Shown here piece after piece: positions 1 to 64,000 of a DNA stretch of 64,000 bases. The position numbers and the translations under genes are program-made. This stretch comes from Frateuria terrea (lineage in GTDB: Bacteria; Pseudomonadota; Gammaproteobacteria; Xanthomonadales; Rhodanobacteraceae), in the NCBI RefSeq assembly GCF_900115705.1, contig NZ_FOXL01000006.1, forward strand, positions 310,001-374,000. The letters are read 5' to 3'. Position 1 is the stretch's first letter. Every line of letters begins with the position of its first letter. The notes under the pieces were generated by a model, which searched no databases, was not told the origin of the DNA, and saw only the letters and a program-made list of their open reading frames with translations.

Positions 1-1013
1 CCGCCGCAGAGCGACAGGAAATAGTCTTTGCTCAACTTGAGCCAGTGATAAAGATAGCTGAGCGGATAGCGCTCATTCGGTAGGCAAGCGATGAAACCCT
101 GATTGGTGCACGCTGGCGTCGTATTGATGCCAATAGCGCCGATGGTCGCGCGGCTCGTCATCATCACCGAATAGGCTGGAAAAAGAGTTGCTGAGCAACT
201 GGACAGCCCTTCTTCCGTGCACTTCAGGCCCGACTCGCCAAGAAATAGGCCATCGGCAGCCGTGATGTCCGACGGTGTAAACCAATTGATCGTCCCGTCC
301 TTCCAGTAGCGCGCTGTGTCCTTTGAAGGCGTGGCACCCCCTGTGAACCGGAACGCCTTCGCGACCGGGACACTGGACCAACCTACGGGCTTGCCCTTTT
401 CAAATTTGGCCTGCCGATATTCCGGAAAGCGGAAGCGAACGAACCATTCGCGGTAGAGCTGCTCGGCCATCCGCTCCAGCAGGGCGATCCGGCGCCGGTT
501 GTTCTCGATCAGGTCGTCGTAGGCAACGAGGACTGCTGCGATCTCGTCTTGCTCCGCCTTCTCGGGAACGCTGAGAACCAGCTCCTTCGCGACCGTGATG
601 TTGAAGTGCTGCTGGGCGGCGCCCACAAGATTGCCGGCAACCACGTCTCGACCGAACGTCGAATTGAAAATGGCGCAGAGGAAGTGTGGATTGAGCTCCT
701 TGCTGGGTCGAACGATCACAAGATCGCTGCAATTCGAGCGCGGTAGCGACTCGGGGACCACGCACGCGACGCCTGGGTAGCCGGTTCGCACGATGGCGAC
801 ATCGCCCGGCCGCAAAGCCGACTTCCTGATCTTATGGTGGAAAGCCTCATCGATGAACATCAGCTTGTCGAGGCTGATGCGATACGGCCTGACATTGAGG
901 GAGCGAAGGAACGGTACGCCGGATGGCACATACTGCTGCGCCATCGGACCGACGTAACCCACAGTCACGCGCTCGCACAGGTCCTTCAATTTGACCTTCG
1001 GCCACACGCTCAC
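1..1013 (-). CDS. hsdS: Type I restriction-modification specificity subunit HsdS (3' end cut off)
   Basis: DNA-recognition subunit of a type I restriction-modification complex; it selects the bipartite target sequence for the HsdM methylase and HsdR. Reading the minus strand from a GTG at 1013-1011 gives one uninterrupted frame to the window edge (about 337 residues, C-terminus missing). It shows two target-recognition halves joined by a helical linker: the first ends with an 'EQDEIAAVLVAYDDLIENN' type coiled helix followed by 'LYREWFVRFRFPEY', and the second contains 'GGATPSKDTARYWKDG', 'WFTPSDIT' and 'TSRATIGAIGINT', all characteristic of HsdS. The GTG start overlaps the hsdM stop codon (GTGA, 1010-1013), so translation was probably coupled. 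Base composition is lower in GC than the housekeeping genes, as is common for mobile restriction loci. hsdR is not in the window and may lie to the left. Confidence 0.9.
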   Translation of the reverse strand, partial: MSVWPKVKLKDLCERVTVGYVGPMAQQYVPSGVPFLRSLNVRPYRISLDKLMFIDEAFHHKIRKSALRPGDVAIVRTGYPGVACVVPESLPRSNCSDLVIVRPSKELNPHFLCAIFNSTFGRDVVAGNLVGAAQQHFNITVAKELVLSVPEKAEQDEIAAVLVAYDDLIENNRRRIALLERMAEQLYREWFVRFRFPEYRQAKFEKGKPVGWSSVPVAKAFRFTGGATPSKDTARYWKDGTINWFTPSDITAADGLFLGESGLKCTEEGLSSCSATLFPAYSVMMTSRATIGAIGINTTPACTNQGFIACLPNERYPLSYLYHWLKLSKDYFLSLCG

Positions 1014-3083
1014 GATTCGCCTGCGATCTGCAAAGCGTTGGACTGGATAACAGTCTCCAGGTCTCGGGCGAAAGCGTTGAGATTTGCCAGCTCATCGTTC
1101 ATCGCCAGCAACTCGGCGACAAACTCCTCCTCCGTCTTCCCATCCTCCTCGGTCACCACGCCCACGTAGCGCCCGGGATTGAGCGACCAGTCCTGCTCCT
1201 TCACCTCGGCCAGCGTGGCCAGCTTGCACAGCCCGGTGACATCCTCGTAGGCGGCGCCGGGGAAGCGCTCCTGCAGCCAGCGCACGTGCTCGAACCAGTA
1301 TTCGGCGCGGCGCACTTCGCCGTGCAGGGCTTCCAATGCGGCCTTCAGCGCCTTGGTGTCGCGGTCGATACCGCCGCGCTTGCCCTCGGCCTGCGCCGCC
1401 TCGGTGAGGCGCTTCTCGTGCTGGCGCACGAGGCGGTCCAGCCGCTTGAGGTCGGCATGCAGCGCCTCGAAGAACGGGTCGCAGTGTTCGCGCAGCGCAT
1501 GCTGGGCGGTTGCTGACGGCGATCGAGGCATTGGGATCGGCCTTGGCCTGGTAGGCGGCGAAGCGCTTCTGCAGCGGCTTCAAGGCTGCCCATTCCTCCT
1601 GCATGGTCGACACAGCCTGCCGGCCCTCGGCGTCGTCCAGCACCGCCAGCAGTTGCTCGGCCAGCGGCGCGATGTGGGCATGGCTTTCGGCCAGCGCGGC
1701 GAAGCCGGCGGCGAAGTAGTCGTCCACAGCCTCGATGAATTCGTGGCGGTCGCCCAGGCGCAGCTGGCTGATCAGCGACAGGTTGCGCACCTGCTCGTCG
1801 CTGAACTCGCGATGGGCACGGTCGATCTGGGTGAACACGTTGCGCGCGTCGATGAACAGGATGCGCTCATCCGGCTTGGCCTTGTCGAAGAACCACAGCG
1901 TGGCCGGCAGGGTGACCGTGTAGAACATGTTGGACGGCAGGGTGAGCATGCCGTAGATCAGGTTGGCCTCGATCAGTGCCCGGCGGATGTCCGCCTCGGA
2001 ATGGCGGGCGTCGCTGGCCGAGTTGGCCATCACCAGCGCAGCGCGACCGTTGGGTTTGAGCGAGGTGGCGAACAGGTTTATCCACAGGTAGTTGGCGTTG
2101 GGCACGGTCTGCTTGCCCTCGTCCGCCTTCTTGACTTTGGTCTTGTTGCGCGGGATGCCGTAGGTGTTGAAGCGGCGGTCGCCCTCCACGCTACCCAGCG
2201 ACACGTCGTCCACGTTGAACGGCGGATTGGCCATCACGTAGTCGAACGCACCGAAGCTGTGGTGCGGGTCTTCGTAATAGGTGTTGGCCTGCATGATCTC
2301 GCCGCGCAGGCCGTTGACCGCCAGGTTCATCTTGGCCAGCTTGACGGTTTCGAGCGTTTTCTCCTGGCCGTAGACGTAGATGTCCGAACCACCCTCGGCC
2401 TGGTCGCGCCGGTGCTGCTCGATGAAGTGCGCCGACTGCACGAACATGCCGCCAGAGCCGCAGGCCGGGTCGTAGATGGTGCCGCCGTGCGGCTGCAGGA
2501 TGCCCACCATCAGCTGCACCACCGAGCGCGGGGTGAAGAACTCGCCGCCGCCCTGTCCCTCGGACATGGCGAACTCGGCGAGGAAATATTCGTAGATCTG
2601 GCCGAACAGGTCGCCGTCGGCGTCGGCCGGGATGTCTGCAAAGTTCTTCAGTAACTGGCGCGGGATGCCGCGGTTCTGCTCCGAGCGGGTGAAACGGAAA
2701 TACTCGTCCTGCGGCAGCACGCCCTGCAGCTCGGGCTTGTAGATCTCGATCGCCAGCATCGCTCCCTTGATCGCCTTGGCGATGTCCTCGCTGTCCGGCA
2801 GGTGGAGCAGGTAGTCATAGCGGGCGTGCTCGGGCAGGTAGAAGCCGCAGCGCTCCACCGCGATATCGGCCAGCTTGCGCTCGCTGCGCTTGCCCTTGTG
2901 TTTGCTGTACTCGGCGAGGATCGCATCCTCGTGCTTGCGGTAGTTGTTGTCAGCGAACTTGAGGAAGATCAGCCCGAGGACCGGGGTGGAGTACTCGCTG
3001 GCCTTGAGGTCGGAGTTGGCGCGCAGGCTGTCGGCCGCGCGCCACAGGTCGGCTTCGAGTTTCTTGAGCTGGTGTTTGGTCAT
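1010..3083 (-). pseudogene. hsdM: Type I restriction-modification methylase HsdM, broken by a +1 frameshift
   Basis: N6-adenine methyltransferase subunit of the type I system. Residues 1-525 read normally: N-terminal helical HsdM domain, SAM-binding motif DPACGSGG at about 205-212 and catalytic NPPF at about 286-289. Near position 1508-1509 the frame is lost. The first frame continues as low-complexity Arg/Ala-rich sequence to 1092 (663 aa in all), while the expected C-terminal helices (HALREHCDPFFEALH... to ...ALQIAGES) are in the next frame at about 1010-1510. Removing one G of the GG at 1508-1509 restores a 690-aa protein ending at 1010, in GTGA overlap with hsdS. Either a real inactivating mutation or a sequencing error. 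The start (ATG 3083) overlaps the stop of the upstream CBS-HEPN gene. Confidence 0.85.
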
Positions 3084-3961
3084 GGGTCGAGCATCGTTCT
3101 TTCGGTAGCGCGGGCAGCGAGACCGCCACGCGAAATGGTGTCTTGTATGGTTGCTTGCGTGTCAGCAAGACGCTGGAGCCAGGTATCCATGGTGTGGATC
3201 AGGCTGCAGACAGCTGTCGCTTGGGCGCGCGACGCGGCGAACTCGTTACCGTGGGCAAGCTGGTTGCGAAGCCATTCCAATTGGCTGAGGTCCTGCTCAA
3301 CCTCTTCGGCGGTCAGGTTGCCGAAGCCAAGTGGCTCGCGCAGCTTGCGTATCAGGGTGGCCTTGTCGCAGAACTGCGTGTAGAGGATCGGCGCCATCTG
3401 GTTGCCCTCCTCGCGAGCCGATGCCCACTGACGATCAAGCTTCTGCTGTCGCCCTACGGAGAGATGCCGGCGCCAGCTGCCGTCAGCAAATGCGGCTGCG
3501 ATGACCTCCGCCGTCGACATTTCGAGTTGCGTAATCACGGCGAACAGCGCCGCCCGAACCGGTAGCTGCTGCAGGTCGGACAGGCTCACCAGGCCACTGA
3601 TGTGCTGGCCGTCGACGATGAATCGAAACGGCGGCTGCCTCGCCTCGCGGGCAAAGTCAAGAATGCTTGCCTCGGCGCCGATCAGCAGCGCTTCGTGGAG
3701 CGGCTGGTAGCAGTCGCTGACCAAGCTATGGCCGGGGCCTTCGGCGAGGTCGACCGTGCAGAGCACACCAAGGATTGCCCCCGAGCCGGCATGCCTTACC
3801 GGCAGATGGTCGAATTGATTACCCACGTTGCGCGCGAGTACTTCGGCGATCGATTCGTCCAGCCGGCAGGCAGCAAATTCCTCTCGCTTGGTCGCGATCA
3901 AGCGCACCGGCAGGCTGGCCTGGTACGCATCCAAGATTCGCTGCGCGCCCTCGTCCGGCAT
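3080..3961 (-). CDS. CBS-domain protein with C-terminal HEPN-like RNase domain, first gene of the hsd operon in this window
   Basis: 293 aa. Residues about 30-140 resemble a pair of CBS domains; the second half carries 'FRFIVDG' and 'ISGLVSLSDL'. In other proteins CBS pairs bind adenine nucleotides and gate an attached effector. Residues about 138-270 are all-helical and contain RNQLAH at 232-237. This fits the R-x4-H motif (Asn after Arg) of HEPN ribonucleases, the fold found in toxins, Abi proteins and the PrrC anticodon nuclease. The stop codon overlaps the hsdM start by 4 nt (ATGA at 3083-3080), so it is co-translated with the methylase. It is preceded by a G-rich Shine-Dalgarno-like run. 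The domain calls are pattern recognition from the sequence, and ribonuclease activity is inference. It could be a stress- or phage-sensing effector tied to the restriction system, or a non-catalytic accessory protein. Confidence 0.7.
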   Translation of the reverse strand: MPDEGAQRILDAYQASLPVRLIATKREEFAACRLDESIAEVLARNVGNQFDHLPVRHAGSGAILGVLCTVDLAEGPGHSLVSDCYQPLHEALLIGAEASILDFAREARQPPFRFIVDGQHISGLVSLSDLQQLPVRAALFAVITQLEMSTAEVIAAAFADGSWRRHLSVGRQQKLDRQWASAREEGNQMAPILYTQFCDKATLIRKLREPLGFGNLTAEEVEQDLSQLEWLRNQLAHGNEFAASRAQATAVCSLIHTMDTWLQRLADTQATIQDTISRGGLAARATERTMLDP

Positions 3962-4056
3962 GCCTCCCCCCTTTCCATCAAGGGCGCAAGCATAGCGTCA
4001 GCCAGATGCGCCGTCGCTTCGGAGACAACCCGTGAACCGGCCAAAGCAGAGGGAAA

Positions 4057-4133
4057 TGGCGCGCCCGGAGGGATTCGAACCCCCGACCAATGGCTTCGGA
4101 AGCCACTACTCTATCCGGCTGAGCTACGGGCGC
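4057..4133 (-). tRNA. tRNA-Arg (anticodon CCG)
   Basis: On the minus strand the sequence folds as a standard 77-nt tRNA. The acceptor stem GCGCCCG pairs with CGGGCGC, the D-arm starts TAGCTCAG, the anticodon loop reads CTTCCGAAG with anticodon CCG, and the T-arm contains GGTTCGAATCC. The CCA end is encoded (TGG at 4057-4059 on the plus strand) after discriminator G. Its 3' end faces the type I restriction genes, the usual side for islands integrated at a tRNA gene. Confidence 0.96.
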
Positions 4134-4300
4134 GTGGTGTTGCGGGGCCGCGTGGATCGGAGCCGATCCTCGGCGGACCGGTAGTATAGCGGAGTTGGGT
4201 GGAGAGGTTCATGCCGCCCGCTCGTGCGCCGCGGGGTACCCGGCGGCTGGGTGGGTCCGGGCAGAGCGCGGTATCCGGGCTCTGGCGGACCTTTCCCCAA

Positions 4301-4399
4301 CCCCTCTCCCGAGGGGAGAGGGGCTTTTGTTGCTGGCTCGGGTGGAGCTTGGGGCACGCCTTGGCTCCTCACCCCGACCCTCTCCACGAAGGGAGAGGG
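4301..4399. repeat. Two copies of a dispersed palindromic repeat between tRNA-Arg and the M61 gene
   Basis: Two hairpin-forming palindromes about 70 bp apart. The first has arms CCCCTCTCC and GGAGAGGGG (4301-4323). The second has arms CCCTCTCC (4378-4385) and GGAGAGGG near 4392-4399. Related copies with the same arms occur near 25308, 38192 and 52241 of this window. They lie just downstream of the minus-strand M61 gene and could form 3'-end hairpins, but no clean T-run follows on that strand. The rest of 4134-4410 shows no coding signal. Confidence 0.6.
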
Positions 4400-4410
4400 A
4401 GCTACAAACG

Positions 4411-6309
4411 TTACAGCGGCTTGATCAGCTCGCCCAGGGTGTCGGGCTTGCTCTTGTCGCGGACCAGGTGCGGGTACTTGAGGCCGTCGTGGTAGTCCAC
4501 GCGCAGGGTCTTGTACTCGTCGAAGTTCTTCACCAGCAGTTCGATCGGCTGGCTCTTGTCCTTCGCCGCGGCGGTGACCGCGTCCTTGATGGCGTCGCCG
4601 GAGAACTCCTTGCCGTTGACCGCCACGATGCTCATGCCGGGCGAGAGGCCGGCCTTGAACGCCGGGCCGTCCCAGAGCACGTCGGCGATCGCGCCATCCT
4701 TGCCGAGCGAGACGCCGAGCGAGTAGGTCAGGTCGGTGAAGTGGCGGCGTGATTCGATCGCCTTGACCGCGGCGGAGGGCTTGTCGGTGTAGACCAGTTT
4801 CCAGCCGTGCGAGGCGATGCCCCCGATCAGCGGGCCGTGGCCATCCAGGCGCGTGCGCAGGTAGCTCTTCCAGTCATACGGCTGGATGTCGTTGAGCGTC
4901 TTGACCACGTCCTCGAAGGTGTAGGTATTGACGCTCCAGTCACCGTTGTTCATGCCGAAGAAGGCACGGGCGAAGTCGTCGATCTTCTTCTTGCCATGCG
5001 AGAGCTCGCGCAGCTTGCCGTCGACGTCCAGCCAGATCATCTCGCCGGCCGAGTAGTAGTCCTCGCTGGCCTGGTAGTTGCGGTACGGCAGCGGGCGGCG
5101 CTGGGCGATCGGCGGGTCGTTGGTGGTGTCCTGCACGTTGCGCCAGCTGGCCAGGCCGGGGCGGCCCTTGTCGTAGGTGGCGGCGACGAAGGCGAGCATG
5201 TCCAGCGTCTGCTCGGTGTTCCACAGACCCGAGCGCGCGGCCATGATCTGGCCCCAGAACTGGGTCTGGCCCTCGTACACCCACAGCAGGGTGTCGCTCA
5301 TGGGCACGTTGAAGTTGGGCGTGGTCAGATCCGCGCCGCGGCGGTACTTGCCGTCCCAGGAGTGGTTGAACTCGTGCGAGAACAGGTCGCGCGCGTAGAC
5401 GTTCTTGTCCCACTCGGTGAAGTAGTCGGCCGAGGTGCCGTCCTCGCTGGAGCGATGGTGCTCCAGGCCGTTGCCGCTCATCTTGTCGCTGAGCGAGGTC
5501 AGGAAGTCGTAGTGGTTGTAGTGGTGCGCGCCGTAGAGCTTGTACATCTGTTGCACCAGGTTGCGGTGCGCCTTCAGCTGCTCGGGCTTGATCTCCAGGT
5601 ACTTCGGATCGTCGGCGACGATGTCCATGTGCACCGGCGTCTTGGCGCCCGGATCGAGATCCACGCGCTTGAAGTACTTGCCGGCGTAGATCGGCGAGTC
5701 GACCAGCGCGTTGTAGGTCAACGGCTTGTAGTTGACCGTGCTGCCGCTGGTCGAGGCGATTTCCAGCGCCGTACCGGCCTGCCAGCCTGCCGGATAGGTC
5801 ACGCTGGCCTGCGCCTCGATCTTGCGGATGTTGTAGCCGGCCGGGTACAGCGACACGGTATTCCACTGCAGGTTGAGCATTTCCGGCGTCATCACGACGC
5901 GACCCTGCTTGGTGTCCTGCGGCGAGAGGAATTCGAAGTAGGCCTGCACCTCGGTGGCGCCCTGCGGCACGTCGACGTGGAAGGCGTAGACGTTGAGCGG
6001 GTCGCGCGTCCACGGCAGCACCTTGCCGTTGGCCTTGATCACCAGGCCGGCGAACTTGTCGATCGGGCCGGTCGGCGAGTGGTTGCCGGGAATCCACTGC
6101 GGGTAAAGCAGGGTCAGCGGACCAGGCTGGGCCGGGATGGTTTCGTTGACGCGGAACACGCGATGCGCAAGGTCGGTGGCGTCGACCGAGATCTTCAGCG
6201 TGCCGTTGAACGAGGCATCGCCGATCGGCGGCACGTCGGCAAGAACGGGCACGGCGACCAGCGCGAAGCCGGCGGCCAGCAGGGCGGATGCGAGGGGTTG
6301 GGTTTTCAC
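4411..6309 (-). CDS. M61-family metallopeptidase with PDZ domain (first of a tandem pair)
   Basis: Zinc aminopeptidase-type protein of the glycyl-aminopeptidase (M61) family, predicted to be exported. The chosen GTG start (6309) has GGAGAG eight bases upstream and yields a 632-aa precursor with a clear signal peptide (hydrophobic stretch ending VPVLA/DV); an upstream in-frame GTG at 6345 lacks a ribosome site. The N-terminal beta domain is followed by the zinc site HEFNH (about 312-316, in 'SHEFNHSWDGK'). A C-terminal PDZ domain ('SLGVSLGKDG...GPAFKAGLSPGMSIVAVNG') occupies about the last 110 residues. It is followed at 6458-8356 by a paralogue of exactly the same length on the same strand. 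The substrate is unknown. Confidence 0.9.
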   Translation of the reverse strand: MKTQPLASALLAAGFALVAVPVLADVPPIGDASFNGTLKISVDATDLAHRVFRVNETIPAQPGPLTLLYPQWIPGNHSPTGPIDKFAGLVIKANGKVLPWTRDPLNVYAFHVDVPQGATEVQAYFEFLSPQDTKQGRVVMTPEMLNLQWNTVSLYPAGYNIRKIEAQASVTYPAGWQAGTALEIASTSGSTVNYKPLTYNALVDSPIYAGKYFKRVDLDPGAKTPVHMDIVADDPKYLEIKPEQLKAHRNLVQQMYKLYGAHHYNHYDFLTSLSDKMSGNGLEHHRSSEDGTSADYFTEWDKNVYARDLFSHEFNHSWDGKYRRGADLTTPNFNVPMSDTLLWVYEGQTQFWGQIMAARSGLWNTEQTLDMLAFVAATYDKGRPGLASWRNVQDTTNDPPIAQRRPLPYRNYQASEDYYSAGEMIWLDVDGKLRELSHGKKKIDDFARAFFGMNNGDWSVNTYTFEDVVKTLNDIQPYDWKSYLRTRLDGHGPLIGGIASHGWKLVYTDKPSAAVKAIESRRHFTDLTYSLGVSLGKDGAIADVLWDGPAFKAGLSPGMSIVAVNGKEFSGDAIKDAVTAAAKDKSQPIELLVKNFDEYKTLRVDYHDGLKYPHLVRDKSKPDTLGELIKPL

Positions 6310-6457
6310 GGAAAAGGCTCTCCGGTGGTGGCGCTCGAAGTTCACCAGTTCGTGCCGGGTGCGGCGCAGCGAAGTCGGGGGACATCCGCCGCGCGCCGGT
6401 CCTTCGACTCCAGCCCTGCGGGCCTGCGCTCGGGACGAACGGTGAGGGATGGATGGG

Positions 6458-8356
6458 TTATTTGCGTGGAGCGGTGATTGCGGTCATCAGATCCTTGCCG
6501 CCGGCGCGAACCAGGTGCGGATACTTCAGGCCGCCGTGGTAGTCGACCTTGACGGTGCTGTAGACGTCCACGTTCTTGACCAGCAGCTCGATCGGCGCCT
6601 TGCCGGTCTTGGCGGCGGCGACGGCGTCCTTCAGCGCATCGGGCGAGAAGTCCTTGCCGTTGACCGCGACGATGGTCAGGCCCGGCACCAGCCCGGCGTC
6701 GAACGCGGGTCCGTTCCACTGGACGTCGTAGATGTTGCCGCTCTTGGAGGCGGACAGGCCCAGCGAATAGGCCAGGTTGACGTTGTGGCGCAGCGACTCG
6801 GCGGCCTTGGCCTCGGCGTTGGGCGTGTCGGTATAGACGAGCTTCCAGCCACCGCGCTCGATGCCGTGCTCGGGCAGCTGGTCGCCCACATAGTCCAGCC
6901 GCGTGCGCAGGAAGGTCTTCCAGTCGTAGGGCTGCACCTGGTTGAGGGTGTTCACCACGTCCTCGAACGTATAGGTCCTGGTGACGTAGCTGCCGTTGTC
7001 CATGCCGAAGAAGGCGTGGGCGAAGTCATCCAGCGAGTGCTTGCCGTGCGAGAGCTCGCGGATCTGCGTGTCCACGTCCAGCCACAGCAGCTGGCCTTCC
7101 GGATAGAAGTCAGTGCCGCGGCGCCAGTTGCCCCAGCCGTTGCCGCCGAAGTAGGTCAGCGGCGCGGCGTCGGCGGTGTCCTGCAGCGGACGCCAGTCGC
7201 GGCCGGTGCGCGCCGACATCGCCGCAGCGATATTGGCCATCGAGTCGCGGTACTGCGCGGCCGTCCACATGCCCGAGCGCGCGGTGAGCACGCCGGACCA
7301 GTAGTCGGTCAGGCCCTCGTAGACCCACAGAAGGTCGTCCTCTTCGACCGTGTTGAAGTCCGGCGCCCACAGCTTCGCCGGGCGGCGGAACTTGCCGCAC
7401 CAGGAGTGCACGTATTCGTGCGGCATCAGGCTGGCCATCAGCGTGTAGGACTTGTCGTCCGTCAGCATGTCGGCTGGCAGGCGGTCGTCGCTGGACTGGT
7501 GGTGCTCCAGGCCGAAATGGCCGGTATGGTCGGACAGCGTGAGCAGGAAGTCGTAATGCCCGTAATGGTGCGCGCCGAAGAGCCGGTTGGCCTGCTCGAC
7601 GAGGTGGCGGTGCTGCTCGAGCTGCTTGTCGGTGAGCTTGACCTGGTCGGCCTCGTCGGCCACCACGTTGAGGTGCACCGGCACGTCGCCCTTGGGAGCG
7701 AGGTCCACGCGGTTGAAGTGCTCGCCGGCGATCAGCGGCGAGTCGACGAAGTTGTTGAAGCTGATCGGCTGGAAGACCGTGGTGGCGCCGGCGCGCGACT
7801 GCACTTGCATCGCGGTGCCGAACTGCCAGCCCTTGGGCAGCGTCACGGTCGGCTGGATCTGGATCTGCCGCGTGTAGTAGCCGGCCGGGTAGAACGCCAC
7901 CTGGTTGAATTCCACGTCGACCAGGTTCGGCGTCGACGAGGCGCTGGCGCCAAACAGCCCGCCCTCGCCCGGTGAGAGGAACTGGAACTGGAGCTCCAGC
8001 GCGGTGGCGCCCTCGGGCACGGCCAGGTGAAGCGTGTACATGTCGCGCAGGTCGCGGCGCCAGGGCACCCGCTTGCCGTTGGCGGTGATGATCAGACCCG
8101 CCAGGTTGTCGATCGGACCGGAGGGCGCGTGCTCGCCGGGGATCCACTGCGGGTAGTACAGGGTCATCGCACCGGGCTTGGCCGGGATGGTCTCGTGCAC
8201 GCGGAAGATCTTCTTCGGCGCATCGGTGAGGTCCACCTTAAGCGTCAGCATGCCCGGATAGGGCTGGTCGACCGGCGGCGCCTTCTCCGCGAGCGCACCG
8301 AACGACAACGCCGCGCCCAGCGCGACCACGAGCAGCTTCGAACGAACATTCTTCAC
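6458..8356 (-). CDS. M61-family metallopeptidase with PDZ domain (second of a tandem pair)
   Basis: Paralogue of the preceding gene, also 632 aa from its GTG start (8356), which has AGGGGA a few bases upstream. An open frame continues upstream to 8950, but that part overlaps the divergent-frame permease and is not coding. The signal peptide is hydrophobic and ends near ALA/EKAPP. The zinc motif is HEYVH at about 313-317, within 'MPHEYVHSWCGKFRRP'. The C-terminal PDZ domain ends the protein ('GPAFDAGLVPGLTIVAVNGKDFS'). The HExxH surroundings differ from the sister enzyme (Cys after HSW instead of Asp), suggesting different specificity. The 148-bp gap between the two genes holds only repeat-like GC-rich sequence, so they are probably co-transcribed. 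Confidence 0.9.
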   Translation of the reverse strand: MKNVRSKLLVVALGAALSFGALAEKAPPVDQPYPGMLTLKVDLTDAPKKIFRVHETIPAKPGAMTLYYPQWIPGEHAPSGPIDNLAGLIITANGKRVPWRRDLRDMYTLHLAVPEGATALELQFQFLSPGEGGLFGASASSTPNLVDVEFNQVAFYPAGYYTRQIQIQPTVTLPKGWQFGTAMQVQSRAGATTVFQPISFNNFVDSPLIAGEHFNRVDLAPKGDVPVHLNVVADEADQVKLTDKQLEQHRHLVEQANRLFGAHHYGHYDFLLTLSDHTGHFGLEHHQSSDDRLPADMLTDDKSYTLMASLMPHEYVHSWCGKFRRPAKLWAPDFNTVEEDDLLWVYEGLTDYWSGVLTARSGMWTAAQYRDSMANIAAAMSARTGRDWRPLQDTADAAPLTYFGGNGWGNWRRGTDFYPEGQLLWLDVDTQIRELSHGKHSLDDFAHAFFGMDNGSYVTRTYTFEDVVNTLNQVQPYDWKTFLRTRLDYVGDQLPEHGIERGGWKLVYTDTPNAEAKAAESLRHNVNLAYSLGLSASKSGNIYDVQWNGPAFDAGLVPGLTIVAVNGKDFSPDALKDAVAAAKTGKAPIELLVKNVDVYSTVKVDYHGGLKYPHLVRAGGKDLMTAITAPRK

Positions 8357-8529
8357 GAGCACTTCCCCTGACGGACGACGGGCGCCTGCGCGCCTCACCT
8401 GCCACGCCGGGGCCACGACCGCGACCCGATAACCAACATGACAGTCATCCGATGGTAGGACGAAGGTCACGCCCCTCCCCCTGCCAGAGGTCACGCCGGA
8501 ACCATGCGCCGGCGTCTGGAAAACGCATG

Positions 8530-10020
8530 TCAGTCGCGCCCGCCTTCCAGCCGGCTGTGGCGCATGCCGTAGAGGAAATAGATCGCCAGGCCCAGCACCA
8601 TCCACACCACGAAGCGCCAGATGGTCACCGCCGGCAGGCCGCCGAGGAAATGCAGATGGCCGTTGGCGATCCACGGCCAGCCGATAATCAGCAACAACGA
8701 GAACAGCATGCCGGCCGGGGCGACCAGCCACAGCGCCGGGGTGCGGAAGCTGCGCTGCAGGTGGGGCTTGCGCACGCGCAGGATCAGCACCGAAGCGCAG
8801 ATGACGATGAACGCCGAGAGCGTGCCGATGTTGACCAGTTCGGCCACCTCGCCGATCGGCAGGAAACCGGCGACCAGTGCGGTGAACACGCCCAGGATCA
8901 TGGTCGGCCGGGCCGGGGTGCCGTACTTCGGATGCACCTGCGAGAACCATTTGGGCAGCAGCCCGTCACGCGAGAGGGCGAACCAGATGCGCGCCGCGCC
9001 GAGCATGAAGGCAAACAGCACGCTGGTGATGCCGGCGATCGCCGCCACCGAGATGATGCCGCGTACCCAGTCCAGCCCCAGCGCCTTGAAAGCCGCGTCC
9101 ACCGGAGCCGGCGAGTTGAGCTGCGCATAGGGCACCATGCCGGTGAGCACCAGCGACACGGCCAGATAAAGCGCCATCGACACCGCCAGCGAGAGCAGCA
9201 CCGCGCGCGGCAGGTCGCGCTGCGGGTGCCTGGCTTCTTCGGCCGCGGTGGTCAGCGTGTCGTAGCCGAACACGGCGAAGAAAACCACGCTGGAAGCGGC
9301 CAGCACGCCGCCCCAGCCGAAGTGGTCCCCATCGGTGCCGTGCACGACCGGCGGGATGAACGGGTGCCAGTTGGCGGTATCGACGAAGAAGGCACCCACG
9401 CCGATCACCAGCGCCACGCCGATCACCTTGATCACCACTACCGCAGTGTTGAAGCGCGCGCCCCATTCGGTCCTGACCGTGAGCATCACGGCGATCAGCA
9501 GCGAGATCGCCGCCGCGATCACGTTGAACACCTTGCCGTTGCCCGGGTGGGCGGGGTCGTACGCGCCCTGCGCCCAGACCGGCAGCTGCACGTGGAAGAG
9601 CTGCTCGATCAACGCCTGCACGTAGCCGGACCAGCCGATCGCCACCACACCCACGATCAGCGCGTATTCGATCAGAAGGTCCCAGCCGATGATCCAGGCG
9701 AACAGCTCGCCCAGCACCGCGTAGCCATAGGTATAGGCACTGCCGGTGACCGGGATCAGACCGGAGAATTCGGCATAGGCCAGCGCCGCGCAGGCGCTGC
9801 CCAGGCCGGCGACGATGAAGGAGACGATCACCGCGGGGCCGGCGTTGACCGCCGCCTGCTGGCCGGCCAGCACGAACACGCCCACGCCGATGATCGCGCC
9901 GATGCCGATCGCCGTGAGTTGCCACAGTCCCAGTACGCGACGGAAATCGCTGGAGCCTCCGGCCTCGGCCTGCAGTTGCTCGACCGACTTGTGGCGCACC
10001 AGCCTGGCTAGAAAACCCAT
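8530..10020 (-). CDS. APC-superfamily amino-acid permease
   Basis: 496 aa with about 12-13 hydrophobic segments. The N-terminal motif 'AIGIGAIIGVGVFVLAGQQA', in TM1, is the substrate- and cation-coordinating unwound helix of the amino-acid/polyamine/organocation family. 'YAEFSGLIPVTGSAYTYGYAVLGE' follows in TM2-3. It closely resembles the cationic amino-acid transporter-like YfnA/CAT group, so import of an amino acid at the inner membrane is likely, but the substrate cannot be read from sequence. It sits upstream of the M61 peptidases on the same strand with a 173-bp gap, so uptake of peptide-derived amino acids is a reasonable though unproven link. Confidence 0.88.
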   Translation of the reverse strand: MGFLARLVRHKSVEQLQAEAGGSSDFRRVLGLWQLTAIGIGAIIGVGVFVLAGQQAAVNAGPAVIVSFIVAGLGSACAALAYAEFSGLIPVTGSAYTYGYAVLGELFAWIIGWDLLIEYALIVGVVAIGWSGYVQALIEQLFHVQLPVWAQGAYDPAHPGNGKVFNVIAAAISLLIAVMLTVRTEWGARFNTAVVVIKVIGVALVIGVGAFFVDTANWHPFIPPVVHGTDGDHFGWGGVLAASSVVFFAVFGYDTLTTAAEEARHPQRDLPRAVLLSLAVSMALYLAVSLVLTGMVPYAQLNSPAPVDAAFKALGLDWVRGIISVAAIAGITSVLFAFMLGAARIWFALSRDGLLPKWFSQVHPKYGTPARPTMILGVFTALVAGFLPIGEVAELVNIGTLSAFIVICASVLILRVRKPHLQRSFRTPALWLVAPAGMLFSLLLIIGWPWIANGHLHFLGGLPAVTIWRFVVWMVLGLAIYFLYGMRHSRLEGGRD

Positions 10021-10145
10021 CGCGTGTCCCCTTCAGAGCGAGGTCGGATCATAGCGTGGGCTTTGGTGGCGACGGCACTGCCAAGAGGTGGATGCATCTC
10101 TGCATGAGCGCGACGGTCCGTACCCTGCACAACGCAAGCGGTGGG

Positions 10146-11423
10146 TTAACGTGGATCGCGCGTTTGGAACGAAACCGGCGCGAGTTCCGCACCGCGTGCG
10201 TTGCCCAGCCATGGCAATGCCAGGGCGGCCAGGCCGAAGGCCAACAGCAGGCCGAAGGCCATCCGCGGATCCAGCTGCGCGATGCCGAACCAGCGGCCCG
10301 TCAGCCAGGGCAGCAAGGCAGTGCCCAGCACGCGCACGGCTTCGGCCCATCGTGCGCCGCGGCGTCCTTCCATCAGCGCACCGAGCACGGTGAGGCTGCC
10401 GACCAGGTAGGCGGCGTAGCCGAGCAAGGCCGGCAGGCTGGCGCGCGCGCTCAGGCCGAGGAACTGCGTGGTCATGGCCAGCAGCAATGCGAACTGCAGC
10501 AGGCTATAGGCGATGAGCGCGTGCGACATGGGTGGGTCGAAGCGCTCGCGGCGCATATCGAAGGCCGGCTTCGGAAAACGCGCCGCCACGTCGGCCGGCC
10601 GCCAGCCCGGCGGCTTGAGCCAGACCAGCGCCTTGTCGCGCCAGTGCCGCGCGTGCCACGCGTCCTTCGCCGCCGCCCAGTACACCTCGGCGTTGGCCCA
10701 CAGCGGGTTCCAGCTGCGCAGCGGCGCGCGGGTGCCGTAAACCGGCCGGTCGGCATCGTCTTCTTCGACGAAGGTGCCGAACAGCCGGTCCCACAGGATC
10801 AGGATGCCACCGTAGTTGCGATCCAGGTAGCGCTCGTTCACCGCGTGGTGCACGCGATGGTTGGAGGGCGAGCAGAACACGCGGTCGAACCAGCCCAGCC
10901 TCCCGACCTGCTCGGTGTGCACCCAGAACTGGTACAGCAAATCGACCAACGCAACCGGCACGAACACTTCGACCGGGATGCCGGCCAGCGCCATCGGCAG
11001 GTAGAACAGCCAGCCCAGCAGCACGCCGCTGCCGGTCTGGCGCAGCGCGGTGGAGAGGTTGTAGTGCTCGCTCTGGTGATGCACCACGTGGGCGGCCCAG
11101 AGAATGTTCACCTCGTGCCCGGCGCGGTGCAGCCAGTAGTAGAGGAAGTCGTAGGCGAGCAGCGCGATCACCCAAACGGCGAGGTGGTCGGCGGGCAGTT
11201 TCCATAACGCGGCATGCGCGGCCACCCAGGCATAGATGCCGATCGAGAGCAGCTTGGCGAACACGCCCACCACCTGCGAGATCACGCCCAGCCCGATGCT
11301 GCTGATCGCATCGCCGGTGCGGTAGGCGGCACGCCCGCGCCAGCGGGCCACCAGCAGCTCCAGGCCGATCAGTACGAAGAACACTGGCGTCGCCCAGCTG
11401 ATGATCTGTTCCTGCGTATGCAT
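10146..11423 (-). CDS. Fatty-acid hydroxylase / sterol-desaturase superfamily membrane protein
   Basis: 425 aa from ATG 11423, which has GGAGGAG nearby upstream; the frame upstream of it is not coding. Integral membrane di-iron oxygenase of the C4/C5 sterol desaturase-fatty acid hydroxylase family. The three histidine clusters are visible as HRAGH, HVVHH and NHRVHH between residues about 95 and 200, flanked by hydrophobic helices. The C-terminal 150 residues add further transmembrane helices, typical of the bacterial subgroup of about 400 aa. The lipid substrate is unknown. A second member of the superfamily lies at 60776-61849. Confidence 0.85.
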   Translation of the reverse strand: MHTQEQIISWATPVFFVLIGLELLVARWRGRAAYRTGDAISSIGLGVISQVVGVFAKLLSIGIYAWVAAHAALWKLPADHLAVWVIALLAYDFLYYWLHRAGHEVNILWAAHVVHHQSEHYNLSTALRQTGSGVLLGWLFYLPMALAGIPVEVFVPVALVDLLYQFWVHTEQVGRLGWFDRVFCSPSNHRVHHAVNERYLDRNYGGILILWDRLFGTFVEEDDADRPVYGTRAPLRSWNPLWANAEVYWAAAKDAWHARHWRDKALVWLKPPGWRPADVAARFPKPAFDMRRERFDPPMSHALIAYSLLQFALLLAMTTQFLGLSARASLPALLGYAAYLVGSLTVLGALMEGRRGARWAEAVRVLGTALLPWLTGRWFGIAQLDPRMAFGLLLAFGLAALALPWLGNARGAELAPVSFQTRDPR

Positions 11424-11531
11424 GGCGCGCGCTCCTCCGGCCCCATCGTAGCGCGCGGCAATGCGCGCGTCCGTCGCCGCACAGCCATCGTCCCCGCATG
11501 GGATTCCCCCTTGGCAGGACGACCCCTCGGC

Positions 11532-11561
11532 AAAAAAAACGCCACCCCGGAGGGTGGCGTT
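11532..11561 (-). terminator. Rho-independent terminator of the Oar-like receptor gene
   Basis: On the minus strand, AACGCCACCC and GGGTGGCGTT pair around a short CGG-type loop and are followed by a run of eight T (A-run 11532-11539 on the plus strand). It lies 24 bp after the stop codon of the receptor gene at 11585. Confidence 0.9.
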
Positions 11562-11584
11562 CTCGTCCTTCACTACCGAATGAA

Positions 11585-14500
11585 TCAGTAGTCGTAGGAC
11601 ACCGACAGACGCACGTAACGCGGATCTTCGAAGAAGATGCCCTGGCCGTACGTGTTCGACACGGTGTAGCGATCGTTCTCGGAAACCGGATCGATCTGCA
11701 CCGCCTTCTGCTCGTTCAGCACGTTGAAGACCTGCAGCTGGAAGGCCAGCTTGTGTGCCGCGAACGCCGGAGCGTAGCGCACCGCCAGGTTCAGCTTCTT
11801 GGTCCACGGAGTGAAGCCCGTGCTGCCCGGAGGCGTCGGCTGGCCGAAGCACCAGTGGTAGTTGCCACCGTAGGTGCTGGGGTCGCTCTCGTTGGTGCCG
11901 TAGTAGCCCAGGCAGGTGGCCGGCGTGCCGGACTGCACCAGCAGGGTGCCGGACAGCAGCCACTCCGGGTTGACCTGGTAGGAGCCACGGACGCGCAGCG
12001 AGTGCTTGCGGCTGTTCAGCAGATCACCGTAGGAGTGATCCATCAACTGCCAGGTATCCCAGTCTTCGGTCTTGGAAACGTCGCCCTGGCCGAAGTCCGA
12101 ACGCACCTGGCCCTCGGTATTGCCGCGGGCGCGGGCGAAGGTGTAGTCGACGCGACCCTGCCACTTGCCGTCGAACGGATGCTCAAGGTACAGGTCGACC
12201 GACGTGTACTTGCGCTTCGCGCCACCGTTGGTGTAACCCCAATCGGCCGCGTTCATGGACACATTGGCGTAGCCCATGCCGTCGTTGCGGGCGACCGCGA
12301 AGGTGTTCGTCTCGCCCGGGTTGAACAGGCGGCAGTACGGGTTGTAGACCGAGGTCGAGTAATCGTCGACGTTCAGGCCGCTGGCGGTCATCTTGGCCGC
12401 CATGGCGTCCGGATCACACTCGTCGTCGATGGCGGTCTGCAGCTGACGATAGGTCAGCTTGGCGCCATACACCCAGTCCGGACCCAGCGTCTTGTCGAAA
12501 CCGAGGATGTACTCGTCCTGGTACTGCGCCTTCAGGTTGGTCGCCGTGACCTGCTTGGCGTCCTTCGGCTGGCCGTACTCGTTGCCGGAGGACACCGGGC
12601 CCGGTGCCGGGCCGCCGTTCACCCCGCCCACCGGGGTCAAACCGGTCGGCACGCCGTTTGCGTCGATGCCGGTGTAGGTGAAGTACTCGGACGTGTAGGT
12701 CGAGCGGTTGGCCGCACGTTCCGCCACGTTGTCCGGCAGCGCCAGGTAGTAGCGACCCGCATTGCCGTACACCTTGAAGGTCGAATCACCGTTGACGTCC
12801 CAGCTCACGCCCAGGCGGGGTTCCCACTGGTTCTTCTCGTCGACGAAGGCGATGCCCAGGTCGTTGTAGTTGGTGAAGTGGTCGTTGCGGATGCCCAGGT
12901 TCAGCTGGACCGTGTCGGTGACGTTCCAGACGTCCTGCAGGTAGTAGGCCTTCTGCGACATCGACATGCTGGTCTGCACATTGTAGATGTAGCGGCGGAC
13001 GTAGTAGCCGTCACCGCCGGCAGGACCAACGTCGAGCCCCGGCGAGATGTCCTTGGTCGGATCGGACGAGTGGCCATAGATCCAGCCATAGCCCGGGCCG
13101 CTCATGGCCTGGCCCTGATGCTGAGCGGCGTAGTTCATGTTGTCGATGCCGACACCCAGCTGATGGTTGCCCAGCTGGTAGGTGAAGTCGGCACGCAGGC
13201 CACGGGTGCTGTTACCGGCATCCGTCGCGTAGTGGTAGAACGTGTTGTTGTCGTTGACGATGCCAACGCCATACAGCGGGTTCTGCGACGAAGCGCCGGA
13301 GATGTGCGGGTTCTTGCTGTTGTTGGCGTAGACCCACGGATTCTCGAACGTGCCCTTGCCCCAGGTGATGCTGAGGTTGGCGTTGTCGCTGATGTAGCTG
13401 GTGTACTTGCCGATCAGGAACTTGGCGTTGTCCTTGGTGACGTCGTTCGGTGCCACGAACGAGCCGACCTGACGCGTGTCGTAGTCGTAGGCGTAGGTCG
13501 CGCCGCTGCCGTTGACCGTGTCGCCGCTGGAATTGCTCTGCATGGCGGTCAACTCGAAGACATTGTTGTCGTCGATGTTCCAGTCCAGCTTGCCGTAGAA
13601 GTTCTCGGTGTGGTCGCTGTAGTAGATGGCCTTCTGGCTATCGATACTCTGGACGTTGGTGCCCTTGGTCTTGGTGGTTTCCGCCGCCAGGAACACGTAC
13701 AGCTTGTCCTTGATCAGCGGGCCGCCGACGTAGGCCGAGTAGATCGTTTCCCAGCTCTTGTTGTGGCTGCGGTCGCGGTACAGGGTGCCCTGGAGGTCCG
13801 GGTTGTCCACGGCGTAGCCCGCCGGCAGGTTGCCGAAGGTCGGATAGTAGACGTTCTTGCCGCCTTCGTCCCAGAACTTGGGCGACCAGGCGATCTGGCC
13901 ACCGAAGTGCCACTCGTTGGTGCCGCGCTTGCCGATCTGGTTGATCACGCCGCCGTCGGAGCGGCCGTACTGGGCGCTGTAGCCGCCGGTGTAGGTCTGC
14001 TGCTGGTCGATCGCACCGTAGGGCAGCTGGAAACCACCGGTGTTGCGGTACGGCTCGGTCGTGTTGTAGCCGTTGACGTAGTAGGCGTTCTCGGTCACGC
14101 CGGCGCCACCGAAGGACACCGCATTGTTGAAATAGCCACTGCCCTGCACGGTGCCCGGTGCGAGCAACGCGATCGATTCGGCACTGCGCCCGACCGGCAG
14201 CTTCTGCAGATCGGCAGAGGTGATCACGGTGCTGGAGTTGACGCTGGTGACGTCGATCGCAGGCAGCGCGCTGGCGACGACCTGCACGGCGTTCAGGTTC
14301 TGCGCGTCCTTGGCATTGGCCGCGCTGAACGGCACTTCGGTGCCACCGCCGGCCGAGATGCCGACATGGTCCTGCGTGGCCAGCACCTGGCCGTCCTTGC
14401 GCAGGCTGACCGTGTACTGGCCGACCGGCAGGCCGTTGATCGCATAACGGCCGCTAGCGTCCACCGCCACTTCACGGTTGGTGCCATTGGCGCCCTGGAC

Positions 14501-14650
14501 CATGACGGTTTCGCCCACGCCAGCCGGCGCGGTACCGAAGATGCTGCCGGTGGTCGACTGCGCGAACGCGACCGTGGCAAAGCCCATGCTCAGGGCAAGA
14601 GCCAGGGCCGTCCGGCGAATGGCCGGACGATGGGTAACTTGCAAACGCAT
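11585..14650 (-). CDS. TonB-dependent receptor, Oar-like with N-terminal carboxypeptidase-regulatory-like domain
   Basis: 1021 aa from ATG 14650 (GGGGAG seven bases upstream). An outer-membrane beta-barrel importer energised by TonB. The signal peptide ends AFA/QST. Residues about 28-110 form a carboxypeptidase-regulatory/SusC-like beta-sandwich ('GRYAINGLPVGQYTVSLRKDG'). A plug domain ('STVITSADLQKLPVGRSAESIALLAPG') and a large 22-stranded barrel rich in aromatic residues follow. The final residues, 'DPRYVRLSVSYDY', end in an aromatic, as outer-membrane barrels do. The extra N-terminal domain and the length of about 1000 aa match the Oar group abundant in Xanthomonadales, and the ligand is unknown. 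The gene has its own promoter and terminator, so it is monocistronic. Confidence 0.92.
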   Translation of the reverse strand: MRLQVTHRPAIRRTALALALSMGFATVAFAQSTTGSIFGTAPAGVGETVMVQGANGTNREVAVDASGRYAINGLPVGQYTVSLRKDGQVLATQDHVGISAGGGTEVPFSAANAKDAQNLNAVQVVASALPAIDVTSVNSSTVITSADLQKLPVGRSAESIALLAPGTVQGSGYFNNAVSFGGAGVTENAYYVNGYNTTEPYRNTGGFQLPYGAIDQQQTYTGGYSAQYGRSDGGVINQIGKRGTNEWHFGGQIAWSPKFWDEGGKNVYYPTFGNLPAGYAVDNPDLQGTLYRDRSHNKSWETIYSAYVGGPLIKDKLYVFLAAETTKTKGTNVQSIDSQKAIYYSDHTENFYGKLDWNIDDNNVFELTAMQSNSSGDTVNGSGATYAYDYDTRQVGSFVAPNDVTKDNAKFLIGKYTSYISDNANLSITWGKGTFENPWVYANNSKNPHISGASSQNPLYGVGIVNDNNTFYHYATDAGNSTRGLRADFTYQLGNHQLGVGIDNMNYAAQHQGQAMSGPGYGWIYGHSSDPTKDISPGLDVGPAGGDGYYVRRYIYNVQTSMSMSQKAYYLQDVWNVTDTVQLNLGIRNDHFTNYNDLGIAFVDEKNQWEPRLGVSWDVNGDSTFKVYGNAGRYYLALPDNVAERAANRSTYTSEYFTYTGIDANGVPTGLTPVGGVNGGPAPGPVSSGNEYGQPKDAKQVTATNLKAQYQDEYILGFDKTLGPDWVYGAKLTYRQLQTAIDDECDPDAMAAKMTASGLNVDDYSTSVYNPYCRLFNPGETNTFAVARNDGMGYANVSMNAADWGYTNGGAKRKYTSVDLYLEHPFDGKWQGRVDYTFARARGNTEGQVRSDFGQGDVSKTEDWDTWQLMDHSYGDLLNSRKHSLRVRGSYQVNPEWLLSGTLLVQSGTPATCLGYYGTNESDPSTYGGNYHWCFGQPTPPGSTGFTPWTKKLNLAVRYAPAFAAHKLAFQLQVFNVLNEQKAVQIDPVSENDRYTVSNTYGQGIFFEDPRYVRLSVSYDY

Positions 14651-14840
14651 GCAATAACTCCCCGAAAAACTTATCGAATTTAGGACTGGGCGACTAGGGT
14701 CACCCCGCGGCAACGAGCACAAGCATCCATCCGCATCCGGAATCCGGTCTTTCAGGAGTGCCTGAGAGAAGTCAGCGACCGCATAGGGGGATCGATCACT
14801 GACGAGACAGGCTGTGGGGAAGCGGGGCTCGTTTGACTGA

Positions 14841-14869
14841 ACCTTAAGATCAGCCAAGCAAAAATTCAA
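14841..14869 (-). promoter_or_regulatory. Probable promoter of the Oar-like receptor gene
   Basis: On the minus strand, TTGAAT (14869-14864) and TAAGGT (14846-14841) are separated by 17 bp. Transcription from about 14834 would give a 5' untranslated region of about 184 nt before ATG 14650. Only this promoter-like pair and no coding sequence was seen in 14651-14907. Confidence 0.45.
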
Positions 14870-14907
14870 CATTTGGCAAGACCGCGTCAAGCGGCAGCCT
14901 CGAGCAC

Positions 14908-15942
14908 TCAGTGCTCCGATGCTTCCAATGCCTGCCGGCCAAGCGAGGGATCGTCGGTAAAAAAGGCATCGATGCCTGCCGCCAGGTGCGCACGAATCTC
15001 CGCGATCGATCCGTCGGCGTTGTACGTGGCCGGGTCCCCGCCGTGCCAGAGGCTCGTCGGCAGGAACACGTTTTCCGGCCGGAAGGTCCAGGCATGCACC
15101 TGCAGCCCGGCCGCGTGCGCCTCGCGCACCAGCGGCGTGGGTGGGCCGAGGCGGCCCTGGTCATCGAGCGGGAGGATCGTTCGCGCGTTGGGGCCGATGG
15201 CGTCGGCGTAGGTGGCCACCTCACGCAGGCCGGCCGGGGTGAGCAGGTCGGCGTAGCGCAACGCGCCGCCGCTGGCGGCGACGTCCCAAGGCTGCGCAGC
15301 GGGCTCGTCGATCAACTGCAGCAGGCGCACGTTCGGCAAGTCGCCGAGGCCGGCGCGCAGCGCACGCAGGTTGGTCAGTTCAAAGGACTGGATCACCACC
15401 GGCACGCTGCGCGTACAGGCATGCGCGCGCAGTGTGCCAAGCAGGCGCTGTTCCATCGGCAGGCCCTGCCGGCCGAACCAGGTGCCGTGCTTGATCTCCG
15501 GGATCAGGCCGATGGCGCGGCCACGTCGCTCATTCTCGACCGCCAGCAGCTCGATGATCTCCTCCAGCGTGGCCACCGGGTAAAGGCCGTCCTGGGCGGT
15601 GCCGCGCAGGGCGGGCAGCCGCTCGCGCGCGCGCAGGCTCTTCAGCTCGGCGAGGGTGAAATCCTCGGTGAACCAGCCTTCGAGCGGCACGCCGTCGACG
15701 TGCTTCAACGTCCGCCGGGCGGCGAAGCGGGGATGGTCGGCCACGTCGGTGGTCCCACCGATCTCGTTTTCGTGACGAGCGACCAGCACGCCGTCGCGCG
15801 TCAGCACCAGGTCCGGCTCGATCAGGTCGGCGCCGTCGGCGATGGCGCGCGCATAGGCGGCCAGGGTGTGCTCGGGCAGGTGCGCGCTGGCGCCGCGATG
15901 GGCAATGACCCGGGGGCGCGGGACGAGGGGGCGTTCGCTCAT
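14908..15942 (-). CDS. Glycerophosphodiester phosphodiesterase (GlpQ type, no signal peptide)
   Basis: 344 aa. Hydrolyses glycerophosphodiesters to glycerol-3-phosphate and an alcohol. The TIM-barrel begins with the catalytic 'VIAHRGASAHLPEHTLAAY', followed by 'GADLIEPDLVLTRDGVLVARHE', which carries the metal-binding Glu/Asp and the second catalytic His. The C-terminal 'FFTDDPSLGRQAL' completes the family pattern. There is no signal peptide (start MSERPLVPRP), unlike periplasmic GlpQ, so it may be cytoplasmic or the true start may be elsewhere. It lies between the hexosaminidase and the Oar-like receptor, with a hairpin on its 5' side. Confidence 0.9.
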   Translation of the reverse strand: MSERPLVPRPRVIAHRGASAHLPEHTLAAYARAIADGADLIEPDLVLTRDGVLVARHENEIGGTTDVADHPRFAARRTLKHVDGVPLEGWFTEDFTLAELKSLRARERLPALRGTAQDGLYPVATLEEIIELLAVENERRGRAIGLIPEIKHGTWFGRQGLPMEQRLLGTLRAHACTRSVPVVIQSFELTNLRALRAGLGDLPNVRLLQLIDEPAAQPWDVAASGGALRYADLLTPAGLREVATYADAIGPNARTILPLDDQGRLGPPTPLVREAHAAGLQVHAWTFRPENVFLPTSLWHGGDPATYNADGSIAEIRAHLAAGIDAFFTDDPSLGRQALEASEH

Positions 15943-15981
15943 CGGGCGATCTTAGCGATCAGGCGCGGTCCCGACCGAAAG

Positions 15982-16021
15982 CCCTCGCCGCCGGTCCGGC
16001 GGACCCGCGGCGAGGGTTTTT
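15982..16021. terminator. Strong hairpin between hexosaminidase and glycerophosphodiesterase genes
   Basis: A perfect 10-bp stem, CCCTCGCCGC (15982-15991) with GCGGCGAGGG (16007-16016), encloses a smaller GGTCC/GGACC stem. Five T follow on the plus strand and only CTTTC on the minus strand. It begins right after the stop codon of the minus-strand hexosaminidase gene and is therefore its likely terminator, although the better T-run is on the other strand. Confidence 0.6.
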
Positions 16022-18372
16022 CACCGCTTCGCTTCCAGCGACACACGGCGCAACGCATACAGCGCGCCGTCGATGGGTGCGGTGTAGACCAGGCACAGGC
16101 TGTGCTCGCCCTCCTGCGCCGGCAGCCCCGCATCGAGCTTGAACCGGCGCAGGCTGTGCGTGGGGTCGGGCAGCGGCAGGGTGGCCAGAACGGGGCCGTC
16201 GCAGCGGTCGGCGTGGACCACCAGTTCGCCGAACGGCGTGGTGTGCGGACGCGACACCACCAGATTCTGCTCGTGCGCCAGCTGGAAGTTGCGCGGCAGC
16301 CGCACCGCGTCCACCCGGATCGCTGCGATGCCGTCCATCAGCGTGGGCGGGAAGACCTGGCAGCTGTCGAACACGTTCACCGGGTACACCGGCTGCGTGC
16401 TCGTCGCATCCGGCATCGGCTGCAGGAGGAGGCGGAAGTCGCTGCCCGGGCAGTTCGCCAGCGCCGTGCCGGGCAGGGAAAGCAGGCTGCTGCGGTCCAG
16501 CACGCGCTCGCGCGGCGCGGCCAGTGCGCTGCCGTCACCGGCGAAGCTGGCGGCGCGCACGGTGGCCGGCAGCGCCACGTTGAACGGCGTGCGATAGCGC
16601 GGCGATGCCGGCGTGGGCGCGCTGCCGTCAAGCGTGTAGTGGATGGCGCCGAAGTCGACCTGGTTGGCGAGCGTGACCGTGGCCTTGCCGGTGGCCAGCG
16701 CCACGTTGCGATCGGTGCCGATGTCCACCGCGAAGGCGCTGTCTGCCACGTTGACGTGTTGCGCACGGTAGCGCGCCAGTTGGGCCGGCAGGCGCGCGAG
16801 GAAGCCCTTCCAGCCGTTGCTGGTGGCGGGCGACCAGGCTGCTTCGCTGAGCGCGTCGAGCCGGGGAAACACCTGGTGCTCCACGTGCGCCATGGTGGGC
16901 ATGTGCTCGGTCCATGCGTTGGCCTGCACACCCAGCACGTGCTTCGCCTCCGTCGCGTTCAGCACGCCAGGCACGGCCTGCAGCGCGTACACGTCCTTGA
17001 GCGACTCCACGCCGAAGCGGCTGGCGTATTCATCGGTGAGGTCGCTCTGTACGTGGTCGAAGTACAGGCCCGGCGAGGGCGACATCACCACGTCGTGGCC
17101 AAGCAGTGCCGCCTTGATCGCGCCGTCGGTGCCGCGCCAGGACATCACCGTGGCGTCGGCCGGCAAGTTGTCGCCCTCGAGGATTTCGTCCCAGCCGATC
17201 AGCTTGCGGCCGTGCCTTTCGAGATATTGACCGACGCGCCCGATGAACCATCCCTGCAGCGCATCCTCGCTGGTGATGCCCAGCTCGCGCATCTTCGCCT
17301 GCACCGCCGGCGAGGCCTTCCACTGGTCCTTGATCGCCTCGTCCCCGCCGACGTGGATGTACGGCGACGGGAACAGCGCCATCACCTCGTCGAGCACGCG
17401 GTCGATGAAGGTGAAGGTGCCCTCGTCCACGTTGTACAGCCAGGGATTGATGCCGGAGTCGACGGACACCTGCGGCCGCTTGCCGGTGACACCGAACTGC
17501 GGATACGAGGCCACCGCAGCCTGCGCGTGGCCGGGCATGTCCAGCTCCGGCACGATGGCGACGTGGCGCGCGGCGGCGTAGGCGACCACCCGGCGGATCT
17601 CGTCCTGGGTGTAGAAACCACCGTAGCGCTTCGGCTCGCCGTCGTGGCCGGCATCCGGCGGCGTGCGCCAGGCGCCGATCCGGGTCAGCTCTGGATAGCG
17701 CTTGATCTCGATGCGCCAGCCCTGGTCGTCGGTGAGGTGCCAGTGCAGCACGTCGAGCTTGTGCTGGGCCATCTGGTCGATCAGCCGCTCGACCTCGGCC
17801 ACGCTCTGGAAATGCCGCGCCGAATCGAGCATCAGCCCGCGCCAGGCGAAGCGCGGCCAGTCACGGATGGTCAGCGCTGGCAATTCCACCGCGCCGTGGC
17901 GCGCGTCGGGCGTCAGCAGCTGGTAGAGCGTGATCGCGCCATGGAACAGCCCGGCATCATCGCGTGCCGCCACGTCGATGCCCTGCGGGGTGACGCTGAG
18001 CGTATAGCCGCCGGCGTGCACCACCGCGGCTTGCGGGTCACGCCGCAGCCTGATCGCCGGCGCATTGCCGGCCTCGCCGGCGACGGCCAGCTTGAGGCCA
18101 CGCGTGCGTGCGAGCAGGTCGACGAGGTACTGCCCGGTCTGCCGGGTGGCCGCATCGTGGCTGGCCAGCACCAGCGGCGTGCGCGCGTCGACCGTGAAGC
18201 GGCCCGGCTGCAGCTTCAGCTGCGCAGGCAGCGGAATCAGGGAGGGCGGTGCCGGCTCGGTCGCGAACGCCGCACACGGCGGCAACAGGACGAACGCGAA
18301 CCACAGGCACGCCGCGCGGTGCATGGCGCGTCGGATCAGGGCACCACGGGACAAGGACGGTCGGCGCATCAT
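16021..18372 (-). CDS. Beta-N-acetylhexosaminidase (GH20)
   Basis: 783 aa from ATG 18372, with AAGGAG six bases upstream; a further in-frame ATG at 18378 abuts the ribosome site. It removes terminal N-acetylglucosamine from chito-oligosaccharides or glycans. The signal-peptide-like segment (about 17-36) suggests periplasmic or outer-membrane location. Domains: GH20 N-terminal alpha/beta domain (about 40-165), catalytic TIM barrel with 'HWHLTDDQGWRIEIKRYPEL', 'ELDMPGHAQAA' and the catalytic Asp-Glu in 'HVGGDEA', then a C-terminal beta domain. It is downstream of the TonB receptor gene and belongs functionally with the nag genes. No operator-like palindrome was seen in front of it, and the terminator at 18420-18454 may limit read-through. 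Confidence 0.93.
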   Translation of the reverse strand: MMRRPSLSRGALIRRAMHRAACLWFAFVLLPPCAAFATEPAPPSLIPLPAQLKLQPGRFTVDARTPLVLASHDAATRQTGQYLVDLLARTRGLKLAVAGEAGNAPAIRLRRDPQAAVVHAGGYTLSVTPQGIDVAARDDAGLFHGAITLYQLLTPDARHGAVELPALTIRDWPRFAWRGLMLDSARHFQSVAEVERLIDQMAQHKLDVLHWHLTDDQGWRIEIKRYPELTRIGAWRTPPDAGHDGEPKRYGGFYTQDEIRRVVAYAAARHVAIVPELDMPGHAQAAVASYPQFGVTGKRPQVSVDSGINPWLYNVDEGTFTFIDRVLDEVMALFPSPYIHVGGDEAIKDQWKASPAVQAKMRELGITSEDALQGWFIGRVGQYLERHGRKLIGWDEILEGDNLPADATVMSWRGTDGAIKAALLGHDVVMSPSPGLYFDHVQSDLTDEYASRFGVESLKDVYALQAVPGVLNATEAKHVLGVQANAWTEHMPTMAHVEHQVFPRLDALSEAAWSPATSNGWKGFLARLPAQLARYRAQHVNVADSAFAVDIGTDRNVALATGKATVTLANQVDFGAIHYTLDGSAPTPASPRYRTPFNVALPATVRAASFAGDGSALAAPRERVLDRSSLLSLPGTALANCPGSDFRLLLQPMPDATSTQPVYPVNVFDSCQVFPPTLMDGIAAIRVDAVRLPRNFQLAHEQNLVVSRPHTTPFGELVVHADRCDGPVLATLPLPDPTHSLRRFKLDAGLPAQEGEHSLCLVYTAPIDGALYALRRVSLEAKR

Positions 18373-18419
18373 CGGCATCTCCTTGGAACGGCCCAGCATG
18401 CCACCACCACGGCCTGCGC

Positions 18420-18454
18420 AAAAAAAAAGGGCCCGAAAGGTGCAGACCGGGCCC
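18420..18454 (-). terminator. Rho-independent terminator after the nag-cluster TonB receptor
   Basis: On the minus strand, GGGCCCG pairs with CGGGCCC across a 12-nt loop and is followed by nine T (A-run 18420-18428 on the plus strand). It lies 48 bp beyond the receptor stop codon, between it and the hexosaminidase gene. Confidence 0.9.
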
Positions 18455-18501
18455 GAGCGGGGAGAGGCAGGCCATCCATGGCCTGCGTAAATCGCGGTGG
18501 A

Positions 18502-21219
18502 TCAGAAGCTCAGGTGCGCGTTCAGGTAGTACTGCCGGCCGTTCTCGTAGAACGAGGTCGGAATGGTCGCGCTCTGGTAGTACTTGATCGTGGGATTGTT
18601 GAGGTTCAGCGCGTCGAGGCTGAAGCTCAGCCAGTCGGTGGCCTTGTAGCTGAGCGAGGCCGCCAGCGTGCCGAAGCTGTCCTGGTAGTACGGGTTGGTG
18701 CCGGACAGGCCGATCAGGAACGACGAGCGGCGGGTATAGCTGACACGTGCGCCGAACGTGTCGTTCTCGAAATACGCCCCGACGTTGTAGGTGTTCTTCG
18801 AGGTGCCCAGCAGGTGGTCGCTGCCGTCGGCCCAGGTGTAGTCCGAGCTGCCGTCGGCGTAGGTGTAGTTGGTGCTGAACCCGAAGTACTTGCCGAGCGG
18901 CTGGTCGTAAGCCAGTTCCACACCGCGGACCTTGGCGTCGGCATTGATCGGCATCGAGATCTGGTAGGTCTCCAGCTGATGGGTCAATTCGCTGAACAGC
19001 TGCTGGTTCTGCACGCCGTAGGCCACGTAGTCCTTCATGTTCATTGAGTACGCGGTGGCCGACAGCAAGCCGCGCGGCATGAAGTACCACTCCAGGCCGG
19101 CGTCCAGGTTGGTGGAGATCACCGGCTTGAGCTTCGGGTTGCCGCCACCGCCGGTCTTGTTGAGGTCCGAACCGTAGGAGGAGGCGCCCAGCGCCGAGTA
19201 ATCGGGCAGGGTCTGGGTTTGCGAGGCGGCCACGCGCAGGACCAGGTCCTCGGCCAGGTTGAACTTGAGGTTGGCACTGGGCAGCACGCGGCTGTACTTG
19301 TTGTCGTAGTGGCGGCGGTCCCACGCACCGAACAGGCTGCTCACGTCGGGGCTGACCGTGTCGGCGAAGTAGGTGTCGATGCCCTGCTTGATGTTGACGT
19401 AGCGCAGGCCGGCGTTGCCGCTCCAGTTCTCGCCCTCGAAGTTGGCCTGGAAGTAGGCGGCGAAGTTCTTTTCGTCCACGCTCCACTCGGCGCCGTAGTT
19501 GTGGCGGCCGGTGGGACCGTCGTTGTTGGACAGCCAGGTGGAGTTGGCGACGATCGCGCTCTTCAGCGCATCCGGGGTGAAGTACCAGAGGTTGCGTGGG
19601 AAGGTGCCGCCGATGCCGGCAGCGAAGCCGCTCGGATAATTGGCGGTGGCGCCGTTCTGCAGCGCCGACCAGATGTCGCCCGGCGAGGCGCCCTCGGGCG
19701 ACTGCGCTTGACGGTCATGTTTGGCATAGCGCACTCCGTAGTCGAAGGACTGCAGCACGCCGGCATTGAAGAACTGGGTGAAATCGGCGGTGAACCAGTT
19801 CTCCTTGTCGACCGCGCGGACTTCCTGGTTGCCCCAGGTGCCGAAGCCGGTAACGCCGGCCGGGCTGATGTCGCCGCCCACGCTCCAGTCGACCGGCGAG
19901 CTGTTGCCGTGGGTGGTCCAGCTGGCGCCACCGCCATTGGCGGCAGTCACCTCGGCGATGAACTGCCGCGGCGTCTCGCCCACGCCCTTGGTAGTGCCGG
20001 CCTGGAACTTGGCCGATACGTTGTCGGAGACGTTCCAGTCGGCGTCCAGGGTGTAGTACTGCGTCTTGGACGAGGCCTCGCGGTAGATCATGTCGTACAC
20101 GATGTAGTTCGTGCCCGGCACGCCGGCGTAGGTGGCGTTGGTCAGCACGCCGTTCTGCACGGTGTAGCCGGGCTCGGGCGCCTGGCTGGTGGCGAAGTTG
20201 CCGCCCCACAGCATGAAGTTGCGGTTGTAGTTGTTCGCTTTCATCTTCGAATAGAAGCCGCTCGCGCCCAGCGTGAGGTCGTCGCTGGGACGGAACTGCA
20301 GCTCGACCAGGCCACCCTTGCGGTCACGCACCTGCTCGAACAGGGTCGAACCCAGCAAGCCCGGCACACGCACGCCGGCCAGGTCGGGGTTGCTCTGCGC
20401 CAGCGGGGAGGTCGGGTCGATCACCGCGAAGCCGCCGGGGATCTCCTGCGCCTCGCGCCGCAGGTGGCGCTTCTGCTTGAACGCCTGCACCAGCACGCCG
20501 AACGTGCCGCCGGTGTTCTTGTAGTTGAACAGGCCGGAGAACTGCGGATCCGTCTTGCCGGGCGCATCGGCATAGACGGCGCCGGCGCTGAGGTTGGTGG
20601 TGTACTGCTTTTCGAAGTCGAGCGGCTTGCGCGTGATGATGTCGACGTTGCCGGTGGTGCCGCCATCCTGGAAGCGCGCCTCGGAGGACTTGTGCACCTC
20701 TACCCGGCTGACCAGTTCGGACGGCAGCAGGGTGTAGCTCACGCTGCGGCCGACGTTGTTGCCCTGGCTGAGCACGAACCAGTCGGCCGAGCCGACGCCG
20801 TGGCCGTTGATCAGGGTCTGGGTCAGGCTCGGGCTGGTGCCGCGCAGGCTGACGCGGTCGGCCTCGTCAAAGCCGCCTTCGTCCGCGCTGGAGGAGCTGA
20901 TGTTCACGCCCGGCAGGCGCTGCAGGGTGTCGGCCACGTTGTGCGCCGGCAGCTTGCCGACGTCCTCGGCGGTGACCACTTCCATGGTCGAGTTGGAGTC
21001 GCGCTTGATGTCGAGCGCCTTCTCCACCGAGCCGCGGATGCCGGTGACAGTGATCGTGGACAGCTGCTTGATCCTGTCCTTTTCGGCCTGGGCCTTGGAG
21101 GCCTGCGTAGCGGCGTCGGAGCCGGTGGTGGCCTGGGTCGCATCCTGCGCATGCAGCGCACCGGCGAGACACAGGCTGGCGAGAATGCTCGCGGCTAACA
21201 GCGTTTTGCGGTGTGACAT
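18502..21219 (-). CDS. TonB-dependent receptor of the N-acetylglucosamine/chito-oligosaccharide cluster
   Basis: 905 aa. The signal peptide ends LHA/QDA. A TonB box-like 'STITVTGIRGSVEKALDIKR' precedes the plug ('VVTAEDVGKLPAHNVADTLQRLPGVNIS'), which is followed by the barrel ending '...QYYLNAHLSF' with terminal Phe. The 'GIRGSVEKALDIKRDS' plug start is typical of the large family of carbohydrate TonB receptors in Xanthomonadales and Caulobacterales. The position between a GH20 hexosaminidase and the glk-nagP-nagR genes indicates uptake of GlcNAc oligomers. It is 101 bp downstream of glk on the same strand, with no promoter pair evident in the gap, so it is probably transcribed from the operator-controlled glk promoter. 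Confidence 0.9.
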   Translation of the reverse strand: MSHRKTLLAASILASLCLAGALHAQDATQATTGSDAATQASKAQAEKDRIKQLSTITVTGIRGSVEKALDIKRDSNSTMEVVTAEDVGKLPAHNVADTLQRLPGVNISSSSADEGGFDEADRVSLRGTSPSLTQTLINGHGVGSADWFVLSQGNNVGRSVSYTLLPSELVSRVEVHKSSEARFQDGGTTGNVDIITRKPLDFEKQYTTNLSAGAVYADAPGKTDPQFSGLFNYKNTGGTFGVLVQAFKQKRHLRREAQEIPGGFAVIDPTSPLAQSNPDLAGVRVPGLLGSTLFEQVRDRKGGLVELQFRPSDDLTLGASGFYSKMKANNYNRNFMLWGGNFATSQAPEPGYTVQNGVLTNATYAGVPGTNYIVYDMIYREASSKTQYYTLDADWNVSDNVSAKFQAGTTKGVGETPRQFIAEVTAANGGGASWTTHGNSSPVDWSVGGDISPAGVTGFGTWGNQEVRAVDKENWFTADFTQFFNAGVLQSFDYGVRYAKHDRQAQSPEGASPGDIWSALQNGATANYPSGFAAGIGGTFPRNLWYFTPDALKSAIVANSTWLSNNDGPTGRHNYGAEWSVDEKNFAAYFQANFEGENWSGNAGLRYVNIKQGIDTYFADTVSPDVSSLFGAWDRRHYDNKYSRVLPSANLKFNLAEDLVLRVAASQTQTLPDYSALGASSYGSDLNKTGGGGNPKLKPVISTNLDAGLEWYFMPRGLLSATAYSMNMKDYVAYGVQNQQLFSELTHQLETYQISMPINADAKVRGVELAYDQPLGKYFGFSTNYTYADGSSDYTWADGSDHLLGTSKNTYNVGAYFENDTFGARVSYTRRSSFLIGLSGTNPYYQDSFGTLAASLSYKATDWLSFSLDALNLNNPTIKYYQSATIPTSFYENGRQYYLNAHLSF

Positions 21220-21320
21220 GGTCGTCCTCCCCTCAAGAAGTCCAGCGCCGTGTGATGGTTGGGGCGCTGCCTGGTTGTATGGGCTCGCGCCCGCTCGATT
21301 GCAGTTGCTACCAGTCGATC

Positions 21321-22355
21321 TCAGCCGGCCACGACGTGCCCGGCGATGGCCAGGCCGGCCGCGCCGATCACGCCGTGCTGGCCGTGTTCCATCAGTCGTA
21401 CGGGAACCTGCTGCAGGAACGGGCGCATCACGCCCTTGTTGAAGAAGCGCTCGCGGAACGAGCTGGCAAGCAACGCCTGGCGGATCTGCGGCAGGATGCC
21501 GCCGGCGAGGAACACACCGCCGCGCGCGCCATAGAGCAGCACCAGGTCGGCGGCGAAGCTGCCGAGCAGGCCGCAGAAGACCTCCAGTGCCTCGACCGCC
21601 GAGGGGTCGCTGCGCATGAGCGCCGCATGGGTGATCGCATTGGGCTCTCGCAGTACCGCCGGGACATCGCGCAGGGTGCAGATGGCACGGTACAGGTTGC
21701 GCAGCCCGGGGCCGGACAGTGCGTACTCGAAGGAGACGTGCGAGCGCTCGCGCGCGAACAGGCGCAGGATCTCGATCTCGCGCTCGTTGCCCGGCGCCAG
21801 AGCGATCTGCCCCGCCTCGGTGGCGAGCACCGTCGCGTGCGGCTGACCCGGCAGCAGCACCGCCGAGCCCAGCCCAGTGCCCGGTCCCATCACCAGCACC
21901 GGGCCCTGCTGCGGCGGCGCACTGGTCTGGATCACCGGCAGCGTGTCGGCGTCGGTCAGGAACTGGGTCGCCCAGGCGACCGCCTCGAAATCGTTGATCA
22001 CCGCCAGCTGGTCGAGCGCCAGGCTCTGCCGGATGTCACGGATCGATACCGGCCAGGCCAGATTGTCGTTGACGATGGCGTCGTCCAGCACGTAACCGGC
22101 GCTGGCCACCACGCATTGGTCGATCGCCGCCGGCACATCGAGGCAGGTGACGAAGTGCTGCAGCACGGCGGCGAGGCTGGGCCATTCGGCGCAGGCGTAG
22201 CGCTGGTAGCGCAGCACGGTCACCGGGCTGGCGCCATCGGGCCGGCGACTGAGCAGGCCGACGCGCGCATGCGTGCCGCCGACGTCGGCGGCCAGCAGCA
22301 GGGCTTCCTGCGGCAGGCGCTGCGGCGCACTCCTTGGGTTGGCGACCTCGGCCAC
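21321..22355 (-). CDS. glk: Glucokinase-family sugar kinase (probable GlcNAc kinase of the nag cluster)
   Basis: 344 aa from GTG 22355, which has GGGAGGAG four bases upstream; the frame upstream of that is intergenic. Phosphorylates a hexose at C6 with ATP. The phosphate-1 loop is 'LLAADVGGTHARVGL' and the sugar-binding region is 'VINDFEAVAWATQFL'. The nucleotide site shows 'LVMGPGTGLGSAVLLPG', and the C-terminal adenosine motif is 'GGVFLAGGILPQI'. These match the Glk (non-ROK) family, usually 320-345 aa. Within this cluster it is expected to supply GlcNAc-6-phosphate for NagA. The first gene of the minus-strand half of the regulon, it has an operator-like palindrome over its promoter. Confidence 0.9.
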   Translation of the reverse strand: MAEVANPRSAPQRLPQEALLLAADVGGTHARVGLLSRRPDGASPVTVLRYQRYACAEWPSLAAVLQHFVTCLDVPAAIDQCVVASAGYVLDDAIVNDNLAWPVSIRDIRQSLALDQLAVINDFEAVAWATQFLTDADTLPVIQTSAPPQQGPVLVMGPGTGLGSAVLLPGQPHATVLATEAGQIALAPGNEREIEILRLFARERSHVSFEYALSGPGLRNLYRAICTLRDVPAVLREPNAITHAALMRSDPSAVEALEVFCGLLGSFAADLVLLYGARGGVFLAGGILPQIRQALLASSFRERFFNKGVMRPFLQQVPVRLMEHGQHGVIGAAGLAIAGHVVAG

Positions 22356-22410
22356 GCGACTCCTCCCTTTTCCCCGTCCGCGCGGCATCTTGGAACGCCG
22401 GCGGGGCCGG

Positions 22411-22439
22411 AGTCTGGACAGGCATGACAACGTTGTCAA
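22411..22439 (-). promoter_or_regulatory. Probable glk promoter overlapped by a LacI-type operator
   Basis: A perfect 14-bp palindrome, TGACAACGTTGTCA, occupies 22425-22438. On the minus strand, TTGACA (22439-22434) forms a consensus -35 box within it, and CAGACT (22416-22411) is a weak -10 box after 17 bp. Binding of the adjacent LacI-family repressor here would block glk transcription. CG-centred palindromes of this type are typical LacI-family operators. Confidence 0.65.
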
Positions 22440-22668
22440 CGCGTTTCGCCGACATTTCCGGAAAGTGACTTCACGCACTGCAACACGAGCCACCCTGATG
22501 ACCCGCCACGACAAAATGGAATCCACGCGGAATACCGCTCCGGCGCTGGCTCGCGCCTTGCGCCCAAATGTCTTGCGCGGCATGGCGCAATGCATCAGGA
22601 GAAGGCGCACATAGGCCATTGGATGGGGAGTTTTCGAGGTCCATGCACGAGCCAGGCGAGGACATAAA

Positions 22669-22697
22669 TTGACAACGTTGGCGTCCAAGGCCATAAA
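22669..22697 (+). promoter_or_regulatory. Probable nagP promoter overlapped by a LacI-type operator
   Basis: TTGACA (22669-22674) and CATAAA (22692-22697) are 17 bp apart. TGACAACGTTGGCG (22670-22683) is an imperfect copy of the palindrome upstream of glk, covering the -35 box. The two operators are centred about 245 bp apart. The rest of the 414-bp gene-free region 22356-22769 shows no other feature apart from the ribosome site GGAGAG before nagP. Confidence 0.65.
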
Positions 22698-22769
22698 GCC
22701 CGGCGGGGGAGCGGCCGCGTCGGCGGCGCTCGCATTGCCAATGCGTTTGCCTATTCGGGAGAGCCGTCC

Positions 22770-24074
22770 ATGTCGTCCACCACGCTAGCGGCCGGTCATA
22801 CCAAGCCTTCGACACTGGGACCGATGCTCGTCATCGGGCTGCTGTTCTTCATCTTCGGATTCGTGACCTGGCTCAACGGGCCGCTCATCACCTTCGTGAA
22901 GCTGGCTTTCCAGGTGGAGGACGTCTACGCCTTCCTGGTCCCGTTCGCCTTCTACATTTCCTACCTGGTCTTCTCGCTGCCGGCGTCGGTGGTGTTGCGG
23001 CGCACGGGCATGAAAAAGGGCATGGCGCTGGGCCTGTTCGTGATGGCGGTTGGTGCGCTGGCCTTCGGCCAGTTCGCCACCATGCGCGTGTTCGCCGGCG
23101 CGCTGGTCGGCCTGTTCGTGATCGGCGCGGGACTGTCCATCCTGCAGACCGCCTCCAACCCCTACATCAGCATCCTCGGGCCGATCGAGAGCGCCGCCCA
23201 GCGCATCGCCATCATGGGCATCTGCAACAAGTTCGCCGGCATCCTGGCGCCGATCGTGATCGGTTCGCTGGTGCTCTCGGGCATCGGCGACATCGATGCC
23301 CGGGTGCACGCGGCGGCCACTCCGCAGGCGCGCGAGGCGTTGCTGAATGCATTCGCCGCCAAGGTCCACGCGCCCTACCTGGGCATGGGCGTGCTGCTGG
23401 CCGTGCTGGCGGTGTGGATCCTGCGCTCGTCGCTGCCGGAGATCCGGCCGGCCAGCGCCAACAGCGAGGCGCCGACCGGCCAGGCGGGCAGCAGCATCCT
23501 GGGCTTTCCGCACCTGTGGCTGGGCGTGCTCTGCCTGTTCCTCTACGTCGGCGTGGAGGTGATGGCCGGCGACGCGATCGGCACCTACGGCGCCGGCTTC
23601 CACCTCCCGCTGGACCAGACCAAGTTCTTCACCGCCTTCACCCTGGGCGGCATGCTGCTGGGCTACCTGGCCGGGCTGGTGCTGATCCCGCGCTTCGTCT
23701 CCCAGCAGCGCTACCTGGCGGTGTCGGCGGTACTGGGCGTGCTGTTCAGCGCGTGCGCGTACGCCACTCACGGCTACCTTTCGGTGGGCTTCGTGGCGGC
23801 GCTGGGGTTCGCCAACGCGATGATGTGGCCGGCGATCTTCCCGCTGGCGATCAACGGGCTGGGCCGCCACACCGAGGCAGGCTCGGCGCTGCTGATCATG
23901 GGCATCGCCGGCGGCGCGGTGGTGCCTCAGCTGTACGCGCACCTGAAGGCCTACTTCGACTTCCAGGCGGTGTTCGCGGCGCTGATGGTGCCGTGCTACC
24001 TGTACATCCTGTTCTACGGCCTGCGCGGCTACCGCGTGGGCCTGCGTGACGGCGATGGCGCGCACGCACGGTGA
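22770..24074 (+). CDS. nagP: Sugar MFS transporter of the FucP/NagP type
   Basis: 434 aa with 12 predicted transmembrane helices. Family marks include 'LFFIFGFVTWLNGPLITFVK' in TM1, 'FYISYLVFSLPASVVLRRTGMKKG' and 'LQTASNPYISILGP', as in fucose/glucose/N-acetylglucosamine proton symporters. GGAGAG lies six bases upstream of the ATG. Predicted to bring GlcNAc across the inner membrane after the hexosaminidase releases it. It is followed after 65 bp by the LacI repressor gene, with which it probably shares a transcript. Confidence 0.9.
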   Translation: MSSTTLAAGHTKPSTLGPMLVIGLLFFIFGFVTWLNGPLITFVKLAFQVEDVYAFLVPFAFYISYLVFSLPASVVLRRTGMKKGMALGLFVMAVGALAFGQFATMRVFAGALVGLFVIGAGLSILQTASNPYISILGPIESAAQRIAIMGICNKFAGILAPIVIGSLVLSGIGDIDARVHAAATPQAREALLNAFAAKVHAPYLGMGVLLAVLAVWILRSSLPEIRPASANSEAPTGQAGSSILGFPHLWLGVLCLFLYVGVEVMAGDAIGTYGAGFHLPLDQTKFFTAFTLGGMLLGYLAGLVLIPRFVSQQRYLAVSAVLGVLFSACAYATHGYLSVGFVAALGFANAMMWPAIFPLAINGLGRHTEAGSALLIMGIAGGAVVPQLYAHLKAYFDFQAVFAALMVPCYLYILFYGLRGYRVGLRDGDGAHAR

Positions 24075-24139
24075 GGGCACCGCCACGCCGGCATGGCAGT
24101 GGGCTAGGATGGCGCGCCGATCCGAAGGAGAGCCCGTCC

Positions 24140-25171
24140 TTGCTGCACGCCACCATCAAGGATGTCGCCAAGCGCGCCGGCGTGTCGCTGAAGACGGTCT
24201 CGCGGGTCATCAACCGCGAAGCCTCGGTGCGCGAGGACACGCGCGAGAAGGTCGAGCGGGCGATCGAGGCGCTGGGCTACCGCCCCAACCTCTCGGCACG
24301 CAGCTTGCGGGCGGCACATTCCTATGCGATCGGGCTGGTCTACGACAATCCGAACGCGCACTACGTCATCAGCATGCAGAACGGCGTTCTGTCGGCTTGC
24401 CGCGAGCGCGGCTTCGGCCTGCAGATCCATCCCTGCGATTCGACCTCGCCGAAGCTGGCCGAGGAGCTGTGCGCGCTGGTGCGCCGCTCGCGCCTGGCCG
24501 GGCTGGTGCTGGCGCCGCCGATGTCCGAGCAGCCGCAGCTGATCGCCACGCTGAAGGCTCACGACATCTGCTTCGTGCGCATCCTGGCGGCACGCACGGA
24601 CCCGGCGGACGGCTCACCCTGCGTGTGGGTGGACGACCGCGATGCCGCCTACGCGATCACCGAGCACCTGATCCAGCTAGGCCACACGCGGATCGGTTTC
24701 CTGTGGGGCGAGCCGCACCACCGCTCCAGTCCCGAGCGCTACCAGGGTTATGCGGACGCGCTGAAGGACTACGGGTTGCCGCTCAACAAGAAGCTGATCC
24801 TGCCCGGCCGCTACGCCTTCGACGACGGCTTCCGCGGCGCGCGCAAGCTGCTCGCGCTGAAGGAGCCGCCGACCGCGATCTTCGGCAGCAACGACGAGAT
24901 CGCCGCCGGCGTGCTGGCCGCGGCGCGTTCGGCCGGACTGGACGTTCCGTGGGACCTGTCCATCGCCGGCTTCGAGGACAACCCCTTCTCCAAGCAGGCC
25001 TGGCCGGCGCTGACCACGGCGCGGCAGTCGACCGCCGAGATCGGCCGGCATGCGGCGTTGCGGTTGATGGCGGAGCTGCAGCAGGACGGCTCGGCGCCCG
25101 ACACGGCCAACGAAGGCTTCGTGCCGGAGCTGGTGGTACGCGGATCGACGGCGCCGCCGCGCAAGGGCTGA
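24140..25171 (+). CDS. nagR: LacI-family transcriptional regulator of the nag cluster
   Basis: 343 aa from a TTG start at 24140, which has AAGGAGAG seven bases upstream. The residues upstream in the same frame are not part of the protein, since the helix-turn-helix begins immediately ('ATIKDVAKRAGVSLKTVSRVIN'). DNA-binding domain about 1-55, then a periplasmic-binding-protein-like effector domain (about 60-340) with 'GLVYDNPNAHYVISMQNG' and 'FGSNDEIAAGVLAAARSAGLDVP'. By position it should repress the divergent promoters carrying the TGACAACGTTGTCA-type sites and respond to a GlcNAc metabolite. The rare TTG start probably keeps its level low. Confidence 0.88.
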   Translation: MLHATIKDVAKRAGVSLKTVSRVINREASVREDTREKVERAIEALGYRPNLSARSLRAAHSYAIGLVYDNPNAHYVISMQNGVLSACRERGFGLQIHPCDSTSPKLAEELCALVRRSRLAGLVLAPPMSEQPQLIATLKAHDICFVRILAARTDPADGSPCVWVDDRDAAYAITEHLIQLGHTRIGFLWGEPHHRSSPERYQGYADALKDYGLPLNKKLILPGRYAFDDGFRGARKLLALKEPPTAIFGSNDEIAAGVLAAARSAGLDVPWDLSIAGFEDNPFSKQAWPALTTARQSTAEIGRHAALRLMAELQQDGSAPDTANEGFVPELVVRGSTAPPRKG

Positions 25172-25307
25172 AGCCTTTGCTGCGGGCAGGCATCCTGCCC
25201 TTCGACTTCGGCCCTTCGCTCAGGGCCAACGGCGCTCTCTCGACCGTTCGCCCTGGGCGTAGCGAAGCGAAGACGATGGGTCGCCACGATGCCGCACGCT
25301 CAAGCCC

Positions 25308-25425
25308 CTCTCCCTGCGGGAGAACGGTTGGGGTAAGGGCTCCGGATCGCCGCACATCCCGCTCCGCCCGAGCCCTCACCCGCCCCATCCTTTATCAAGG
25401 CGCGGGCACTCTCTCCCGGGGGCAG
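25308..25425. repeat. Dispersed palindromic repeat between nagR and the deaminase gene
   Basis: The 295-bp gap 25172-25466 contains a repeat with arms CTCTCCC and GGGAGA (25308-25322). A degenerate second copy follows (about 25376-25425, ...CTCTCTCCCGGGGG...). It is preceded by a TTCGACTTCGGCCCTTCG-type sequence resembling that at 6400-6445. No operator-like palindrome or clear promoter was seen in the gap. Confidence 0.5.
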
Positions 25426-25466
25426 AAGGGTTCAGGCGCGCGGCAACCCCTTATATGGAACATTCC

Positions 25467-26501
25467 ATGAAATCACCCCGAGACACCCTGATGTACCAGG
25501 AGGCGCACGCTGCCGCCGACGTGATCGCGCATCAGCTGGCCGCCAACGCCGGCGTGCTGGCCGAGCTGGGCGAGCGCCTGCGCGCGCAGTCGCCGCGCTG
25601 CATCGTCACCTGCGCGCGCGGCAGCTCCGACCACGCTGCGGCGTATGCCAAGTACGTCTTCGAGACACGCCTGGGTGTGGTCACCGCTTCGGCGTCACCT
25701 TCGGTGGCCTCGATCTATGACGCTCCGCTGCAGCTGCAGGGCGCGCTGTTCGTGGCCATCTCGCAGTCGGGCAAGAGCCCCGACCTGCTGCTCAGCGTGC
25801 AGGCCGCCAAGGCCGCTGGTGCCCAGGTGGTGGCGCTGGTCAACGACACCGACTCCCCGCTGGCGCAGGCCGCCGATACCGTGGTGCCACTGCATGCCGG
25901 CCCCGAGCGCAGCGTGGCGGCAACCAAGAGCTACCTGGCCACGCTCGCGGCGGTGCTGCAGCTGGCCGCCTGCTGGAGCGGCGACGAGGCGCTGCACACC
26001 GCGCTCGAACGCCTGCCCGCCGACCTTCGCCAGGGCTGGGAGGCCGACTGGTCCGCGCTCGGCGAGGGCCTGCTCGCCGTACACAACCTGTTCGTGGTCG
26101 GCCGCGGCTACGGCTTCGGCGCGGCGCTGGAGGCGGCGCTGAAGTTCAAGGAAACCTGCGGCCTGCACGCCGAGGCGTTCAGTTCGGCCGAGGTCCGGCA
26201 CGGGCCGATGGCACTGGTCGGCGCGGGCTTCCCGGTACTGGTGTTCGCGCAGGAGGACGGTTCGCTGGAAGGCACCCTCGGCGTCGCCGCCGAGTTCCGC
26301 ACGCGCGGCGCACGCGTGTGGGTGGCCGCACCCGGCGCGACCGGCCCCGACGCGCTGCCGCTGCCGGCAGGCGTGCCGGCGATCACCACGCCACTGCTCG
26401 CCGTGCAGAGCTTCTACCGCGCCACTGCCGCGCTTTCACTGGCGCGCGGCTACGATCCGGACGTGCCGCCGCATCTGCGCAAGGTTACGGAGACCCTGTG
26501 A
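25467..26501 (+). CDS. SIS-domain glucosamine-6-phosphate deaminase (NagB-II type)
   Basis: 344 aa with two sugar-isomerase (SIS) domains. The first contains 'CIVTCARGSSDHAAAYAKY' and 'LFVAISQSGKSPDLLLSVQAAKAAGA'; the second 'LFVVGRGYGFGAALEAALKFKETCGLHAEAFSSAEVRHGP'. It resembles the isomerase half of GlmS without the glutaminase, the form used as alternative deaminase in Xanthomonadales and Shewanella nag clusters. It should convert glucosamine-6-phosphate to fructose-6-phosphate and ammonia. Start chosen at 25467 (GGAA six bases upstream); an ATG at 25455 is also in frame. The stop shares one base with the nagA start (TGATG), indicating coupled translation. Confidence 0.88.
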   Translation: MKSPRDTLMYQEAHAAADVIAHQLAANAGVLAELGERLRAQSPRCIVTCARGSSDHAAAYAKYVFETRLGVVTASASPSVASIYDAPLQLQGALFVAISQSGKSPDLLLSVQAAKAAGAQVVALVNDTDSPLAQAADTVVPLHAGPERSVAATKSYLATLAAVLQLAACWSGDEALHTALERLPADLRQGWEADWSALGEGLLAVHNLFVVGRGYGFGAALEAALKFKETCGLHAEAFSSAEVRHGPMALVGAGFPVLVFAQEDGSLEGTLGVAAEFRTRGARVWVAAPGATGPDALPLPAGVPAITTPLLAVQSFYRATAALSLARGYDPDVPPHLRKVTETL

Positions 26502-27655
26502 TGCCCGAACCCCTGCTCGCGCTCGCCAACGCCCGCGTGATGACCGACGAGGGTCTGCGCGACGACATCGCGGTGCTCGTGCGCAACGGCCACGTGCTGG
26601 CATTGGTCGACGCGGACGACCCGCGCCTGAGCGGGGCGCAGCGCCACGACCTCGGTGGCGCGCTGCTGCTGCCGGGCTTCATCGACGTGCAGGTCAACGG
26701 CGGCGGCGGGCTGCTGTTCAACGATGCACCGACCGTGGAGACGCTCGAAGGCATCGCCGCCGCGCACCGGCGCTTCGGCACCACCGGCCTGCTGCCGACG
26801 CTGATTACCGACACCGCGCCGAAGATGCGCGCCGCGCTCGACGCCGTCGACGCAGCGATCGCGCGCGGCGTGCCTGGCATCCTCGGGATCCATCTGGAAG
26901 GCCCGTTTCTGGCGCCCGCGCGCAAAGGCATCCACGACGCCTCGCTGTTTCGCACGCCCGACACCGATGACCTGCTCGCGCTCACCGCGCAGCGCCGCGG
27001 CGTGGTCATGCTTACCCTCGCACCCGAGCGGGTCGATGCGGGCGTGATCGCGCGCCTGGCCGCCGCCGGCGTGCGCGTGGTCGCCGGCCATACCGCCGCC
27101 GACTACGCCACCACGCGCGCGGCGCTGGATGCCGGCGTCTGCGGCTTTACCCACCTCTACAACGCGATGACTCCGCTGACCAGCCGCGAGCCCGGCGTGG
27201 TCGGCGCCGCGCTGGACGACGCGGCGAGCTGGTGCGGGCTGATCGTCGACGGCCACCACGTGCATCCGGCGTCACTGCGCGTGGCCATCAACGCCAAGCC
27301 GCCAGGCAAGTGCGTGCTGGTCACCGATGCGATGCCGCCCGTCGGCAGCACGCGGCCCGACTACGTGCTCAACGGCCAGACCATCACCGCGCGCAACGGC
27401 ATTTGCATGAACGATGCCGGCGTGCTCGCCGGCAGCGCGCTGGACATGGCCGGGGCCGTGCGCAACGCGGTCAACCTGCTGGGCCTGCCGCTGGCCGAGG
27501 CCTCGCGCATGGCCAGCAGCTATCCGGCCGAATGGCTCGGCCTGGAACAGACGCATGGCCGCATCGCGCCCGGCCAGCGCGCCGACTTCGCGGTGCTGGA
27601 CGACACGCTGGCGGTACGCGGGAGCTGGATCGCGGGCACCTATTACCCTGCATGA
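26501..27655 (+). CDS. nagA: N-acetylglucosamine-6-phosphate deacetylase
   Basis: 384 aa. Amidohydrolase that removes acetate from GlcNAc-6-phosphate. Metal and catalytic elements appear in order: 'LPGFIDVQVNGGGG', the Glu in 'GIHLEGPFLAPARKGIH', His in 'VVAGHTAADY', His in 'FTHLYNAMTPL', 'VDGHHVHP' and the catalytic Asp in 'LVTDAMPPVG'. The length is usual for NagA. It is coupled to the upstream SIS deaminase by a one-base overlap. It is the last gene of the plus-strand nag operon; the following 225 bp show no clear terminator or other feature. Confidence 0.95.
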   Translation: MPEPLLALANARVMTDEGLRDDIAVLVRNGHVLALVDADDPRLSGAQRHDLGGALLLPGFIDVQVNGGGGLLFNDAPTVETLEGIAAAHRRFGTTGLLPTLITDTAPKMRAALDAVDAAIARGVPGILGIHLEGPFLAPARKGIHDASLFRTPDTDDLLALTAQRRGVVMLTLAPERVDAGVIARLAAAGVRVVAGHTAADYATTRAALDAGVCGFTHLYNAMTPLTSREPGVVGAALDDAASWCGLIVDGHHVHPASLRVAINAKPPGKCVLVTDAMPPVGSTRPDYVLNGQTITARNGICMNDAGVLAGSALDMAGAVRNAVNLLGLPLAEASRMASSYPAEWLGLEQTHGRIAPGQRADFAVLDDTLAVRGSWIAGTYYPA

Positions 27656-27880
27656 CGAAAGGGCTCCGGCGGGAGCGGGTCGGACTGGTGCTGTGGCCCA
27701 CCACGCGGCATACCGCAGTAGCGGGCGGTCCATCTGCGCCGCGTGGGCCAGCGCCTTGCCGTTGCGGAAGCGGGGCGCCGGCCAAGCCTACGGCATCCGG
27801 ACAGGACGGCGCAGCGCCCGCCCATCGTCATGGCGATCTGCTACGTTGCCCGCCTTTCCTGATCGCCGCTGGACCTTCCG

Positions 27881-29869
<1,989 letters not shown>

Positions 29870-30006
29870 GCCGCCGGCTTGTCGCGGGGGCGTCCGCCAT
29901 CCGCCCTTCGGCCGCAACGCTACGTGCCCGAGTCTTTCCCCGCGAACGCGGTGAAGGGGCCGACAGGCGGATGCGGGGCTCCCAGGTGGCGTGCCCAGCA
30001 GCTGCG

Positions 30007-30036
30007 TTGACGCCGCCCGCTCGTGCCACGTAACGT
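30007..30036 (+). promoter_or_regulatory. Probable thr operon promoter
   Basis: TTGACG (30007-30012) and TAACGT (30031-30036) are 18 bp apart. The predicted start of transcription, about 30043-30045, coincides with the ATG of the Thr-rich leader at 30045. The same layout (TTGACA, 18 bp, TAAGGT, then ATG after 7 bp) precedes the branched-chain leader. Confidence 0.45.
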
Positions 30037-30044
30037 CCACACCC

Positions 30045-30197
30045 ATGTCGCCGTTTTCCACCCGCGCCCGCGTACTCCCCGCCCCGGCTCAGCCGGGCAT
30101 GGCCGCGCGCGGCGGCGCCCTCGCGCCATCCGTCACCGCCACGAGCATTACCACCACGACCACTGCCTGGTCCGGGTGGATGTCCGTGCGCGCATAA
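30045..30197 (+). CDS. thrL: thr operon leader peptide
   Basis: 50-aa open frame whose residues 31-40 read TATSITTTTT: seven Thr and one Ile in ten, the signature of a threonine/isoleucine-sensing attenuation leader. Trp, Ser and Arg codons follow before the TAA stop. The downstream genes hom-thrB-thrC make threonine, which supports the role. The Ile codon is ATT rather than the ATC preferred in this GC-rich genome. Upstream of ATG 30045 there is no Shine-Dalgarno sequence but a promoter-like pair, suggesting leaderless translation. A shorter start at ATG 30099 (32 aa) is possible. Confidence 0.65.
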   Translation: MSPFSTRARVLPAPAQPGMAARGGALAPSVTATSITTTTTAWSGWMSVRA

Positions 30198-30212
30198 GTT
30201 CCATCACGCAAC

Positions 30213-30237
30213 GGCCCCGCCCTCGACGAGGCGGGCC
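30213..30237 (+). promoter_or_regulatory. GC-rich hairpin after thrL, possible attenuator stem
   Basis: GGCCCCGCC and GAGGCGGGCC can pair (core CCCGCC/GGCGGG) 16 bp after the leader stop. No T-run follows, so it is not a classical intrinsic terminator; it may be one arm of a leader structure. The rest of 29870-30298 shows nothing beyond promoter, leader and the AAGGAGG ribosome site of hom. Confidence 0.35.
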
Positions 30238-30298
30238 GGCATGCAGCACTGACCGAAACCGTCGCGCGAGCCAGGGGCCTCTACCCAAGGAGGCTCAC

Positions 30299-31447
30299 GT
30301 GGACATCCCCGCTTCATCCGTCGAACCCTCGCGGCCACGGCCGCGTACCGCCGCCTTGCCCACGCGCACGCTGGCGCTGGGCGTGATCGGCCCCGGACGT
30401 GTCGGTGGCGCGCTGCTCGAACAGCTGCGCGCGGCGCGCACGCGCCTGGCCACGCAGCTTGGCCTCGCACTCGAGCTGCGCGGCGTGGCCACCCGCCATC
30501 GCATGTGGCTGGACTGCGACGATCCACAGCTCGACCGCCGCGCCGGCGCACAGACCTGGCGCCCGGCCAGCCTGGACGCCTTCGCGGCCCACGTGCGCGG
30601 GCTCGACGGCCCGGCGGTGCTGGTCGATTGCAGCGCCAGCGAGGCCGTGGCGGACCGCTACGCCGACTGGCTCTGCACCGGCCTGCACGTGGTCACCCCC
30701 AACAAGCTCGCCGGCAGCGGCCCGCTTCCGCGCTGGCAGGCGATCCGCGCCGCGGTGGCGGCTGGCTCTTCGCGCTGGCGCCACGAAGCCACGGTCTGCG
30801 CCGGCCTGCCGGTGATCCAGACGCTGCGCGACCTGCTCGACACCGGCGACACCCTGCATGCGATCGACGGCATGCTCTCGGGCACGCTGGCCTGGCTGTG
30901 CAGCCGGCATGATGGCGCGCAGCCGTTCTCCATGCTGCTGCGCGAGGCACACGCGCAGGGCTATACCGAGCCCGATCCGCGCGAGGACCTCTCCGGCACC
31001 GACGTGGCGCGCAAGCTGGTGATCCTGGCGCGCGAAGCCGGCTGGTCGCTGTCGCTGGAGGATGTGGAGGTGGAAAGCCTGGTGCCGCCGGCGCTCGCCG
31101 CGCTTTCCACCGATGCCTTTCTCGATCGCCTCGGCCAAGGTGGCCTGGCCGGGTTGGATATCCCGCTGGCCGAGCGTCTCGCCCGCGCACGCGCGGCCGG
31201 CTGCCGGCTGCGCCACGTCGCCAGCCTCGACACCCACGGCCGGGCGAGGGTGCGGCTCGAAGCGCTTCCCGCGCATCATCCGTTCGCGCACTCCCGGCTC
31301 ACCGACAACATCGTGCAGCTGCGCAGCGCCCGCTACTGCGACAATCCGCTGATCGTGCAGGGTCCCGGCGCCGGCCCGCAGGTCACCGCCGCCGGCGTGT
31401 TCGCCGACGTGCTGCGCATCGCCGAGGCCCAGGAAGCACGCGCATGA
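30299..31447 (+). CDS. hom: Homoserine dehydrogenase, ThrA-type catalytic domain without aspartate kinase or ACT domain
   Basis: 382 aa from GTG 30299, with AAGGAGG five bases upstream. It reduces aspartate semialdehyde to homoserine. The N-terminal Rossmann motif is '[17 protein letters not shown]', followed by '[16 protein letters not shown]' and the catalytic '[53 protein letters not shown]' region (given here in overlapping recognisable parts: [25 protein letters not shown]). The sequence matches the dehydrogenase half of fused ThrA/MetL rather than stand-alone Hom, yet no aspartate-kinase part precedes it and no ACT domain follows. The stop overlaps a possible thrB ATG at 31444. Confidence 0.88.
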
Positions 31448-31467
31448 ACCTCACCAAGGAATCGCCC

Positions 31468-32397
31468 ATGTCGTCCGCCCGCACCGCCAGCGCCTTCGCC
31501 CCCGCCTGCGTGGGCAACGTAGGCGTGGGTTTCGACATCCTGGGCCACACCCTGGCCGGCGCCGGCGACCGCGCGCAGGTGACGTGCATCGACGAGCCGG
31601 TCGTGCGCATCACCGCCATCGAGGGCGTGGTATCGGGGCTGCCGCGGGAGGCCGGACGCAACACGGCCGGCGCCGCGCTGGTCGCGTTGCGCCACGCGCT
31701 GCAGCTGCAGCACGGCTTCGAACTGACCCTGCACAAGGGCATCGCGCTGGGTTCGGGCATGGCCGGCTCGGCAGCCTCCTGCGTGGCTGCGCTGGTCGCC
31801 GCCAATGCGCTGCTGGACGCGCCGCTGCCACGTGAGGCGCTGTACGGCTTCGCCATGGACGGCGAAGCGGTGGCCAGTGGCGGTCGCCACGGCGACAACG
31901 TCGGTCCGCAGCTGATCGGCGGGCTGGTGCTGGCCACCGCGTCGCGGCTGGTGCGCATCCCGGTACCGGCACACTGGCACTGCGCTCTGGTGCATCCGCA
32001 CTGCGTGCTGGAGACGCGCCGGGCGCGCGCGGCGTTGGCCGGGGCCTATGCCCTGCACGATTTCGTTGCGCAGAGCGCCAATTTGGCCCAGGTGATCGCC
32101 GGTTGCTGGCGCGGCGACGCCACGCTGGTGCGCGAAGGCCTGAAGGACGTGCTGGTCGAGCCACGGCGCGCGCCGCTGGTGCCGAACTTCGCCCGCGTGC
32201 AGCAGGCCGCGTTCGACCACGGCGCGCTCGGCGCGAGCATCTCCGGCGCGGGCCCCAGCGTGTTCGGCTGGTTCGAGGACGCCCGCGCCGCGCACGCTGC
32301 CGCCGAGGCGATGCGCGCGGCGTTCGCCGAGGCCGGGTTGGGTAGCGACGTGCTGGTCGGCCCCATCGACGGTCCCGCAGCCGAGGTACTCGCATGA
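31468..32397 (+). CDS. thrB: Homoserine kinase (GHMP family)
   Basis: 309 aa from ATG 31468 (AAGGA seven bases upstream); an ATG at 31444 overlapping the hom stop gives 317 aa. It phosphorylates homoserine for threonine synthesis. GHMP-kinase features: the N-terminal '[21 protein letters not shown]', the ATP loop '[22 protein letters not shown]' (motif [10 protein letters not shown]) and the C-terminal '[14 protein letters not shown]'. It is the second gene of the thr operon and overlaps thrC by 4 nt (ATGA). Confidence 0.93.
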
Positions 32398-33704
32398 GCG
32401 CGCTGCGCTACGCCAGCACGCGCGGCCGTGCACCCGCAGTTGGCCTGAGCAGGGCGATCGCCGCCGGCCTCGCGCCCGACGGCGGGCTCTACGTCCCGGA
32501 ACACCTGCCCACGCTCGACCCGCGCGCGTTCGATCCGCGCGGCGACCTGGCCGCCATCGCGACCACGTTGCTAGCACCGTTCTTCGCCGGCGACGCGCTG
32601 GCTGGCGCATTGCCGGCGATCTGCGCCGAGGCGTTCACCTTCGAGGCGCCGCTGCGCCCGCTCGCACGTCCGGATGCCCTGCTGCTCGAGCTGTTCCACG
32701 GCCCGACCGCCGCCTTCAAGGACTTCGGCGCGCGCTTCCTCGCCGCCTGCCTGCGCCGCCTGCGCGGCGAGGTGGCCCCGCCGCTGACCATCCTGGTCGC
32801 CACCTCCGGCGATACCGGCGCCGCGGTGGGCGCCGCGTTTCATGGGCAACCGGACCTGCGCGTGGTGATCCTCTATCCCGACGGCCGCGTGTCGCCGCGC
32901 CAGGCCCACCAGCTGGGCAGCTTCGGCGGCAACGTGCAGGCGCTGCGCGTGGCAGGCAGCTTCGACGACTGCCAGCGCATGGTGAAGGCTGCGCTCAACG
33001 ACGCCGAGCTGCAGCGCGAGGTACCGCTCAGCTCGGCCAACAGCATCAGCCTGGGCCGCCTGCTGCCGCAGATGGGCTACTACGCGCATGCCTCCCTGGG
33101 CTGGTGGCGCACGCACGGCATGCCGCTGGACTTCATCATCCCCACCGGCAACCTCGGCAACGCGCTGGCCTGCATCTGGGCGCGCGCCATGGGCCTGCCG
33201 ATCGGCGAGGTGCGCCTGGCCTGCAACGCCAACGCCGCGCTGCCGGATTTCTTCGCCGGCGGCGACTACCGTCCGCGCGATGCCGTGGCCACGCTCGCCA
33301 ACGCGATGGACGTGGGTGCGCCGAGCAACTTCGAGCGCTTGCGCTGGACCTACCGCGACGACGATGCCGCGTTGCGCGCTGCGCTGCGGGCGCAATGCGT
33401 GAGCGACGAGGAGATACGTACGACCCTGCTGCGCCATGCGCGTGGGCAGATCGGAGTGGTTTGCCCCCACACCGCCACCGCGCTGGCAGTGCTCGATCGC
33501 GAACCGGTACGCGGGGACAAGGCCTGGTGCGTCGTCTCGACAGCCCATCCGGCCAAGTTCGAGAGCGTGCTGGAACCGTTGCTGGGGTGCCCGCTGCCCG
33601 TGCCACCGCCGCTGGCCGCGATGCTCGAACGTTCTCCGCAGGCCGAGCCCATCGCCGCCGACGAAGCTGCTTTTGGCCACTGGCTGCGCGACTGGACCGC
33701 GTGA
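32394..33704 (+). CDS. thrC: Threonine synthase
   Basis: 436 aa. PLP enzyme converting O-phosphohomoserine to threonine. N-terminal '[14 protein letters not shown]' and '[19 protein letters not shown]' are typical; the PLP lysine is in '[17 protein letters not shown]', with the phosphate loop '[17 protein letters not shown]'. The length fits the bacterial class of about 430 aa. The start overlaps the thrB stop (ATGA at 32394). It is the last gene of the threonine operon; the next 116 bp carry the promoter of the branched-chain operon rather than a clear terminator. Confidence 0.94.
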
Positions 33705-33713
33705 CGCCACGCG

Positions 33714-33745
33714 CCACGTCCGGACGTATGGACGTCCAGACATCC
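33714..33745. promoter_or_regulatory. Four tandem 8-bp boxes with GACGTC-like core upstream of the ilv-leu promoter
   Basis: Consecutive octamers CCACGTCC, GGACGTAT, GGACGTCC and AGACATCC occupy 33714-33745, ending 38 bp upstream of the -35 box. Regularly spaced octamers of this form resemble operators of cooperative ribbon-helix-helix repressors such as MetJ (consensus AGACGTCT). The regulator here is unknown; this is a pattern observation. Confidence 0.3.
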
Positions 33746-33783
33746 GTTTTTGCAGCATAGAACGAACCGTCATAAGAAAGCGC

Positions 33784-33813
33784 TTGACACGCCCGCACGG
33801 CCGCACCTAAGGT
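33784..33813 (+). promoter_or_regulatory. Probable promoter of the branched-chain amino-acid operon
   Basis: Consensus TTGACA (33784-33789) and TAAGGT (33808-33813) are 18 bp apart. The predicted transcript start, about 33820, lies at the leader-peptide ATG (33821). Confidence 0.6.
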
Positions 33814-33820
33814 CGACGAC

Positions 33821-33958
33821 ATGCCGCATCGCAACAGCCAGCGTCGCATTGCCCCGACGGATCGCCTCCCGGTGATCGCGGGCCTCGCGTCGCTTCGCGG
33901 CCAGCTCCTTCTTGCCCTCGTACTCGTCCTCCTCATTACCAACGGAGGTGCGGGCTGA
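33821..33958 (+). CDS. ilvL: Leader peptide of the ilv-leu operon
   Basis: 45-aa frame. Residues 28-40 read QLLLALVLVLLIT: eight Leu, two Val and one Ile within 12, the expected sensor for branched-chain aminoacyl-tRNA. It ends NGGAG and TGA, and a perfect terminator hairpin follows 39 bp later. The Leu codons in the run are CTC and CTT, not the CTG that dominates neighbouring genes, which would sharpen ribosome stalling. There is no Shine-Dalgarno sequence, and the -10 box ends 7 bp before the ATG, so translation is probably leaderless. Confidence 0.82.
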   Translation: MPHRNSQRRIAPTDRLPVIAGLASLRGQLLLALVLVLLITNGGAG

Positions 33959-33997
33959 GGCGTGTCCAGGTAACGAAGAATCCGACCTGACAAACCT

Positions 33998-34036
33998 GAA
34001 ACCCCGCACCCGGCAACGGTTGCGGGGTTTCTTTTT
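33998..34036 (+). terminator. Attenuator terminator of the ilv-leu operon
   Basis: GAAACCCCGCA (33998-34008) pairs perfectly over 11 bp with TGCGGGGTTTC (34021-34031), with a 12-nt loop and TTTTT at 34032-34036. It stands between the Leu/Val/Ile-rich leader and leuA, the position of a transcription attenuator. Confidence 0.88.
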
Positions 34037-34066
34037 GCCTCGGCTCCACCCAACGGAGCCCATGCG

Positions 34067-35656
34067 ATGAAACCAGACACAGCAGGAACGAAGCCGACGC
34101 AGGCCGACGAGCCACGCGTTCGGATCTTCGACACCACCTTGCGCGACGGCGAGCAGGCGCCCGGCTTCGCGCTGGATCGCAAGGCGAAATTGCGCATCGC
34201 ACAATCGCTCGAGACACTCGGCGTGGACGTAATGGAGGCGGGCTTTCCGCAGGCATCGGAGGAGGACTTCGCGGCCGTACGGGAAATCGCGCGCCAGGTG
34301 CGCCAGAGCACCATCTGCGCGTTGGCGCGCTGCCAGCGCGGCGACATCGAGCGTGCGGCGCAGGCGCTGGAAGGCGCGCAGCGCGGGCGCATCCACCTGT
34401 TCCTCTCGACCAGCCCGCTGCATCGCGAGCACAAGCTCAACATGAGCCGTGCGCAGGTGCTGGACGCGGCGGTGGCCGCGGTGACGCGGGCGCGCGGGCT
34501 GTGCGACGAGGTCGAGTTTTCCGCGGAGGACGCGTTGCGTACGGAGCCGCAGTTCCTGGCCGAGGTGTTCGCCGCGGTGGCGGTGGCCGGTGCAGGTACG
34601 CTCAACGCGCCGGACACGGTGGGCTATGCCACGCCCTCGGAAGTGGCATCCCTGTTCACCTATCTGCGCAAATGCATACCGGACGAGTCGGTAGTGTTCT
34701 CCGCGCACTGCCACGACGACCTCGGGCTGGCCGTGGCCAACACGCTGGCCGCGGTAGGCGCGGGTGCACGGCAGGTGGAATGCACCATCAACGGCATCGG
34801 CGAACGCGCCGGCAATGCCGCGCTGGAGGAAATCGTGATGGCGCTGCGCGTGCGCGCGCCGTACTTCGGCCTGGCCACGCGCATCGACACGCGGCGGCTG
34901 CACGCCACCTCGCGGCTGCTCGGCGAACTCACCCGCCAGCCGGTGCCGCGCAACAAGGCGATCGTCGGCGCCAACGCTTTCGCGCACGAGTCGGGCATCC
35001 ACCAGCACGGCGTGCTGAGGCATCGCGGCACCTACGAGATCATGCGGCCGCAGGACGTCGGCGCCGACGATGCGCCGCTGGTGCTCGGCCGCCACTCCGG
35101 CCGGCATGCGCTGCGCCAGCGCCTGGCCGCGCTCGGCCACACGCCGGACGACGCTGCGCTGGACGGCCTGTTCGAGCGCTTCAAGGCGCTGACGGCGAGG
35201 CGCAGCGAGATCCACGACGAGGACCTGGCCGCGCTTGCGCTGGGGCTCGATCCGGACGCGCCGGGTCCGTGGTCGATCGCCCACCTGCACAGCGCCAGCC
35301 TGCTCGGCAGCGCCTCGGCGTCGGTGCGGCTCAAGCACGAGGATGGCCGCACGGCGGCCGAGGCGGCGATCGGCGAAGGCCCGGTCGACGCGCTGCTGCG
35401 CGCGATCGAGCGCGCCAGTGCCTGTGCGCTGGAGCTGACCGGATTCCAGCTGCGCGCGATCCGCAGCGGCAGCGGCGCGCAGGGCGAGGCCCGCCTTACC
35501 GCCGAGCACGACGGCCGCACCTGGCACGGCCGCGCCGCCAGCACCGACATCGTCGAGGCCACCGCGCGGGCGGTGCTGTCGATCGTCAACCGCATCGCGC
35601 GCGAGGCCGAGGCCCGCCGCGCGTCCCCACCTGCCGTGCAAGGAGCCACCGCATGA
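34067..35656 (+). CDS. leuA: 2-isopropylmalate synthase
   Basis: 529 aa. Condenses acetyl-CoA with 2-oxoisovalerate, the first step to leucine. HMG-CoA lyase-like barrel with '[16 protein letters not shown]' (metal Asp), '[23 protein letters not shown]' and '[13 protein letters not shown]' (metal His). A C-terminal LeuA allosteric domain (about 395-520) implies leucine feedback inhibition. Start ATG 34067 with GGAG eight bases upstream; a nearby ATG at 34062 leads to an immediate stop. It is the first structural gene after the attenuator and overlaps ilvE by ATGA. Confidence 0.95.
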
Positions 35657-36618
35657 GCGCTCCCTTCCTCTGGCACAACGGCCGGCTCAAGCCCTGGACC
35701 GACGCCACCGTGCACGTCGGCGCGCATGCGCTGCACTACGGCTCGTCGGTATTCGAAGGGCTGCGCGTGTACGCCACGCCACAGGGGTCGGCCTACTTCC
35801 GCCTGGCCGACCACACGCGGCGGCTGTTCGAGTCGGCACGCGTCTACGACATCGAGGTCGGCTACGGGCCCGACGAGATCGACGCTGCCTGCCTGGAGCT
35901 GATCCGCGCCAACGGCATGGGCTCGGCTTACGTGCGGCCGATCGTGTTCCGCGGCGCCGGTTCGCTGGGCGTGCTGCCGCAGGCGGACGGTCCGGTCGAC
36001 GTGGCGATACTCGCCCTGCCCTGGGGGGCGTATCTGGGCGACGCGGCCGAGCGTGGCGCCGACGTGTGCGTGTCGTCATGGCGGCGGCCGGCGCCGGGCA
36101 CGCTTCCCGGTTGGGCCAAGGCCGGCGGCAACTACCTCTCCAGCCAGCTGATCGCGCTGGAGGCGCGCCGCGGCGGCTACGACGAAGGCATCGCGCTGGG
36201 CCACGAAGGCCTGCTCGGCGAAGGCGCCGGCGAGAACCTGTTCCTGGTGCGCAAGGGTCGACTGCTCACGCCGCCGACCAGCGCCGGCATCCTGGCCGGC
36301 ATCACGCGCGACACGGTGATCACCCTGGCCGGCGAGCTGGGCCTGCCGGTGGAGGAACGCGACCTGCCACGCGAGGCGCTCTACAGCGCCGAGGAGGTGT
36401 TCCTGTGCGGCACCGCCGCCGAGATCACGCCGGTGCGCTCGGTCGACCGCAAGCGCGTCGGCGACGGCATACCCGGCCCGGTCACACGCGCGCTGCGCGA
36501 GGCCTTTTTCGACCTGTTCGGCGGACGGACCGCCGATCGCCACCACTGGCTGACCCACGTGCACGATCCGGTGCGCCCGAGCGTGGCCGCCACGACCCGC
36601 GAGGAGATCCACGCATGA
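35653..36618 (+). CDS. ilvE: Branched-chain amino-acid aminotransferase (class IV)
   Basis: 321 aa. PLP aminotransferase for the last step to leucine, isoleucine and valine. Fold-type IV marks: '[20 protein letters not shown]', the PLP lysine region '[19 protein letters not shown]' and '[14 protein letters not shown]', with '[15 protein letters not shown]' near the C-terminus. Start ATG 35653, with AGGAG seven bases upstream, overlaps the leuA stop (ATGA); its own stop overlaps the leuC start the same way. Confidence 0.93.
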
Positions 36619-38027
36619 ACCCGCGCACGTTGTTCGACAAGCTGTGGGACGCCCACGTGGTGGTGCCGGAAACGCCCGACACGCCGGCCGTGCTCTACGT
36701 CGACCTGCACCTGGTGCACGAGGTCACCTCGCCGCAGGCGTTCGACGAGCTGCGCGGCCGCGGCCTGGCCGTGCGCCGTCCCGACCGCACGCTGGCCACG
36801 CTCGACCACTCCACGCCCACGCTGCCACCCGGCCCGGACGGCCAGCGTCCCTACGCCAGCGCCGAGGCGCGCGCGCAGGTGGCGCAACTGGAGGCGAACT
36901 GCCGCGCGTTCGACATCGAGCTGCACGGCTGGGACAGCGCCGAGCGCGGCATCGTGCACGTGATCGGTCCGGAACTCGGCGCCACGCAGCCGGGCATGAC
37001 CATCGTCTGCGGCGACAGCCACACCTCCACCCATGGCGCCTTCGGCGCGCTGGCCTTCGGTATCGGCACCACCGAGGTGGGCCACGTGCTGGCCACGCAG
37101 TGCCTGCTGCAGCGCAAGCCCAAGACGCTGGCGATCCACGTCGACGGCGCGCTGCCGCCGGGCGTGGGTGCCAAGGACCTGGTGCTGCACGTGATCGGCC
37201 GCATCGGTGTCGATGGCGGTACCGGCCACGTCATCGAGTACCGCGGCGCGGCGATCGAGGCGCTCTCGATGGAAGAGCGCATGACCGTCTGCAACATGTC
37301 GATCGAGGCCGGTGCGCGCGCAGGGCTGATCGCGCCGGATGAGATCACCTTCACCTGGTTGAAGGGCCGTCCGCGCGTGCCGCAGGGCGAGGCGTGGGAA
37401 TGTGCCGTGGCGTGCTGGCGCGCGCTCGCCAGCGATGCAGGCGCAACGTATGACCGCGAGATCCGCATCGACGCGCGCGAGGTACGCCCCACCGTCACCT
37501 ACGGTACGCACCCGGGCATGGCGATCGCGCTCGATGCACCGGTGCCCGCGCCGCGCAATGCGCCCGAGGCACGCGCGCTGGCCTACATGCGCGCCGAGGC
37601 CGGCCGGCCGATGCGCGGCATGCCGGTGGACGTGGTGTTCGTCGGCAGCTGCACCAACTCGCGCCTGCCCGACCTGCGCGAGGCGGCGGCCGTGCTGCGC
37701 GGGCGGCGCGTGGCCAGCAGCGTACGCATGCTGGTGGTGCCGGGCTCCGAGGCGGTGCGGCGTGCGGCCGAGGCGGAGGGGCTGCACGACGTATTCCACG
37801 CCGCGGGCGCGGAGTGGCGCGTGCCGGGCTGTTCGATGTGCATCGCCATGAACGGCGACCTGGCGCAGCCGGGGCAGCTCGTGGTGTCGACGTCGAACCG
37901 CAACTTCGAGGGGCGGCAGGGCAAGGGGGCGCGCACCGTGCTGGCCAGTCCGGCTACGGCGGCCGCGTCGGCGGTGGCCGGTTTTGTTGCCGACGCACGT
38001 GAAGTGCTGGCGGAGGTGGCGGCATGA
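36615..38027 (+). CDS. leuC: 3-isopropylmalate dehydratase large subunit
   Basis: 470 aa. Aconitase-family subunit holding a [4Fe-4S] cluster; with LeuD it isomerises 2- to 3-isopropylmalate. '[26 protein letters not shown]'-type region is present as [20 protein letters not shown], cluster cysteines are in '[10 protein letters not shown]' and '[12 protein letters not shown]', and '[12 protein letters not shown]' is the substrate loop. It follows ilvE with ATGA overlap. Its stop codon is overlapped in turn by a 77-codon repeat-derived frame that bridges to leuD. Confidence 0.95.
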
Positions 38028-38257
38028 GCGCGGGATCCTTGCGCCCCCTCCCCGCCGGGGAGAGAGCTGGGACGAGGGGCCGCTCTTGCGACACACCGAC
38101 TACGGAGCGGGCGCAAAAAAAGCGCGCGCAAGCACGCGCCTCTAACCCTCGCCCAACAGCCTTCCCCGCGCGCCCCGGCTCCTCACCCCGACCCTCTCCC
38201 CCATCCTTGATAGGCAGGGGAGAGGGGGCTGTCGTTTCCCGCGAGGCTTCCCGATGA
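38024..38257 (+). other. Repeat-derived open frame bridging leuC and leuD
   Basis: A 77-codon frame begins at an ATGA overlapping the leuC stop and ends at an ATGA overlapping the leuD start, filling the only large gap (226 bp) in this otherwise overlapping stretch. GGAGG lies six bases before its ATG. The translation is low-complexity (LRPLPAGERAG..., SPRPSPPSLIGRGEG...) and derives from the palindromic repeats, so it is probably not a functional protein. It may preserve ribosome traffic from leuC into leuD. Confidence 0.4.
38045..38226. repeat. Palindromic repeats inserted between leuC and leuD
   Basis: Two palindromes lie in the spacer: CTCCCCG/GGGGAG (38045-38061), and CCCTCTCCCC with GGGGAGAGGG (38192-38226, about 15-nt loop). 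The second has the arm sequence of the copies near 4378 and 52241. Confidence 0.6.
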
Positions 38258-38838
38258 AACCGATCACCCGCCTGCACTCCCGTACCGCCGTGCTGCCGGA
38301 CGAGAACATCGACACCGACCGCATCATCCCGGCGCGCTTCCTCACCACCACCACCCGCAACGGCCTCGGCAAGCTCTGCTTCCACGACTGGCGCTACCTG
38401 CCCGACGGCGCCGACAACCCCGCCTTCCCGCTCAACCGCACCGAAGCGCATGGGTGCTCGATCCTGGTTGCCGGGCGCAACTTCGGCTGCGGTTCCTCGC
38501 GCGAGCACGCGCCTTGGGCACTGCTCGACTTTGGGCTCCGCGCCGTGCTGTGCAGCGAGATCGCCGACATCTTCCGCAGCAATGCGCTGAAGAACGGCCT
38601 GCTCGCGCTGGTCATCGATGCGCCGGCACATCGCTGGCTGCTCGACCACCCCGGCATCGAACTGGCGATCGACGTGGCCGGGGAGTTCGTCGAACTCCCG
38701 GACGGCGGCCGCATCGGCTTCGCGCTGGAACCGTTCGCCCGCCACTGCCTGCTCCACGGCGTCGACCAGCTCGGCTTTCTGCTCGGCCAGTCGCAAGCCA
38801 TCGCCCATTACGAACAGACCCACCCGGAGGCCGCATGA
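38254..38838 (+). CDS. leuD: 3-isopropylmalate dehydratase small subunit
   Basis: 194 aa. Swivel-domain partner of LeuC. Characteristic 'TAVLPDENIDTDRIIPARFL' and 'VAGRNFGCGSSREHAPWALLDFGLRAV' are present, and the length is usual. Start ATG 38254 has GAGG eight bases upstream within sequence adjoining the palindromic repeat. The stop overlaps the leuB start (ATGA at 38835). Confidence 0.95.
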   Translation: MKPITRLHSRTAVLPDENIDTDRIIPARFLTTTTRNGLGKLCFHDWRYLPDGADNPAFPLNRTEAHGCSILVAGRNFGCGSSREHAPWALLDFGLRAVLCSEIADIFRSNALKNGLLALVIDAPAHRWLLDHPGIELAIDVAGEFVELPDGGRIGFALEPFARHCLLHGVDQLGFLLGQSQAIAHYEQTHPEAA

Positions 38839-39932
38839 AAGCGCACATCGTTACCCTGCCCGGCGACGGCGTCGGCCCCGAAGTCACCGCCGCCACGGTG
38901 GCCGTGCTGGAAGCCGTGGCCGAGCATTACGACCACGGCTTCCGTTTCAGCCACCACCCGATCGGTGGCTGCGCCATCGACGCCACCGGCGAGCCGCTGC
39001 CCGCCGCCACGCTGGATGCCTGCCGGCAGGCCGACGCGGTGCTGCTCGGCGCGGTGGGGGGACCGCGGTGGTCCGACCCTGAAGCGAAGGTGCGCCCGGA
39101 GCAGGGCCTGCTGGCCCTGCGCGCCGCCTTGGGCGTGTACGCCAACCTGCGCCCGCTTACGGTGCACCCGGCGCTCGCCGCCTTGTCGCCGCTGAAGAAC
39201 GAGCGGCTGCACGAGGTGGACGTCGTGTTCGTGCGCGAGCTCACCGGCGGCGCCTACTTCGGCGCCAAGACGCGCAGCGACGAGACCGCCACCGACGAGT
39301 GCCGCTACACCGTGGCCGAGGTCGAGCGCGTGGCGCGGCGCGCGTTCGAGCTGGCGCGCGCGCGCCGCCACCACCTCACCTCGGTGGACAAGGCCAACGT
39401 GCTGGAGACCTCGCGGCTTTGGCGCAGCACCGTCACGCGCCTGTCCGCCGAGTACCCGGACGTGCGGCTGGAACACCAGCTGGTCGACTCGATGGCGATG
39501 CTGCTGCTGACCCAGCCGCAGCGCTACGACGTAGTGGTCACCGAGAACCTGTTCGGCGACATCCTCACTGACGAGGCCGCGGCGCTGGCCGGTTCGCTGG
39601 GCTTGCTGCCTTCGGCCTCGCTGGGCGAGGGCGGGCGCGGTTTGTACGAGCCGATCCATGGCTCGGCACCGGACATCGCCGGCCAGGGCGTGGCCAACCC
39701 GCTCGGCGCGATCCTCTCCGCGGCGTTGCTGCTGCGCCACTCGTTGGGACTGGACGCCGAGGCGCGGGCGGTCGAGTCCGCGGTGGCGCAGGTGCTCGAG
39801 CACGGCCCGCGCAGCCGCGACCTCGGCGGCCAGGCCGGCACCGCCGCGGTGCTCGACGCGGTGCTGGTCGCGTTGGCCGACGACGCGGCCAACCACCACG
39901 CCTTCTTCGCCGGCGTGCGCGCATGCGGATGA
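38835..39932 (+). CDS. leuB: 3-isopropylmalate dehydrogenase
   Basis: 365 aa. NAD-dependent oxidative decarboxylation of 3-isopropylmalate. 'VTLPGDGVGPEVTAATVAVL' is the N-terminal family motif; substrate-binding 'RPEQGLLALRAALGVYANLRP', metal-site 'VDSMAMLLLTQPQRYDVVVTENLFGDILTDEAA' elements (DSMAM, TENLFGDILTDE) and 'YEPIHGSAPDIAGQG' follow. Start chosen at the ATGA overlap with leuD. The next 129 bp, to ilvD, contain no feature apart from GC-rich sequence and GGAG before the ilvD ATG. Confidence 0.95.
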   Translation: MKAHIVTLPGDGVGPEVTAATVAVLEAVAEHYDHGFRFSHHPIGGCAIDATGEPLPAATLDACRQADAVLLGAVGGPRWSDPEAKVRPEQGLLALRAALGVYANLRPLTVHPALAALSPLKNERLHEVDVVFVRELTGGAYFGAKTRSDETATDECRYTVAEVERVARRAFELARARRHHLTSVDKANVLETSRLWRSTVTRLSAEYPDVRLEHQLVDSMAMLLLTQPQRYDVVVTENLFGDILTDEAAALAGSLGLLPSASLGEGGRGLYEPIHGSAPDIAGQGVANPLGAILSAALLLRHSLGLDAEARAVESAVAQVLEHGPRSRDLGGQAGTAAVLDAVLVALADDAANHHAFFAGVRACG

Positions 39933-40061
39933 TGCGCGCCGCCGCTGCACGGCCAGGGACGGCCGCTCCCTGCTCCCCTGCGTGCCGGAGACCGGAACCC
40001 GCCCTCCCCGCCGTTCCGCCCGCCACGCAGGGGGCAACTTCCATCCCATCCCGGAGCGCCC

Positions 40062-41777
40062 ATGCGCAGTGACCTGATCAAGCGCGGCCCCGACCGCGCG
40101 CCCGCCCGCGCCATGTTGCGCGCCACCGGCCTGGACGACGAGGCGATCGCCAAGCCGCTGGTCGCGGTGGTGCACACCTGGTCGAACGTCTCGCCCTGCA
40201 ACCTCAACCTGCGCGAACTGGCGGAGGCGGCGGCCGGGGGCATCCGCGCGGCCGGCGGCACGCCGGTGGAGTTCAACACCATCGCGGTGACCGACGGCAT
40301 CGCGATGGGCACGCCGGGCATGCGCGCCTCGCTGGTCAGCCGCGAACTGATCGCCGACTCGATCGAGCTGGCGGTGGACGGCCACTGCCTGGACGCGATG
40401 GTGGTGTTGTGCGGCTGCGACAAGACCATCCCGGCCGCGGCGATGGCGCTGGCGCGGCTGGACATCCCCGGCGTCGCACTCTACGGCGGCACCATCGACC
40501 ACGGCCGGCACGAGGGCCACGCGATCACGGTGCAGCAGGTGTTCGAAGCGGTCGGCGCGCACGGCGCCGGCCGCATCGACGACGCGCAACTGGCGGCGGT
40601 CGAGCGCCACGCCTGCCCTGGCGCCGGCGCCTGCGGCGGGCAGTTCACCGCCAACACGATGGCGATGGTGCTCTCCACACTCGGCCTGTCGCCACTGGGC
40701 TTCAACGACATTCCCGCCACGCACCCGGCCAAGCGCGCGGCGGCCTATCGCTGCGGCGAGTTGGTGATGGAATGCCTGCGCGCGGGCCGCACGCCACGCG
40801 CACTGCTCACCCACACTTCGCTCACCAACGCCGCACGCATGGTCGCCGCTACAGCCGGCTCAACCAACGCGGTGCTGCACCTGCTGGCGATCGCGCGCGA
40901 GGCCGGCGTGGCGTGGACGCTGGAGGACTTCCAGCCAGCCGCCGAGCACACGCCGGTGATCGCCGACCTGCTCCCCGGCGGGCGCTACACCGCGGTGGAG
41001 CTGTTCGGCGCCGGCGGCAGCGCGCGCGTGGCGCAGGAGCTGATTGCCGCCGGCATGCTGGAGGACGCACCCACCGTCACCGGCCGCTGGCTGTTCGCCG
41101 AAGTGGCCGCCGCGCCGCGCGCCGAAGCGCAGGACGTGGTGCATCCGGTGACCGCACCGCTCAAGCCCCGCGGCGGCTATTCGATCCTCTACGGCAACCT
41201 CGCGCCGGAAGGCTGCGTGCTGAAGCTACCCGGCAAGGGTGAGCGCTTCGAGGGCCGCGCGCGCGTGTTCGAGAGCGAGGAAGCCGCCTTCGCCGCCGTC
41301 CAGGGCGACGCGATCCAGCCCGGCGACGTGGTGGTGATCCGCAACGAGGGCCCGGCCGGCGGACCGGGCATGCGCGAGATGCTCGGCGTCACCGCGGCAC
41401 TGATCGGCCGGGGCCTGGGCGACAGCGTGGCGCTGATCACCGACGGCCGCTTCTCCGGTGCCACCCGCGGCTTCATGGTCGGCCACGTGGCGCCGGAGGC
41501 GGCGCGTGGCGGACCGATCGCGCGATTGCGCGAGGGCGACACCATCGTCATCGACGCGCACCGGCGCGAGCTCTTCACCGGCGCCGATCTCGCCAGCCGG
41601 CCGTGGCAGCCGGCGCCGCCCAAGGTCACCCGCGGTGCGCTGGCCAAGTACGCGCAGCTGGTCGGCTCGGCCTCCGACGGCGCCACCACCCACGCCGCAT
41701 TGCCCTGGATCGCCCGGCCGAACGCGGCACGCAGCGCAGAAGAAGCCCGCCGCGCGCCGGCCTCCGTCACCGCCTGA
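40062..41777 (+). CDS. ilvD: Dihydroxy-acid dehydratase
   Basis: 571 aa. Iron-sulfur dehydratase making 2-oxo acids for valine and isoleucine. Cluster cysteines are visible in '[14 protein letters not shown]', '[17 protein letters not shown]' and '[20 protein letters not shown]'. The C-terminal '[24 protein letters not shown]' contains the catalytic-serine region. The length and triple-Cys pattern fit the shorter [2Fe-2S]-type branch of the family (about 560-575 aa) rather than the 616-aa enterobacterial form, but that assignment is inference. Confidence 0.94.
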
Positions 41778-41827
41778 CCCCTCACTTCCACCCCTCCGAC
41801 GCGAGGGGCAAACCTGGAGAACATCGC

Positions 41828-42838
41828 ATGACGACACCAGCACCCAACCCGCTCGCCCACACCCGCGCCGCCGTGCTCGGCTACGGCAGCCAGGGCCGCG
41901 CGCACGCGCTCAACCTGCGCGATTCGGGCCACGAAGTGGTGCTCGGCCTGCGCAAGGGCGGCCCGTCCTGGCAACGTGCGCAGGCCGAGGGCTTCGCCGT
42001 GGCCGAACCGGCCGAAGCGGTAAAAGGTGCGGCGCTGGTCGCCGTGCTCACTCCCGACATGGCGCAGCCGGCGCTCTACCGCGAGGCGATCGCGCCCCAT
42101 ATCGCGCCGGGCGCGGCGCTGCTGTTCGCGCACGGCTTCAACGTGCACTACGGACAGATCGAGCCGCGCAAGGACATCGACGTGGTGCTGGTGGCGCCCA
42201 AGGGCCCCGGCGCGCTGGTGCGCAGCGAATACGCGCGCGGCCGCGGCGTGCCCTGCCTGTGGGCGGTGCACCAGGATGCCAGCGGCGCGGCCGCGGCCAA
42301 GGCGCGCGCCTATGCCGATGGGATCGGCGGCGGCCGCGCGCTGCTGATCCAGACCGACTTCCGCGAGGAGACCGAGACCGACCTGTTCGGCGAGCAGGCC
42401 GTGCTCTGCGGCGGCGCCAGCGAGCTGGTCACCAAGGGCTTCGAGACGCTGGTGGAAGCCGGCTACCAGCCGGAGATCGCCTACTACGAGGTGATGCACG
42501 AGCTGAAGCTGATCGTCGACCTGTTCTACGAGGGCGGGCTGACGAAGATGCTCGAGTTCGTCTCCGAGACCGCGCAGTACGGCGACTACGTCAGCGGTCC
42601 GCGCGTGGTCGACACCGGCACCAAGGAGCGCATGCGCGCGGTGCTCGACGACATCCGCGACGGCACCTTCGCGCGGCAGTGGATCGCCGAGCACCAGGCC
42701 GGATTGCCCAACTACCGGCGTCTGAAGCAGGCCGACCTCGATCACCCGATCGAGAAGGTCGGCGCGGCGTTGCGTGCGCGCATGCCGTGGCTGCAGCCGG
42801 CCAAGGAGGAGCCGGCGCCGCTCAAGGTGGTGGGTTAG
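41828..42838 (+). CDS. ilvC: Ketol-acid reductoisomerase (class I)
   Basis: 336 aa. NADPH-dependent rearrangement and reduction of acetohydroxy acids. Rossmann motif '[21 protein letters not shown]', '[20 protein letters not shown]' and '[20 protein letters not shown]' with the metal-binding Asp/Glu; '[11 protein letters not shown]' follows. The length places it in the short class I form. ATG 41828 has GGAGA seven bases upstream. Gap to ilvD 50 bp, to ilvG 84 bp. Confidence 0.95.
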
Positions 42839-42922
42839 CGCGCGTCGCCGCGTGAGCCCGTGCCCTTCCCCGCACTGCGGGGAGCGGGCTTCCCACCCTC
42901 GCTTCCCCAAGGAGTTGCCCTC

Positions 42923-44764
42923 GTGAACGCCCAGCCGAACCCACCTGCGATCCACCCGCGCGCCGGCCAGCCGCTGACCGGCGCGGAGGTGATCGTGCAG
43001 GTGCTTGCCGACGAGGGTGTGCAGATGCTGTTCGGCTACGCCGGCGGCGCGATCCTGCCGGTGTTCGACGCTCTGTACCGGCACAACGCGACGCATGCCG
43101 GCGAGGATGGCCGTGAGCCGATGCCGCTGGTGGTGCCGGCCAACGAGCAGGGCGCGGGTTTCATGGCGGCCGGCTACGCGCGTGCCTCGGGCAAGGTCGG
43201 CGTGGCGATCGTCACCTCGGGGCCGGGCGCGACCAACATGGTCACGCCGGTGCAGGACTGCATGGCCGATTCGATTCCGCTGGTGGTGGTCTGCGGCCAG
43301 GTCGGTACGGCCGCACTGGGCAGCGACGCCTTCCAGGAGGCGCCGGTGCATCACCTGATGGGCGCCTGTGCCAAGCACGTGTTCCTGGTCACCGATCCGG
43401 CGCGGCTGGAGGCGACCCTGCGCAGCGCCTTCATGCTGGCGCGCAGCGGGCGGCCGGGGCCGGTGGTGGTCGACTGCCCGAAGGACGTGCAGAACGCCGC
43501 GCTGCGCTTCCACGGCGAGGGCGAGCTGGCGCTGCCCGGCTACCGCGCGCGGCTGCGCCGGAGCGACCAGGCCGCGCTGTCCGACGCCGAATGTGTCGCG
43601 TTCTTCGAAGCGCTGCGACGCGCGCGCCGCCCGCTGCTGTATGCCGGCGGCGGCGTGGTCGCGGCGGGCGCCGCGCCGGCGCTGCGTGCTTTCGCCGATG
43701 CGTTCGGCCTGCCGGTGACGACCAGCCTGATGGGCATCGGCGCAGTCGACACCCGCGCGCCGCTGGCGCTGCACATGCTGGGCATGCATGGCACCGCGTA
43801 CGCCAACTATGCGGTGGAGGACTGCGACTTCCTGTGCGCGCTGGGTGCGCGCTTCGACGACCGCGTGTGTGGCGCACCCGACCGCTTCGCGCCACGCGCG
43901 CGTTTCCTGGCGCAGGTCGACATCGACCCGGGCGAGGTGGGCAAGGTCAAGCCGGTCCACTGGCAGCACGTCGGACCGCTCGCCCGTGCACTGGATCGGT
44001 TGACCGCGTGGGGGCGAGCGCACGGCGTGCGTCCCGATCTGGCCGAATGGCACGCGCACCTGGCGCGATCCAAGCGCGACCACGCGATGAACTACGACCG
44101 CGCCAGCCCGCTGATCCAGCCGCAGGCGGTGCTCGAAGCGATCGACCGCCACGCGCAGGGCCGCGCCATCGTCAGCACCGGCGTGGGCCAGCACCAGATG
44201 TGGGCGGCGCAATGGCTCGCCTTCCGCGAGCCGCGGCAGTGGCTGACCTCCGGCGCCATGGGCACGATGGGCTTCGGGCTGCCCGCCGCAGTCGGCGCAC
44301 AGCTGGCGCGGCCGGACTCGCTGGTGATCGACATCGACGGCGACACCAGCATCCGCATGAATGCCGGCGAGCTGGAAACCATCGCGCGCCTGGAGCTGCC
44401 GGTGAAGGTGCTGGTGCTGGACAACGGCGGGGACGGCATGGTGCGGCAGTGGCAGCGGCTCTACTACGGCGGACGCTTTGCCGCCTCCGCGCGACCGGGC
44501 CGCCGGCGCGACTTCGTGCGTGCGGCGCAGGCCGACGGCTTCGCCTGGGCGCGCCGGCTGGACGATCGCAACGCGCTGGAGCAAACGATCGCCGCCTTCC
44601 TCGCCTTCGACGGACCCGCCTTCCTGGAAGTGGCGATCGACCCGGACGCCTGCGTCTACCCCATGGTCGGCCCCGGTGCGAGCTACGCGCAGATGGTCAC
44701 CGGCCCGCATATCGCCTCGCGCGAGGCCGCCGCGCCGCTGGCCGCGGCCGGCGCGATGTTCTGA
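42923..44764 (+). CDS. ilvG: Acetolactate synthase large subunit
   Basis: 613 aa from GTG 42923 (AAGGAG eight bases upstream); the ATG-less residues upstream are not counted. TPP- and FAD-dependent acetohydroxyacid synthase. The catalytic Glu lies in 'VVPANEQGAGFMAAGYARASG'; 'VTSGPGATNMVTPVQDCMADSIPLVV' and 'GAMGTMGFGLPAAVGAQLA' are typical. The TPP motif reads 'IDGDTSIRMN', with Thr for the last Gly of the usual GDG, as variants of this position occur in other synthases (yeast has GDA). The partner small subunit follows after 12 bp. Confidence 0.93.
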   Translation: MNAQPNPPAIHPRAGQPLTGAEVIVQVLADEGVQMLFGYAGGAILPVFDALYRHNATHAGEDGREPMPLVVPANEQGAGFMAAGYARASGKVGVAIVTSGPGATNMVTPVQDCMADSIPLVVVCGQVGTAALGSDAFQEAPVHHLMGACAKHVFLVTDPARLEATLRSAFMLARSGRPGPVVVDCPKDVQNAALRFHGEGELALPGYRARLRRSDQAALSDAECVAFFEALRRARRPLLYAGGGVVAAGAAPALRAFADAFGLPVTTSLMGIGAVDTRAPLALHMLGMHGTAYANYAVEDCDFLCALGARFDDRVCGAPDRFAPRARFLAQVDIDPGEVGKVKPVHWQHVGPLARALDRLTAWGRAHGVRPDLAEWHAHLARSKRDHAMNYDRASPLIQPQAVLEAIDRHAQGRAIVSTGVGQHQMWAAQWLAFREPRQWLTSGAMGTMGFGLPAAVGAQLARPDSLVIDIDGDTSIRMNAGELETIARLELPVKVLVLDNGGDGMVRQWQRLYYGGRFAASARPGRRRDFVRAAQADGFAWARRLDDRNALEQTIAAFLAFDGPAFLEVAIDPDACVYPMVGPGASYAQMVTGPHIASREAAAPLAAAGAMF

Positions 44765-44776
44765 AGGGACGCGCCG

Positions 44777-45013
44777 ATGCCGCACACGCTTTCCATCCTG
44801 CTGCAGAACGAGGCCGGCACGCTGCTGCGCGTGGCCGGGCTGTTCGCCACCCGCAGTTGCAACATCGACGCACTGACCGTGCGCGCCACCGATGATCCGT
44901 CGATCGCACGGATGGTGCTGGAGGTGCGCGGCGACGTTCCCGCGCTGGACCGGCTGGTGCAGAAGGCGCGCCGGCTGGTCGACGTGCTGGAAGTGGAGCA
45001 GTCGCCGCCGTGA
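44777..45013 (+). CDS. ilvM: Acetolactate synthase small (regulatory) subunit, single ACT domain
   Basis: 78 aa forming one ACT domain: 'HTLSILLQNEAGTLLRVAGLFATRSCNIDALTV' then 'ARMVLEVRGD...LVQKARRLVDVLEVEQ'. It is as short as enterobacterial IlvM and lacks the C-terminal half of IlvH/IlvN. It binds and activates the large subunit and may sense valine. Its stop overlaps a GTG frame at 45010. Confidence 0.9.
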   Translation: MPHTLSILLQNEAGTLLRVAGLFATRSCNIDALTVRATDDPSIARMVLEVRGDVPALDRLVQKARRLVDVLEVEQSPP

Positions 45014-45237
45014 CGCAGCACGACCTGCCCGGCACCGTCGGACTGCTGGTGCACGCGCGGGTGTACGAGGCGGCGCGCGTCAACCCGCCGGACGTCGCGG
45101 CGCAGCTGTCCGAGCAGCTCGGCCGGCCGCTGCTGCTCGAGCGCGAGGACCCGCAGCCCTGGGCTTGGGGAGATGTTCCTCCGTGCATGCGGAAGAGCGT
45201 CAGCCGGGGCCTGCGCAAGAGGGGCGCGACGTCGTGA
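45010..45237 (+). CDS. Small hypothetical frame coupled to ilvM
   Basis: 75 codons from a GTG overlapping the ilvM stop (GTGA). The first 50 residues ('GTVGLLVHARVYEAARVNPPDVAAQLSEQLGRPLLLE') look protein-like; the last 25 are basic and less convincing. Not recognised. It occupies the slot after ilvM where some relatives carry ilvA, but shows no threonine dehydratase features. It may be a remnant or not expressed. Confidence 0.3.
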   Translation: MTQHDLPGTVGLLVHARVYEAARVNPPDVAAQLSEQLGRPLLLEREDPQPWAWGDVPPCMRKSVSRGLRKRGATS

Positions 45238-45271
45238 TGCCTTGTGCGACCCGACGCGCGCCGAGCGCCGC

Positions 45272-46390
45272 TCAGAACAGGTCGATGCTGCCGGTGCTCA
45301 TGAGCTCGCAGGCAAGCTCGCCGCGCCCGAGCATTTCCTCGTAGCCATGCGTGCGGTTGCGGCCATGCTCCTTGGCGTAATACAGCGCCTTGTCCGCGCG
45401 ATCGATGACCGACTCCGGGTAATCGCCCGGCGCCGCGCGCGCGTAGCCGACGCTGACGGTGACGTATCCGACCTGCGGGAACAGGTAGCTGGCCACCCGC
45501 TCGCGGAAGCGCTCCAGTGCACCGCGCGCCTCCGCCTCGTCGTGCCCGGTGAGCAGGATCACGAATTCCTCGCCACCGAAACGGAACAGCACGTCACCCT
45601 GGCGGAAGCAGGCGCGCATCTGCTGGGCCAGCAGCAGGATCACCTCGTCGCCGTAGATGTGCCCGTAGGTGTCGTTGATGCGCTTGAAGTGGTCGATGTC
45701 GAAGATCGCCAGCCACACCGACGGCGTGCCCAGGCCCGCCGCGCGGCGCTCCTGCGCCCGGCGCGCGACGGCCAGCGGCAGGAACATCCGTTGCAGGTGG
45801 CGCTCGAAGGTGCGCCGGTTGTACAGGCCGGTGAGCTTGTCGCGTTCGCTCTCGTTGAGCAGCGTGATGTAGTTGGCGTAGATCCGCGCGAAGCCCTCGG
45901 CCAGCGCGCGTGCGCCGTCCAGCGCGGCGCCGCTCTCCAGCTGCAGCGCACCCAGTGCGCGGCCTTCGTGCAGGATCGGCACGTACAACCGGTGGCAGCC
46001 GTCCTCGCCGACCTCGACGTGGCTGCGCTGGCCGTCCATGCAGTGCCAGACCGGCTGCAGCGCAGGGTCGTGCTCGTCCGGGTCGCATGCGCCGACGACG
46101 AACCCGCCGCTGGCGTCGGCCACGCAGCGCACCAGGCTGTCCATCCGGCGGCCGTCGATCGTGCGCTTGCACAGGAGCACCTCGCGGGCCGGCGCCAGCT
46201 CGGCCAGTGACAGCGCCAGGCTGTGGTCGAGCGCGTCGATATCGCGGTGGTGGGTGAACGCGGCGACCGAGTCCAGCAGCCGCGCGTGCGCCGACGGCAC
46301 GACCGATCGAGGCCCCGGGGCAGCCACCGGCTGCGCCCGCGCCAGCAAGGCGGGCGCCTCTTGCGTAACGATGTCGCAAGCGACGGACAT
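45272..46390 (-). CDS. Diguanylate cyclase with N-terminal GAF-like sensor region
   Basis: 372 aa from ATG 46390 with GGGAGG upstream. The GGDEF domain (about 180-345) starts 'DKLTGLYNRRTFERHLQ' and has the active-site signature FGGEEF at about 271-276. RQGD sits five residues before it, matching the RxxD inhibitory site, so an active, product-inhibited c-di-GMP synthase is predicted. Residues about 30-170 contain 'YVPILHEGRALGALQLESG', resembling a GAF domain. No membrane segments, so cytoplasmic. Convergent with the branched-chain operon. Confidence 0.92.
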   Translation of the reverse strand: MSVACDIVTQEAPALLARAQPVAAPGPRSVVPSAHARLLDSVAAFTHHRDIDALDHSLALSLAELAPAREVLLCKRTIDGRRMDSLVRCVADASGGFVVGACDPDEHDPALQPVWHCMDGQRSHVEVGEDGCHRLYVPILHEGRALGALQLESGAALDGARALAEGFARIYANYITLLNESERDKLTGLYNRRTFERHLQRMFLPLAVARRAQERRAAGLGTPSVWLAIFDIDHFKRINDTYGHIYGDEVILLLAQQMRACFRQGDVLFRFGGEEFVILLTGHDEAEARGALERFRERVASYLFPQVGYVTVSVGYARAAPGDYPESVIDRADKALYYAKEHGRNRTHGYEEMLGRGELACELMSTGSIDLF

Positions 46391-46606
46391 GCTGGCCTCC
46401 CAGGCGTTGAAGCGTTCCCGACCCCACGCCCGCCGCGGCGCGGCGGGTTCTCTGGCCCGCTTTATCGGCATGGCCGCCCATGGCTTGAGCCGCGCTGCGG
46501 CCCCTGGATTCAAACTGCCCCGCGTGTTTGGCCTCACCGCGCGATCTCGCCCGCTTGACGGCGCATGCGCGACGCTCGGCATCCACGAACCAGCAGGAGA
46601 TCGCTC

Positions 46607-46777
46607 ATGCCGAACAACCCACAGCATCCGGAGCCGCCCATCGCCCAGCCTGGCAAGCAGCGTCCGGACCAGGAAATCCGCAATCCCGGGCATGCCAGCC
46701 CGGCGCGGGACGCCGATGCCGATCCGTTGGGCAGCCCGCTGGAAGAGAACGACCCGCTGGCACCGCCGCCGCTCTGA
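46607..46777 (+). CDS. Small proline-rich hypothetical protein
   Basis: 56 aa from ATG 46607, preceded by AGGAG at good spacing. The sequence is hydrophilic, Pro/Asp/Glu-rich and probably disordered ('QHPEPPIAQPGKQ', 'DADPLGSPLEENDPL'). No family recognised. The ribosome site and balanced codon use argue that it is real. The 216 bp upstream (46391-46606) presumably hold its promoter and that of the GGDEF gene, but no clear boxes were identified. Confidence 0.5.
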   Translation: MPNNPQHPEPPIAQPGKQRPDQEIRNPGHASPARDADADPLGSPLEENDPLAPPPL

Positions 46778-46918
46778 GTCCTGCCCGTCCCGCGCAAAGA
46801 AAGTTGGATGGGCTCGTGAGTAGCATGCCCTGGAACCGCTCTTCCGGGGCATCCGCCGAGCGGCCGAAAGCGCCGTGCCGCTCAATCGAGCAGATCACGC
46901 CGGGCTAAACTTCCCGGC

Positions 46919-47929
46919 ATGGCCCCTCCTCCTTCTCGCAAACGCCAGCAGCACATGCCACCGACCACGGCGCGGCCGCGGCCTCCCGCACAGCGGCCGA
47001 TCCGCCCGGCCGACAGCTCGACCCGCGCCACCCGCGTGCTCGAACTGCTGCTGCGCCGGCTGCCGCCGCGCTGGCGCGAAAAGGCCGCCGACTACCTCGT
47101 GCTCACCCGCATGGACCGCCCGATCGGCGCGCTGCTGCTGCTGTGGCCGACCTGGTGGGCACTATGGCTGGCGGCCGGCGATTTTCCTCCGTGGGGCACG
47201 CTGGCGATCTTCACCCTGGGCGTGTTCGCGATGCGCTCGGCCGGCTGCGCGATCAACGACTTCGCCGACCGCAAGCTCGATCCGCAGGTGGCACGCACTG
47301 CCGGGCGGCCGATCGCCAGCGGACGGGTCAGCCCGCGCGAGGCATTGATCGTGTTCGGCGTGCTGCTGGCCTTTTCGTTCGTGCTGGTGCTGTTCACCAA
47401 CACGCTGACCATCAAGCTGTCCTTCGCCGGCGGGGCGCTGGCGGCGATCTACCCGTTCACCAAGCGCTGGACCTACCTGCCGCAGGTAGTGCTGGGCGCG
47501 GCGTTCGGCTGGGCGATCCCGATGGCGTTCGCAGCGGTGTCCAACACGGTGCCGCCGCTGGGCTGGCTGCTGTTCCTGGGCAACATCCTGTGGTCGGTGA
47601 TCTATGACACCGAGTACGCGATGGTCGACCGCGACGACGACCTGAAGGTCGGCGCCAAGTCCACCGCGATCCTGTTCGGCGATGCGGACGTGCCGATCTT
47701 GGGAATGCTGATCGGCACTTTCCTGCTGGCCATGCTGTTTGTCGGCCAGCGCGCGCAACTGCCGTGGCCATACTGGCTCGGTCTGCTGGCTGCCGCCGGC
47801 CTGTTCGGCTGGCAGCTGTGGCTGATCCGCCGCCGCGCGCGCGATGCCTGCCTGGCAGCCTTCCGGCACAACAATTGGGTCGGCCTGGCGCTGTGGATAG
47901 GGATCGTGCTCGGCCTCGCCGTGAAATGA
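46919..47929 (+). CDS. ubiA: 4-hydroxybenzoate polyprenyltransferase
   Basis: 336 aa. Integral membrane enzyme that attaches the polyprenyl chain to 4-hydroxybenzoate in ubiquinone synthesis. It carries both Asp-rich metal/pyrophosphate motifs, 'GCAINDFADRKLDPQVARTAGRP' (NDxxDxxxD) and 'YDTEYAMVDRDDDLKVGAKSTA', and about eight transmembrane helices. The first 50 residues are a basic, Pro-rich extension; translation could begin at the ATG at 46955 instead of 46919, as neither has a strong ribosome site. Confidence 0.93.
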   Translation: MAPPPSRKRQQHMPPTTARPRPPAQRPIRPADSSTRATRVLELLLRRLPPRWREKAADYLVLTRMDRPIGALLLLWPTWWALWLAAGDFPPWGTLAIFTLGVFAMRSAGCAINDFADRKLDPQVARTAGRPIASGRVSPREALIVFGVLLAFSFVLVLFTNTLTIKLSFAGGALAAIYPFTKRWTYLPQVVLGAAFGWAIPMAFAAVSNTVPPLGWLLFLGNILWSVIYDTEYAMVDRDDDLKVGAKSTAILFGDADVPILGMLIGTFLLAMLFVGQRAQLPWPYWLGLLAAAGLFGWQLWLIRRRARDACLAAFRHNNWVGLALWIGIVLGLAVK

Positions 47930-48007
47930 AGGGATCGAGGTCCCGCGCCCCCAACGGATCCGCCCGACCTGTCTGCAGGCGAGGCCAGAATCAACGAGCG
48001 CACCCGG

Positions 48008-48730
48008 CTACCGCCCACGCGGCGATGGCGCCCGCGCCAATGCCCACACGTCCACCCGCGCCACGCCCGCCCGCCTGAGCACCCGCGCGCATTCGGCCAG
48101 CGTCGCGCCGGTAGTCATCACGTCATCCAGCACGGCCACGTGCGCCGGCAGCGCCACCGGATCACGCAATGCAAACGCCCCACGCACGTTGCGCCGGCGC
48201 ATGGCCGCATCCAGCTCGGTCTGCGCCGCGGTGGCACGCGCCCGCAGGAGCACGTCGTGCCGCACCGGAATGCCGAGCGCGCGACCGACCGGCCGGGCCA
48301 GCTCCAGCGCCTGGTTGTAGCCGCGCTGGCGCAGACGCGCGCGATGCAGCGGCACCGGCAGGATCAGTGCCGGCCGCGCGAGCGGCGGTGGCAGTCGCTG
48401 CCACAGCTCGGCCAGCGTGCGCCCGGCAGCGAGTTCGCGGCCGAACTTGTAGCGTGCCTCCAGCCGGTCCAGCGGCCAGCCGTAGCGGAAGGGCGCCCAG
48501 GCCGCCTGCCACGGCGGCGGCTTGCGCTGGCAGGCGCCGCACGACGCCACCGAACCTGGCAGCGGCAGCGCACAACGCGCGCAGCAGTGGTGGTTTCGCG
48601 GCAACTCCGCGGCGCAGGCGCGGCACAGGTCCAGCCCATCGGCGCCGGCGGCCCCGCACAGCAGGCAGCGCCACGGCAACAGCCAGGCCTGCAGGCGTTG
48701 CAGGGGATGGGACAGCGCATCCATGCGCAT
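48008..48730 (-). CDS. comF: ComF family phosphoribosyltransferase-like protein
   Basis: 240 aa. An N-terminal zinc-ribbon with CxxC pairs (CLLCGAAG, CRAC, CARCALP, CGAC) is followed by a phosphoribosyltransferase fold with 'LPVPLHRARLRQRGYNQALELAR' and the PRPP loop 'VAVLDDVMTTGATLAE'. Linked to DNA uptake in naturally competent bacteria. Located beside bioB, as in many Xanthomonadales and Pseudomonas genomes. Start at ATG 48730 or 48724. Confidence 0.9.
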   Translation of the reverse strand: MRMDALSHPLQRLQAWLLPWRCLLCGAAGADGLDLCRACAAELPRNHHCCARCALPLPGSVASCGACQRKPPPWQAAWAPFRYGWPLDRLEARYKFGRELAAGRTLAELWQRLPPPLARPALILPVPLHRARLRQRGYNQALELARPVGRALGIPVRHDVLLRARATAAQTELDAAMRRRNVRGAFALRDPVALPAHVAVLDDVMTTGATLAECARVLRRAGVARVDVWALARAPSPRGR

Positions 48731-48739
48731 CGGCTCGGA

Positions 48740-48946
48740 TCAGCCCCGCGGCTTGTACAGCGCCGCGTCGAGGATCGACCACAGGTGGATGATCCAGCCC
48801 AACCATACGATCCACAGCGCCGCGGCGAGCACGAACATGATGGCGGCCTTGAGCAACCGCCCTTGCACCAGCTGGCCCAGGCCGGGGATGAAGAAGCTGC
48901 ACACCGCGGCGATGACGTTGCCGGTGCTGCCCTGACCTGCGCTCAT
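48740..48946 (-). CDS. Small membrane protein with two hydrophobic segments
   Basis: 68 aa, ATG 48946 preceded by GGAG. '[53 protein letters not shown]' in part ([12 protein letters not shown], then a long hydrophobic stretch) resembles the TM2/YozV group of small membrane proteins. Function unknown. Just upstream of comF on the same strand (9-bp gap), so probably co-transcribed. Confidence 0.75.
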
Positions 48947-49000
48947 CGGCTTGCTCCGTGGGAGTGGGGTTCACGCATGGTAACGGACCCGCTTGGGCTA

Positions 49001-49039
49001 GGTGCGTCAACCAAAAAGTGTCTTTTCGAGTTGACACCG
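49001..49039. promoter_or_regulatory. Inverted repeat upstream of bioB, candidate BirA operator
   Basis: GTCAAC (49006-49011) and GTTGAC (49030-49035) form a perfect inverted repeat with an 18-bp spacer, extendable to GGTGcGTCAAC/GTTGACACC with one bulge. The spacing and the AACC/GGTT-like ends recall biotin-repressor operators (TTGTAAACC-N15-GGTTTACAA). Located 55-85 bp before the bioB ATG. Confidence 0.35.
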
Positions 49040-49089
49040 ACCGGACCCGTTCCCACACTGCCGCGTCCCCACGCGGAGCCGCGCCACCC

Positions 49090-50091
49090 ATGATTCCTGC
49101 CAACATCCGCCACGACTGGAAGCGCGCGGAAGTCGCCGCGCTGTTCGCGCTGCCGTTCAACGACCTGCTGCATCGCGCGCACGCGGTCCATCGCGAGCGG
49201 CACGACCCGAACGCGGTGCAGGTGTCGACGCTGCTCTCGATCAAGACCGGCGGCTGCCCGGAGGATTGCGCCTACTGCCCGCAGGCGCAGCGCTACCAGA
49301 CCGGCGTGAAGGCCCAGAAGCTGATGAGCGTGGAGGCCGTACTCGAGCGCGCGCGGGCTGCGCGTGACGCCGGCGCCAGTCGCTTCTGCATGGGCGCGGC
49401 CTGGCGCAGCCCGAAGGACCGCGATGTCGCCAAGGTCGCGCAAATCGTCACCGCAGTGAAGGCGCTGGGCCTGGAAACCTGCGCCACGCTCGGCATGCTG
49501 AGCGGCGAACAGGCCGACACCCTCAAGCACGCCGGCCTGGACTACTACAACCACAACCTCGACAGCGCGCCGGAGTTCTATGGCCAGATCATCCACACGC
49601 GCGAGTATCAGGATCGCCTGGACACGCTCGGCCACGTGCGCGATGCCGGCCTGAAAACCTGCTGCGGCGGCATTGTCGGCATGGGCGAATCGCGCGAGCA
49701 GCGCGCCGGTCTGCTGCAGGCGCTGGCCAACCTGCCCGAGCACCCGCAGTCGGTGCCGATCAACCAGCTGGTGCAGGTCGAAGGCACGCCGCTGCACGGC
49801 ACCGCGGTGCTGGACCCGTTCGAGTTCGTGCGCACCATCGCGGTGGCGCGGATCCTCATGCCGGAGTCGATGGTGCGGCTGTCGGCCGGCCGCCAGCAGA
49901 TGGACGAGGCGGTGCAGGCGTTGTGTTTCCACGCCGGCGCCAACTCGATCTTCTACGGCGAGAAGCTGCTGACCACCGGCAACCCCGACGTGGCTGCCGA
50001 CCGCGCGCTGTTCGCACGGCTGGACCTGCATCCGATGGAACGGGTGGAACGGTCGGGCACCGTCCACGCCGACATCTGCGAGCCGGCCTGA
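49090..50091 (+). CDS. bioB: Biotin synthase
   Basis: 333 aa. Radical-SAM enzyme inserting sulfur into dethiobiotin. The CxxxCxxC cluster motif is in '[17 protein letters not shown]'; '[13 protein letters not shown]' and '[13 protein letters not shown]' are BioB hallmarks, and '[12 protein letters not shown]' carries the [2Fe-2S] Arg. Start ATG 49090 chosen to match the usual N-terminus; GGAG is 11 bases upstream. First gene of the biotin operon, 29 bp before bioF. Confidence 0.95.
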
Positions 50092-50120
50092 TCCGCGCGG
50101 GCAGCACGCCGTCCTCCGCC

Positions 50121-51362
50121 ATGATCGAACCCGCGCCAAACGTCGCCTTCCCGTCCGGCTCGGCCGTTGGCGGAGCACCCGGGCGCGCCGACCTGCTGCA
50201 GCGCCTGGCCATCCAGACGTCCGAACGTGCCCGCTCCGGCCTGCTGCGCCGCGCCCGCACGATCGACCATGCCCAAGGCCCATGGCTGGAAACCGGTGAG
50301 CGTCGCCTGCTCGGCTTCTGTTCCAACGACTACCTCGGCCTCGCCCAGCACCCGCAGCTGATCGCTGCCTTCAAGCGCGCGGCCGACGACGAAGGCGTCG
50401 GCAGCACCGCCGCGCACCTGCTCTGCGGCCACCGCCGCGAGCATGCCGAACTGGAGGAAGCGCTGGCCGACTGGACCGGCCGCGAACGCGCGCTGCTGTT
50501 CTCCACCGGCTACATGGCCAACCTCGGCGTGCTGCAGGCGCTGCTCGGCCGTGGCGACCTGTGCGTGCAGGACAAGCTCAACCATGCCTGCCTGCTCGAC
50601 GGCGCCACGCTGGCCGGCGCAGTGCTGCGCCGCTATCCGCATGGCGATGCCGCCGCCGCGGCCCGGCAGCTGGCAAGCGAACCCGGCGCCGCCGCGCTGC
50701 TCGCCTCCGACGGCGTGTTCAGCATGGACGGCGACCGCGCCCCGCTGCGCGAACTGGCCGCGCTGTGCCGGCGCGAGGGCGCCACGCTGATGGTCGACGA
50801 CGCGCACGGTCTGGGCGTGCTCGGACCCGCGGGTGCCGGCAGCGTCGCCGAGGCCGGCCTGGGTTCGCGCGAAGTACCGGTACTGATGGCTACCCTGGGC
50901 AAGGCGCTGGGCAGCCACGGCGCTTTCGTCACCGGCTCGGCCGCGCTGATCGAAGGGCTCGCCCAGTTCGCCCGCACCTATGTCTACACCACCGCGATGC
51001 CGCCGGCGCTGGCTGCCGCTGCGCTCGCGGCGGTGCAGCTGGCGAGAACGGAAGACTGGCGGCGCGGAAAGCTCGCCGCGCTGGTCGCCCGCTTCCGTGC
51101 CGGCGCCGCGCAGCTGGGCCTGCCGCTGGCCGCTTCGGATACGCCGATCCAGCCCGTGCTGCTGGGCGACGCCGCTGCCGCGCTTGCCGCCGCGCAGGCA
51201 TTGGAAACCCGGGGCCTGCTGGTGGTGGCGATCCGGCCACCGACGGTGCCGGCCGGCCAGGCGCGCCTGCGCATCACGCTGAGCGCCGCACACGACGAGG
51301 AACACGTCGACTGCCTGCTCGACGCACTGGCGGCGCTGCCGCGTGCCGTCACGCCGGTATAA
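50121..51362 (+). CDS. bioF: 8-amino-7-oxononanoate synthase
   Basis: 413 aa. PLP enzyme joining pimeloyl-ACP and alanine. '[20 protein letters not shown]', '[27 protein letters not shown]', '[17 protein letters not shown]' and the PLP lysine in '[19 protein letters not shown]' are present. An N-terminal extension of about 25 residues precedes the conserved part. A TATAAT at 51358-51363, overlapping its stop codon, could be the -10 box of a promoter for trhO. Confidence 0.94.
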
Positions 51363-51388
51363 TCGACGGCTTGCCGCTCCCCGCTCCC

Positions 51389-52291
51389 ATGATCGTCAAC
51401 GTCGCCGCCTACCGCTTCGTCCCGCTCGCGGACCTGCCCGCACTGCGACAATCCTTGCGCGCGCGTGCCGAAGCGCTGGCGCTCAGGGGCACGATCCTGC
51501 TGGCGCCCGAAGGCATCAATCTGTTCCTCGCCGGGGCGCGCGATGCCGTCGAGGGTTTCCTCCGCTGGCTGCGCGAGGATCCGCGCTTTGCCGATCTGGC
51601 GGTCAAGGAGTCGCTCTCCGACGAGGTGCCCTTCGGGCGCCTGCGCGTGCGGCTCAAGCGCGAGATCATCACCCTGCGCGCACCCGTCGCGCCGCATCGG
51701 GGCCGCGCGCCGGCGGTCGAAGCCGCCACGCTGAAGCGCTGGCTCGACCAGGGCCATGACGATGCCGGGCGCGAGGTCGTGCTGCTGGATACGCGCAACG
51801 ATTACGAGACCGACGCAGGCCGCTTCGCCGGCGCCATCGATTACCGGGTGCCTAGCTTCACGGCGCTGCCCGAGGCGGTGCTCGCCGATCGCGAGCGCTA
51901 CCTCGGCAAGACCGTGGTGTCCTACTGTACCGGCGGCATCCGCTGCGAGAAGGCAGCGCTGCACCTGGCCGAGCGGGGCCTGGGCGAGGTACTGCAGCTC
52001 GAGGGCGGCATCCTGAAATACCTGGAGGAGACCGACGGCAGCCACTGGGAAGGCGACTGCTTCGTGTTCGACGGGCGTGGGGCCGTAGGCAGGGACCTCA
52101 AGCCCTCCCCGCTCGCTCTCCCGCATCCCCTATCGAAGATGGCGGAGAGTGTTGGAGTGCGGGGACGCTCTTGCGGGGAGCCCTCTTCGAGCGCTGCTGC
52201 AACAGCCACCTTTCCCGCGAGCCCTGCCCCTTCACCCCAACCCTCTCCCCCGTTACCTGTCGAAGAAGGCGGAGAGGGAACCAAAGCATGA
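51389..52291 (+). CDS. trhO: tRNA uridine-34 hydroxylase, rhodanese family, with repeat-derived C-terminal tail
   Basis: 300 aa. TrhO/YceA-type enzyme that hydroxylates U34 of tRNA to ho5U. N-terminal TrhO domain 'AYRFVPLADLPALRQSL', 'ALRGTILLAPEGINLFLAGA' and 'KRLKREIITL'-like 'LKREIITLRAPV', then a rhodanese domain with the catalytic Cys180 in 'VSYCTGGIRCEKAALHLAERG'. The family normally ends soon after 'EGDCFVFDGR' (about residue 230). Here about 63 more residues, low-complexity and Pro/Ser-rich ('SPLALPHPLSK', 'APSPQPSPPLPVEEGGEG'), are encoded by two palindromic repeats. The stop overlaps the bioH start (ATGA). It lies unusually inside the biotin operon. Confidence 0.9.
   Translation: MIVNVAAYRFVPLADLPALRQSLRARAEALALRGTILLAPEGINLFLAGARDAVEGFLRWLREDPRFADLAVKESLSDEVPFGRLRVRLKREIITLRAPVAPHRGRAPAVEAATLKRWLDQGHDDAGREVVLLDTRNDYETDAGRFAGAIDYRVPSFTALPEAVLADRERYLGKTVVSYCTGGIRCEKAALHLAERGLGEVLQLEGGILKYLEETDGSHWEGDCFVFDGRGAVGRDLKPSPLALPHPLSKMAESVGVRGRSCGEPSSSAAATATFPASPAPSPQPSPPLPVEEGGEGTKA
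52103..52280. repeat. Palindromic repeats forming the 3' end of trhO
   Basis: A degenerate copy at about 52103-52165 (CTCTCCCGC...GGCGGAGAG) is followed by a copy with arms CCCTCTCC (52241-52248) and GGAGAGGG (52271-52278). The right arm also supplies the GGAGAGGG Shine-Dalgarno of bioH. Confidence 0.6.
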
Positions 52292-53061
52292 CGCTGCGCA
52301 TCGAGCAACGGGGCCACGGCCCGCAGCCGCTGGTGCTGATCCACGGCTGGGCGATGCACGGCGGCATCTTCGCACCGCTGGTGGAAGCGCTGGCCGATCG
52401 CTGCTCGTTATACGTGGTCGACCTTCCCGGCCATGGCCATTCGCGCGCCTGCGGCCTGGCGCTGGAGCCTCGCGCGATCGCCGACGCCATCGCCAAAGCC
52501 ACACCGCCGGCCCCGTGGCTGGGCTGGTCGCTGGGCGGCCTGGTCGCGCTCACCGCCGCGCTGGACGACCCCGCCCACGTGCAAGGCCTGGCCATACTCT
52601 GCGCCACGCCGAAGTTCGTGCGCAGCGCCGATTGGCCGCACGGCAGCGACGCCACCCTGGTGCACCAGCTCGCGCTGGACCTTGAAGCCGGCTATCACGC
52701 CACGATCGAGCGCTTCCTCGCGCTGGAGGCGATGGGCAGCGACGATCCCAAGGCCGAACTGCGCCGCCTGCGCACGCACGTGTTCGAACGCGGCGAACCG
52801 GAACTGCGCGTACTGCAGGAAGGTATCGGCCTGCTCGAACGCACCGACCTACGCGCACGGTTGCCGCGACTGGCCGTACCGAGCGTGTGGATTGCCGGGC
52901 GTCGCGACCGGCTGGTGCCGCCGGCCGCCATGGCGTGGTCGGCCGAACAGTGCGGCGGCCGCTTCGTAGAGATCGCGCACGCCGGCCACGCGCCCTTCAT
53001 CGGCCACGCCCAGGCCGTGGCCGAGGCACTGCAGCCCCTGTTCGCGGAAATCCCGGCATGA
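52288..53061 (+). CDS. bioH: Pimeloyl-ACP methyl ester carboxylesterase
   Basis: 257 aa. Alpha/beta hydrolase that frees pimeloyl-ACP from its methyl ester, ending the BioC-BioH route. 'PLVLIHGWAMHGGIF' oxyanion region, nucleophile Ser in 'LGWSLGGLVAL', Asp in 'AGRRDRLVP' and His in 'EIAHAGHAPFIGH' complete the triad. Its ribosome site lies in the palindromic repeat. Start at the ATGA overlap with trhO; stop overlaps bioC likewise. Confidence 0.93.
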   Translation: MTLRIEQRGHGPQPLVLIHGWAMHGGIFAPLVEALADRCSLYVVDLPGHGHSRACGLALEPRAIADAIAKATPPAPWLGWSLGGLVALTAALDDPAHVQGLAILCATPKFVRSADWPHGSDATLVHQLALDLEAGYHATIERFLALEAMGSDDPKAELRRLRTHVFERGEPELRVLQEGIGLLERTDLRARLPRLAVPSVWIAGRRDRLVPPAAMAWSAEQCGGRFVEIAHAGHAPFIGHAQAVAEALQPLFAEIPA

Positions 53062-53936
53062 ACGCGTTCCACCTCGACCGCGCCCGCGTGCGCCGGAACT
53101 TCAGCCGCGCCGCCGCCACCTACGAGCAGCACGACGAGCTGCAGCGTGAAGTTCAGGCCGACCTGCTCGGCCGCCTGGACTTCTATCTGCAGGCGCCCGA
53201 GCGGGTGCTCGACGTCGGCGCCGGCACCGGCCGCGGCACGGCGCTGTTGAAGAAGCGTTATCCCAAGGCGCAGGTGATCGCCGTCGACCTGGCGTTGCCG
53301 ATGCTGCGCGTCGCGCGCACGCACCAGCGCCTGCTGCGCCCGTTCCAGCGCCTCTGCGCCGAAGCCACGGCGTTGCCGCTGCCCGACCACAGCGTGGACG
53401 TACTGCATTCGAACCTGTGCTTCCAGTGGATCGACGACCTGCCGGCGCTGTTCGGCGAGTGCGTGCGCGTGCTCAAGCCCGGCGGCTTGCTGGCCTTCTC
53501 CAGCTTCGGCCCGGACACGCTCAAGGAGCTGCGCGCCGCCTGGGCCGCGGTGGACCAGCAGTCGCACGTCAGCCGCTTCCTGGACATGCACGACGTGGGC
53601 GACGCGATGATCAACGCCGGCCTGCGCGATCCGGTACTGGACGTCAACCGCTACACGCTCACCTACAGCGAGCCGCGCGCGCTGCTGAAGGAACTCAAGG
53701 GCCTGGGCGCCACCCATGCCGACCGCGCGCGCGAACGCCACCTCACCGGCAAGTCGCACTACCGCCGGATGCTGGCCGCCTACGAGGCAATGCGCGTGGA
53801 CGGCCGCGTGCCGGCCACCTGGGAAGTGGTCACCGCGCATGCGTGGGGACCACCGCCGGGCCAGGCGCGCCGCACCCCGCAAGGCGAGATCGCCACCTTC
53901 TCGCTGGACAGCCTGCGCGGCTCGCGCCGGCGCTGA
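53058..53936 (+). CDS. bioC: Malonyl-ACP O-methyltransferase
   Basis: 292 aa. SAM-dependent methyltransferase that starts pimelate synthesis by methylating malonyl-ACP. N-terminal 'RARVRRNFSRAAATYEQHDELQREV' is diagnostic of BioC; motif I is 'VLDVGAGTGRGTALLKKRYP', then 'SNLCFQWIDDLPALFGEC' and 'LKPGGLLAFSSFGPDTLKEL'. ATGA overlap with bioH. Last gene of the operon, converging on the acyltransferase gene with a 63-bp gap. Confidence 0.94.
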   Translation: MNAFHLDRARVRRNFSRAAATYEQHDELQREVQADLLGRLDFYLQAPERVLDVGAGTGRGTALLKKRYPKAQVIAVDLALPMLRVARTHQRLLRPFQRLCAEATALPLPDHSVDVLHSNLCFQWIDDLPALFGECVRVLKPGGLLAFSSFGPDTLKELRAAWAAVDQQSHVSRFLDMHDVGDAMINAGLRDPVLDVNRYTLTYSEPRALLKELKGLGATHADRARERHLTGKSHYRRMLAAYEAMRVDGRVPATWEVVTAHAWGPPPGQARRTPQGEIATFSLDSLRGSRRR

Positions 53937-53999
53937 GGATCCACGCGGCAGCTTGCCGTGCGCGACCGATGGTCCCGGGTTGGCGGCCGGCTGCACTCC

Positions 54000-55136
54000 T
54001 TACATCTGCGAAGCCGTCGTCGGCGCGGCGGCCCTGGTGCCGGCAACACCAGCCTCCCGGCGGTCGCGCCAGCGCAGGAACGGCCGCTCCACCGCGTAAT
54101 GCAACGCGGCTCCCACGGCCAGCACGCCGAGGGCATACAGCGCGAAGGCGGCGAAACCGTGACACCGCCACGGCCCCACCCACCATGTCGCGACCGCATG
54201 CAGGGCCAGCTTGTGGCTCAGGTACAGGCTGTAGGAAATACGCGCCAGCCAGCCCGCTCCCGGCACCGCCCAGCGTGCCGGCATCGCGCTGGCGGCGCCT
54301 ACGCACAGCGCCAACGCCAGCGACAGGAGCGGGTAGCCGACCACCGTGGGCCAGAAGCCCAGCCTCTCGCGGAACAGCCACCACGCCAGGACGAACAGGC
54401 CCAGGCCCGCCGCCAGCGCGATGCCCGCATGCCGCTGCAGGTGTACCCAGGCCCGTGGCCGGCCGACGCGCAGCGCGGCCAGCGCCACGCCGGCGAGGAG
54501 TCCGTCCAGCCGTGCCCAGGTCGGATAGTAGATGCCCTCGACGAAGCGCAGGCCGAATGCCGGTCCCGGCCGGTCGCGCACGGGCGCCATGGCGTGCCAC
54601 CACACATAGCCGCGCAGCGCCATGCCGAAAGCGACCAGGCCCAGCCCTATCGCCACCGCCTTGCCCAACGACGGCCGCCGCAGCAGCCACCACGCCAGCC
54701 ACGGAAACAGCAGGTAGAAATGCTCCTCCACGCACAGCGACCAGGCATGCGAGAACGCCTGGTCGTGTTCGTAATCGATCAGCAGGTTGAGGGTGAAGCT
54801 CAGGAACTGCCACGCCGGTGCCAGGCCCGGCGCCTCGCGCAGCACCGGCCAGGCGACGTACACCGCGAGCACCACGAGGAAGGCCGGCAGGATGCGGAAA
54901 GCGCGGCGCCGGTAGAACGCCCGCCAGGCCAGCGGCTCGCCGCGGGCCAGCGGCGCGAGCAGCTGGTAGCCGATGAGGTAGCCGGACAGCACGAAGAACA
55001 GGTCCACGCCCATCCAGCCGTCGTTGCCCAGCCAGGCGAAGCGCTCGCCCAGGCCACCGACCACGTAGGAGTGGAACAACATCACCCACACGATCGCCCA
55101 CGCGCGCAGCAGGTCCAGGCCGGGAAGGCGGTTCAT
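54000..55136 (-). CDS. Acyltransferase 3 family membrane protein
   Basis: 378 aa from ATG 55136 (AAGGA seven bases upstream). About ten transmembrane helices. Family marks: 'LPGLDLLRAWAIVWVMLFHS', 'GVDLFFVLSGYLIGYQLL' and 'FYRRRAFRILPAF'. Members O-acylate sugars of surface or periplasmic glycans. The target is unknown. Follows the LytTR chimera on the same strand after 93 bp. Confidence 0.87.
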   Translation of the reverse strand: MNRLPGLDLLRAWAIVWVMLFHSYVVGGLGERFAWLGNDGWMGVDLFFVLSGYLIGYQLLAPLARGEPLAWRAFYRRRAFRILPAFLVVLAVYVAWPVLREAPGLAPAWQFLSFTLNLLIDYEHDQAFSHAWSLCVEEHFYLLFPWLAWWLLRRPSLGKAVAIGLGLVAFGMALRGYVWWHAMAPVRDRPGPAFGLRFVEGIYYPTWARLDGLLAGVALAALRVGRPRAWVHLQRHAGIALAAGLGLFVLAWWLFRERLGFWPTVVGYPLLSLALALCVGAASAMPARWAVPGAGWLARISYSLYLSHKLALHAVATWWVGPWRCHGFAAFALYALGVLAVGAALHYAVERPFLRWRDRREAGVAGTRAAAPTTASQM

Positions 55137-55229
55137 CGCATGATCCTTCTGCTCGGGAAGCCGGCAGTGTGGGCGGTTGCGTCGATGCGGTTCGGGCAAA
55201 CCGCTGGCGAAACGCCGGCGGCTTCGGGG

Positions 55230-55727
55230 CTAAGGCGCCCCGTTCGCCAGCAAGGCCGCGCGCAACACGTCGACGTAGGTGCGGCTGGCACGCAGCACGG
55301 TACCGTCGCGCAGGCGCAGCAGATGATCGCGGTTGAACAGCGCCTGCATTTCGGCCACGCGATCCAGCCGCACGATGGCGGAGCGGTGGATGCGGATGAA
55401 CTGCGCGGGATCGAGCCGGCCCACCAGCCGCTGCAGCGACTCGCGCAAGAGATGCAGCTGGCCGCCCGCATGCAGAGCGGCGTGGTCCGGCTTGCGCGCC
55501 TGGAAGCGGTCGAAGGCGTCCTCGCCCAGTACCTCGAACCACGAGCCGCCATCGGGTACGAACAACGCTTCCAGGCCTTGCTGGTCGTGCGCGATGATCG
55601 CCGCCTTGAAGCGCGCGATGAGCTGTCCGATCTGCGATTGGTCCGATCCGGCGCAATGGCCCTGTCCAGCCAAGGCCGGGCTTGCCAGGCCGGCGGACAG
55701 GATGGCGGAAAGTACGTACTTGTTCAT
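55230..55727 (-). CDS. Chimeric protein: signal peptide and SnoaL-like half fused to a LytTR DNA-binding half
   Basis: 165 aa, ATG 55727 with GGAG at normal spacing. Residues 1-20 are a Sec signal peptide (ASPALA/GQ). About 25-80 look like the first half of a secreted SnoaL/NTF2-like protein ('IARFKAAIIAHDQQGLEALFVPDGG'). From about 82 the sequence is the latter part of a LytTR DNA-binding domain: 'HLLRESLQRLVGRLDPAQF', 'IRIHRSAIVRLDRVAEM', 'HLLRLRDGTVLRASRTY'. A DNA-binding domain behind an export signal is contradictory, so an in-frame deletion joining two genes is the likely origin. It may be non-functional. Confidence 0.7.
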   Translation of the reverse strand: MNKYVLSAILSAGLASPALAGQGHCAGSDQSQIGQLIARFKAAIIAHDQQGLEALFVPDGGSWFEVLGEDAFDRFQARKPDHAALHAGGQLHLLRESLQRLVGRLDPAQFIRIHRSAIVRLDRVAEMQALFNRDHLLRLRDGTVLRASRTYVDVLRAALLANGAP

Positions 55728-55901
55728 GCGTCGCTCCGTGGCGTGGAAGCGCCATTGGGATCACGCCGCACGCGCTGCCGCCACTGCCGTGCGCCAGGCC
55801 GTGCCCGGTTGTCGGCGAACCGATGCGCCGCCGCCGCTGGCGCAATCTTCACCCGCCCGAGCCTATGTTGGGCAGCCTCATCCACTTCCGAAGGAGCCGC
55901 G

Positions 55902-56669
55902 ATGGGGCTTCAGGGCAAGGTCGCGCTGGTCACCGGCGCTGCACAGGGCATCGGCCGCGCGATCGCGCTGCGGCTTGCGCGGGAAGGCGCCGCGGTGGCG
56001 ATCGAGGATCGCGTCGCGAATGACCGCGCCCGCGAGACCTTCGCACAAGTGCAGGCCACCGGCGCACGTGCATGCCTGATCGAGGGCGACATCGGCAAGC
56101 TCGAGGCCGACCGGCAGGTCCTCGCCCAGGCGGTGGCGCAGCTGGGCCGGGTCGACATCCTGGTCAACAACGCAGGCGTGGAACGCCGTGCCGGTTTCCT
56201 CGACGTCACCGAGGCCGACTACGACCTGGTGCTGAACGTCAACCTCAAGGGCGTGTTCTTCCTCACCCAGGCATTCGCCCGCCACGTGCGCGAGCGCGGC
56301 GATGGCGGACGCATCGTCAACATCAGCTCGGTCCACGAGGAGTTGCCGTTCCCGCACTTCGCCAGCTACTGCGCCAGCAAGGGCGGCGTGAAGATGCTGA
56401 TGCGCGACCTGTCGGTGGAACTGGCGCCGCTGGGCATCGCCATCAACAACATCGCGCCGGGCGCGATCGAGACGCCGATCAACGCGCACCTGATGAACGA
56501 TCCGGCACTGATGGCGGCACTCATGAAGAACATTCCGCTCAAGCGGCTGGGCACGCCCGAGGAGGTCGCCGGCGCGGTAGCTTTCCTGTGCAGCGACGAC
56601 GCCGGCTACATGACCGGCAGCACGCTTTTCATCGACGGTGGCCTGTTGTGGAACTACGCCGAGCAATGA
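55902..56669 (+). CDS. Short-chain dehydrogenase/reductase (glucose 1-dehydrogenase-like)
   Basis: 255 aa from ATG 55902 with AAGGAG upstream. 'ALVTGAAQGIGRAIALRLAREG' cofactor loop, 'VDILVNNAGVERR', catalytic Ser in 'IVNISSVHEELPFPHF', Tyr-Lys in 'SYCASKGG', and 'IAPGAIETPIN' define a classical SDR. It resembles bacterial glucose 1-dehydrogenases. The stop overlaps the trehalase start by ATGA, implying joint action on trehalose-derived glucose. Confidence 0.9.
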   Translation: MGLQGKVALVTGAAQGIGRAIALRLAREGAAVAIEDRVANDRARETFAQVQATGARACLIEGDIGKLEADRQVLAQAVAQLGRVDILVNNAGVERRAGFLDVTEADYDLVLNVNLKGVFFLTQAFARHVRERGDGGRIVNISSVHEELPFPHFASYCASKGGVKMLMRDLSVELAPLGIAINNIAPGAIETPINAHLMNDPALMAALMKNIPLKRLGTPEEVAGAVAFLCSDDAGYMTGSTLFIDGGLLWNYAEQ

Positions 56670-58252
56670 GCGACGACACCAAGCGGCACAACGAGGAAAG
56701 GACGGCGAGCGTCCCCAAGGCGGACACGCTCACGCCCGCCGATCGCTATCAGGAGCTGTTCATCGCGGTGCAGATGGAGCGCGTCTTCGACGACAGCAAG
56801 ACCTTCGTCGACTGCGTGCCGCGCGGCGATCCGGAGGGCATCCTCGACACCTACCGTGAGCGCTGCGACGACGAGGGTTTCCGGCTGTCCGATTTCGTGC
56901 ATGCGCACTTCGACCCGCCGCAGAAGCACACCAGCCACTACACCTCGCCACCCGGGCAGTCGCTGAAGGACCACATCGACAGCCTGTGGGGGGTGCTTAC
57001 CCGCCATCCGCACCAGCATCCGCCCAATGCCTCGATCCTGCCCTTGCCCAACGACTACGTGGTACCGGGCGGGCGCTTCGCCGAGCTGTACTACTGGGAT
57101 TCGTACTTCACCATGCTCGGGCTGGCCGAGAGCGGGCGACACGACCTGCTGGCCTCGATGGCCAACAACTTCGCCTACCTGATCGACACCTACGGCCACG
57201 TGCCCAACGGGAACCGCACCTATTACCTGAGCCGCTCGCAGCCGCCGGTGTTCGCGCTGATGGTGGAACTGTTCGAGGACAAGGGCGTGTGCAAGGCGAT
57301 CGAGTACCTGCCGCGCCTGCGCAAGGAATACAACTACTGGATGGCCGGCGCGGAAGACCTGCGTCCCGGCGACACGCGCCGCCACTGCGTGTGCCTGGAC
57401 GACGGCAGCATCCTCAACCGCTACTGGGACGACCGCGACTCGCCGCGCGAGGAGTCCTACCGAGAGGACGTGCTCACCGCGCGCAAGTCCTCCCGACCGT
57501 TGCACCACGTCTACCGCGAGCTGCGCGCCGGTGCCGCGTCGGGCTGGGATTTCAGTTCGCGCTGGTGCGATGGCACGGAGTTGTCGACGATCCGCACCAC
57601 CTCGATCCTGCCGGTGGACCTCAACTGTTTCCTGTACAAGCTGGAGCGGCAGATCTGCCTGCTCAACCATGCCGCGGGCCAGCGCAAGCAGGCGGAGAAG
57701 TTCCAGCAGCGAGCGGAGATCCGCAAGCAGGCGATCGAGCGCATGCTGTGGAGCGAGCACGATGGCGCCTATCTCGATTACGACTGGGAGCGCGACCGGC
57801 CGCGCGAGGCGCTCAACAGCGCCACCGCCGTGCCGCTGTTCATCGGCCTGGCCAGCCGCGACCAGGCCAGGCGTACGGCGCAGGCGCTGCGTGACCGGCT
57901 GCTGTGCGAAGGCGGCCTGGGTACCAGCGAGCAGCTCAGCGGCCAGCAGTGGGACCAGCCCAATGGCTGGGCGCCGCTGCAGTGGATGGCGATCCGCGGC
58001 ATGCGCAACTACGACATCGACGCCGACGACATCGCCTGCCGCTGGCTGCGCACGGTCGGGTCGCTCTACAAGAGGCAGAGCAAGCTGGTCGAGAAATACG
58101 TGATCACCCACGACGGCGAAAACGCCGAGGGTGGCGGCGGCGGCGAGTATCCGCTGCAGGACGGGTTCGGCTGGACCAACGGGGTAACCCGCCGGCTGCT
58201 GCACGAGGACCCGGGCAACGAGGCGAACGAGGCGAAGGCGGCCAGCCGCTGA
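56666..58252 (+). CDS. treF: Trehalase, cytoplasmic type (GH37)
   Basis: 528 aa, no signal peptide, so TreF-like. Both family signatures are present: 'PGGRFAELYYWDSYF' and 'QWDQPNGWAPLQW', and the Gly-rich 'EGGGGGEYPLQDGFGWTNGV' near the end. Catalytic Asp is in 'ASGWDFSSRW'. It splits trehalose to glucose. Coupled by ATGA to the upstream SDR. Confidence 0.94.
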   Translation: MSDDTKRHNEERTASVPKADTLTPADRYQELFIAVQMERVFDDSKTFVDCVPRGDPEGILDTYRERCDDEGFRLSDFVHAHFDPPQKHTSHYTSPPGQSLKDHIDSLWGVLTRHPHQHPPNASILPLPNDYVVPGGRFAELYYWDSYFTMLGLAESGRHDLLASMANNFAYLIDTYGHVPNGNRTYYLSRSQPPVFALMVELFEDKGVCKAIEYLPRLRKEYNYWMAGAEDLRPGDTRRHCVCLDDGSILNRYWDDRDSPREESYREDVLTARKSSRPLHHVYRELRAGAASGWDFSSRWCDGTELSTIRTTSILPVDLNCFLYKLERQICLLNHAAGQRKQAEKFQQRAEIRKQAIERMLWSEHDGAYLDYDWERDRPREALNSATAVPLFIGLASRDQARRTAQALRDRLLCEGGLGTSEQLSGQQWDQPNGWAPLQWMAIRGMRNYDIDADDIACRWLRTVGSLYKRQSKLVEKYVITHDGENAEGGGGGEYPLQDGFGWTNGVTRRLLHEDPGNEANEAKAASR

Positions 58253-58259
58253 CGGCGGC

Positions 58260-59165
58260 TTACCCGGTGAGGCCCAGCTTGCGCATGAGCGCCTGCGCAT
58301 CGAACGGTGCATGCACCTTCGCATCGTTGTCGAAATAGCAGTACACGTCGCGGCCGGCGCGCTTCGGCGGCGGCTTGCCGCTCGCGAGCACCGCGTCGTC
58401 CGGTTCGCCCCCGTGCGACCAGGCCAGGATGCGCGCGGCCCAGCGCTCCAGCGCCGCGTCGCTGTAGCCGCTGGTGTAGAGCTTCTCGTCACCATGCAGC
58501 CGCAGGTACATGAAGTCCGCAGTGACGTCTTCCAGGTACGGCCAGCGGCCGGCCGTGTCGGCCACCACCAGCGCCACCTTGTGCCTGCGCAGCAGCGCGA
58601 TGAACGGCTCGCAGACGAAGCTCTCGTGGCGGATCTCCAGCGCGTGCCGCAGGCGCCGCTTGCGGTCGGGCGTGACGCTGGCCCCGTGCTTCAGCCGGTG
58701 GTCGTGCTTGCGCGCGAGCGCCGCGGCCTGGAGCGTGTCGCGCGGCAACGCGCCGAGGAAGTGGTCGAACAGCACCTCGTCGAAGCGCTGGCTGGGCGGG
58801 CATTGCCACAGGACCGGCCCCAGCTTTGCGCCGAGCTCGAACACGCCCGAGGCGAGGAAGTTGGCCATTGGTCCTTCGAAGTCGCGCAGCCGCTTGATGT
58901 GCGTAATGAAGCGCGGCCCCTTGACCGCGAAGACGAAGCCACGCGGCGTGGCGGCGTTCCAGCACGCGTAGCTCGAAGGCCGTTGCAGGCTGTAGAAGGA
59001 GCCGTTGAGCTCGACGCTGCCGACCTGGCGCGAGGCGTACTCCAGTTCGGCCCGCTGCGGCAGGTCCTTCGGATAGAACACCCCGCGCCAGGGCGCGTAG
59101 CGCCAGCCGGAAATGCCGATGCGCAGTGTCGCCACATCCGTCTCGTCCGCCGATACCGCTGCCAT
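58260..59165 (-). CDS. DUF72 (YecE family) protein
   Basis: 301 aa. TIM-barrel protein of unknown role: 'RIGISGWRYAPWRGVFYPKDLP', 'VELNGSFYSLQRPSSYACWN', 'FAVKGPRFITHIKRLRD' and 'DVYCYFDNDAKVHAPFDA' are characteristic of DUF72. Converges with the trehalase gene (7-bp gap). Confidence 0.9.
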   Translation of the reverse strand: MAAVSADETDVATLRIGISGWRYAPWRGVFYPKDLPQRAELEYASRQVGSVELNGSFYSLQRPSSYACWNAATPRGFVFAVKGPRFITHIKRLRDFEGPMANFLASGVFELGAKLGPVLWQCPPSQRFDEVLFDHFLGALPRDTLQAAALARKHDHRLKHGASVTPDRKRRLRHALEIRHESFVCEPFIALLRRHKVALVVADTAGRWPYLEDVTADFMYLRLHGDEKLYTSGYSDAALERWAARILAWSHGGEPDDAVLASGKPPPKRAGRDVYCYFDNDAKVHAPFDAQALMRKLGLTG

Positions 59166-59202
59166 GCAAGCGTCCGCCGGGTGACGTACGGGTGAACCCG
59201 GC

Positions 59203-59757
59203 TCAGACCTGGCGGTGGCGGAAGCAGCCGACCAGGTGGTCGTTGACCATGCCGGTGGCCTGCATCAGCGCATAGCAGATGGTGCTGCCGACGAAGCGGA
59301 AGCCGTCCTTCTTCAGCGTCTTGCTCATGCGGTCGGAGAGGGCGGTGGTCGCCGGCACCTCGGCCGGCGTCTTCCAGCGGTTGCGCACCGGCCTGCCCTC
59401 GACGAACGACCACAGGTAGGCGTCCAGGCTGCCGTGGGCTTCGATCGCATTGAGCGCGGCGCGGGCGTTGTCGCGGGCTGCGCCGACCTTCAGGCGGTTG
59501 CGGATGATGCCCGGATCGGTGAGCAGCTTTTCCAGCTCGCGGTCGCCCATGCGCGCCACGCGCGCGATGTCGAAGCCGTGGAATACCTCGCGGTAGCGTT
59601 CGCGCTTGGCCAGCACCGTGCGCCAGGACAGGCCGGCCTGCGCGCCTTCCAGACAGAGGAACTCGAACAGCATGCGGTCGTCGTGCAGCGGCGCGCCCCA
59701 TTCGGTGTCGTGATAGGCGCAAAGCAGGTCGTCGGTGGCCCAGGTGCAGCGCTGCAT
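59203..59757 (-). CDS. tag: DNA-3-methyladenine glycosylase I
   Basis: 184 aa from ATG 59757. Excises 3-methyladenine from alkylated DNA. 'RCTWATDDLLCAYHDTEWG' at the N-terminus, 'FEFLCLEGAQAGLSWRTVL' and 'FRFVGSTICYALMQATGMVNDHLVGCFRH' are typical; Cys4, His17 and C-terminal Cys/His give the zinc site of Tag. Confidence 0.94.
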   Translation of the reverse strand: MQRCTWATDDLLCAYHDTEWGAPLHDDRMLFEFLCLEGAQAGLSWRTVLAKRERYREVFHGFDIARVARMGDRELEKLLTDPGIIRNRLKVGAARDNARAALNAIEAHGSLDAYLWSFVEGRPVRNRWKTPAEVPATTALSDRMSKTLKKDGFRFVGSTICYALMQATGMVNDHLVGCFRHRQV

Positions 59758-59842
59758 GTGGCAATCCCGTGACGGCAGGGGCGCCACTTTAGCGCAGCGG
59801 GCACGGCGTACACTGGCGCCCTTTCACCGCACTGTTTCCTCC

Positions 59843-60742
59843 ATGTCGAACGCCTCCCCGCAGCGCGGCGCGCTGGCCGCCCTGGCCGGCACCATCCTGA
59901 TCTGGGCCTACAGCTGGGTGGTGATGAAGCAGGCGCTCGACTGGGCCGGGCCGTTCGATTTCGCCGCGTTGCGTTATCTGTTCGGCGCGCTGGTGCTGTT
60001 CGCCGCGCTGCTGGCCGGCCGGCAGTCGTTGAAGCCGCCGCCATGGCTGCCCACGGTGCTGATCGGGCTGTGCCAGACCGCAGCCTTCCAGGGACTGGAG
60101 CAGTGGGCGCTGGTCGGCGGCGGCGCCGGGCACGTGGCGCTGCTCGCCTACAGCATGCCGTTCTGGGCCGTGCTGCTGGCCTGGCCGCTGCTGTCCGAGC
60201 GGCCGGCCGGCAGGCACTGGCTGGGCCTGGCGCTCGCCGGCACGGGACTGGTGTGCATCCTCGAACCCTGGCGCGGCCTGGGCAGTCCGCTGAGCACGAT
60301 GCTGGCACTGGCCGGCGGTGTGGCCTGGGCCGGCGGCACCGTGCTGAGCAAGCGGTTGTTCCAGCAGCATGCGGTGTCGCCGCTCGCCCTGACCAGCTGG
60401 CAGATGCTGATCGGCGCGCTGGCGCTGGGCGCGGTCGCGCTGCTGGTGCCGCAACGTCCGGTCGAATGGAACTGGCGTTTCGCCGGCGCACTGGTCTACA
60501 GCGCCGTGATGGCCTCCAGCGTAGCGTGGGGACTGTGGCTGTTGGTGCTGAAGCGATTGCCCACCACGGTGGCGAGCCTGTCCAGCCTGGGCGTGCCGGT
60601 GGTCAGCGTGCTGCTTGCCTGGCTGATCCTGGGCGAGCAGCCGAGCGCGGCCGAAGGCGTAGGCATCGTACTGGTGCTGCTGGGCCTGGCGGCGGTGACC
60701 GGCGTGCTGAAACGGCCTGGAAAGGTGCGCCGCGCAACCTGA
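59843..60742 (+). CDS. EamA/DMT-family transporter
   Basis: 299 aa with ten transmembrane helices in two EamA repeats ('LIWAYSWVVMKQALDWAGPF', 'FAALRYLFGALVLF', then 'LSSLGVPVVSVLLAWLILGEQP'). Probable exporter of amino acids or other metabolites; substrate unknown. Divergent from tag. Confidence 0.88.
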   Translation: MSNASPQRGALAALAGTILIWAYSWVVMKQALDWAGPFDFAALRYLFGALVLFAALLAGRQSLKPPPWLPTVLIGLCQTAAFQGLEQWALVGGGAGHVALLAYSMPFWAVLLAWPLLSERPAGRHWLGLALAGTGLVCILEPWRGLGSPLSTMLALAGGVAWAGGTVLSKRLFQQHAVSPLALTSWQMLIGALALGAVALLVPQRPVEWNWRFAGALVYSAVMASSVAWGLWLLVLKRLPTTVASLSSLGVPVVSVLLAWLILGEQPSAAEGVGIVLVLLGLAAVTGVLKRPGKVRRAT

Positions 60743-60775
60743 GGCCATCGCGTTCCGCCACCGCGGGCTTTGCAT

Positions 60776-61849
60776 ATGCACTTGTGGTCCGACCTCGTCA
60801 CCTGGTTCAGCCGGCACGCGGTGATGCCGCTGCTGGCCTGGCTGCACATCGCGGGGCTGGCGGGCGACCCGCGCGAGATTGCCGAAGCGGTGATGATCGC
60901 GCTGCTGCAGGTGGCGATCATCGCCTGCGTGTTCCGTCCGCTGGAGACCCTCGCGCCGGCCGAACGCTGGAGCGACCGCAAGCTGACCCGGGTCGATCGC
61001 CAGTACACGCTGCTGATGCTGCTGGGCATCTTCCCGCTGTTTTCCTACCTGGTGCTGACGCCGATCAGCAATTACTTCGGCGGCACCGCCGACGGCGGCA
61101 GCAGCGATTCGCTGCTGGGCATCACGCACTGGTGGCCGGGCCTGGACCATCACCCGCTGGCGCTGTTCCTCATCTACTACGTGATCTACGACCTGGTGTA
61201 CTACCTCATGCACCGGGTGCAGCACGCCATGCCCTGGTGGTGGGCGCTGCACAGCATGCACCACAGCCAGCGCCAGATGAGCTGCTGGACCAACGACCGC
61301 GGCAGCCTGGTCGACGGCTTCCTGCAATCGATGGTGCTGGCCGGGGTGGGCGTGCTGATCGGCGTCGCGCCGACCGACTTCGCCTGGCTGATGCTGCTGG
61401 GCGAGCTGGTGCAGAACTTCTCGCACACCAATGTGCGCTTCGGCTTCGGACCGCTGTTGCAGAAGTGCTTCGTCGATCCGAAGTTCCACCGCCTGCACCA
61501 CATGGTGGTCGACGAGGCGCGGCCGGGCCTGCACAACTGCAACTTCGGCCAGGTGTTCTCGATCTGGGACGTGCTGCTGGGCACTGCACTGTACGGCGAG
61601 CCGGCGCGCCCGACCGGCGTGGGCGACCCGCAGGTCGACGCGGACAACGGCCACGGCCTGGTCGGCCTGCACTGGGCCGCGTTCAAGCGCTTCTGGGCCA
61701 CCGTGCGCACGCTGGAGGGCTGGCGTCCGGGCGAGGTGTCGTTCGATACCGCCGGGCGGCCGGTCCGGGTGGTGCACGCGGCTCCTGCCCCAACCGTGTG
61801 TCCGCCGGCGGTTCCGGCGGCGACGCTGGAAGGCGCGACCGCCGACTAG
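60776..61849 (+). CDS. Fatty-acid hydroxylase / sterol-desaturase superfamily protein
   Basis: 357 aa from ATG 60776. Membrane di-iron enzyme with histidine clusters HRVQH, HSMHH and HRLHH between about 145 and 245 and several hydrophobic helices. Lipid substrate unknown. The stop codon TAG (61847-61849) lies inside the 6-bp target duplication of the adjacent IS481 element, so insertion happened exactly at the gene's end and left the protein intact. Confidence 0.86.
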   Translation: MHLWSDLVTWFSRHAVMPLLAWLHIAGLAGDPREIAEAVMIALLQVAIIACVFRPLETLAPAERWSDRKLTRVDRQYTLLMLLGIFPLFSYLVLTPISNYFGGTADGGSSDSLLGITHWWPGLDHHPLALFLIYYVIYDLVYYLMHRVQHAMPWWWALHSMHHSQRQMSCWTNDRGSLVDGFLQSMVLAGVGVLIGVAPTDFAWLMLLGELVQNFSHTNVRFGFGPLLQKCFVDPKFHRLHHMVVDEARPGLHNCNFGQVFSIWDVLLGTALYGEPARPTGVGDPQVDADNGHGLVGLHWAAFKRFWATVRTLEGWRPGEVSFDTAGRPVRVVHAAPAPTVCPPAVPAATLEGATAD

Positions 61850-61850
61850 G
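61845..61850. repeat. Left target-site duplication of the IS481-family element
   Basis: ACTAGG, repeated at 62876-62881, directly flanks the element. It fits the NCTAGN target known for IS481. Confidence 0.88.
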
Positions 61851-62875
61851 TGTGATCTCTCAGTAGGTTGTTCACCCGGGGCAATCCCGGAATTCTGGAG
61901 GTGCGACCCAACCAGCCCACCAGGAGCCCCGGATGAACCTGCATAAACATGCCCGTCTTACGCCCCGAGGTCGAGCCCTGCTCGTGGAGCGGGTGCTTGA
62001 GCACGGTCTGCGTGTGGAGGAGGCGGCCCATGCCGCGGGAGTCAGCGTGCGCACGGCGTACAAATGGCTGCAGCGCTTTCGCGCGGAAGGCGCAGCCGGA
62101 TTACTCGATCGCTCCTCCCGCCCACACCGCTGTCCGCATGCTACGGCCGAAGCGCTCGCCAAGCAGGTGATGGCGCACCGCCGTGAGCGTTGGACCTACC
62201 GGCAGATCGCCCAGCATCTGGCGGTGGCCGCCAGTACGATCGGCCGCCTGGTCAAGCGCGCCGGGCTGCATCGGCTGGCGGAACTGGAGCCGGCGCGCCC
62301 GGCGAATCGGTACGAATACCCGGCACCGGGCGACCTGCTGCACCTGGACATCAAGAAGCTGGGGCGTTTCTGGCGCCCGGGTCACCGCGTTACCGGCGAG
62401 CGCCAGCGTGCATCGGATGGAGCTGGCCGGGAATTCGTGCACGTGGCGATCGATGACGCCTCGCGCGTGGCTTTTGGCACCATCGAACCCAACGAGCGTG
62501 GCCCCAGTGCGTGCCGCGCCCTGCTCAAGGCGCTGCGTTATTACCGCACGCTGGGCGTGCGCTTCACTCGTGTCATGACCGACAACGGGGCCTGCTACAA
62601 ATCCCGCGCCTTCCGGCGCTTGCTGCGCCGGCTCGGACTGCGTCACCTGCGCACCCGGCCCTATACACCCCGCACCAACGGCAAGGCCGAGCGCTTCATC
62701 CAGACCGCCTTGCGCGAATGGGCCTACGCGCGCCGCTATGAACACTCGGCCCAGCGCGCCGCCCATTGGCTGACCTGGTTGCACCAATACAACTGGCACC
62801 GGCCACATGCCAGCCTGGACTACCGACCGCCCATCACCCGCATCGGCGCCATGAACAACCTGGTGGGTTTACACA
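61851..62875 (+). mobile_element. Complete IS481-family insertion sequence (1025 bp)
   Basis: Ends TGTG...CACA. Terminal inverted repeats of 24 bp agree at 17 positions, including an inner block AGGTTGTTCA on both sides (61851-61874 and 62852-62875). One transposase gene. Flanked by ACTAGG direct repeats. No internal damage seen, so it may be active. Confidence 0.9.
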
Positions 62876-62880
62876 ACTAG
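61933..62880 (+). CDS. IS481-family transposase
   Basis: 315 aa, AGGAG seven bases before ATG 61933. N-terminal helix-turn-helix ('VEEAAHAAGVSVRTAYKWLQRF'), then an rve integrase core with DDE residues in 'GDLLHLDIKKLG', 'RVMTDNGACYKS' and 'TPRTNGKAERFIQTALRE'. The frame runs through the right inverted repeat and stops at a TAG (62878-62880) supplied by the target duplication, not by the element. Confidence 0.94.
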   Translation: MNLHKHARLTPRGRALLVERVLEHGLRVEEAAHAAGVSVRTAYKWLQRFRAEGAAGLLDRSSRPHRCPHATAEALAKQVMAHRRERWTYRQIAQHLAVAASTIGRLVKRAGLHRLAELEPARPANRYEYPAPGDLLHLDIKKLGRFWRPGHRVTGERQRASDGAGREFVHVAIDDASRVAFGTIEPNERGPSACRALLKALRYYRTLGVRFTRVMTDNGACYKSRAFRRLLRRLGLRHLRTRPYTPRTNGKAERFIQTALREWAYARRYEHSAQRAAHWLTWLHQYNWHRPHASLDYRPPITRIGAMNNLVGLHN

Positions 62881-62881
62881 G
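62876..62881. repeat. Right target-site duplication of the IS481-family element
   Basis: ACTAGG, matching 61845-61850; it contains the transposase stop codon. Confidence 0.88.
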
Positions 62882-62908
62882 TCGCCGGGCGGGCGGCCGG
62901 GCCCCCGC

Positions 62909-63856
62909 TCACCAGGGCAACGCGTCCAGATCGACGTTGCCACCGGTGAGCACCACGCCGACGTGGCGGCCAGCGAAGCGCTCCCCGGCCTTGAGGATCG
63001 CGGCGAACGCGGTCGCGCTGGAGACCTCCACCACCAGCTTGAGCTCCTGCCACAGCAGCCGCATGGCGGCGATGGTTTCGGCATCGGTCACGGTGATGAC
63101 GTCGATGCGGTGCCTGCGCAGCGCATCGAGGTTGGGCGTGCCGACGAGCGCGCGCAGGCCGTCGCAGACCGTATCGGGAACCACGTCGGTGACCCGCTCG
63201 CCGCGGGCGAGCGAACGCGCGGCGTCATCCGCACCCGCCGGTTCGGCGGCGTGCAGGCTGAGCTCCGGCCGCAGCGCATGCGCGGCGATCGCCACGCCGG
63301 AGGCCAGTCCACCGCCGCCGACCGGCGTGACCAGCGCATCGATGCCGGGCGCCTGCGCCAGCAGTTCCAGCGCGATCGTGCCCTGGCCGGCCATCACCTG
63401 GGTGTCGGCATAGGGATGCACCAGCACGGCGCCGGTATCCTGCACCAGCTGCGCGGTGGTCGCCTCGCGCGCGGCCTGGGTCGGCGCGCAGCGATGCAGC
63501 ACCGCACCGGCGCGTTCGATCGCTTCGAGCTTGGCGCGCACCGCGCCCTCGGGCACCACCACGTGGGCGCGGATGCCGCGGGTGGCTGCCGCCAGCGCCA
63601 ACGCGTTGCCGTGGTTGCCAGAGGAATGGGTGACCACGCCGCGCGCGGCGGCCGCCTCGTCCAGCGCCCAGACCGCGTTGCAGGCGCCGCGGAACTTGAA
63701 GGCGCCGCCGCGCTGCAGGTTCTCGCACTTGAAGTGCAGCTGCGCGCCGGCCAGCGCGTCGAGCGCGTCGCTGCGCATCACGGGCGTGACGCGCGCATGC
63801 GGCGCGATCCGCGCGGCGGCATCCTGGATCTGGGCGAAGGTGGGCAGATGGGTCAT
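62909..63856 (-). CDS. PLP-dependent threonine/serine ammonia-lyase or racemase
   Basis: 315 aa. Fold-type II PLP enzyme: PLP lysine in 'FKCENLQRGGAFKFRGACNA', 'THSSGNHGNALALAAATRG' for substrate, and phosphate loop 'PVGGGGLASGVAIAAHAL'. No ACT domain, so it is the short catabolic dehydratase/serine racemase/hydroxyaspartate lyase type, not biosynthetic IlvA. ATGA overlap with the upstream epimerase-like gene. Confidence 0.88.
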   Translation of the reverse strand: MTHLPTFAQIQDAAARIAPHARVTPVMRSDALDALAGAQLHFKCENLQRGGAFKFRGACNAVWALDEAAAARGVVTHSSGNHGNALALAAATRGIRAHVVVPEGAVRAKLEAIERAGAVLHRCAPTQAAREATTAQLVQDTGAVLVHPYADTQVMAGQGTIALELLAQAPGIDALVTPVGGGGLASGVAIAAHALRPELSLHAAEPAGADDAARSLARGERVTDVVPDTVCDGLRALVGTPNLDALRRHRIDVITVTDAETIAAMRLLWQELKLVVEVSSATAFAAILKAGERFAGRHVGVVLTGGNVDLDALPW

Positions 63857-64000
63857 GGCGTATCGAGCTCCACGCCGCAGCGGAACGTGCGTGCGGCGCC
63901 AGGTTCAAGTCGGATGGCTTCGGCGCATTCGGGCCGGTTGAAGGCGTCGGGCAGGCTTTCCATAGGTTCGAGCGCGAGCGAACGGCGTGCGTCGCGCTCC
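63853..64000 (-). CDS. Aldose 1-epimerase-like protein, C-terminal fragment (window edge)
   Basis: Open minus-strand frame from the window edge to TGA at 63853. The last 48 residues include 'RSLALEPMESLPDAFNRPE' and 'IRLEPGAARTFRCGVEL', which resemble the C-terminus of galactose-mutarotase-like enzymes. The stop overlaps the start of the ammonia-lyase gene. The assignment rests on the tail only. Confidence 0.6.
   Translation of the reverse strand, partial: ERDARRSLALEPMESLPDAFNRPECAEAIRLEPGAARTFRCGVELDTP

Follow-up and report, generated by a model that had tools for sequence, protein, structure and literature searches.

A diverged CBS-HEPN protein as a probable anti-phage effector at the head of an inserted type I restriction operon in Frateuria terrea

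PrrC, an HEPN anticodon nuclease, is a component of type I hsd loci, and the paper describing it also noted, in 2013, fusions of HEPN with CBS domains, some of them with an HD domain as well, for which ligand-controlled RNA stability was suggested (PMC3710099, as excerpted). DS-11, an E. coli anti-phage system consisting of a single CBS-HEPN protein, was tested in 2026, and its defence was abolished by Y157A in the CBS part and by HEPN catalytic mutants (PMC13092281, as excerpted). The earlier note on the DNA considered here had suggested that this kind of effector could be undescribed, a view that these excerpts of the 2013 and 2026 papers do not support (PMC3710099; PMC13092281). Other genes are also reported inside type I operons, in the passages of the papers that concern them: DarTG2 lies between hsdS and hsdR (PMC12255303), TgvAB lies within a type I cluster (PMC11411939), and the regulator RptR is the first gene of another type I island (PMC12255303).

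The window analysed here is a stretch of 64,000 nucleotides from Frateuria terrea. At its left end begins a five-gene operon on one strand, in the order CBS-HEPN gene, hsdM, hsdS, SoFic-type Fic gene and hsdR, which we followed into the surrounding DNA (L035); HsdR has HSDR_N, SWI2_SNF2 and T1RH-like_C domains. The 293-aa open reading frame proposed earlier at 3080-3961 on the minus strand, with its four-base ATGA overlap with hsdM (1092-3083, minus), is confirmed. The features are:

3080..3961, minus: CBS-HEPN gene, 293 aa, first in the operon (open reading frame; family profile match)
3566..3913, minus: degenerate CBS pair, about residues 17-132, edges estimated (Pfam CBS; profile alignment with the DS-11 group)
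3227..3556, minus: HEPN domain, about residues 136-245, edges estimated (family rows matching HEPN_Swt1)
3251..3268, minus: codons of R232-N-Q-L-A-H237, the predicted HEPN active-site motif (family conservation)
3080..3083, minus: ATGA stop/start overlap of the CBS-HEPN gene and hsdM (open reading frame coordinates)
1092..3083, minus: hsdM, frameshifted near its 3' end, as an open reading frame with an out-of-frame tail (HsdM_N and N6_Mtase)
1010..1531, minus: other-frame open reading frame holding the C-terminal part of HsdM (match to N6_Mtase profile positions 275-310, E 0.00023)
3..1013, minus: hsdS, which exits the window and is complete at L035:13755-15014, 419 aa (Methylase_S, E 1.3e-25 for the complete protein)
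L035:12455-13588, left of the window: SoFic-type Fic gene between hsdS and hsdR (PADLOC SoFic, 9e-118)
4049..4133, minus: right edge of the insertion at about 4049, and tRNA-Arg (CCG) at 4057-4133

Two features of the operon had gone unmentioned in the earlier note, the Fic gene that lies, beyond the window, between hsdS and hsdR and is a third probable defence layer of the cassette, and the frameshift near the 3' end of hsdM. A sister HsdM of 692 aa (L168) can be aligned with frame 1 as far as base 1614 and, starting at base 1574, with frame 2, and roughly the last 165 residues are encoded in another frame (window 1010-1600, minus). With hsdM frameshifted in the assembly, the sequenced strain may lack an active restriction system; the CBS-HEPN reading frame is open.

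The locus had been called island-like, and a comparison with five genomes of the same genus (loci L188-L192) bears this out. The flanks at 8944 and 18050 of L035 lie only about 150 bp apart in one of them (G001, L189), relative to which 9105 bp are inserted beside tRNA-Arg, and the genes seen in this insertion are those of the CBS-HEPN/hsd operon. The CBS-HEPN gene starts 95 bases beyond the 3' end of the tRNA gene (4057-4133, minus). At the same site G003 has a PAS/GAF histidine kinase, G004 has about 1.95 kb of other DNA, and in G002 and G005, where the left flank was not reached, different type I genes occur (26-27% identity to the window HsdM, with an EcoEI-type HsdR in G005). The 3' side of this tRNA-Arg is thus variable across the genus, being empty or occupied by a histidine kinase or by other type I restriction genes. 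No direct repeat of the tRNA end was found at the borders of the insertion; the only repeats, two 11-mers, are outside it. Beyond the tRNA, two adjacent genes at 4411-8950 (minus), which we take to encode M61-type peptidases, share about 69% DNA identity over about 1.7 kb.

Judged from its sequence and its family, the product of the first gene is a CBS-HEPN protein whose HEPN motif is intact. By itself the protein gives little: Pfam CBS matches it in two stretches at E 0.0053, under the curated cut-off, PADLOC CARF-HEPN matches residues 220-248 at E 0.009, and the Pfam scan returned neither an HEPN nor an HD match and, at E up to 10, no NTPase. The RNQLAH motif at residues 232-237 (window 3251-3268), proposed earlier as the HEPN signature (in the superfamily R-x4-6-H, with the Arg mostly followed by a polar residue), is also weak on its own, as R-x4-H was present in 2473 of 5000 shuffles of the protein and R[NDH]-x3-H in 306, with LRNxxAH in none; we take it as real because it is conserved across the family. 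R232 and H237 are invariant in all 14 rows of one family alignment (A3), together with F114, F140, E147, W163, L231 and A236, and in all 75 rows of a larger one (A8), together with N233 and L235. The proposed HEPN domain finds its Pfam support in the relatives, with 70 of the 75 A8 rows matching HEPN_Swt1 (E up to 0.05; 1.7e-6 for the best row) and the window row not among them. The proposed CBS pair is degenerate: its two Pfam stretches fall below the cut-off, and the family profile aligns both repeats with the DS-11 group; 43 of the 75 A8 rows match Pfam CBS at E up to 0.05. A profile of the 74 relatives, with the window protein excluded, recovers that protein at E 6.8e-18 and reported none of 2000 shuffles; identity in the CBS-HEPN half in A8 is 19-30%.

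These alignments were built in steps. A tblastn search with the window protein found haloarchaeal plasmid proteins (24-27% identity, three records), and a second HD-less relative was found in the same order (G079, E 8e-14); their alignment, A2, served as a profile and had matches in 16 of 369 class genomes (E up to 1e-4). From 14 other matching genomes 13 loci were taken (G154 was left out), ten proteins were extracted and nine were used, trimmed, to extend A2 to the 14 rows of A3; L048, whose frame is apparently rearranged, was left out, as were L042, L047 and L049, which among the 13 records were not extracted as proteins. The ten gammaproteobacterial relatives that were read are 439-567 aa long with, by eye, an HD-like N-terminal region, and the one scanned whole (L039) matches Pfam HD_4 at E 9.6e-19. 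A contig scan with the CBS-HEPN halves of gammaproteobacterial proteins yielded 250 relatives from 306 stretches, the best 80 of which were taken on; 74 of these 80 loci have an HD-type motif on the match strand, and 74 of the 80 were used in A8, with L127, L128, L135, L138, L140 and L142 excluded by eye as likely near copies.

The A3 profile matched six of 398 genomes in a sample of the order (G000, G079, the CBS-HEPN loci L071 and L073, and L072 and L074 with stand-alone HEPN_Swt1 proteins), and a sample of the phylum gave, at E up to 1e-4, seven of 299 (G000, G079 and five partial matches to the CBS part at 23-26 bits). No match was obtained with A3 in 78 genomes of the class of G507 or with the A7 profile in 185 genomes of the window's class, two sets that contained no known positive. 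The window protein alone found no relative in genome and viral contigs by the patterns used, nor in phage records by tblastn. The CBS-only matches L003-L007, five of the seven matching genomes of one search, were dropped as other proteins, L003 alone having been read. The top PDB match of A8, designed PPR repeats, was rejected as an artefact that arises from adding up weak repeats (E of about 490-1300 for each repeat taken singly), and A8 found no HEPN structure in the PDB by sequence.

We infer that DS-11 is the 365-aa E. coli protein WP_000257686.1 (L075), because host, domains and a Tyr at residue 157 in the first CBS repeat agree; its gene is present in 127 of 5426 E. coli genomes, in 126 of them over at least 80% of the query. 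The A3 profile aligns with that of the DS-11 group over 192 columns (probability 96, E 4.4e-9), whereas the window sequence alone gives a probability of 0.6, and tblastn with the window protein at E up to 1e-5 reached four of 11 HD-less records and none of six DS-11-type records. The homology of the window protein runs through the family profile, there being neither a Pfam HEPN match nor a direct DS-11 match for the single protein. DS-11 and the window protein have in common a CBS pair followed by HEPN with R-N-x-V/L-x-H in a single protein. They differ in the N-terminal 110 or so residues of DS-11, which have no counterpart here (the alignment pairs window residue 27 with DS-11 residue 137). 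Y157 of DS-11, at the adenine-contact position of the first CBS repeat, aligns with F50 in a column that is variable in A8; L076 and L077 of the DS-11 group also have Phe at this position. In the single E. coli region that was read, no hsd gene is annotated near DS-11, whereas the window gene is inside an hsd operon. The HD-CBS-HEPN proteins share the CBS-HEPN half and the invariant residues with the window protein but have an N-terminal HD domain that it lacks, and their loci contain no homologue of the window hsd operon within the stretches examined. In the tree the window protein has a long branch (2.3) of unsure placement, grouped with the HD types and L036 (91/87, unstarred), and DS-11 forms a separate clade (98/95) away from it.

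The earlier note took a lack of association with hsd genes elsewhere as counting against it, and such a lack was seen in the records examined: by tblastn at E up to 1e-5, none of 110 other family locus records has a homologue of the window HsdM, HsdS, HsdR or Fic protein, and other modules occupy the position before hsdM in two sister operons. The records (80 + 13 + 11 + 6, with mean lengths of 8.5-16 kb, more distant restriction genes being outside the reach of the test) represent about 100 distinct loci; at least nine of the 13 apparently duplicate entries among the 80, and a single E. coli gene accounts for both L075 and L193. A general linkage of CBS-HEPN genes to hsdM was accordingly rejected.

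Ten other HD-less or DS-11-like loci had readable surroundings, and restriction or defence genes are close by in four of them. L036 sits after a gene matching PADLOC PDC-M36A (6.7e-45), L062 adjoins an Mrr-type gene, and a DS-11-type CBS-HEPN gene has GajA and GajB genes at a distance of about 2.7 kb (L073:1384-9536). In the fourth, a DISARM-like locus on a haloarchaeal plasmid that includes DrmA and genes for helicases, CBS-HEPN is fused behind a degenerate methylase-like domain (L010:7095-8567; PADLOC mad2, E 8.5e-6; Pfam N6_Mtase, E 0.13). Such genes are some kb away in two more (L009 and L066); the haloarchaeal L064 is surrounded by metabolic genes, and L008 and L065, also haloarchaeal, have no annotated restriction gene within the stretch read. 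That most of these loci are on plasmids carries no weight, since they were drawn from a plasmid collection. The L037 gene follows what we take to be atp genes and glmU, a housekeeping setting. A divergent gene of 115-118 aa is directly upstream in each of seven haloarchaeal CBS-HEPN loci (L008, L009 and L062-L066); it is possibly a partner or antitoxin, and two of its products gave no Pfam match at E 0.01. An Anabaena plasmid protein (L078:5752-7329) has, by eye, a CBS-HEPN-like start and carries a DUF4268 annotation.

The position before hsdM was read in related operons. With E up to 1e-80, the window HsdM had matches in eight of 150 genomes from the order, and at 1e-130 in three of 274 from the class, its own included each time; four matches of the order search at 44-45% identity were left out of this reading, and five other genomes have HsdM at 70% identity or more (G077, G081, G782, G317 and G323). 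In G077 (L168), whose hsdM, hsdS and hsdR products are 68, 59 and 65% identical to those of the window over the parts aligned by blastp, a SoFic-type Fic gene precedes hsdM, also with a four-base overlap. In G323 (L174), where hsdS is split into two open reading frames, an AbiEi/AbiEii pair ends 35 bases ahead of hsdM. The lists of open reading frames show no toxin-type gene before hsdM in G081 and G782, and G317 was not counted since its contig ends there. A toxin-type module thus occupies two of the four readable sister slots, and CBS-HEPN none of the four (blastp with the window protein; for L174, by profile). Among 13 plasmid records with a more distant related HsdM, five were read and none has CBS-HEPN in the operon: of the four annotated operons, two have a second M or M/S gene ahead of hsdM and the others a COR-domain protein or an ImmA/IrrE gene, and the unannotated L176 gave no CBS-HEPN match. 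These few operons suggest that abortive modules, among them CBS-HEPN, SoFic and AbiE, are swapped in and out of the place directly ahead of hsdM.

We consider it reasonably probable, with clear reservations, that the protein is a CBS-gated HEPN ribonuclease, that it acts by itself as an abortive-type effector against phage, and that it is exchangeable cargo at the head of a type I cassette. This reading starts from what the DNA itself displays, namely homology to CBS-HEPN proteins, a conserved motif, the operon and its 9.1-kb insertion, and the other modules in two sister slots. In it the earlier proposal of a defence effector in an island-like restriction locus survives as probable, the gene being first in an inserted type I cassette. 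If DS-11 is a guide, a dimer of the window protein would bind an adenine nucleotide in its CBS pair, the HEPN active site (R232 and H237) would be freed when infection alters the bound ligand, and RNA cleavage would then halt phage growth; on this analogy adenine-nucleotide gating is plausible. Coupled translation, to judge from the overlap, would keep the protein expressed alongside the restriction system, and it would serve as a second layer once restriction fails, with no need for contact with Hsd proteins. In this it would resemble DarTG2 and TgvAB, independent defence genes inside hsd operons, except that those lie between hsdS and hsdR or within the cluster and the present module is first and overlaps hsdM. 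Against the effector reading stand the lack of a Pfam HEPN match and of a direct DS-11 match, F50 at the Y157 position, the long tree branch, the settings of L037 and L064, L008 and L065 without a restriction gene in the stretch read, the hsdM frameshift, and the extra HD domain of most gammaproteobacterial relatives seen.

The overlap with hsdM in a type I operon also invites a PrrC-like arrangement, in which HsdM and HsdR or the assembled enzyme would silence the HEPN nuclease and anti-restriction proteins would release it, with the CBS pair adding a nucleotide condition. PrrC is likewise an HEPN effector encoded in hsd loci (PMC3710099, as excerpted), and the methylase-like fusion in L010 points the same way. 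PrrC, however, has an ABC-type NTPase at its N-terminus where the window protein has a CBS pair, and no recurring hsd linkage was found in the records examined. The roughly 100 distinct loci free of these hsd genes, the unrelated modules in two sister slots, the intact CBS-HEPN frame beside a frameshifted hsdM, and the description of DS-11 as a one-protein system (PMC13092281, as excerpted) leave such an arrangement a minor but real chance. Its sharpest form, a two-key suicide effector licensed by both the CBS-bound nucleotide and the state of the type I enzyme and firing only when restriction is disabled during infection, we regard as unlikely. A role outside phage defence, as an HD-less branch of the HD-CBS-HEPN proteins that would tune RNA turnover to nucleotide levels in a stress or alarmone response, draws on the nearest tree rows (HD-CBS-HEPN and L036), on the HD-type motif in 74 of the best 80 of 250 relatives with HD_4 in L039, and on the metabolic neighbours of L064; it appears quite improbable for a gene within an insertion composed of a restriction operon, in a family with restriction or defence genes close by in four and some kb off in two of the ten readable HD-less or DS-11-like loci. 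Very doubtful, finally, is the idea that the protein is without catalysis and helps or regulates the hsd operon, its HEPN fold serving only to bind protein or RNA: its first position recalls RptR in another type I island (PMC12255303, as excerpted), but selection on catalysis is favoured by the retention, at 19-30% identity, of the HEPN residues that do not vary in the family, R232, N233 and H237 among them.

Taken as a stand-alone effector, the window protein is probably an RNA-cutting enzyme with a nucleotide sensor that adds a back-up defence to a restriction system. What is new is the HD-less CBS-HEPN branch and its placement in a type I restriction operon, an arrangement of which we recognised no description among the open-licence PMC papers searched. 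The finding would extend the CBS-HEPN effector kind known from DS-11 to a diverged branch with neither the DS-11 N-terminal region nor an HD domain. Furthermore, the apparent swap slot before hsdM makes the direct licensing of effectors by restriction enzymes testable, and the methylase-like fusion of L010 in its DISARM-like haloarchaeal locus would, if licensing by both nucleotide and enzyme is true, hold that two-key logic in one chain.
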